In this document: positions 1 through 25,255 of the stretch, in pieces
Layout: each line of letters opens with the position of its first letter
Position numbering within the stretch: position 1 is the stretch's first letter
Virus record (IMG/VR): IMGVR_UViG_3300046009_007039
Span: 1 to 25,255 of that record
DNA length: 25,255 nt
Direction: 5' to 3' (one strand)
Source: a virus
The notes under the pieces: generated by a model
The model's database searches: none
What the model saw: the letters and a program-made list of their open reading frames with translations, nothing else
Told to the model about the DNA's origin: nothing
Program-made: the position numbers and the translations under genes

Positions 1-147
1 AGGTTTTGGATTTTTACGAAGACTCTTCGCAATTTTTGTCTTTTGGTCGTCAGAAATAGATCTCACATTTGCGCAAGATCTAGAACAAAATAAACCAGAA
101 CCCAAAGAACCATTATGCTCTTTTTTACATATCTTGCATTCTATCAT
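1..147 (-). CDS. Partial zinc-finger protein, probable homing endonuclease N-terminus
   Basis: The gene starts with ATG at 147 behind a strong GGAGG and runs off the left edge after 49 codons. The N-terminus has four cysteines (residues 4, 7, 21, 25) in a C-x2-C...C-x3-C pattern followed by a Ser/Lys-rich segment. That is the usual N-terminal finger of phage HNH or GIY-type free-standing endonucleases. The gene at 12350-12973 begins with a similar finger. Base composition is much more AT-rich than the neighbours, which suggests lateral entry. A late-type promoter box and an RBS-hiding hairpin lie just upstream. The catalytic domain is outside the window, so the endonuclease call is inference. 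Confidence 0.6.
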   Translation of the reverse strand, partial: MIECKICKKEHNGSLGSGLFCSRSCANVRSISDDQKTKIAKSLRKNPKP

Positions 148-181
148 ATGCACCTCCAAACGATATTTATCGCAGGTGCAT
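148..181 (-). promoter_or_regulatory. RBS-sequestering hairpin with T4-like late promoter in its loop
   Basis: An 8-bp perfect stem (148-155 with 174-181) pairs away the GGAGG of the gene at 1-147. The loop carries GATAAATA (164-171, minus strand), a T4-type late promoter box. A read-through early transcript would fold and hide the RBS, whereas a late transcript starting near 157 would lack the distal arm. Phage T4 uses this logic for the I-TevI gene. The structure is seen; the control is inferred. Confidence 0.6.
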
Positions 182-227
182 TTTATGCTTGATATTTAAA
201 AGCATAGCAATCGCGTACGCGTTGTTC

Positions 228-518
228 TTAGAGGACCCCGTAGATCTCCGGTTCACGGAGAAGGAGGTACATGCCGCCTTCGATATTGATCTGTCGACTT
301 GCGACAGCCTGACGACTGAAGAGGACTTTGTCTCCGACCTGCACTCGGACAGGAACGTGAACACCGGCGTCATAGACACCATTGCCTACAGCCTCGACGG
401 TTCCAGTTTGAGTCGGACCTAACGATTGCGGATTCGCAATGAAGAGGCCAGACTCAAGTTGGTCTTTTTCTGCATCCGGTTTGATGATCAGACGATCGCC
501 GAGTGGCATGAATTTCAT
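228..518 (-). CDS. groES: GroES-like co-chaperonin
   Basis: A 96-residue protein of normal GroES length. It begins with the classic MKFMPLGDRLIIKP-type strand, has the mobile-loop region near residues 20-38 (ESGLFIANPQ), and continues with GTVEAVGNG and VGDKVLFSRQ beta-barrel segments. It would cap the host GroEL ring. T4 replaces host GroES with the dissimilar gp31 for capsid protein folding, whereas this phage carries a recognisable bacterial-type GroES, presumably for the same purpose. It sits downstream of the tRNA array with no promoter of its own visible, so it is probably transcribed through the tRNAs. Confidence 0.93.
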   Translation of the reverse strand: MKFMPLGDRLIIKPDAEKDQLESGLFIANPQSLGPTQTGTVEAVGNGVYDAGVHVPVRVQVGDKVLFSRQAVASRQINIEGGMYLLLREPEIYGVL

Positions 519-547
519 GTGTTGAATGTCCTATTGCTACGTCGAAA

Positions 548-624
548 TGGTGCCCCTGGAGAGATTCGAACTCCCAACATCTGCAGTCTGAGTGCAGCGA
601 CTCTACCAATTGGCCTACAGAGGC
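548..624 (-). tRNA. tRNA-Leu(CAG), class I shape
   Basis: Acceptor GCCTCTG/CAGGGGC, anticodon arm CTGCA-CTCAGAC-TGCAG, T-loop TTCGAAT, A73 and encoded CCA. The anticodon CAG reads Leu CUG. The variable loop is only 5 nt (ATGTT), although bacterial leucine tRNAs normally have a long variable arm. A sister gene with anticodon GAG lies at 3254-3330 and shares the D-arm and variable loop. Confidence 0.82.
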
Positions 625-631
625 ATGAAGA

Positions 632-719
632 TGGTGGGAGATGGAGGTAACGCTCCACTTGGCAACTTCCCGACTTATCAAGCCAAACGTTTTACAGACG
701 TCCGCCGGGGTCATCTCCC
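632..719 (-). tRNA. tRNA-Tyr(GTA) with shortened D region and non-canonical T-loop
   Basis: Acceptor GGGAGAT/ATCTCCC, A73 and encoded CCA. Anticodon arm GACGT-CTGTAAA-ACGTT gives GTA (Tyr). A long variable arm (TTGGC...GCCAA) fits tyrosine. Only about 10 nt separate the acceptor from the anticodon stem, so the D-arm is missing or collapsed. The T-loop is AGCGTTA instead of TTCRANN. Loss of both loops together removes the usual D-loop/T-loop contact. It may be a functional minimal tRNA or a decaying one. Confidence 0.62.
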
Positions 720-873
720 AAATTACGAATAAGAAATAGCGCTAATGGGATTATACTACTTAGCTCCACCATCCCGGAGCCGCATTCTTTCTTATTCACC
801 GACCGAAGCCGAAATTGAGAAGTCTCCAGAGTGAGTAGGCTTGGTGACCATCTGTCACTCTGAAGACCCTATG

Positions 874-945
874 TGGACCGACGGGGAATCGAACCCCGTC
901 TTCCTACTTGCAAGGCAGGAGTGCTACCGTTATCACTATCGGCCC
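874..945 (-). tRNA. tRNA-Ala(TGC)
   Basis: Acceptor GGGCCGA/TCGGTCC contains the G3:U70 wobble that is the alanine identity element. Anticodon loop CTTGCAA gives TGC, the T-loop is TTCGATT and the discriminator is A73. The 3' end is followed by CAT, so CCA is not encoded and must be added by a nucleotidyltransferase. Confidence 0.9.
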
Positions 946-1019
946 AAAACTTGGCCCAGTACTCTCACCGGTGTCACGCCTAACGCTGACGTTTACGTCT
1001 CTGCAGAGAGTTACTTATC

Positions 1020-1271
1020 CTACGCGGCCTTGAGGACCGCCAGACCATCGTGAGCAAGCAGGAAGTTGCTCATCGAGATGGCCAGGTTCTGGGTCGACCG
1101 AGCCGACCGAACCATGGTGTTCGCCTTCGCGACGTTCGCAGGCCGGGCGCCTTCGGCAGCCTCGATGGCCTTGATCGCAAGGTTCTTGGCGAACTGCAGA
1201 TCACTTGTTGCAGCGACTTCGCGGACCATGTCCATCGTGAAGAAACCGAACTGATTCGAACTGCTAGGCAT
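1020..1271 (-). CDS. Small conserved-looking helical protein, unknown function
   Basis: An 83-residue protein starting at MPSSSNQFGFF. This start was chosen because AGGAG lies about 8 nt upstream; a longer frame upstream has no RBS. The sequence is Ala-rich and looks all-helical (residues 15-80), with no cysteine, signal peptide or membrane segment. It lies between tRNA-Glu upstream and tRNA-Ala downstream, with strong coding bias and normal composition. I do not recognise the family. Confidence 0.75.
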   Translation of the reverse strand: MPSSSNQFGFFTMDMVREVAATSDLQFAKNLAIKAIEAAEGARPANVAKANTMVRSARSTQNLAISMSNFLLAHDGLAVLKAA

Positions 1272-1353
1272 TTGATATCTCCTCTTTTCGACTATGACAT
1301 CATAACACGTCGGTCGCCAAAAGAAACAGCCCAACAGAATTATTTTAGTATGT

Positions 1354-1431
1354 TGGTAGCGCTAGAGGGCCTCGAACCCTCATCTCGCAGGTGAAAGCTG
1401 CGAATCCTAAGCCAGGTTAGACGATAGCGCC
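1354..1431 (-). tRNA. tRNA-Glu(TTC)
   Basis: Acceptor GGCGCTA/TAGCGCT, D-arm of the GTCTAACC type usual for Glu, anticodon arm CGCAG-CTTTCAC-CTGCG, T-loop TTCGAGG, A73 and encoded CCA. It pairs with a second glutamate gene, anticodon CTC, at 3168-3239. Confidence 0.93.
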
Positions 1432-1438
1432 GTAATAA

Positions 1439-1513
1439 TGGTCAGGGCGGAGAATTTTGAAATCTCGACCCCCGGTTTCCAAAACCGGTACTCTGCCTCT
1501 GAGCTACACCCTG
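1439..1513 (-). tRNA. tRNA-Pro(TGG)
   Basis: Acceptor CAGGGTG/CGCCCTG with the C1:G72 pair typical of proline, anticodon arm CCGGT-TTTGGAA-ACCGG, A73 and encoded CCA. The T-loop is TTCAAAA and the last T-stem pair is a U-U mismatch, slightly unusual. Confidence 0.9.
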
Positions 1514-1521
1514 ACATAAAA

Positions 1522-1596
1522 TGGAGAGACTAGAGGGACTCGAACCCTCGACTTCTGGATGGCAACCAGATGTGTTCCCACTAGCACCATAGTCTC
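1522..1596 (-). tRNA. tRNA-Gly(GCC)
   Basis: Acceptor GAGACTA/TAGTCTC, anticodon arm TCTGG-TTGCCAT-CCAGA, T-loop TTCGAGT, U73 and encoded CCA. Confidence 0.93.
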
Positions 1597-1600
1597 ATAT

Positions 1601-1675
1601 TGGAGTTCCAGGAGGGAATCGAACCCTCATTCTCGGTTTTGCAGACCGGCGTGTAACCACTCCACGCACTGGAAC
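1601..1675 (-). tRNA. tRNA-Cys(GCA)
   Basis: Acceptor GTTCCAG/CTGGAAC with U73 (cysteine identity) and encoded CCA. Anticodon loop CTGCAAA gives GCA. The outermost anticodon-stem pair is C-A. T-loop TTCGATT. Confidence 0.92.
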
Positions 1676-1679
1676 ATTG

Positions 1680-2096
1680 TTATTTCGGATGGTACTTAAT
1701 CTTGTAACCATCAATCTTTGATCCACCGTGGTCTTCAAAACCGTGGCGAACATACCAATTTTTCAACCTCTCAGTGTGGCGACGGTTTTCGTACGCGTCG
1801 GCGACTCCGCTGATAGGCACCTTATGTTTGTCCGACAGCTTGGTAAGGTGCTTAAGCGCTTTACCACCGTCTCCCTTGCCTCTGTCATGCGACTGTATGT
1901 CGTGTAGATGGATACCATCTGGACCAGGCGAAACGTGAACGGCTGTCTTACCGATAACCCGCAGGCGGTCGTTCATCGGATGCGGCTTTGAAGAAGCATG
2001 GAGATCATCCATGAACTTCTGAGCAGCTCCTTTATGAGTACCTCCTCCAAGACGAAGGACAAAGGTCTCATTCACAAACTGTCGGTATGTAATCAT
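1680..2096 (-). CDS. GNAT-family N-acetyltransferase-like protein
   Basis: A 138-residue protein starting at MITYRQFV. The open frame extends upstream through tRNA-Trp, so the longer start is rejected. The internal ATG has AGGAG 8 nt upstream. The C-terminal part has a GKGDGGKAL segment (acetyl-CoA pyrophosphate loop, around residue 80) and a WYVRHGFED segment near the C-terminus, typical of GNAT acetyltransferases. Substrate unknown. It sits alone between tRNA-Cys and tRNA-Trp behind a hairpin with a late promoter, like a mobile or late-expressed accessory gene. Confidence 0.68.
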   Translation of the reverse strand: MITYRQFVNETFVLRLGGGTHKGAAQKFMDDLHASSKPHPMNDRLRVIGKTAVHVSPGPDGIHLHDIQSHDRGKGDGGKALKHLTKLSDKHKVPISGVADAYENRRHTERLKNWYVRHGFEDHGGSKIDGYKIKYHPK

Positions 2097-2103
2097 TGTT
2101 CGC

Positions 2104-2130
2104 GCTCCTTCACTGTATTTATGAAGGAGC
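2104..2130 (-). promoter_or_regulatory. RBS-hiding hairpin with late-type promoter in the loop
   Basis: A 9-bp perfect inverted repeat (2104-2112 with 2122-2130) buries the AGGAG of the GNAT gene. Its loop and distal arm carry CATAAATA (2116-2123, minus), a T4-like late promoter. Transcripts started there would lose the 5' arm and free the RBS. The arrangement matches the hairpin before the gene at 1-147. Confidence 0.62.
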
Positions 2131-2134
2131 AAAA

Positions 2135-2208
2135 TGGCACCAGTGCCGGGAATCGAACCCGAGACTTCTAGGTTTTGGAGGCCTGAGGGCAACCACTGCC
2201 GCACTGGT
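2135..2208 (-). tRNA. tRNA-Trp(CCA)
   Basis: Acceptor ACCAGTG/CACTGGT, G73 (Trp identity) and encoded CCA. Anticodon loop CTCCAAA is identical to the standard tryptophan loop. A C31-A39 mismatch weakens the anticodon stem. T-loop TTCGATT. Confidence 0.88.
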
Positions 2209-2213
2209 AAAAA

Positions 2214-2301
2214 TGGAGAACGTGGTGAGATTCGAACTCACGATGTGCTTTCGCAAACGGATTAAGAGCCCGTCCCAGTCGACCGCTATGGTAACACGTC
2301 C
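2214..2301 (-). tRNA. tRNA with Lys anticodon (CTT) on a class II body
   Basis: Acceptor GGACGTG/CACGTTC, anticodon arm ACGGG-CTCTTAA-TCCGT (anticodon CTT, Lys AAG), T-loop TTCGAAT, U73 and encoded CCA. The variable region is 15 nt and folds as TGC-GAAA-GCA, a class II feature normally restricted to Leu, Ser and Tyr. The anticodon loop is exactly what a lysine tRNA should have. The charged amino acid is therefore uncertain. Confidence 0.75.
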
Positions 2302-2307
2302 ATGAAT

Positions 2308-2383
2308 TGGTCCCTTAGAGGAGAATTGAACTCCCCGTCATCCGCCTGACAAGCGGCTCCCGTCACCAGCTGGGTCCTAAGGG
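2308..2383 (-). tRNA. tRNA-Asp(GTC)
   Basis: Acceptor CCCTTAG/CTAAGGG, D-stem CCC/GGG, anticodon loop TTGTCAG gives GTC, T-loop TTCAATT and encoded CCA. The C1:G72 pair and A73 differ from bacterial tRNA-Asp (G1:C72, G73), so charging by the host AspRS may be weak. Confidence 0.82.
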
Positions 2384-2390
2384 TTAATGG

Positions 2391-2487
2391 TGGTGTGTCG
2401 TCAGTGGATTTGAACCACCCGGACTGCCGGCCTAAGAAGAGTCCTCAGTCTCTGCTTAGGCCGGCAGCCAGCACCAAGATACGACAC
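2391..2487 (-). tRNA. Aberrant tRNA-like gene with an 18-bp-class central hairpin
   Basis: Acceptor GTGTCGT/ACGACAC, A73, encoded CCA and a normal T-arm (GGTGG-TTCAAAT-CCACT) mark it as a tRNA. Instead of separate anticodon and variable arms it has one 13-bp perfect stem (2424-2436 with 2455-2467) continued by four further pairs to an 8-nt loop reading ACTGAGGA. One extra nucleotide lies between T-stem and acceptor. If the loop acts as an anticodon loop, GAG (Leu) is possible. It could be a tRNA with an inserted helix, a tRNA-like regulatory RNA, or a pseudogene. Confidence 0.55.
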
Positions 2488-2494
2488 ATAGTAT

Positions 2495-3130
2495 TTAGTC
2501 GTAGTACGGAATGGTCGAAGGCTTGGCCTTCTTGTCTCCCCAAACCGTGACATGATTGTATGGTTGGCCGCCGTGAAGACCTTTACCAGTGTGTGTAGTA
2601 ACATGAATGCGACCGCCGTTGGCGTGCGTATATCTGTGCGACACTGCTGCTTTATCCCACGTGTCACCATTCGTTTCGTGTTCCCATCCATTAGACACTA
2701 GATGGTTGTGCAGACTTGCCAGATTTTTGTGGCTTATAGAATGCTCTAGACTTCTATGATCCGCGTAGGGGTTACTGGCGACGTAGCTTCTTTCCTTCTT
2801 TGCGCCAAAATGCTTAATGATAGCATTCGAGACCTTTGCCGCATTATGGACAGTCGGAACCACAGCAGTCGTCTCAGCGAGGACTCGCTGAATGTATGCC
2901 ACCCGCGATTCTTGAACCAGGTCTTTATGTGGAAGCACCGCCTTTTTTCCAGAATCAAAGGTTACATGATAGTGCCGACCGTACGCGTGCGAAACAATTT
3001 TTCCGCTGCCGTGCTGGTTGTGTCTAACTCGGTCACCGTGGTCGTACGCATAAAAAACTTGGTGTCTTTTCGTGCCCACTTCTCCAAAAGTGTCGGAAAA
3101 TACGGCGCTCGGATTATATTCTTTAGGCAT
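2495..3130 (-). CDS. KOW/tudor-like N-terminal protein, unknown function
   Basis: A 211-residue protein. Residues about 30-70 (GDRVRHNQHGSGKIV...VTFDSGKKAVLPHKDL) look like the small beta-barrel (KOW/tudor, DUF3553-like) that binds nucleic acid or protein. Residues about 130-205 form a His- and Asn-rich alpha/beta part that I do not recognise. The start is ATG at 3130 with GGAG 7 nt upstream. The RBS can pair with CTCC to form a small hairpin whose loop is TATAATAAT. It is flanked by tRNA genes. Coding bias is normal. Confidence 0.72.
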   Translation of the reverse strand: MPKEYNPSAVFSDTFGEVGTKRHQVFYAYDHGDRVRHNQHGSGKIVSHAYGRHYHVTFDSGKKAVLPHKDLVQESRVAYIQRVLAETTAVVPTVHNAAKVSNAIIKHFGAKKERSYVASNPYADHRSLEHSISHKNLASLHNHLVSNGWEHETNGDTWDKAAVSHRYTHANGGRIHVTTHTGKGLHGGQPYNHVTVWGDKKAKPSTIPYYD

Positions 3131-3137
3131 AGACCAT

Positions 3138-3164
3138 CTCCATTATTATAGGAGTTATTTATTT
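3138..3164 (-). promoter_or_regulatory. Short RBS hairpin and late-like A/T box
   Basis: GGAG of the downstream gene (3138-3141 on the map) can pair with 3151-3154 around a 9-nt A/T loop (TATAATAAT on the minus strand). A second box ATAAATAA lies just upstream. It resembles the promoter-in-hairpin layout at 148-181 and 2104-2130, but the stem is only 4 bp. Confidence 0.35.
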
Positions 3165-3167
3165 TGA

Positions 3168-3239
3168 AGAGCACGACGGTGTCGATCCGTCTTCTCCGCG
3201 CTGAGAACGCGGTATCCTAGCCAGCGTAGACGAGTGCTC
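3168..3239 (-). tRNA. tRNA-Glu(CTC)
   Basis: Acceptor GAGCACT/CGTGCTC with one terminal mismatch, Glu-type D-arm and anticodon arm CCGCG-TTCTCAG-CGCGG (anticodon CTC). The T-loop is ATCGACA, with A54 instead of T54. CCA is not encoded (the 3' end is TTCA). Confidence 0.85.
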
Positions 3240-3253
3240 CAAACTCTATATAA

Positions 3254-3330
3254 TGGTGCCCATGGAGGGACTCGAACCCCCAACATCTAGGCTCTCGACC
3301 TAGCGACTCTACCAATTGGTCTACATGGGC
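3254..3330 (-). tRNA. tRNA-Leu(GAG), class I shape, C33
   Basis: Acceptor GCCCATG/CATGGGC, anticodon stem CTAGG/CCTAG, loop TCGAGAG (anticodon GAG), T-loop TTCGAGT, A73 and encoded CCA. The nearly universal U33 is C. The variable loop is 5 nt. It is a close relative of the CAG gene at 548-624. Confidence 0.8.
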
Positions 3331-3370
3331 ATGTAGCTTTCACAGAGTGAATTTATCTGTCCGTCCCATA

Positions 3371-3417
3371 CTGGTGATTACCGATCAACCGCCTCGGGCG
3401 GCTATCGTATTAACCAG
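3371..3417 (-). other. Structured intergenic element
   Basis: A compact dyad: CTGGT (3371-3375) pairs with ACCAG (3413-3417), then GAT/ATC, then a strong CCGCC/GGCGG hairpin in the centre. Two A-rich internal-loop strands (TAATAC and GTAATC on the minus strand) face each other. No T-run follows, so it is not an obvious terminator. It lies between tRNA-Ser(GGA) and tRNA-Leu(GAG), and may be a processing element or an unrecognised small RNA. Confidence 0.4.
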
Positions 3418-3451
3418 CGGTGACAACAGAGTTCATTGACTCTGTGAACTG

Positions 3452-3540
3452 TGGCGGTGTAGGAGGGGGTCGATCCCTATGCCTTAGAGGCACCACCTGC
3501 TTTCCAAGCAGGGACGGAGGCCGCTCCGCTTCTCTACACC
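3452..3540 (-). tRNA. tRNA-Ser(GGA)
   Basis: Acceptor GGTGTAG/CTACACC, G73 (Ser identity), encoded CCA, anticodon arm CCTGC-TTGGAAA-GCAGG and a long variable arm. T-loop ATCGACC has A54. First of three consecutive serine tRNAs that together read all six serine codons. Confidence 0.9.
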
Positions 3541-3546
3541 ATATAG

Positions 3547-3635
3547 TGGAGGCAAGATGTGGTCTCGATCCACAGCCGCTTGAGCGACCCGACGGTTTAG
3601 CAAACCGCGTCAGCACCCCGGCTGATTATCCTGCC
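3547..3635 (-). tRNA. tRNA-Ser(GCT)
   Basis: Acceptor GGCAGGA/TCTTGCC, anticodon loop TTGCTAA (GCT), long variable arm ending CAAGCGGC, T-loop ATCGAGA (A54) and encoded CCA. The discriminator is U73, not the G73 expected for serine. Confidence 0.87.
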
Positions 3636-3639
3636 AAAT

Positions 3640-3723
3640 TGGCAGCGCGTAATGGACTCGAACCATCAACCTTTCGGTTGGCCGGGTTTTCAAGACCCGT
3701 TCGCACCCTGTGCGCTACACGCT
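3640..3723 (-). tRNA. tRNA-Ser(TGA)
   Basis: Acceptor AGCGTGT/ACGCGCT, G73, encoded CCA, anticodon arm CGGGT-CTTGAAA-ACCCG, variable arm CCAACC-GAAA-GGTTG and T-loop TTCGAGT. Standard class II serine tRNA. Confidence 0.92.
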
Positions 3724-3734
3724 ATGTTGTCCGA

Positions 3735-3960
3735 ACTCTTTACTAGACCACGGTTCTTGTCCGAGTCACCTTCTTCCGAAGAAGTTAGGAGGCCAGTCGG
3801 GAGCCAATGTCCTTGCGGACAGTATTCTCGTGGAGGGCAAGAGCTCTAAAGCAGACTCTCTCCACTGAGTTCCCCAGCAAAAGGATCAACACGCTGGTCA
3901 CACTCGTCTTATCCGATACTTTGTTGGGCCACCTGATTTCTCAGCGCCTCGGAAGCAAAA
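3735..3960 (-). other. Hairpin-rich stretch without a gene
   Basis: No credible reading frame or canonical tRNA. On the minus strand it holds TGTCC-GCAA-GGACA (3808-3821, a GNRA tetraloop), a CTTC-TTCG-GAAG hairpin (3770-3784) and a GTGGAG/CTCCAC stem (3830-3835 with 3860-3865). These point to structured RNA, either a small non-coding RNA or decayed tRNA genes. I cannot assign it. Confidence 0.35.
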
Positions 3961-3965
3961 CTCCA

Positions 3966-4036
3966 AATCCACGGGAGGAATCGAACCTCCATCTGGGCCT
4001 TGAACGACCCTGTCCTATCCATTAGACGACGCGAAA
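3966..4036 (-). tRNA. Degenerate tRNA-like gene, Glu-type body
   Basis: The D-arm GTCTAATGGATAGGAC and T-arm GGAGG-TTCGATT-CCTCC are canonical. The acceptor pairs TTTCGCG with CGTGGAT with one mismatch. The anticodon arm is one nucleotide short: a 5-bp stem GGGTC/GGCCC closes a 6-nt loop GTTCAA. The likely ancestral anticodon is TTC (Glu) or TCA. CCA is not encoded. Probably decaying or a non-decoding tRNA. Confidence 0.5.
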
Positions 4037-4189
4037 CAAGAGACTTTGACTAACCGTTGTCCAGACGGTCGATATGGGTCTCAAGGAAGTGAACGACTAG
4101 GTGGACCAGGGATCCTTGGGAGAATCCCACCCCAACCGTTCAAGATAACAATGGACTTACCGGCTCAGCGCCGCGCCTTGAAAAAACAG

Positions 4190-4260
4190 ACCCAAGAGAG
4201 GGACTCGAACCCTCTACCTAACCCCCGCCAAAGAGCTCTTTGCAGTTGGCGCTACACAGA
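4190..4260 (-). tRNA. Aberrant tRNA-like sequence with a normal T-arm
   Basis: A canonical T-arm (GAGGG-TTCGAGT-CCCTC, 4198-4214) is followed by TCTTGGG as the 3' acceptor strand. The expected anticodon arm is replaced by a CGCCAA/TTGGCG stem around a 14-nt loop that contains CTGCAAA and the palindrome AGAGCTCT. No clear 5' acceptor partner is present. A T6 run lies just downstream. Either a pseudo-tRNA or a tRNA with an enlarged anticodon loop. Confidence 0.35.
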
Positions 4261-4276
4261 CTCAGTTCACCTGACT

Positions 4277-4377
4277 TCGGTCTTGCTTGATCCCATCGAT
4301 GATCCGCGTGAGATCACCAAGGTTCCTGAAATATCGACGCCCTATAGAATAGGTCCGATGGGATCAAGTAAGACCGA
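4277..4377 (-). repeat. Long inverted repeat, 22-bp stem enclosing two small hairpins
   Basis: Arms 4277-4298 and 4356-4377 are complementary over 22 bases with one G-U. The 57-nt interior contains TGATC-7 nt-GATCA (4301-4317) and CCTAT-AGA-ATAGG hairpins. Long perfect duplexes in phage transcripts are typical RNase III processing sites. It lies just below promoter 4401-4428, so it would be the 5' leader of the tRNA transcript. Confidence 0.6.
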
Positions 4378-4400
4378 TGCTGTATCAGCATCATGAAGAT

Positions 4401-4428
4401 ATTCTATCACAACCAGCGGTGTTGTAAA
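4401..4428 (-). promoter_or_regulatory. Early-type phage promoter
   Basis: TTTACA (-35, 4423-4428), a 16-nt spacer ending TGTGA, and TAGAAT (-10, 4401-4406). Same design as six other sites in the window. It would drive the tRNA array toward 548. Confidence 0.75.
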
Positions 4429-4450
4429 CTGCCTTCGTAGAAATTATTTG

Positions 4451-4526
4451 GCTTGGTGGCCGGATTCGAACCAGCATTTCTAGCCTCGTAATGGCTAGCG
4501 TCTTGCACAAATTAGACGACATCAAG
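4451..4526 (-). tRNA. tRNA-Val(TAC) with a 6-bp anticodon stem
   Basis: Acceptor CTTGATG/CACCAAG, D-stem GTCT/AGAC, T-arm GCTGG-TTCGAAT-CCGGC. The anticodon arm is CTAGCC-ATTACGA-GGCTAG: a 7-nt loop with anticodon TAC, but a 6-bp stem, two nucleotides longer in total than normal. CCA is not encoded. Confidence 0.75.
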
Positions 4527-4531
4527 ATGGG

Positions 4532-4599
4532 AGCAGGGGCCAGAGTCGCGCTGACGGAGTTCGGGTTATGAGCCCAAATGGGATACTCATCCACCCTGC
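4532..4599 (-). tRNA. Possible tRNA-Met(CAT), minimal D-arm
   Basis: Acceptor GCAGGG/CCCTGC, anticodon arm TTGGG-CTCATAA-CCCGA (CAT), and a D-arm reduced to GGAT-GAGT-ATCC. The T-arm is irregular (GTC-AGCGC-GAC with a bulge). CCA is not cleanly encoded. It adjoins a second CAT gene at 4605-4675. Could be a pseudogene. Confidence 0.5.
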
Positions 4600-4604
4600 A
4601 TAAT

Positions 4605-4675
4605 TGGGGGTCGACGAAGGTAACGCTCCTTCTCTAGGGATTTATGAGACCCCCGCCTAGTCTTCTAGGCCGACC
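4605..4675 (-). tRNA. tRNA-Met(CAT) with non-canonical D- and T-loops
   Basis: Acceptor GGTCGGC/GTCGACC, anticodon arm GGGGT-CTCATAA-ATCCC and encoded CCA after C73. The D-arm is CTAG-AAGA-CTAG with no GG, and the T-arm is GAAGG-AGCGTTA-CCTTC. The paired stems are perfect, so it is not simple decay. The total of 71 nt including CCA is short. The same T-loop occurs in the Tyr gene at 632-719. Confidence 0.65.
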
Positions 4676-4681
4676 AGAGAT

Positions 4682-4715
4682 GGAGACACAAGAGGTCGGA
4701 ACCCCAGGTGTCTCC
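4682..4715 (-). other. tRNA-like minihelix (acceptor plus T-arm only)
   Basis: An 8-bp perfect stem (4682-4689 with 4708-4715) encloses 18 nt that form a T-arm-like hairpin with loop TTCCGAC. It looks like a tRNA from which the D and anticodon arms have been deleted. Function unknown. Confidence 0.4.
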
Positions 4716-4754
4716 ACCATAGTTAGTCAAACAAAATTGACGATGTCAAAGACC

Positions 4755-4783
4755 AAAAAAGCGGAAACCTTACGGTTCCCGCT
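4755..4783 (-). terminator. Intrinsic terminator
   Basis: A 10-bp stem (AGCGGGAACC with GGTTTCCGCT, one G-U) with a GTAA loop followed by six T on the minus strand. It ends the short unit containing tRNA-Ile, tRNA-Phe and the small gene at 4816-4956, insulating it from the tRNAs below. Confidence 0.9.
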
Positions 4784-4815
4784 TCTCTGAAGAAATTCAG
4801 ATGTAGTGAGAACGC

Positions 4816-4956
4816 TTAGATTTTGGATCCTCCATCCGAAGATGGCTTGGAGGGCTTAAGACCGCCGACGGCCTGTTCGAGGCACGCACTGGTCATGGCA
4901 AGACGAAGATCGTCCCATCCTTCCATAGACCAATAATGTGACTCTCGATGTGCCAA
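4816..4956 (-). CDS. Small protein, TTG start, unknown
   Basis: A 46-residue frame beginning MAHRESHYWSMEGWDDL and ending in a Lys/Pro/Ser/Gly-rich tail. A TTG start is chosen because AGGAG lies 6 nt upstream; the internal ATG has no RBS. It is placed between tRNA-Phe and a terminator in the same unit. The central part (LAMTSACLEQAVGGL) looks helical. No family recognised. Confidence 0.65.
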   Translation of the reverse strand: MAHRESHYWSMEGWDDLRLAMTSACLEQAVGGLKPSKPSSDGGSKI

Positions 4957-4974
4957 GGCACTCTCCTATTAAAA

Positions 4975-5050
4975 TGGTACCATGTAACGGGATCGCACCG
5001 TTATCTTCGGGATTTCAAGCCGATGTGAGCCCTAGCTTCACCAACATGGT
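4975..5050 (-). tRNA. tRNA-Phe(GAA) with non-canonical T-loop
   Basis: Acceptor ACCATGT/ACATGGT, A73, encoded CCA, D-stem GTGA/TCAC and anticodon arm TCGGC-TTGAAAT-CCCGA (GAA). C31-C39 is a mismatch. The T-arm AACGG-TGCGATC-CCGTT has perfect stems but a TGCGATC loop lacking U55. Confidence 0.78.
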
Positions 5051-5051
5051 A

Positions 5052-5127
5052 TGGTCCTCCCGCAGGGATTTGAACCCCGATAAACGGATTATCGGTCCGC
5101 TGCTCTACCAGGTTGAGCTACGAGAGG
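5052..5127 (-). tRNA. tRNA-Ile(GAT)
   Basis: Acceptor CCTCTCG/CGGGAGG, A73, encoded CCA, anticodon arm GCGGA-CCGATAA-TCCGT and T-loop TTCAAAT. First gene after the promoter at 5141-5168. Confidence 0.93.
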
Positions 5128-5140
5128 ATGTTGTTTGAAC

Positions 5141-5168
5141 TTATATATCAGTCTCGCGGTGTTGTAAA
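5141..5168 (-). promoter_or_regulatory. Early-type phage promoter
   Basis: TTTACA (-35, 5163-5168) and a TATATAA-like -10 (5141-5147), spacing 15-16. It drives tRNA-Ile, tRNA-Phe and the small gene up to the terminator at 4755-4783. Confidence 0.7.
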
Positions 5169-5172
5169 CACG

Positions 5173-5394
5173 TCATGGTTGAATTTTTTCCATTTTCAAC
5201 CGAATGACCCGCTCAAGTGTAGCGATAGTTGGGTCGGGAACCTTTTCGTTGTCGTTCTTTTTTCTGCCCGCTAGAATCCGAGCGACTTCGGTGACAGATA
5301 CATCTGTCCATGCGACGAGCAGATCTCCATCCGAGGGAGGTCTCCCTAAAGGACGTGTGAAAAGAACGGGTACTTCGGTAAGGATAGCTCTCAT
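5173..5394 (-). CDS. Small hypothetical protein
   Basis: 73 residues, ATG directly after the TAA of the 30-residue gene upstream (TAAATG). The C-terminal half is Lys/Arg/Glu-rich (RKKNDNEK...RVIRLKMEKI) and probably helical. Last gene of the operon that starts at promoter 6568-6595. Its stop lies next to the promoter at 5141-5168. Family not recognised. Confidence 0.7.
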   Translation of the reverse strand: MRAILTEVPVLFTRPLGRPPSDGDLLVAWTDVSVTEVARILAGRKKNDNEKVPDPTIATLERVIRLKMEKIQP

Positions 5395-5487
5395 TTAGCC
5401 AGATGGTCCCTGGTGGCGCAGAAGCGGTGGATCGATAGGAACATCAATATTTTCCCTGGTTGTCTTACCACAGACGTACTTGTCCAT
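5395..5487 (-). CDS. Micro-protein of 30 residues
   Basis: The frame starts MDKYVCGKTTRENIDVPIDP and fills the space between two genes exactly. Its ATG shares one base with the TGA of the DUF458 gene (TGATG) and its TAA abuts the next ATG. This gap-free coupling argues for a real gene. Function unknown. Confidence 0.6.
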   Translation of the reverse strand: MDKYVCGKTTRENIDVPIDPPLLRHQGPSG

Positions 5488-5969
5488 CAGGCTGCCGCCT
5501 TTTGAGGAGCCGTGACCAGCTTGTTTCTCACTGCGTGGTCGGACGCGTGTGTAGCGGCCCACGAGTGTGGCTTGATCTTGGCTTCGACACCTGGAAGAGA
5601 ACCACGGACGTAGCCCAGAGCTTCCTGGACGGCGACGTAGGACTTGTGCTTCGGGCTCTTGTTGAGGTCCAGGTGGACTTCCATGTAGCGATCTCCAGCA
5701 GCTTCTACGACACCGAGAGCGGCAGTTACGGCATAGGCGACCTCAGTCAACAGACGTTGCTTCATCGCGCCGTAGTCAGGAATGGTCTCACTGTGGTGGA
5801 ACAGTCGAGCGCCCTTCTTCGAATCGATGTGAAGGACTACAACCGTCGAATAGCGCGCGTACCAGATGCCGTCCTTCTTGAAACGGATCGAATCGCACCC
5901 GATGTAAACGGATGATTCCTTGCTGGAGGCTCTGATGGCCTCTATAGCTTCGTCTAGCATCTCTTGCAT
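5487..5969 (-). CDS. DUF458/YkuK-like RNase H-fold protein
   Basis: 160 residues from ATG at 5969, chosen for GAGGAG 8 nt upstream. It has the YIGCDSIRF strand (first acidic residue of an RNase H-like fold), STVVVLHID, then EVHLDLNKSPKHKS, and KIKPHSWAATHASDHAVR near the C-terminus. These match the DUF458 family (Bacillus YkuK), a predicted RNase H-like fold. The biochemical role of the family is unknown to me; a nuclease or nucleic-acid binding role is plausible. Central gene of an operon of small unknown proteins. Confidence 0.75.
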   Translation of the reverse strand: MQEMLDEAIEAIRASSKESSVYIGCDSIRFKKDGIWYARYSTVVVLHIDSKKGARLFHHSETIPDYGAMKQRLLTEVAYAVTAALGVVEAAGDRYMEVHLDLNKSPKHKSYVAVQEALGYVRGSLPGVEAKIKPHSWAATHASDHAVRNKLVTAPQKAAA

Positions 5970-5979
5970 AGCAGACTCC

Positions 5980-6183
5980 TCAGTCCACGGAAAACCCTTT
6001 GGTCTTCCAAAAATCGTAATAGCCTTCTTGGTAGACCTCGGCCTCGGCAGAACTGTCGAGGTGGTCAGCAAAGAAGTTGGTGTCGTACGGCTCTAGGTCA
6101 TTCCACTCACTTACAGCGAAATACCAGCCATCTTCGTAGATAGCCTGGCGAAGAGCCGACTCGAATTTTATTTCAGGCGCCAT
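5980..6183 (-). CDS. Small acidic hypothetical protein
   Basis: 67 residues, acidic and aromatic-rich (EDGWYFAVSEWNDLEPYDTNFF). Its start overlaps the end of the gene upstream by 16 nt and the next gene follows 10 nt after its stop, so it is translationally coupled. Family not recognised. Confidence 0.7.
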   Translation of the reverse strand: MAPEIKFESALRQAIYEDGWYFAVSEWNDLEPYDTNFFADHLDSSAEAEVYQEGYYDFWKTKGFSVD

Positions 6184-6350
6184 AGGCCGTTTCTTTTTTC
6201 GACTTCGTCAAAACCGATCCAATGATAACCGTTTGGTGCACGTGTTCTGAAACACCTACGATCTAAATCAATAGTTTCGACCTTACAGGCATTCCAAACT
6301 ATTTCATCATCGACGGCAGGGACATCATCTGTGACACGGTCGTCAGTCAT
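6168..6350 (-). CDS. Small hypothetical protein
   Basis: 60 residues, acidic N-terminus, then a likely beta-rich core (VETIDLDRRCFRTRAPNGYHWIGF). It lies between two equally small genes of the same operon. Family not recognised. Confidence 0.68.
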   Translation of the reverse strand: MTDDRVTDDVPAVDDEIVWNACKVETIDLDRRCFRTRAPNGYHWIGFDEVEKRNGLWRLK

Positions 6351-6358
6351 TGTAAGTC

Positions 6359-6541
6359 CTATAGATTCGAGCCTTGACGACCCTGAGTGGTATCCAGGAC
6401 AATCTGGTAGCCGTCCGAGGAAGGAAACTTCGCGCTGAGTTCAGTGACTCTGGTGTTCGCGTAGTCTTTATTGGTAGTCTCTTCAGTGTGGATGGCGGTC
6501 TCAGCCAGCTCGTCCGACACAATAATACGAAAACGTTCCAA
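6359..6541 (-). CDS. Small hypothetical protein, first gene of operon
   Basis: 60 residues (MERFRIIVSDELAETAIHT...). It starts 27 nt below the -10 of the promoter at 6568-6595, with GAGGAGAG upstream as RBS. Family not recognised. Confidence 0.7.
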   Translation of the reverse strand: MERFRIIVSDELAETAIHTEETTNKDYANTRVTELSAKFPSSDGYQIVLDTTQGRQGSNL

Positions 6542-6567
6542 GAAGTCTCTCCTCTTCAGTTAAGACC

Positions 6568-6595
6568 ATACTATCATATCTTATCGATATGTAAA
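6568..6595 (-). promoter_or_regulatory. Early-type phage promoter
   Basis: TTTACA (6590-6595), a 16-nt spacer and TAGTAT (6568-6573), with TATGA before the -10. It drives the seven-gene small-protein operon down to 5173. Confidence 0.8.
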
Positions 6596-6618
6596 CAAAT
6601 AATTTCACGCAAAAGAAA

Positions 6619-6643
6619 AGGGCCCCAGCTTTCGCCAGGGCCC
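6619..6643 (-). terminator. Intrinsic terminator after SPFH operon
   Basis: AGGGCCCTGGC-GAAA-GCTGGGGCCCT, about 11 bp with a GNRA loop, followed by TTTTCTTTT on the minus strand. Confidence 0.9.
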
Positions 6644-6667
6644 TCGCTTTTAGATCGTGGAGATCGA

Positions 6668-7570
6668 CTACCGGTTTCTAGCGTAGGAGTCGATCAGCGT
6701 AGGACTGGCGCCGATGACGCAGACCGTAGCATTCCGCGGGCAGAGACCTTTGGACTTCTCGACCTCCTTCAAAGCCAGGAGTTCAGGGTTTCGACGGATG
6801 GAGTCGCCCAGGGCGTCGTTGGCTTTGGCGTCGTAGACGGCCTGAGCTTCACGCTTCTTGCCTTCGGCGATGGTAGCCGCGAGTTCAGCGTCCTTCTTGC
6901 GAGCGTCGGTCTGGGCCCTCAGAGCACCGGTGATCGACTGAACGATGTCCTCAGGCAGAGCCGGCGGAGAAGCCCAGAGAAGATCTCCATCGAAGATGAT
7001 CCCTTCTTTCTCGAACTTCCTGGTGACCACCGCGGTGACTCGTTTGGCGAGATCGCGGCCGCCGTCAGTGTAGAGCTCTTGTGTGGAGTACTCGACACCG
7101 GTGAAGTTCAGAGTGTTCTGGATTTCACGAGCGACAGGACCGTAGACGACATCATCGAGGACGTAGCCGTCTTCACCACCCTTGCCGGTGATCGAACCAC
7201 GGTACTTGCGGACGATGTCGTCTGCCTTGGAGGGATCGATGCGGATGTTGGCGGTCAGACAGGCGGTGACCAGGACCTTGTCTTCGTTGATGAAACGGAA
7301 GCACGGCGGATTGACGCGCTCACCGTTCACCTTGGCGCCGTTCCAGGTGTAGGTCTGCATCGTGGTCGGGAACTTCACGATGTAGCGATAGGAGAACGGA
7401 TGGTTGAAGTAACGACCCGTGGTGATCTCGGTCTCCTGGACGCCGGCTTGATCACCGATTTCCTTGACTTCGACCGCAGCTTCGAAAGCCTTGATCGGTT
7501 GACCACAGGCGGCCAGACTGAGGGACATGACCGCGAAAACCGCGGCGATTCCGATTCGTTTCAAATTCAT
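6668..7570 (-). CDS. SPFH/Band-7 domain lipoprotein
   Basis: 300 residues. The N-terminus has a lysine/arginine start, a hydrophobic segment and a lipobox LAAC with Cys22, so it should be lipid-anchored on the periplasmic side. Residues about 35-210 show the Band-7 pattern (VKFPTTMQTYTW, TACLTANIRIDP, VARE, AKRVTAVVTRKFEKEGI). Residues 215-265 form an Ala/Lys/Glu coiled coil, as in prohibitin and HflK/C relatives. Such proteins organise membrane proteases or protect the cell envelope. Its operon partners are a two-TM protein and a coiled-coil protein. Phage SPFH proteins are known, but their role is not settled; superinfection or envelope protection is inference. Confidence 0.82.
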   Translation of the reverse strand: MNLKRIGIAAVFAVMSLSLAACGQPIKAFEAAVEVKEIGDQAGVQETEITTGRYFNHPFSYRYIVKFPTTMQTYTWNGAKVNGERVNPPCFRFINEDKVLVTACLTANIRIDPSKADDIVRKYRGSITGKGGEDGYVLDDVVYGPVAREIQNTLNFTGVEYSTQELYTDGGRDLAKRVTAVVTRKFEKEGIIFDGDLLWASPPALPEDIVQSITGALRAQTDARKKDAELAATIAEGKKREAQAVYDAKANDALGDSIRRNPELLALKEVEKSKGLCPRNATVCVIGASPTLIDSYARNR

Positions 7571-7604
7571 GTAGCTTTTCTCTCTCTCTGTTGAACGCGT
7601 TGAA

Positions 7605-7889
7605 CTAGAACTGGGTGGAAACGGACTTCGTCAGCGACTTCACAGTGCCGATGATCATGACGACCCAGAAGGCCCACCAGACGAAGACGAAGATGATGGC
7701 GAGGGTCGACCTCGCATTCAGAAGCATTCCGCCGCCGTTAACCATGGTGATGACCATGAGGATCAGAGCGACGATGCGAGTGGCGTAGCTGGCAAGGCTA
7801 TGGCCCGACCAGAAAGTCTTGAAGCGAGCGACAAGACTCGGCTTTTTCGTGCTGAGGACCACAATGGGCCCTTCAGTTTCTGTGGACAC
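7605..7889 (-). CDS. Two-TM membrane protein
   Basis: 94 residues. Two hydrophobic helices (about residues 36-56 and 62-84; TLAIIFVFVWWAFWVVMIIG is the second) are preceded by a positively charged stretch. It lies between the SPFH lipoprotein and the coiled-coil gene, spaced 34 and 12 nt. Probably an inner-membrane partner of the SPFH protein. Family not recognised. Confidence 0.75.
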   Translation of the reverse strand: MSTETEGPIVVLSTKKPSLVARFKTFWSGHSLASYATRIVALILMVITMVNGGGMLLNARSTLAIIFVFVWWAFWVVMIIGTVKSLTKSVSTQF

Positions 7890-7901
7890 TACGGTTCCTT
7901 T

Positions 7902-8231
7902 CTATTTCAGTTTGGAGCGAGCTCGGGCGAGTTGCGCCTCGAGTTCTTGGATTTCCGTGGAAAGCTTATTGCGATCTTCAGGCGTCAGGATGTCGTCCTT
8001 GGTAAGAACGTTGGCCTCCTGAATATCGAAGCCGTTGTAGGTCCAGCGGCCGCTTTGGGCGTCAAGGGCCGACCGTTCGTCCCGGCATTGTTCGCTGCCG
8101 AAAATTCCGGATTTGCCCATGACGTACTGATCGGCAGCGGAGAAGGTATCGAACACGCGATCGAATAGCATCGGTCCTCTGCCTTCCGTGAAATCGGAAT
8201 TCTTGAGAATGATAAAGACTCGGTCGAACAT
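7902..8231 (-). CDS. Coiled-coil hypothetical protein
   Basis: 109 residues from MFDRVFIILKNSDF, chosen for AAGGAG upstream; the longer frame would start inside the promoter. The C-terminal 30 residues form a heptad-rich helix (LSTEIQELEAQLARARSKL). A single Cys occurs near the middle. First gene of the SPFH operon. Unknown function. Confidence 0.72.
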   Translation of the reverse strand: MFDRVFIILKNSDFTEGRGPMLFDRVFDTFSAADQYVMGKSGIFGSEQCRDERSALDAQSGRWTYNGFDIQEANVLTKDDILTPEDRNKLSTEIQELEAQLARARSKLK

Positions 8232-8260
8232 ATCGTGTTTCTCCTTCCGTTGACTATGGA

Positions 8261-8288
8261 ATCCTATCACAGTCTGCGTCAATGTAAA
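8261..8288 (-). promoter_or_regulatory. Early-type phage promoter
   Basis: TTTACA (8283-8288), a 16-nt spacer ending TGTGA and TAGGAT (8261-8266). Drives the SPFH operon. Confidence 0.8.
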
Positions 8289-8321
8289 CATTGTCTGTGA
8301 CTTTTTTCACCGGATCCGGCG

Positions 8322-8349
8322 CAAAGAAAAAGGGCCATAATCGGCCCTT
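8322..8349 (-). terminator. Intrinsic terminator of the large RNA unit
   Basis: AAGGGCC-GATTAT-GGCCCTT followed by TTTCTTT on the minus strand. It closes the roughly 1-kb non-coding unit that begins at promoter 9407-9434. Confidence 0.9.
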
Positions 8350-9400
8350 CGTCTTAAATGTAAAGCCCTGAGACTACGGGCTTTGATGATCTAGCTCCGG
8401 TCATTACCCATTGTGGTGCTACCCACCTGGTTCTACCGACGTCCACCGAGATCCTTTTACGGTATCCTGGTACTAAATCAGAGCCGTTCATTTTTGACAA
8501 CTGGTGTGAACAGCACCTGGTATGGTTTCCCACACCGTATGATCGCCTACTCAGCCCTTCTTTTCCCACCTACCTTGCGAGCAGTTCGGTAGCCGCTAAG
8601 CCACCTATGAGAACCTCTAGACTAACCGACTTTAGCTTGCGGCCTCAGTACGGACTCCCTTACCATTAAGGCGGGAGCATTTGGCTCCTTACGACGATCA
8701 CTGGCCCAGACTTTTGCGTTTTTCATGAAGCAGGAATTGAACCTACACCATCTGATTAGAATTCAGACGCTCTACCACTGAGCTATTCGCAACCCACCAA
8801 GACGTGCTGGACCAGTTGCTCCGTTAGATTTTTGTCCAACAGAATACAACACGCCTCATGCCTTTCCCCTCGCGAGGTACTCGACCGAATCTTCGGACCG
8901 CGGTTCCTCCGGCTCTTTCGAGACGGTATCACCGTAACCCTCCGTTCTGATTACCCGCCCTTGCCTGCGAAAGCTTGGACTATGGTAACCCCAAATCGTT
9001 TGTCGTCAGTCTTAGAGAGGGTGCATCGGATATCTAGTTTGCGACTAGAAGACCAATCCCCGTGTTTTCACGAGAACTGACTTTTCTCCGTCTCTCTTGG
9101 GACGTATCTCCAGTGGTAAGCTGAAGCAGGACCTCTCGGTCCTCGACCCGATCGGCGTGATTTACCCTCCTTGGGGGAGGTCGGGATACCTATGGGAGGC
9201 CATCCCTGTCAGTCCTATTGCTAGGACCTATTGTGCCACACGCGGCGTATATCAATTTGCTTTTTCTATCAAAAACCGGTTACGTTCTCCGGCGACAGCC
9301 TAAACTGTCCGTGCTATTGCTTTTTCTATGCGCCTTAAGCGCGAGGAATTAGCTGTGCATTTTGATCTCTCCGATTCGTAGATGTTTAATCATCATCAGA
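8350..9400 (-). ncRNA. Large structured non-coding RNA (GOLLD/ROOL-like candidate) with embedded tRNA
   Basis: About 1,050 nt with its own promoter (9407-9434) and terminator (8322-8349) and no coupled or family-like reading frame. On the minus strand I see hairpins capped by GNRA tetraloops: GTCCTA-GCAA-TAGGAC (9212-9227), AGGACC-GAGA-GGTCCT (9128-9143), CCTC-GCGA-GGGG (8866-8877) and GGTGTGG-GAAA-CCATACC (8519-8536). The 5' end (9392-9398) is complementary over 7 nt to a site near the 3' end (8384-8390), so the molecule can close on itself. tRNA-Arg lies inside at 8722-8792. GOLLD and ROOL RNAs are large ornate RNAs found beside or around tRNAs in phages. Membership is inference; a new class is equally possible. 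Confidence 0.6.
8722..8792 (-). tRNA. tRNA-Arg(TCT)
   Basis: Anticodon arm TCTGA-ATTCTAA-TCAGA (TCT, Arg AGA), standard D-arm GCTC/GAGC and T-loop TTCAATT. The acceptor TTGCGAA/TTCATGA is weak, with one mismatch and two wobbles. No encoded CCA. It lies inside the large RNA transcript. Confidence 0.87.
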
Positions 9401-9406
9401 GATATT

Positions 9407-9434
9407 ATCTTATCACAACGGACTGCTATGTAAA
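9407..9434 (-). promoter_or_regulatory. Early-type phage promoter of the large RNA
   Basis: TTTACA (9429-9434), a 16-nt spacer ending TGTGA and TAAGAT (9407-9412). The predicted start near 9400 coincides with the 5' strand of the RNA's closing helix. Confidence 0.8.
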
Positions 9435-9446
9435 CAGCCTTTGTGA

Positions 9447-10046
9447 TTATTTTTTTCGTGAAAGGATCATTTCACCACGGTCATAAGCCTGGACAATCCG
9501 ATCATGGTACTCATTGGCCTTCTCGAAAGAGGCCCAGTGGCCTAGATGCGCCCAGTACTTCTCGAACTGTCCATTAACGGCCGCGGTCCTCATTTCTGTT
9601 CCAGAGAAGCCCATGGCTCTACCGGTTCCGGTGGTGTAGGAGATATTGACCTGCTTCACATTTAGAACCGAGGCCTCGGGAATATTGCCATTAAGGATTG
9701 CGGCGCGAAAACGCTCAGCATCTCGCTCTCGATCGGCGCCGTAGATCAGCGTTAGACGAGACGGACGTTCACGGTCGGCGGCGAACAGAGAAGCTGCTGC
9801 GATCTTGATCGTCTCGCCCATCGAAGAAACGGGTACGAACGTAGGAATATAGCGAATTCCAGCCATATAGAATTGGCGGCGTACAATTTCCAATCTCTCT
9901 TCGAAAGTGAAGACAGACGGCTTGTTGGAGATACCGACGATCTTAACACCTTCATGCAGATCCATCGCTCGACCGATGTCAAAAGCGTGACCCATATGAG
10001 AGTGTGGATAAAAACCAACCATCGGCGCGATAGTGATGTCGATCAT
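9447..10046 (-). CDS. HIGH-motif nucleotidyltransferase (NMNAT/cytidylyltransferase-like)
   Basis: 199 residues from the ATG that overlaps the upstream stop (ATGA). GFYPHSHMGH at residues 11-20 gives the HxGH signature (17-20) of the nucleotidylyltransferase superfamily, and SGTEMR at 148-153 is the matching ISSTxxR-type motif. Length fits NMN adenylyltransferases and relatives. Last gene of a three-gene set with a ligase-fold protein and a possible Pol-beta-type transferase. The role could be NAD metabolism or an RNA/nucleotide modification; the sequence does not decide. Confidence 0.75.
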   Translation of the reverse strand: MIDITIAPMVGFYPHSHMGHAFDIGRAMDLHEGVKIVGISNKPSVFTFEERLEIVRRQFYMAGIRYIPTFVPVSSMGETIKIAAASLFAADRERPSRLTLIYGADRERDAERFRAAILNGNIPEASVLNVKQVNISYTTGTGRAMGFSGTEMRTAAVNGQFEKYWAHLGHWASFEKANEYHDRIVQAYDRGEMILSRKK

Positions 10047-10921
10047 TTGAGACGAACTCCTAGACGTTGACAAACGTTCTTGATCTGTTCTTCATTATCT
10101 CCCTTAAGGGAGCGGCAATGTTCTGCGAATTTTTCTGCGACGCGTCGATTAAATTCTCGGCCATGATAAGCGACGAGGTTATCGGTTAGAGCGTTGCAAA
10201 TTCCATAGACAGAACTTACGTGGTAGACTCCAGCACCGCGACCAAACATCTTAGCAGCGATCTGGATTGGCGTAAGGTACTGAAAATCACCGAATTTCGT
10301 GTCTCTCGGTCTTAGACCATGAGTGATTGAGAACTTCCAATCGTAAACAGTAGCGACCGCGTTCAGTAGAATCTTGTGGTGAAGACCCTTGAATCCATGC
10401 TGTAGATCAGTCCAATCGGACGAATGGAGGAAGGCCTCGTATTCTGCCGGTGCATTGATATGGTAGGATACCGCCTCGAAGTCGATTTGGTAATAGCCAC
10501 TCAGGATGTCGCCATCATCATGCGCCTTCCAAATAGTGGAGATCTCATTGCCATGACTGTTGACACCTACCAGAACACCAAGGGCGTACGACCTGCCGAC
10601 AGTGGCTTTGATGAATTCCCTGAACGACTCTTTGTGATCCTTGTTGAACATCGTATCGACGTCGCCGACAGATTTAACATGGTCCAAATAGTACGGCGGC
10701 GGCTTGAACAGATAGCATGAAGAGCCAGAGAACACCGACTCGGTATAGAGAGCCGCATGGTTTTCGCCAAACAGCCATTCACCACTGTCGAGATAAAACT
10801 CTGCGGCTACGTGCGCCAAGGTGGCCTTGATGATCAATGGAAGAGTGATCAGTGCGATCGAGTCGATCTTAAACCGATTGACGTCATGTCCTTCCCACGT
10901 GCGTTTGACTTCAGAGTCCAC
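10043..10921 (-). CDS. Putative Pol-beta-fold nucleotidyltransferase
   Basis: 292 residues with a GTG start overlapping the upstream gene, GGAG 7 nt upstream. A GDVD motif (86-89) with a later acidic strand YQIDFE (Asp147) resembles the G-[GS]...DxD...D metal site of Pol-beta-type transferases. The C-terminal half is helical (FKGLHHKILLNA, AEKFAEHCRSL). It is coupled to a ligase-fold gene upstream and a HIGH-type transferase downstream, which supports an RNA or nucleotide transfer role. The match is motif-level only. Confidence 0.5.
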   Translation of the reverse strand: MDSEVKRTWEGHDVNRFKIDSIALITLPLIIKATLAHVAAEFYLDSGEWLFGENHAALYTESVFSGSSCYLFKPPPYYLDHVKSVGDVDTMFNKDHKESFREFIKATVGRSYALGVLVGVNSHGNEISTIWKAHDDGDILSGYYQIDFEAVSYHINAPAEYEAFLHSSDWTDLQHGFKGLHHKILLNAVATVYDWKFSITHGLRPRDTKFGDFQYLTPIQIAAKMFGRGAGVYHVSSVYGICNALTDNLVAYHGREFNRRVAEKFAEHCRSLKGDNEEQIKNVCQRLGVRLK

Positions 10922-11705
10922 GACGTTTCTCCATATAGTTGCGGAAGAATGGGGTGGTGAGCTTCAGCATCGGCATAGTCGGATCCTCAAAGTGAAAGAT
11001 ATGACCCTCCGCTTCTGGTCCCCACTTGGGATTGTAGAGATTATTGTCGAGAAGAAAATGAAGCAACGTAATTTCCAGCGATCTCATATTCCGTTCGTGG
11101 TCACCAGGAAGATCAGTGACCTTCGGAGTGAACCGATCATCGATCGGAATTTCAATATTCGTCGCTACCAGATCATGATCGAACTGAACCTGATGTCCAC
11201 TGATGAAAACATGGTTCTTCGTGATCTCAGGATCAGTCAGCTGAGTGTGGATCAGGAAGGTCGATACGTGACCAATTCGGTCATTAGAATACGGAACGGC
11301 GTTGAAGACCATACTGTCTGGATAGAATTGCTTGACAACCGCACGGGACAAAAGTTCACCGCGAACAACGCCAGTCTTTGGCATGTAAAAGTGTAGTGGT
11401 TCATATTCCGCGAGCGCAGCATGTGTCTGCGCGAAAGCCGCTTGAATAATGGGATTGTAGGATCGACCAGTTTCCTTTTGGCGGCGCTCAGCCCGCTCGA
11501 AATAGTCGTGCGCAGTTCTCATCCGTTCGGTGCTCGATGAAGAACTCTGAGTGTAAAACCCTTCTTCATCTCGACCAATGAGGAAACACATGCCATCGGT
11601 CTTTTCAGTGACCGCCTTGATCTTCAGAGTTCTGTCGCGGGCCATGTTAGCCCATTCGACTTGACTCAAGTCTTTGACGTGTCTGATGGATTTTCTGATG
11701 GACAA
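10911..11705 (-). CDS. Ligase-superfamily protein (RNA ligase-like)
   Basis: 264 residues. EKTDG at 34-38 is motif I of covalent nucleotidyltransferases, with Lys35 as the expected AMP-carrying residue. RGEL (115-118) fits motif III, EGHIF (233-237) motif IV and LKL with Lys248 motif V. The protein is short with no OB-fold domain, as in phage RNA ligases. Coupled to two other nucleotidyltransferases, it may seal host-damaged tRNAs; a large tRNA set in the same genome fits that. Confidence 0.72.
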   Translation of the reverse strand: MSIRKSIRHVKDLSQVEWANMARDRTLKIKAVTEKTDGMCFLIGRDEEGFYTQSSSSSTERMRTAHDYFERAERRQKETGRSYNPIIQAAFAQTHAALAEYEPLHFYMPKTGVVRGELLSRAVVKQFYPDSMVFNAVPYSNDRIGHVSTFLIHTQLTDPEITKNHVFISGHQVQFDHDLVATNIEIPIDDRFTPKVTDLPGDHERNMRSLEITLLHFLLDNNLYNPKWGPEAEGHIFHFEDPTMPMLKLTTPFFRNYMEKRRGL

Positions 11706-11732
11706 TGTATCTCTCGTATGATCAATGTGTGT

Positions 11733-11821
11733 TGGCGGCGTCGTGACATCCCGCCTGCCATGCCCTTTCGGGCACCAACCGTTTTCGAAACGGTGCTGGG
11801 ACCTCGCCCAGTTACGACGCC
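11733..11821 (-). tRNA. tRNA-Ser(CGA) with non-canonical T-loop
   Basis: Acceptor GGCGTCG/CGACGCC, G73, encoded CCA, anticodon arm ACCGT-TTCGAAA-ACGGT (CGA) and a long variable arm GGTGCCC-GAAA-GGGCA. The T-arm TGGCA-GGCGGGA-TGTCA lacks the TTC signature. Its 5' end overlaps the last 10 nt of the gene at 11812-12186. Confidence 0.85.
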
Positions 11822-12186
11822 GTGTTGTCTTCTAGAAGGAGAACGGGACCAGCTTCTTTAGCCGCCAGTTCCTTCTCCAACTGGTCAAGTCGACCGCGGA
11901 AGTCCTTGAGCCAAGCAGCCTTGTCCTCGGACGGACAATCGGGCTGATCGGCGACAGCGTCGAACTTCTCGGCAGCTTTGATGGTTTCCATGAATTCCCT
12001 CATCTGGCGAGCCAGCGCTTCGAGGTCCTGCTTAGAAGCGGGTTCGAAGGGAGTAGTTTGATTCGGAGCCGGTGGTCGAACTGACGGTCTGTAAGGCAGA
12101 GGAACTTCAGTTAGACCCAACCATGGCGATGTAGGATCAGGCCAGATTCGTTGACCGTAATCGGTGATGGCACTTACAACGCACAT
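11812..12186 (-). CDS. Conserved phage protein of unknown function
   Basis: 124 residues from MCVVSAITDYGQRIWPDP. This start has GGAG 6 nt upstream; the open frame runs back through two tRNAs and is not coding there. The MC-x-SAI-x-DYG start, a Pro-rich middle and a C-terminal helix with DQPDC...KAAWLKDF...LDQLEKEL are familiar from hypothetical proteins of many unrelated phages. The C-terminal third is a probable coiled coil. The stop codon lies inside tRNA-Ser(CGA). Confidence 0.75.
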   Translation of the reverse strand: MCVVSAITDYGQRIWPDPTSPWLGLTEVPLPYRPSVRPPAPNQTTPFEPASKQDLEALARQMREFMETIKAAEKFDAVADQPDCPSEDKAAWLKDFRGRLDQLEKELAAKEAGPVLLLEDNTAS

Positions 12187-12202
12187 AGCGTTCTCCGTGT
12201 GA

Positions 12203-12277
12203 TGGTGCCGACAGCCAGAATCGAACTGACCTCCCGGGAGTACGAAACCCGTGCATCGCCAACAATGCTTTATCGAC
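12203..12277 (-). tRNA. tRNA-Thr(CGT)
   Basis: Acceptor GTCGATA/TGTCGGC, A73, encoded CCA, anticodon arm CGGGT-TTCGTAC-TCCCG (CGT) and T-loop TTCGATT. The D- and anticodon arms nearly repeat those of the adjacent Thr(TGT) gene, so the pair arose by tandem duplication. Confidence 0.88.
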
Positions 12278-12281
12278 TTGA

Positions 12282-12356
12282 TGGAGCTCTGACCCGGAAT
12301 TGAACCGAGTTCCCGGGAGTACAAAACCCGTGCATCGCCAGCAATGCTTTCAGAGC
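12282..12356 (-). tRNA. tRNA-Thr(TGT)
   Basis: Acceptor GCTCTGA/TCAGAGC, U73, encoded CCA, loop TTTGTAC (TGT) and T-loop TTCAATT. Its first 7 nt overlap the end of the endonuclease gene at 12350-12973. Confidence 0.9.
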
Positions 12357-12973
12357 ATATTCTGAATGGACATCCAATCAAGACTGCCCTTGTCGAGCAG
12401 AATCACTCGGATACCGGTTTGTTTTTCGACCAAAGCAATCTTTTCTCGATCTGAAAAGCCTAGTCGCGGGTTTATGTTCGAAAGAAGAAAATCATTCTTC
12501 GGATCTAGATAGACGTCATATTCCGGAAGATAGAAGTCCGGGGTGTACGTCCGTGTTTTGCCGTTCGGATCTATGTATCTAATCCGAGAACACGTGGTCC
12601 ATTTAACGTCATTTTCATCCAGAGATTGGGCGACTCTAAGTTCGTATGATGATCCTAGAGTTTTTCCATTGTACTTAATCCATCTAGATTGTGTGACACC
12701 ACCGAATCCTCTCTCGCGGGCAGACTCTGAAAGACGACGTTTGCGATCATCAGTTAGAGAAGCGCGTGGTTTGCCGGATAGCTTTAGGGAGATTATCTCG
12801 CCCATAGCAGTCAGACGAGAATCAGTGTCTTTAGTCTTTCCACGATTCCATGCCGGAAGTCCTGTCTTTGTGAATGTAGTCCTGCGATCAGGATTTTCAC
12901 TGCAAAGACGACTATGAGATGACGCTCCAGCCTTCGATTCTTTTTCTAGGCCACAGAATGGACAAACATGCAT
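12350..12973 (-). CDS. Homing endonuclease-like protein, zinc finger plus PD-(D/E)XK-like domain
   Basis: 207 residues from ATG at 12973, with GGAGG 5 nt upstream. An N-terminal C2HC finger (Cys4, Cys7, His20, Cys24) is followed by a GLPAWNRGKTKDTDSRL segment like NUMOD3 DNA-binding modules. After YELRVAQSLDENDVKW come TPDFYLPEYDVYLDPKN, a PD...DxK-type nuclease core close to Vsr/very-short-patch-like endonucleases. It is placed at the end of the tRNA-Thr pair. A late promoter precedes it. Probably a free-standing mobile endonuclease. Confidence 0.75.
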   Translation of the reverse strand: MHVCPFCGLEKESKAGASSHSRLCSENPDRRTTFTKTGLPAWNRGKTKDTDSRLTAMGEIISLKLSGKPRASLTDDRKRRLSESARERGFGGVTQSRWIKYNGKTLGSSYELRVAQSLDENDVKWTTCSRIRYIDPNGKTRTYTPDFYLPEYDVYLDPKNDFLLSNINPRLGFSDREKIALVEKQTGIRVILLDKGSLDWMSIQNML

Positions 12974-12977
12974 GGAA

Positions 12978-13002
12978 ACCTCCACACTTATTTATCCAAG
13001 GT
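12978..13002 (-). promoter_or_regulatory. Late promoter in the loop of an RBS hairpin
   Basis: GATAAATA (12989-12996, minus) lies in the 15-nt loop of a 5-bp stem ACCTT/GAGGT that takes up the GGAGG of the endonuclease gene. A weaker version of the arrangement at 148-181 and 2104-2130. Confidence 0.5.
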
Positions 13003-13009
13003 AGTCGCT

Positions 13010-13258
13010 CTACGAGTTAGCGCTTGGCGAGTCTTCTGTCATGAGATAATTGTCATAAAGGAACTGTCGAGCGTCGACTTGCGATTTCATCGTGGTCAGA
13101 AGTTCACCAGATGGAGAGAAGACCTGAACGTTATTGGCTCCCTCCATGTTGTAGTTGACTACTGCCTGGCCGATAAACTTGTCGGTACCTTGAACGAAGT
13201 AGTCCGAGGTCCGAATACGACCTTTGATACGGACCTCGGAATAGACTTTACGCGGCAT
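13010..13258 (-). CDS. Small hypothetical protein
   Basis: 82 residues, probably beta-rich (YSEVRIKGRIRTSDYF, NNVQVFSPSGELLTTM). It overlaps the upstream gene by 11 nt. Its stop lies just above the endonuclease late promoter. Family not recognised. Confidence 0.72.
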   Translation of the reverse strand: MPRKVYSEVRIKGRIRTSDYFVQGTDKFIGQAVVNYNMEGANNVQVFSPSGELLTTMKSQVDARQFLYDNYLMTEDSPSANS

Positions 13259-13433
13259 TCTTGGTTTGTTCCCCGGTGATCTTTTTGTTCCAATAGTCGT
13301 CCATCAAGCTCTTATAGAGCTTCGGATCCGACATGACACGCGAAATTGCGGTCTTAGCTGGCGTTTGAAGGATGCTAGACGCGAAGCGCGCAAAACCTTC
13401 TTCGAATCGTTTGATGCGAGATGACTCTGACAT
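13248..13433 (-). CDS. Small hypothetical protein
   Basis: 61 residues from MSESSRIKRFEEGFARFAS. A longer TTG-start frame would begin at the predicted transcription start, so the internal ATG is preferred, although its RBS is weak. Mostly helical. First gene behind promoter 13468-13495. Confidence 0.65.
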   Translation of the reverse strand: MSESSRIKRFEEGFARFASSILQTPAKTAISRVMSDPKLYKSLMDDYWNKKITGEQTKNAA

Positions 13434-13467
13434 ATAAATCGACTTTCTGTAAACGACGTCCAATGTT

Positions 13468-13495
13468 ATTCTATCACACCGGACGCCTTTGTAAA
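13468..13495 (-). promoter_or_regulatory. Early-type phage promoter
   Basis: TTTACA (13490-13495), a 16-nt spacer ending TGTGA and TAGAAT (13468-13473). Drives the two small genes at 13010-13433. Confidence 0.8.
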
Positions 13496-13499
13496 CAGA

Positions 13500-13703
13500 C
13501 TATTTTGCAGTCGGATCGAAAAGAGAATCCCACTCCTCGTCAGTCATGCCGGTCATGATGAATTCCCTCTCCGAATCGGAGAGATTTGGCATGGCGGCCT
13601 GGATGACAGTACCAGATTCCCAGACGTTCAACTGTTCTTGAGTGACGGGAATGTCGAGAGTCCGAGTGACTCCTGACATTCGGGAAGTACGCGTAACTAG
13701 CAT
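13500..13703 (-). CDS. Small conserved phage protein, unknown function
   Basis: 67 residues. SGVTRTLDIPVTQEQLNVWESG...FIMTGMTDEEWDSLF matches a recurrent short phage protein family without known function. The ATG overlaps the upstream stop (ATGCTAG), so it is coupled to the 274-residue gene. Confidence 0.75.
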   Translation of the reverse strand: MLVTRTSRMSGVTRTLDIPVTQEQLNVWESGTVIQAAMPNLSDSEREFIMTGMTDEEWDSLFDPTAK

Positions 13704-14521
13704 TGATACAAATCCTGTGGTTTAACTAGTTTGACTTCTTTACCATTAGTCGACTCGATGAGCCAAAGATCTGTAGCGGCGTGGTACATGATAGTTTTGT
13801 ATTTCACGCCTTTGTTCACACCATCAACTAGGTCATAGACCTTATTGAGTTCTATCTGAGGTGTTTTTACCGACTTGACATATCGCGCATATAGCTTCTG
13901 GTCGAAAAAGCCGAGCACAGTGACCGGAAGACCATCGATACGTTTCCGAGTTACTGGAAGTTCGATGATAAGAACATCACCAATCTTTGTGTTTATCGCA
14001 AGAAGAGGCATAGAGCCATCTGCAGAAGCGGTAGCAGGAACGGTCGCAGGAACGGTCGCTATACTTACTGATGGACTCTTGTACGACTCGCGGAAGTCCT
14101 GAAAAGCCATGTTCCTATAAATGCCGAGCGATGCGAAGTCAGTAAGAGCAGCAATCGCTTCAGGACCATTAAGCCGCAGTCTGTGAATGTAAGACAGAAG
14201 GGTGCATAGATCCTTACTGATTCCGCGAGTGAAATCATTGAAGAAGTAACTGCTGCTGAATGACGGGCCACGCTTGCGGTAACCGACGAGGCGATTGATA
14301 TTGATCTGCTGCGCGGCCATCCAACAGACGCCGCGGAAGTCATAAGCTAAAATGTCAAGATCGCCGGGTTTCAAACGGCGCACAGGAGCGGTCGCGTACT
14401 TGTAGAGGACGTGTGCGATCGCCTTGTTCGAGCCAAATTTGGTCGGCCAGGTCTTTAGAATGGTGATCATCTGCTGAACGAGTGCCTTCTCGTTCACAGT
14501 CAACGTAAATCTCTTACTCAT
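13697..14521 (-). CDS. Hypothetical protein, two-part with repeat linker
   Basis: 274 residues from MSKRFTLTVNEK. This start is chosen because GGAG lies 8 nt upstream and the transcription start should be near 14537. Residues 1-130 look helical. A VPATVPATA linker, encoded by tandem 12-bp repeats (near 14030-14060), leads to a beta-rich C-terminal half. It lies directly below gp62. Family not recognised. Confidence 0.72.
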   Translation of the reverse strand: MSKRFTLTVNEKALVQQMITILKTWPTKFGSNKAIAHVLYKYATAPVRRLKPGDLDILAYDFRGVCWMAAQQININRLVGYRKRGPSFSSSYFFNDFTRGISKDLCTLLSYIHRLRLNGPEAIAALTDFASLGIYRNMAFQDFRESYKSPSVSIATVPATVPATASADGSMPLLAINTKIGDVLIIELPVTRKRIDGLPVTVLGFFDQKLYARYVKSVKTPQIELNKVYDLVDGVNKGVKYKTIMYHAATDLWLIESTNGKEVKLVKPQDLYQC

Positions 14522-14543
14522 TTGGTTCTCCATTTGAAGTGAA

Positions 14544-14571
14544 ATTATATCACACCGGTCAGCGACCAATC
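14544..14571 (-). promoter_or_regulatory. Extended -10 promoter
   Basis: TGTGA-TATAAT (-10 at 14544-14549), a perfect hexamer with the extended element. The -35 position reads GATTGG, a poor match. Drives 13500-14521. Confidence 0.55.
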
Positions 14572-14579
14572 ATAAAATT

Positions 14580-15029
14580 TTATCGCTTGCCTTTGACGAA
14601 ATCGTCTTCACGTCGGTGGGTCTCAATGACAGTTTCGATCTGATCAGGCGAGAGAAGACGAATGAGAACATTGGCGCGCCGAGATGAACATTTGTAGACA
14701 CCCATTACCGCGTCATGCGCTTCGGTTTTGCGAGCCTTTCCCCACTTCGAAAAACGGCGACGCTTGGACACAGATCCTAGATAGAACAAGAATTGCGCGC
14801 GGTTATCCAGATGCGCTCGGCTGTTCATCTCGTTGGCGACCATGATGGTGTCGGGATAGTAAGACATTGCCCGATTTACCATGAACGGAGAATACGCCGC
14901 TTCAGCAGCCGCATCGTTCTCCGTGTCTCGCATCAAATCCTTTTTGGATTGATTGATGGAGTCAGTGAAGTCCCAAGGAGTCAGTTTCTTCGGACCGCTC
15001 TCGGTTTCTGTCTGTTCCGACTTTTTCAT
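14580..15029 (-). CDS. 62: Sliding-clamp loader small subunit (T4 gp62-like)
   Basis: 149 residues. The core YSPFMVNRAMSYYPDTIMVANEMNSR, then LDNRAQFLFYLGSVSKRRRFSKWGK, matches T4 gp62 (YSKFMVENAL...GKRYGKWAK). With gp44 it forms the complex that loads gp45. The start is ATG at 15029 with a GAGAG RBS; an alternative TTG start lies at 15041. Its first 68 nt overlap the end of the zinc-ribbon gene, so translation is probably coupled. Confidence 0.88.
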   Translation of the reverse strand: MKKSEQTETESGPKKLTPWDFTDSINQSKKDLMRDTENDAAAEAAYSPFMVNRAMSYYPDTIMVANEMNSRAHLDNRAQFLFYLGSVSKRRRFSKWGKARKTEAHDAVMGVYKCSSRRANVLIRLLSPDQIETVIETHRREDDFVKGKR

Positions 15030-15225
15030 GAATTCTCTCAAAAAGCGTGTAGCATTCTTTGCAGACCTTATGCTCGACGATCTGCTGATCGAAGCGCATC
15101 TTGATGGTCCACGGATCTTCGGTAGGTTGCAAAACCGAATTGCATCCCCAGCACCTCAGACGTCTGTCCACGAAGCGAACTGCGGCTCGAAATAGGTCTC
15201 TCAACCAAAACAGAAAACTACGCAT
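14962..15225 (-). CDS. Zinc-ribbon protein between gp44 and gp62
   Basis: 87 residues from ATG at 15225 (AAGGAAG upstream), overlapping the end of gp44 by 8 nt. Two CxxC pairs (CWGC near residue 26, CKEC near residue 59) form a likely zinc ribbon after a basic amphipathic start. In T4 genes 44 and 62 adjoin directly; here this frame is inserted and overlaps both. Role unknown; it may bind DNA or the clamp-loader complex. Confidence 0.68.
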   Translation of the reverse strand: MRSFLFWLRDLFRAAVRFVDRRLRCWGCNSVLQPTEDPWTIKMRFDQQIVEHKVCKECYTLFERIHEKVGTDRNRERSEETDSLGLH

Positions 15226-16168
15226 CGGCTTCCTTCCAGACAGCATCTGCCATGATCTCAAGCATGCAAGCGGCAGTGTTGATTTCCTGGTCGACGACGA
15301 ATGCAGACTTGTACTGATAGTCCGCAAGGATCAAGATCACCCGTGCGAACGATGCAGGAACCAATCGTGACTCTAGCTTCTCATAGAGACTACGGAAAAG
15401 GGTGTTGGGATCCACATCGGTGTTTTCGGCAATCCACTTTCGGATGTCGCTGAACTTCTTGTCCTTCAAGAAACCAATGAGCGGAGCGATTTCCGAATCA
15501 GCGGCGCTGGTCAAAATGCCGGTGTCGACCTTGCCAGTCATCGAATATGCTTGAAGCTCATCAAGCACCTTGCGGAAATCAGGGAACCGCTTTTTGATCA
15601 GTTCCGCGACAACTGGCTTGTCGTACTCGATGTTTTCCTGATCGAGAATCGAACAGACGCGCTTAAAGAATTCCGTAGCCATCTGCGGCGCGAGCTTGCG
15701 CGGAATCTTGAAGTCGATCACAGTCATCCGGCTGCGGAGCGGCTCGATCAGTCGGTTCTTGAAGTTGCAGGTCATAATGAACCCGCAGTTTTTCGAGAAC
15801 GTCTGCATGAAGTTCCGAAGAGCTGGCTGTGTCGAGTTCGGGTTCAGATAATCGCTCTCGTCGATAATGACGAACTTCCGACCGCCAGTGAACGAAACCG
15901 CAGACGCGAAAGCGGTGATTTCGTTCCGAAGAACGTCGATTCCGTTCTTCTCAGAACCATTGATGATGATGTAGTCCGCGCCGATTTCATCGAGCATTGC
16001 CATGGCGACTGTAGTCTTACCGACACCTGGGCCGCCGGTCAAAAGAAGAGGTGGTACCTCACCTTTATCGACCATGGCCTGGAACATCGCCTTCAGGTCC
16101 GGCGGTAGGATCGTGTCGGCTACTCTACGTGGCCGATACTTTTCAGAGAGAACGAATTCCTCTAGCAT
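15218..16168 (-). CDS. 44: Sliding-clamp loader ATPase (T4 gp44-like)
   Basis: 316 residues, near the 319 of T4 gp44. Walker A GGPGVGKT (45-52), Walker B with DESD (103-106), sensor-1 TCN (133-135) and the SRC-like arginine-finger segment PLRSRM (143-148) identify an AAA+ clamp loader. A C-terminal helical collar follows. It opens gp45 and places it on primed DNA. First gene of the 44-Zn ribbon-62 unit. A -10-like box lies in the terminator hairpin upstream. Confidence 0.96.
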   Translation of the reverse strand: MLEEFVLSEKYRPRRVADTILPPDLKAMFQAMVDKGEVPPLLLTGGPGVGKTTVAMAMLDEIGADYIIINGSEKNGIDVLRNEITAFASAVSFTGGRKFVIIDESDYLNPNSTQPALRNFMQTFSKNCGFIMTCNFKNRLIEPLRSRMTVIDFKIPRKLAPQMATEFFKRVCSILDQENIEYDKPVVAELIKKRFPDFRKVLDELQAYSMTGKVDTGILTSAADSEIAPLIGFLKDKKFSDIRKWIAENTDVDPNTLFRSLYEKLESRLVPASFARVILILADYQYKSAFVVDQEINTAACMLEIMADAVWKEADA

Positions 16169-16196
16169 GCTTGCCTTTCATTGGGAGACACAAAAA

Positions 16197-16245
16197 GGCT
16201 CCTGGATCTGCTGTGATGGTGTTATCCTATCACGATCCAGGAGCC
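16197..16245 (-). terminator. Terminator of gp45 with a promoter box in its loop
   Basis: A 12-bp perfect stem (16197-16208 with 16234-16245) followed by T5 on the minus strand. The 25-nt loop carries CGTGA-TAGGAT (-10 at 16224-16229), like the other phage promoters, and also forms GTGAT/ATCAC. The -35 position (CTCAAC) is weak. Clamp transcripts should end here while new ones for gp44 may begin. Confidence 0.75.
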
Positions 16246-16265
16246 GTTGAGATTTAATTTTGGCC

Positions 16266-16952
16266 TTAGGCCTTGGAAGCGGCGTCCGCTGCGATCCAGT
16301 ACGTGACTTCGAAACCGTTCAGAGCCTTAAAGCCCTCACCGCTATCGAAGACGATAAGACCCTGTTTGCTCACCGTGACCGCGTAGGTACCTGTGATGAT
16401 GTTCAGGTTGTCCTTCTTGATGATCATCTTCATGTCCGACGATTCGGTAGGACCGACTTCGACCCGGTACTTGTCGCCAGTCGGGTTCTTGGAATCGATG
16501 GCGTCAAGGTAGATGACTCCTTCTTCGACCGTGATCGCGATTTCCGGCAGAGCCAAGACGCTGAGGCTCTTCAGAAGACGGCCAAGATAGTCGCCTGGTA
16601 GTTCGAACGTCAGATCCTCGGATGGCAACTTGATGCCATTCTTCGGAGGAGTGAGGAAGTTCGCTGGATCGGCTCGAGTGTAGGAGATACGCTCGTTACG
16701 ACCGCCAGAAAGGACGATGTAACGGTCGTTGATTTCGACCTCAGGGTCGGTGATCAGACTGAAGGTCGATAGGAACTTCGATAGATCGTAGACTGCGAAC
16801 TCTTCTTCGATCGACTGATCGATTGTAGCACGGGCCATGATGGTCTTGGTAGGCGAAATGGTCGAAATGACCGCACCACCTGGGTGGTGAATAGATGGAT
16901 TGATGCTTGAAAAGCTCTTCAGGACCTGGAGGGCCGCGTTAGAGAGTTTCAT
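16266..16952 (-). CDS. 45: Sliding clamp (T4 gp45-like)
   Basis: 228 residues, the same size as T4 gp45. N-terminus MKLSNAALQVLKSFSSINPSI aligns with gp45-type starts, and two similar clamp folds follow (FAVYDLSKFLSTFSLITDPEVEI in the first; SVLALPEIAITVEEGVIYLDAID in the second). Homotrimeric processivity ring, also needed for late transcription in T4. ATG has AAAGGA upstream. It overlaps the small gene upstream by 14 nt and has its own -10 box at 16992-16997. Confidence 0.94.
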   Translation of the reverse strand: MKLSNAALQVLKSFSSINPSIHHPGGAVISTISPTKTIMARATIDQSIEEEFAVYDLSKFLSTFSLITDPEVEINDRYIVLSGGRNERISYTRADPANFLTPPKNGIKLPSEDLTFELPGDYLGRLLKSLSVLALPEIAITVEEGVIYLDAIDSKNPTGDKYRVEVGPTESSDMKMIIKKDNLNIITGTYAVTVSKQGLIVFDSGEGFKALNGFEVTYWIAADAASKA

Positions 16953-17097
16953 CTGGTGTGTCCTTTGTGTCGTTGGATTCGTTCTGATAGTATTCTAACA
17001 CACGTGGATCAGAGATTTGGTCAAGATTTTTTCTCGCCCACGCGTCAAAGACGACCTCGCGATATTTGTCCCACGCGAGGTCGTCTTCTTTTGACAT
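16939..17097 (-). CDS. Small protein upstream of gp45
   Basis: 52 residues from MSKEDDLAWDKYREVVFDAW; its ATG overlaps the TAA of the glycosyltransferase gene (TAATG). Acidic and helical. It overlaps gp45 by 14 nt, and the gp45 promoter lies inside it. Family not recognised. Confidence 0.68.
   Translation of the reverse strand: MSKEDDLAWDKYREVVFDAWARKNLDQISDPRVLEYYQNESNDTKDTPDETL
16992..16997 (-). promoter_or_regulatory. -10 box for gp45
   Basis: TGTGT-TAGAAT on the minus strand, 40 nt before the gp45 start, inside the 52-residue gene. The -35 position has no TTTACA (CAAATC). Likely an activator-dependent or middle-type promoter. Confidence 0.5.
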
Positions 17098-17987
17098 TAC
17101 TTGGTTTTCCGGAGTTGAGCCGGATCCGCGGTAGCCGCGACTCCTAGCTGGGCCAGATCCGCCAGAGAACCGCCGAAGACGTAGGTTCCTACGTGCTGAA
17201 GCTTCATCCACGGGCACAGCCAGACCTTCATGCCGATCTTTTGGACGTCATAGCAGAACTTGTAGTCTTCCGACAGGTAGCGCTTGGATTCCGGATCGAT
17301 GATGCAGTCAAAGTAAGCCATGATTTCACGGCTACCGTCGAAGTTCTCGGTCCGAACGTGGTCCGGCTTGTAGAGAAGATCAGGGCGTGCTTCAGCGAAT
17401 TTGTCGAAGGTCGGACGACGAATCATCATGAAGCCGGTACCGCCTTCGAGGACCTCAGCCGGAGAACCTAGGGCGATTTCCTTGGTGTCCGACTTCGGGT
17501 TGAAGACGTAGTCGCCAACGAAGTTTTCGAGGTTGTTCGGATTCTCGTCAGCGAAGCCCTTGTCGACAGCGACCTTGATCTTCTCCCAGGAGATGCACTT
17601 CTTCGGGTACGGACCGCAGAGAACGTCATATTCGCTCTCATCAGACTGCATGGCCATCAAAGCCAGAACATCATGTGGGTTAAACCCGATGTCGGAGTCG
17701 ATGAACATAAAGTGCTGGATTGGCATGCGAACTTGCTTGCCGTCGACTTCCGTGTCGAAACCAGCTCTCATAAACTCGTCGACGCAATAGTTACGCGCAC
17801 GGGTAATGAGAGACTCATTGAACAGGAAGTACATCTGCAGTGGAATGCGGTAGTGCGTACAGAGGGCCGATAGATCGGCGATCGACCTAGCGAACATACC
17901 AGCACACTGGCCACCATACATCGGGGTCGCTAGAAAAAGACCGCGCTTTTGCAGGGTCTCGATTGGAACAGAGACTTCAAAACTCAT
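17097..17987 (-). CDS. GT-A-type glycosyltransferase
   Basis: 296 residues. FIDSDIGFNPHDVLALMA gives the DxD-type metal/sugar-nucleotide motif (near residue 96). RGLFLATPMYGG at the N-terminus and the GGTGFMMIRR segment (near residue 185) are typical of GT-A transferases found in phages. No signal peptide or membrane segment, so it acts in the cytoplasm. It overlaps the DUF3310 gene and closes the run of base-modification genes, so modified DNA bases are the likely acceptor (inference). Confidence 0.72.
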   Translation of the reverse strand: MSFEVSVPIETLQKRGLFLATPMYGGQCAGMFARSIADLSALCTHYRIPLQMYFLFNESLITRARNYCVDEFMRAGFDTEVDGKQVRMPIQHFMFIDSDIGFNPHDVLALMAMQSDESEYDVLCGPYPKKCISWEKIKVAVDKGFADENPNNLENFVGDYVFNPKSDTKEIALGSPAEVLEGGTGFMMIRRPTFDKFAEARPDLLYKPDHVRTENFDGSREIMAYFDCIIDPESKRYLSEDYKFCYDVQKIGMKVWLCPWMKLQHVGTYVFGGSLADLAQLGVAATADPAQLRKTK

Positions 17988-18295
17988 TTTGGACTCGCTT
18001 GCTTCTTGTCATGGAAAAAGAGCGCCAGGATGGTGTAATGCAGGATCTTCATGAGATCCTTGCGATTATGGCCGTCCTTCTTGCCATATCTGGCGGCGTA
18101 CTTGATGATTGATCCAACAACGAAGCCCATGCCGTGTCCGGCGTCTTCGATTAGGTCGAGGGCCTGGACTTTTCCAGAATAGTGTTGGCTGTAGGTCGAT
18201 CCAATGTACTCATGAGCCTCAGCAAGGTAACGATCCTCGTTGTAGGAAAACGAGACACTGGATTGAAGTGTTAGAGCAGGGACGTTCGTTGTCAT
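17984..18295 (-). CDS. DUF3310 family protein
   Basis: 103 residues from the ATG at 18295 (a GTG one codon earlier is also open). YSQHYSGKVQALDLIED...GFVVGSIIKYAARYGKKDGHNRKDLMKILHYTILAL fits the DUF3310 pattern (HY...G..IKY..R.G.K.....DL.K...Y). The family is common in phages and often labelled nucleotide-kinase-like without proof. It overlaps the glycosyltransferase gene by 4 nt. Confidence 0.78.
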   Translation of the reverse strand: MTTNVPALTLQSSVSFSYNEDRYLAEAHEYIGSTYSQHYSGKVQALDLIEDAGHGMGFVVGSIIKYAARYGKKDGHNRKDLMKILHYTILALFFHDKKQASPK

Positions 18296-18343
18296 CACAT
18301 CTATCTATCGTTTGGAGGCCAATATGTAAGGTAGAATTATTTC

Positions 18344-19432
18344 TCAGCCAAAGAAGGCGGCTAGACCGGCAGACTCTTCAGTGACCGGCTTAGTCTTAGC
18401 GATTTTTACCGGCTTTTCTTTGACAGGCGGCAAAGGACCTTGCCAGTGCGGATATGACGCACGAGCCAAGTGAACTGAACGAGGACGCTCCATGTGTTCG
18501 AAGTCGAGTTCGCCCTTGTCGTTCTTGAGATAATCGGTCCACTTCATCCAGGAGACGTCGTTATCCGAACCGATCTTAAGCTGGTCGATGAATGCTGTGC
18601 GTACAGCGTCTCGCTCCGCCCATGATCCGTAGAAAGGAGTTCCTTTGTAGTATCCGGTTTTTGGAAGTTTGCGGCTCTCGTTCTCGATCGGCATCGGCTC
18701 GAAGATACGGACCTTGGAGCCCGGGCGGTAAAGTCCGCGAGCCTGTTCCATGTATCTGGATGCCAAGTCGCGAGCAGCCGATAGAGGCTCTGGTTGTCGA
18801 CACAAATGGTGTCGAATGTCGATATTACCGAAGTATAGGAAGATTCGGTCCCACTTATCCCTCGGACCGATTTCTTCTACGAGTTTGTCGAGGCCGATCT
18901 CTAGTGCGCCGTGAAGGGTCTTGAATGGGATTGAATGGACCTGCACCGATCGCGCGTATTGTGCGATCGCGTGACTGTCGCCGACTACCAATGATCGAGC
19001 CGGAGTGTCAAGGAACCTGACGAATTTGGTACGATCAGGAAGACTATTGGCCATGTCCCAGTCGATAGTGTTCAGGATCGGGTCATGATCTTTTGATTTC
19101 GTCAAGCGATCATTGATCAACTTAGCGTAATCCGGCATCGGAATGCCGAGAGAGGTCACCGTTTTATTGGTGTGAAACAGTTTGACAAGACCAGCAGGAT
19201 CAGCAAGACCGGAAAGGCCGCCAAACAGATTCAGGCCACCGCCAAAGTCATTTCCATGGTAAATGAAGACCTCATCAAAATCGTCAAGGTCTTGCTTGCC
19301 ACCATAGTTGACTGTGGCGTCATATCCCATGTGCTTAAGCTGGTCAGCATAGATTTCACCTTGAGCCGATCTATGCGAGTACGGTGACGGCGAGATCGGC
19401 GTGATCGGGCTCGTCAGTAGAACTTTAGTCAT
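18344..19432 (-). CDS. SGNH-hydrolase-like protein with clamp-binding-like tail
   Basis: 362 residues; ATG overlaps the upstream stop (TGATG). VVGDSHAIAQYA (near residue 155) resembles SGNH block I (GDSH), YFGNIDIRHH (near residue 200) block III, and SVHLA near residue 330 may hold the block V histidine. SGNH enzymes cleave or form esters. A flexible Lys/Pro linker leads to a C-terminal GLAAFFG, similar to the SLADFF tail of the next gene and to T4-type gp45-binding peptides. The hydrolase call rests on motifs only. Confidence 0.55.
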   Translation of the reverse strand: MTKVLLTSPITPISPSPYSHRSAQGEIYADQLKHMGYDATVNYGGKQDLDDFDEVFIYHGNDFGGGLNLFGGLSGLADPAGLVKLFHTNKTVTSLGIPMPDYAKLINDRLTKSKDHDPILNTIDWDMANSLPDRTKFVRFLDTPARSLVVGDSHAIAQYARSVQVHSIPFKTLHGALEIGLDKLVEEIGPRDKWDRIFLYFGNIDIRHHLCRQPEPLSAARDLASRYMEQARGLYRPGSKVRIFEPMPIENESRKLPKTGYYKGTPFYGSWAERDAVRTAFIDQLKIGSDNDVSWMKWTDYLKNDKGELDFEHMERPRSVHLARASYPHWQGPLPPVKEKPVKIAKTKPVTEESAGLAAFFG

Positions 19433-20697
19433 CAAAAGAAGTCCGCTAGAGATTTAGCTGGAGATTCACCGATCTCCTTAGAAATCGGAGCTGCGGCCCT
19501 CTTGGCCGCTAGATTACGGTCGTTCTTTAGTCGATTGAACACTGAATACTGACAGCACGAGATTTCAATCCCGAAAGTTGTGAACCGACCCAATTCAGAA
19601 GCTTCATTGAGGTGTCTCAACGAATAACCATCGACAATCCCGAAGAATTGTTCCTGGTCTTCCTTGATTGCATTAATGAGCTTCATAGTCGTTTTCTGGT
19701 TCATTGGAAGACCAGGCCATAGACGACTCAAAGTATCGGTGGCACCAGGACCGGCTACCACGTAGCCATCGTTTTCGTCAAGGTTACCGTGCGTAAGGTC
19801 GGGATAAGTCGACTGCAGAGTCTTGAAGGCCTCGTCGTATTCGCGATCGATAAGGGCCGCAGAACCGACACCGGGCATCCTAGAAAGATTTGACGAAAAG
19901 TGATAGCCGTAATAGGCTCCAATACCACGACGAGCAGTCAGGAAATCGTAGGATTGTTCCATGGTCGGTTTCTGCGAATAGAACTCATTGAAGCCCTGAT
20001 GGTGAATTCCATTGATGTCGTCGCCAGACTCCGTCATGGACACGACCCAGTGGATCATGTCCGACGCTTTGAACTTCCTTTCGGCGTCAGAACCCTGGTC
20101 GAGGGGACCGGGACGAGCTCGAGAGTGCTGACGGGCGGCTGTTTGGAGAGACGTTCGAAGTTCGGTCGTCCCCCAAATTTGCTGTTTGTCGCGGACAGCC
20201 TTTTCGACATTTTCACAGATGGCTCTGTAGTAGTCAGGGTCGCGGCGAGTCTCAGCGACGTTGACAAATGGCCAAGGTGTCTTTTCAAGGTACGGAAGAT
20301 CTGCATGTCCTGATACTATCTCAAGTGTCTTAGATGGGCCATAAAATTTTACGATCGCGGAATTTACGATCTTGTCTTCAAAGTTCACGGCTGGATTGAA
20401 GTAGAGGTTCTTATTGAGCCAAATGACTTCGTCGTGAAATGAACGATTCGGGTGGAAATACGGAACCGGCTTTCCGTCGACTACGAACCCACGACCGAAT
20501 TCGGGGCGATGTTCGTATTCCTGTTGTGCGTACTCGTCGAAAGTCTCAGACGACTTAGCGATCCGGACGGACCATTCACGCTTATTGAACTCACGCATGA
20601 AGAGACCGAGCTCATCACGGACTGACGTGTCAGCCATCGCAAGGAGCTCGGAGTCAGATTTGGCCATAACTTCAGCGGTGTTCATGGCAACTACCAT
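19432..20697 (-). CDS. Putative base-modification protein (aGPT-pyrophosphorylase/HMUDK-helical-like)
   Basis: 421 residues, ATG overlapping the upstream stop (CAATGG). The C-terminal half has FLTARRGIGAYYGYHFSSNL, then DENDGYVVAGPGATDTLSRLWPG. This GxG...GPGA order is typical of the helix-hairpin-helix-derived family described as alpha-glutamyl/putrescinyl thymine pyrophosphorylase or the helical partner of 5-hmdU kinase in hypermodifying phages. The N-terminal 150 residues contain Trp/His-rich segments. It ends in SLADFF, a clamp-binding-like tail. Family assignment is by memory of motifs. Confidence 0.55.
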   Translation of the reverse strand: MVVAMNTAEVMAKSDSELLAMADTSVRDELGLFMREFNKREWSVRIAKSSETFDEYAQQEYEHRPEFGRGFVVDGKPVPYFHPNRSFHDEVIWLNKNLYFNPAVNFEDKIVNSAIVKFYGPSKTLEIVSGHADLPYLEKTPWPFVNVAETRRDPDYYRAICENVEKAVRDKQQIWGTTELRTSLQTAARQHSRARPGPLDQGSDAERKFKASDMIHWVVSMTESGDDINGIHHQGFNEFYSQKPTMEQSYDFLTARRGIGAYYGYHFSSNLSRMPGVGSAALIDREYDEAFKTLQSTYPDLTHGNLDENDGYVVAGPGATDTLSRLWPGLPMNQKTTMKLINAIKEDQEQFFGIVDGYSLRHLNEASELGRFTTFGIEISCCQYSVFNRLKNDRNLAAKRAAAPISKEIGESPAKSLADFF

Positions 20698-21065
20698 TGA
20701 GTGTGTCTGACGTTCTCTTTGTTGGTGAGATCATGGTCTAGATGGACCACAGTGATCCAAGGACACCGTTCGCGAATGACTTCGACTTGGATTGGGTCGT
20801 CCTCAAAGTGGATCTTGACATAGTCTGGACCAAAGCGATTCAGGACTTCGGCCTTGTGGGCACCCGAACTTTCGCGGGTCTTCTGGTCGTACGGAATTGG
20901 ATTGAAGAATACGGTGTTGTGGATGCCAACAGCATCCAGCATTTCGATGGTCTCAGGAATTTCATCGACCGAACGGCCGGTAATAATGATGTCCTCAGGA
21001 CCAGGCCTAACTCCCATCAGGCCTGGTTTCATGAAAACGACACCGTCAATGTCGAAGGAGTTCAT
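20691..21065 (-). CDS. HAD-superfamily phosphatase-like protein
   Basis: 124 residues, ATGA overlap with the inositol phosphate synthase gene. DIDGVV (5-10) is HAD motif I with Asp5 and Asp7, ITGRS (27-31, Thr29) motif II, AHK (Lys71) motif III and HFEDDP (86-91) motif IV. There is a small or no cap domain. Its tight coupling to inositol-1-phosphate synthase suggests it may dephosphorylate the product to free inositol, but HAD enzymes have broad substrates. Confidence 0.75.
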   Translation of the reverse strand: MNSFDIDGVVFMKPGLMGVRPGPEDIIITGRSVDEIPETIEMLDAVGIHNTVFFNPIPYDQKTRESSGAHKAEVLNRFGPDYVKIHFEDDPIQVEVIRERCPWITVVHLDHDLTNKENVRHTQW

Positions 21066-22231
21066 CGAACGACATTGAACTCCTTTACCATTTCAGACAG
21101 TTCGCGGCGAGCTAGTTGTCCGCACTCTGCATGCGCGTCTTGGATCATCATTTGTGCCGGCGGCGTCTTCTGGGTCGCAGCTGAAGGACCTCTCAACGAA
21201 CCGACAAGACCCAATTCTCGCGCAACCTGGAGATACCGGATGGCATCAATAACCACACCGGCCGAGTTTGGTGAATCCTGCACCGACAGACGAGCGTCGA
21301 AGATGATCGGAGCACCACCGAAGCCTCGAGCCTCGATGCGGAAGTTCGCGACCTTGTTGTCACCGTGGAAGGCGATGTAGGACGAAGGACCGGCGTAGAT
21401 GCCGTTCTTCGGGACCGCGATACCTCTCAGATCATTCTGCGACCGGATGACGTTTTCCTTCGAAATCTTCTTCGAAGCAAGACGCGATTGGTCCATCATG
21501 TTAAGGAAGTCAGTGTTGCCACCGTGGTTGGTCTGACAGTGGAAATCGACTTGCATTCCACGGTTGAAGAGGAGTTCCTGTAGGGCCTGTGACATGATTG
21601 AGGCGCCAAGTTGCGACCTCATATCGTCACCGATGGCCGGAATGCCAGCTTCGATCAGTCGCTTTTCCCAGTACGGGTCCGACACGATGAAGACTGGAAT
21701 GCAGTTGACGAATGGGACCTTCGCCTCGATGCACGCTTCGACGTAGAAGCGAGTCGCAGTCTCAGAGCCGACCGGCAGATAGTTGAGGAGGACATCAATC
21801 TTGTTCTCCTTCAGATCACGGATGATGTCTTCCTTGGTCGGTTCCGGATCTTTGGTGACTCTGAAGCTCTCGTCTTCCGGCATATTCAACATGTGGGCAG
21901 CCACGCCATCATACAAGGCACCGCGCTTGACCTTGACTGGGCCGTCGGTGACGGCATTCAGAAGATCGACCCGATCCGCATCGTAATCGGCGAGAAGATC
22001 AATCGCGCAGTTAGGCTTGGAATAGATGGCTTGACCAAGAGGACGTCCGACCTTACGGGTGTCTACGTCGTAGGCTAGCGCGAAAGTGATGTGTTTTGGC
22101 TTGTAGCCGCCGATGTCTGGGAAGTCTAGACCGTCTGTGCGGCCAGTAGCTGTATAGAGAGCTACGCCCTCGACCAGGGACTTGGCGCAGTTTCCCACCC
22201 CAATAATGGCCACACGAATTTGCTTTGTCAT
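21062..22231 (-). CDS. ino1: myo-inositol-1-phosphate synthase
   Basis: 389 residues. VAIIGVGNCAKSLVEGV is the Rossmann NAD-binding start. LNYLPVGSETATRFYVEACI, AIGDDMRSQLGASI, TNHGGNTDFLNMM and the long DSPNSAGVVIDAIRYLQVARELG run match actinobacterial-type Ino1 throughout. The enzyme converts glucose 6-phosphate to inositol 1-phosphate using NAD. Very rare in a phage. It is coupled to a HAD phosphatase and lies between nucleotide-modifying genes. The 5' leader (22232-22384) contains hairpins and a distant GATAAATA. Confidence 0.94.
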   Translation of the reverse strand: MTKQIRVAIIGVGNCAKSLVEGVALYTATGRTDGLDFPDIGGYKPKHITFALAYDVDTRKVGRPLGQAIYSKPNCAIDLLADYDADRVDLLNAVTDGPVKVKRGALYDGVAAHMLNMPEDESFRVTKDPEPTKEDIIRDLKENKIDVLLNYLPVGSETATRFYVEACIEAKVPFVNCIPVFIVSDPYWEKRLIEAGIPAIGDDMRSQLGASIMSQALQELLFNRGMQVDFHCQTNHGGNTDFLNMMDQSRLASKKISKENVIRSQNDLRGIAVPKNGIYAGPSSYIAFHGDNKVANFRIEARGFGGAPIIFDARLSVQDSPNSAGVVIDAIRYLQVARELGLVGSLRGPSAATQKTPPAQMMIQDAHAECGQLARRELSEMVKEFNVVR

Positions 22232-22384
22232 GAGATTTCCTTTTTGCTATCTCAGTTTTACGTCTATGAAACCACAATTGGTTTCGTTTGGTCCAGATGA
22301 CTGGGGTAGGACGGACGCCTTAAGCAGGCGACGTGCTATTTATCATTGCCGAACATTGAAAAACGTTGCGGCCGTCAATCTTTT
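22232..22384 (-). promoter_or_regulatory. Structured leader of ino1
   Basis: The only sizeable gap in the modification operon. It contains GAAACCA-ATTG-TGGTTTC (22266-22283 area), a CGCC...GGCG hairpin near 22315 and a late-type GATAAATA box (about 22338-22345). No T-run follows the hairpins. This suggests separate late expression or post-transcriptional control of the inositol genes. Confidence 0.4.
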
Positions 22385-22915
22385 TCAATAAAATTCTTCA
22401 TTCAGGATCAAAGTTTCAATCCCGGCTTCATTCAGAAGCACCTGAGAGTTCTGCCAGGACTCTTTCCACCTATCTGGTAGAGGACCGTGCCAATTACAGA
22501 CAACCTTGCGTGTACCGACCTGAATTACGCCTTTGGCACATTCGCGGCAGATCGGAAGACCATGGACATACAACGTAGAACCGTCAAGACTGATGCCGCT
22601 GTGACACGCGTTGAAGATGGCATTCATCTCAGCGTGAACCATGAATTTGTACTTTGTCTCGCGGTCATCAAGAGACGCAGCGTCGTCTCGAATTCCGCGA
22701 GGAAAGCCGTTCCACCCTGCCGAAAGCATGATGTTCTTGTCGTTCACGAAGATCGCGCCGATCTTCGTCGACGGATCTTTAGACCATTGTGAATAGGTCT
22801 CTGCAAGAGCGGCAAATCGCAGATCCCACTTGGTCACTAACGAAGGCGGTGTATAAACTGGTCCAGACCACTCGACGCCGTAGGTCGAATCAAAAGGCTT
22901 TTCAGGATGACACAT
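22385..22915 (-). CDS. dCMP deaminase
   Basis: 176 residues from the ATG that overlaps the upstream stop (TAATG), GGAG 9 nt upstream. HAEMNAI (residues 94-100) and GLPICREC (119-126, Cys123 and Cys126) form the zinc site of cytidine/dCMP deaminases, and the NGFPRG substrate loop is present. It makes dUMP from dCMP. In T4-type pathways this balances dTMP supply against hydroxymethyl-dCMP made by the neighbouring enzyme. Confidence 0.94.
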   Translation of the reverse strand: MCHPEKPFDSTYGVEWSGPVYTPPSLVTKWDLRFAALAETYSQWSKDPSTKIGAIFVNDKNIMLSAGWNGFPRGIRDDAASLDDRETKYKFMVHAEMNAIFNACHSGISLDGSTLYVHGLPICRECAKGVIQVGTRKVVCNWHGPLPDRWKESWQNSQVLLNEAGIETLILNEEFY

Positions 22916-23637
22916 TACGCCCACTCCGCACGAGCGCCCATTCGGTCTTTGTAGACATCTTTAGTCACATCATGTTCGCCGAATTCAGCGAAGTAGTCAA
23001 CTAGATAGAAATGACGTTCATAGACGTGCAAAGAACCGACCTGCCAGGTGATATCACCGGGTTCCAGACCGAGGTCTACAGACAGCATCTCCAAAACGGT
23101 TTGTTGCCAGGCCAAATCATTTTTGAATCCGAAAATGGCGTCATTTGACCGCATCTGAACGACTGCTTCGAGTTTGTTGTTTCGAATCAGGTACTGCACA
23201 GTATTGGTGCACATGAAATCTGAACGGCCGTTACGATCGTAATCCTGCCACATGGTAGGACGTGTGTAGATCATTTCTGCACGACGACTGTTGGGATTGT
23301 TCGTGAGTTCGATGAGGACGTTGTCGTATTGGAATCCATTCTCTTCAGAATAGATGCACCATCCGTAATTCGAATTGATAAACCCATCTTTGTCAGCGAC
23401 CTGAGTCCAGATAGCCGGAGGACCACCTGGAATGGTGTTGACATTCAACGATTGAGACTCATACCAGAGAAGTTCTCTAGCAATGTAGTCTTCATTGGGT
23501 GTGCCAAAAATCGCTACATCGTCAGCAGTAAATGACGCACCAACAACTTCAAGGACCTTGCCACCATTCTTGTCAATGACGAAATCCTCGTTGAGAAGAC
23601 GATCGGCGAACGCTCTACGGATATCAAAAACTCTCAT
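22915..23637 (-). CDS. 42: dCMP hydroxymethylase (thymidylate-synthase family, T4 gp42-like)
   Basis: 240 residues, near the 246 of T4 gp42. Catalytic Cys143 lies in FMCTNTVQYLIRNNKL, the QMRSNDAIFGFKNDLAW segment (161-177) matches the RSxDxxLG region, and HVYERH near residue 204 matches the C-terminal His-Tyr motif. Counting from Arg163 (TS Arg166), the residue at the TS Asn177 position is Asp174. In T4 gp42 the equivalent Asp selects dCMP over dUMP. So it should make 5-hydroxymethyl-dCMP. Confidence 0.85.
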   Translation of the reverse strand: MRVFDIRRAFADRLLNEDFVIDKNGGKVLEVVGASFTADDVAIFGTPNEDYIARELLWYESQSLNVNTIPGGPPAIWTQVADKDGFINSNYGWCIYSEENGFQYDNVLIELTNNPNSRRAEMIYTRPTMWQDYDRNGRSDFMCTNTVQYLIRNNKLEAVVQMRSNDAIFGFKNDLAWQQTVLEMLSVDLGLEPGDITWQVGSLHVYERHFYLVDYFAEFGEHDVTKDVYKDRMGARAEWA

Positions 23638-23643
23638 GTTGGT

Positions 23644-24054
23644 CTACTTCGCTACGTTGAAGATGTCTCTCGTTTCGTCTTGACCATCGATTTTGTATCG
23701 AAGCCATGCAACGGCGAACGAGCAGTAATTGATCATGTCCTTGTAGGTGTCCTCAAGGCTTTCGAAGTTTGGTGCAGCATCACCAGCTTGAGTCGCTTCT
23801 AGAAGCGACTGCGCGCGATAAGCTTTACCCTGGATGGTGTCGTGAAGAGAATCGATCCCGCGTCGATAATGCATCGCCTGACGCACGTTCGATTTGGGGT
23901 TCTGATAGTCTTTGCTCTTGCGAAGTTGAAGATCGATGCACTCGCGGAGGACTTTGACCGACTCTTTTTCAACGACACGGTCCACTGCGCCTGAGCCACC
24001 TTCTGCAGATTTTGGTTGAAAATGTTCGAGCGGCGGATATACTGAAGTTGTCAT
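23644..24054 (-). CDS. DUF1599/Nmad1-like protein
   Basis: 136 residues, ATGA overlap with the nuclease-like gene. The pattern CIDLQLRKSKDYQNP...IQGKAYRAQSLLEA...FESLEDTYKDMINYCSFAVAWLR fits the DUF1599 family, named nucleotide modification associated domain 1. It is all-helical. Placed directly upstream of dCMP hydroxymethylase, it supports a DNA-base modification operon. Biochemical activity unknown. Confidence 0.7.
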   Translation of the reverse strand: MTTSVYPPLEHFQPKSAEGGSGAVDRVVEKESVKVLRECIDLQLRKSKDYQNPKSNVRQAMHYRRGIDSLHDTIQGKAYRAQSLLEATQAGDAAPNFESLEDTYKDMINYCSFAVAWLRYKIDGQDETRDIFNVAK

Positions 24055-24470
24055 TTTCTAATCCAGGTTGAAGGGGACAAATCTCGCATAGTCTTAGCAA
24101 GTTCAGAGTCTGTAAAAGACCACAATAAACTCGTATCTAATACACTATAACACCTATGGAGGCGTTCATACAACTTAATTTTTTTGTAGGAGGATTTTTC
24201 TACGACTTCCCATACTTTGATCTCATCGGTTGGCCATGGCAGCTCTACAATGAAGAACCTATCAACTCCGTCGATCTTCCTCCATTGGCTCTCTTCAAGA
24301 AGAAAGCCGTTGTACTTGAAGAACCTCAGGAAGGTCTTGACCTCGATGGTCTCGCCGTCGGCCATGATGTCCTTTTGATCGTCAAAGCGATCCTCAGAGA
24401 GTTCGACGTTCGTATAGCCTTCCTTCTCTCTGAGGTAGCGGGCAACTAGATTCTCACCAATGAAACCCAA
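24051..24470 (-). CDS. Restriction-endonuclease-fold-like protein, start uncertain
   Basis: About 139 residues from a TTG at 24470; the frame stays open to a GTG at 24656, but that extension overlaps another gene and is Ser-rich. GFIGENLVARYLREKEGY, then QKDIMADGETIEVKTFLRF, gives the E...D...ExK order of PD-(D/E)XK nucleases, close to YraN/NERD-like proteins. The rest is alpha/beta with conserved-looking Trp residues. No clear RBS for TTG. A frameshift fusion with the 24496-24690 gene is possible. Confidence 0.58.
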   Translation of the reverse strand: MGFIGENLVARYLREKEGYTNVELSEDRFDDQKDIMADGETIEVKTFLRFFKYNGFLLEESQWRKIDGVDRFFIVELPWPTDEIKVWEVVEKSSYKKIKLYERLHRCYSVLDTSLLWSFTDSELAKTMRDLSPSTWIRK

Positions 24471-24495
24471 TTCGCATTTGTCGTCCCAAGGAGCG

Positions 24496-24690
24496 CTACA
24501 AGACAAATTCCGAGTCGGCGATTGGGATTTTGATGACTTCGAAGAACCAGCGTTTGGCAATTTTAGACCATCTGACGAGATAGATTCGATTGCCGCCCTT
24601 AAACTTGAAACCGATGGACGCGGGATCGTCGATGCGGTAGAAATTGAATCCGTCACGGAGTCTCTCTTTATCAGACGTCCAATGGAACAC
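24496..24690 (-). CDS. Small hypothetical protein, GTG start
   Basis: 64 residues. The GTG start has AGGAG 8 nt upstream and overlaps the MazG-like gene by 20 nt. Basic and aromatic-rich beta pattern (FKGGNRIYLVRWSKIAKRWFFEVIKI). It precedes the nuclease-like frame by 25 nt. It may be a separate partner or the broken N-terminus of that protein. Confidence 0.65.
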   Translation of the reverse strand: MFHWTSDKERLRDGFNFYRIDDPASIGFKFKGGNRIYLVRWSKIAKRWFFEVIKIPIADSEFVL

Positions 24691-25123
24691 TGAATGCTCT
24701 CCTGAGTCGGGTCGGAACTAGATCGTCGTGGTTAGGAGCGACCCAACCTTCGGGTTTGATCAGGTCTGGCAGGCCAAGAGGATTAGGGCGTCCTTCCTTG
24801 ATGCCGACGTTCTTAGCCATATTGGCAAGATGAACTCTATGCCATGCCTCTTGAGAATCGACACCGTAGATGTCCAGTGTTCCGATCGCTACGACACAAA
24901 GGTCGATCATAGCATCGATGAAATCAGCAGGATCCGTGGCTTCTTTAGCCTCATCGAGTTCCTCTTGAAGAAAGTTCTCACGAAAGCGACGTAGAGCAGC
25001 TAGTTTTGTGTCGTCGAACTTCTCGACTGCCTGATGTACCTTGTAGTACGCGTGCATTTCCGAGATGTCGTCGACCCAATCATAACCAGACTCGAAATCT
25101 ACGTAATCAGAATCGGTGTTCAT
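24671..25123 (-). CDS. MazG-like NTP pyrophosphohydrolase
   Basis: 150 residues. ENFLQEELDEAKEATDPADFIDAMIDLCVVAIGTLDIYG gives the ExxE...D metal site of the all-alpha NTP pyrophosphatase (MazG/phosphoribosyl-ATP pyrophosphohydrolase-like) fold, followed by AWHRVHLANMAK. AAGGA RBS overlaps the stop of the deformylase gene. In T4 another member of this superfamily (gp56) clears dCTP; an equivalent role feeding dCMP to the hydroxymethylase would fit, as inference. Confidence 0.8.
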   Translation of the reverse strand: MNTDSDYVDFESGYDWVDDISEMHAYYKVHQAVEKFDDTKLAALRRFRENFLQEELDEAKEATDPADFIDAMIDLCVVAIGTLDIYGVDSQEAWHRVHLANMAKNVGIKEGRPNPLGLPDLIKPEGWVAPNHDDLVPTRLRRAFSVPLDV

Positions 25124-25132
25124 AGTTTTTCC

Positions 25133-25255
25133 TTAAATGGCTCTGTAGAATTTCTTGGAACGCTTTCGCGCTTGGTCGAGATGGACTCTGTTCGCTCTTT
25201 TGAGGAACACTACTCCGTCAAGGTGGTCAATCTCGTGTTGAACGCAGCGGGCTCC
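25133..25255 (-). CDS. def: Peptide deformylase, C-terminal part
   Basis: Runs off the right edge; 40 C-terminal codons are present. ARCVQHEIDHLDGVVFLKR contains the HExxH zinc motif and the following HLDG typical of the third deformylase motif. Phage deformylases (for example in cyanophages) are thought to help host or phage protein maturation. Only four bases lie between its stop and the RBS region of the next gene. Confidence 0.9.
   Translation of the reverse strand, partial: GARCVQHEIDHLDGVVFLKRANRVHLDQARKRSKKFYRAI

Follow-up and report, generated by a model that had tools for sequence, protein, structure and literature searches.

On the minus strand of a phage-derived virus record, a stretch of about one kilobase almost certainly encodes a GOLLD RNA, as judged by homology, and the tRNA-like domain in the linker of this RNA is very likely an attached, non-functional tRNA mimic. 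Because its acceptor is cut, the CCA is missing and the anticodon arm is kept, the domain is probably not released but displayed inside the RNA cage to a factor that reads the anticodon.

GOLLD identity and transcription unit

The DNA analysed here (hereafter the window, the whole stretch of 25,255 bases of the virus record) contains clamp-loader and sliding-clamp genes and a large tRNA array. Sixteen tRNA genes were called by ARAGORN in addition to the one inside the GOLLD RNA; phage or prophage origin and, often, a tRNA neighbourhood are features of GOLLD. The Rfam model RF02032 was matched from end to end (model positions 1-416 of 416) on the minus strand at 8365-8857, with 161.1 bits against a gathering cut-off of 150 and an E value of 1e-43, and the conserved 3'-domain helices can form, as cmscan flagged few non-standard pairs. 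When 8200-9600 was scanned, ROOL and all other Rfam families except GOLLD and tRNA gave zero matches up to E=1, by which they were ruled out. RF02032 covers the 3' domain only and the 5' half is absent from Rfam, which leaves some room for ROOL or a new large-RNA family in place of GOLLD; given the full-length match above the cut-off, the probability of either is negligible.

An earlier note on this DNA had named GOLLD and ROOL as candidates and proposed running both models; GOLLD was borne out and ROOL was not. Its statement that the region holds no credible gene agrees with the open reading frames on the RNA strand, none of which is credible and the longest of which has 71 aa. Together with the RNA covariation in the 5' half, this led to the rejection of a protein-coding reading.

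The limits of the transcript are predictions. The early promoter proposed in the earlier note was recovered as TTTACA-16-TAAGAT with an extended -10 TG at 9407-9434(-), and a longer version of the motif, TGTTTACAT..TGTGATARGAT, is present in two copies in the window (9407-9436 and 8261-8290), where 0.12 would be expected by chance. The gene right 3' of the GOLLD terminator has its own promoter copy of the GOLLD type, at 8261-8290(-). The transcription unit ends at about 8322 by the predicted terminator; the hairpin and T-tract claimed for it do exist, but terminator-like sites are no commoner in the window (4 found) than in shuffled sequence (3.5 expected). Both promoter and terminator are considered plausible.

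The segment from about 9252 to 8858 in the 5' domain is homologous to phiCbK-type phages (E ~1e-7 to 1e-9 in nhmmer searches with the 5' domain) and to an IMG/VR contig, L120 (E 1e-14). The 5' half folds better than its shuffles (z -2.66), and RNAalifold predicted 98 pairs in a 4-sequence alignment, 39 of them with both partners changed in one or more sequences; a separate count gave 40. This number of double-sided changes (40) was reached by none of 500 shuffles, and slid controls gave 7-13. The covariation score was 0.546, compared with at most 0.172 in slid controls, on only four sequences including two close relatives. The 5' half thus passed the covariation test suggested in the earlier note (40 of 98 pairs, four homologues), which supports a structured 5' half, though not each individual helix. 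Searching IMG/VR for further homologues of this 5' subclass yielded zero new GOLLD RNAs among the loci checked.

All four hairpins with GNRA tetraloops listed in the same note were located (GCAA at 8634-8644, GAGA at 9130-9141, GCGA at 8868-8877 and GAAA at 8521-8534). The 7-nt complementarity that it had described between the two ends (9388-9394 and 8385-8391) is also present, including in the minimum-energy fold, but the pairing is probably not real because the Rfam alignment assigns its 3' strand to a conserved GOLLD helix.

Table 1. Coordinates of the GOLLD locus in the window
Feature	Position	Strand	Basis or remark
Predicted GOLLD transcript, ~1,078 nt	8322..9399	-	Promoter and terminator predictions; Rfam and homologue matches inside; identical in contig L008
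Predicted promoter, extended -10 type	9407..9436	-	Motif common to next gene's promoter; prediction only
Predicted intrinsic terminator, hairpin then T-tract	8329..8350	-	Prediction only
GOLLD 5' domain (corresponds by analogy to the cap domain of the solved cage)	8858..9399	-	nhmmer, covariation, fold z -2.66
GOLLD conserved 3' domain (RF02032)	8365..8857	-	161.1 bits, full model
tRNA-Arg(TCT)-like domain in GOLLD linker	8722..8792	-	ARAGORN; Rfam 61.1 bits
AUUCUAA anticodon loop of the linker domain; retains U33 and A37	8756..8762	-	
Conserved A-rich/GCAAAAGTC element 3' of linker	8708..8721	-	Found whether or not the GOLLD has a linker tRNA

Another IMG/VR contig (L008, 48.9 kb) is 99.84% identical to the window over 10,170 bases, contains an identical GOLLD and represents the same virus. 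All 16 differences fall within 11000-11500, inside the ORF 10911-11705, and the remainder of the shared 10.2 kb is identical; local recombination or diversification may account for them. Elsewhere in the window, the stretch 19432-25123 groups genes for myo-inositol-1-phosphate synthase, deoxycytidylate deaminase, thymidylate synthase, DUF1599 and PRA-PH with one whose match to the 5-hmdU kinase helical domain fell slightly short of the Pfam cut-off. This group looks like a hypermodified-thymine pathway, possibly with an inositol-derived group. A sub-threshold match to BjrC68, a Bradyrhizobiaceae sRNA (31.8 bits against a cut-off of 39), was observed at 6610-6692(-), at the end of the gene 6668-7570.

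Truncated acceptor stem of the linker tRNA-like domain

The linker lies between the first helix of the 3' domain and the GCAAAAGUCU element. The tRNA-Arg reported in the earlier note is indeed present there, called by both ARAGORN and Rfam, but it is not an ordinary tRNA. Its acceptor strands, UUGCGAA/UUCAUGA, form three perfect pairs followed by a C-A mismatch and weak pairs including two G-U, in place of the 7-bp stem of a functional tRNA-Arg, and no CCA is encoded (tail A/AAAC), whereas most other tRNAs of the window encode it. The anticodon loop AUUCUAA is canonical in having U33 and a purine at 37. This linker tRNA is less degraded than most of its relatives, six of the seven acceptor positions being pairable when G-U is allowed. 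Pairing of the acceptor 5' strand UUUGCG with a downstream CGCAAA was considered as well; it holds for the window, phiCbK, Phosso and Cp1R7A, and is not general because it is missing in MD18/MAL1 and in most of the IMG/VR set. In the tRNA array, odd members were observed at 3965-4037, 4978-5050, 3254-3330 and 5052-5127 : one has an unclear anticodon, one was detected by Rfam only, and the other two, tRNA-Leu(GAG) and tRNA-Ile(GAT), have C at position 33.

By distant BLAST and model searches, GOLLD RNAs were identified in the Caulobacter phages phiCbK, Magneto, Karma, BL57 and RBC57, Sinorhizobium phage Phosso, Mesorhizobium phage Cp1R7A-A1, Phaeobacter phage MD18, DSS3_MAL1, Ruegeria phage V10 and Roseobacter phage DSS3P8, and a match just under the cut-off was found in Erythrobacter phage L02. 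No GOLLD annotation was present in the record stretches examined (phiCbK group and Ruegeria, Phaeobacter, Mesorhizobium, Sinorhizobium and Erythrobacter phages). Two scans of IMG/VR with motifs of the relatives, followed by model confirmation, detected GOLLD in 116 of 146 and then in at least 21 of 34 records, giving a set of at least 137 further GOLLD-positive viral contigs plus the known phages. Phage tmRNAs were observed at a distance of ~1 kb or less from GOLLD in L028 and L040-L047; those of the Caulobacter phages are permuted, and those of Phaeobacter and Ruegeria phages are known from annotation or prediction.

Comparison of the linkers revealed a common truncation. Among the matches listed, uninterrupted acceptor pairing beside the T arm spans 4-5 bp in 55 of 73 distinct linker cloverleaves and at least 7 bp in six, and a CCA-like tail is found in at most one of the 73 distinct linker tRNAs. 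Stand-alone tRNAs from the same loci (1,064 distinct, among the matches listed) have a full 7-bp stem in 916 cases and an encoded CCA in 1,033 (97%). The same pattern was obtained in a scan that placed no demand on the linker, which returned 29 cloverleaves, three of them with 7 bp or more, among the matches listed. When an alignment of 41 non-redundant linkers built without structure was folded by RNAalifold, the resulting cloverleaf had exactly four acceptor pairs. Those from 7:66 to 4:69 are formed in 100, 100, 98 and 90% of the sequences, with covariation, and 3:70 to 1:72 in 46, 44 and 56%, which places a sharp edge after the fourth pair. The covariation score of the linker was 0.793, compared with at most 0.173 in slid controls.

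The good tRNA score in ARAGORN and Rfam (61.1 bits), and the fact that no other tRNA-Arg was called in the window, would be compatible with a dual use in which a functional tRNA-Arg is excised from the GOLLD transcript. Such excision would split the GOLLD RNA in two, the acceptor is broken or shortened and the CCA missing in nearly all relatives beside intact neighbouring tRNAs, and a pseudo-tRNA inside the GOLLD of Mycobacterium aubagnense gave no separate Northern product (PMC6582537). Dual use is therefore regarded as very improbable.

Retention of the anticodon arm and change of identity

The anticodon arm is the part of the linker tRNA that is best retained. U33 is present in 67 and a purine at position 37 in 69 of the 73 distinct linker tRNAs among the matches listed, and the Asn/Lys linker loops are canonical (CUGUUAA, CUUUUAA, CUCUUAA) in 39 of 42, again among the matches listed. 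The three commonest identities, Lys, Asn and Arg, comprise 50 of the 73 (among the matches listed), and the anticodons span at least 12 isotypes in addition to stop-reading ones. The latter (CTA, TCA, TTA) were observed in six linker mimics, those of L064, L131, L084, L113, L138 and L192. The enrichment of Lys and Asn (Fisher test) partly reflects shared descent, as the linkers fall into 54 clusters at 90% identity and 13 at 70%; relatedness among the sequences deprives its p-value of meaning, and it is not used as proof. Loss of U33 (to G or A) was found in the Gly forms of phiCbK and BL57 and in MD18, MAL1 and EliS-L02, and the D- and T-loop motifs are gone from a few linkers. A sub-clade formed by L123, L135, L144, L187 and L188 combines shortened D loops and altered T-loop sequences (CUUCAAA, CGUCAAA) with a retained Asn anticodon arm.

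Hairpins resembling an anticodon arm also occur in linkers that lack a cloverleaf. Among the matches listed, 12 of 18 such linkers contain a hairpin with a 5-bp stem and a 7-nt loop in which position 33 is U and position 37 a purine, where 0.6 would be expected and at most five were reached in 2,000 shuffles; that of Ruegeria phage V10 reads UUUGA-UUUAGGA-UCAAA. The test was devised after examples had been seen, some of the 18 linkers are related, and a few hits occupy the place of a D or T arm.

On a tree of the GOLLD core (101 rows, linker excluded), the anticodon has changed 36 times or more across 71 labelled tips, and the cloverleaf has been gained or lost 10 times or more. L159 and L163 have cores that are 99.8% identical and linkers that are 63% identical, with Asn and Lys identity, respectively; between L122 and L141 identity is 96.5% in the core and 66% in the linker. 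The cores of phiCbK and Magneto are likewise 99.8% identical, and these two phages differ mainly in the anticodon loop (Gly versus Lys). Pairs of the L159/L163 and phiCbK/Magneto types therefore indicate that cassette exchange and in-place change both occur.

Possible roles of the linker and relation to known cages

It has already been published that GOLLD RNAs form cages and that some of their linkers contain tRNAs, and the solved structure of the env-38 GOLLD is a 14-mer cage that encloses the linker (PMC12286853). The window GOLLD resembles env-38 in its full-model 3' domain, variable 5' domain, linker position, phage origin and nearby tRNA genes. It differs in that env-38 has a disordered loop of 42 nt as its linker, where the window linker holds a 71-nt tRNA-like domain; moreover, the env-38 cage was seen in a solved structure, whereas that of the window GOLLD is predicted from this homologue. 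GOLLDs of the phiCbK type (Magneto, Karma, BL57) are closer, with 76% identity over 268 nt around the linker, a homologous 5' domain and a linker tRNA whose acceptor stem is also broken. Their linkers read Gly or Lys, not Arg, U33 is lost in the Gly forms, and a phage tmRNA adjoins. The GOLLD of M. aubagnense shares an internal tRNA-like gene that is not expressed separately and lies within a tRNA cluster; it is a single case on a bacterial chromosome, and the available text of the report does not give acceptor truncation as a general rule. ROOL, also a large RNA of phages, likewise assembles into a cage whose linker lies in the interior, but it is unrelated in sequence and fold and has no Rfam match in the window.

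By analogy with the 14-mer, the window RNA would fold into a closed cage from its 5' cap domain and 3' ring domain, with the tRNA-like domain (broken acceptor, ~4 bp in relatives, no CCA) on an inward linker. Since the acceptor stem is broken and the CCA missing, this domain could hardly be processed, charged or used in translation, and it would stay as an attached handle. The partner is most likely an anticodon reader, because what has been kept is the tRNA body and above all the canonical anticodon arm. Multiple copies of the mimic may then serve as exchangeable bait, by which a host factor that reads tRNAs, such as a defence-system anticodon nuclease, would be captured or occupied in the cage. 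The bait reading is favoured by the fact that anticodon nucleases are known to attack the three identities most frequent in linkers, Lys, Asn and Arg. Colicin E5 cuts Asn tRNA and colicin D cuts Arg tRNA. PrrC cleaves tRNA-Lys(UUU), and host defences cut the anticodon loops of tRNAs, which stand-alone phage tRNAs are thought to evade (PMC10264068). A caged bait needs the cage to open or to assemble around its target, and the loss of U33 in several phages together with the loss of D- and T-loops counts against one single anticodon reader.

The combination of GOLLD cage, attached mimic and bait role is the best explanation as a whole, held with somewhat less than even confidence. That the linker mimic baits an anticodon-reading host factor is the leading reading of its role, tentative and unproven. 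Slightly more doubtful is the general form of this proposal, in which the GOLLD linkers of many phages would be a dedicated class of tRNA mimics, swapped as cassettes among GOLLDs of almost the same sequence and used as interior bait, and the cage an anti-defence sponge. Such a class would comprise a cloverleaf with a 4-bp acceptor and no CCA and, in some lineages, little beyond a hairpin like an anticodon arm.

Structural filler and a ribosome handle also fit the linker facts, alongside bait. If tRNA genes of the array were inserted into a tolerant linker and decayed there, the cloverleaf would be a neutral spacer or a compact filler of the cage; the location of GOLLDs within tRNA arrays, the repeated gain and loss of the cloverleaf on the tree, the tightly clustered linker lengths and the several GOLLDs without a cloverleaf are consistent with this. 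Decay of this kind accords poorly with a uniform truncation that has a sharp 4-bp edge and compensatory changes within it, with anticodon loops that stay canonical despite great divergence, and with the recurrence of anticodon-like hairpins in linkers without a cloverleaf, and the spacer is thus thought unlikely. A similarly low probability was assigned to docking of the tRNA-like domain, or of a bare anticodon arm, in the decoding site, by which GOLLD might store, stall or recruit ribosomes. Binding of ribosomes to GOLLD in pull-downs has been reported (cited in PMC12286853), the anticodon arm is kept even without a T arm, and a 4-bp acceptor would avoid the peptidyl-transferase centre. The spread of anticodons over at least 12 isotypes and stop-reading forms, the absence of U33 from several known phages and the orientation of the linker towards a closed interior in the solved cage argue against such a handle.

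What appears new is the anatomy of the linker tRNA, its occurrence having been known before. In the papers covered by a literature search there was no description of the 4-bp acceptor rule, anticodon-arm retention or cassette exchange, and no mention of GOLLD together with 'acceptor stem'. GOLLDs have gone unannotated as such in the published phage records examined, from the phiCbK group to Erythrobacter phages, and some of these phages are laboratory-grown. These findings suggest selection on the linker, across a large group of phages, for a tRNA mimic whose acceptor is cut at a fixed point. The persistence of the anticodon arm while identity changes fast provides a testable clue to the role of GOLLD cages, solved in 2025. 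If the bait reading is true, the GOLLD cage would be an anti-defence sponge.
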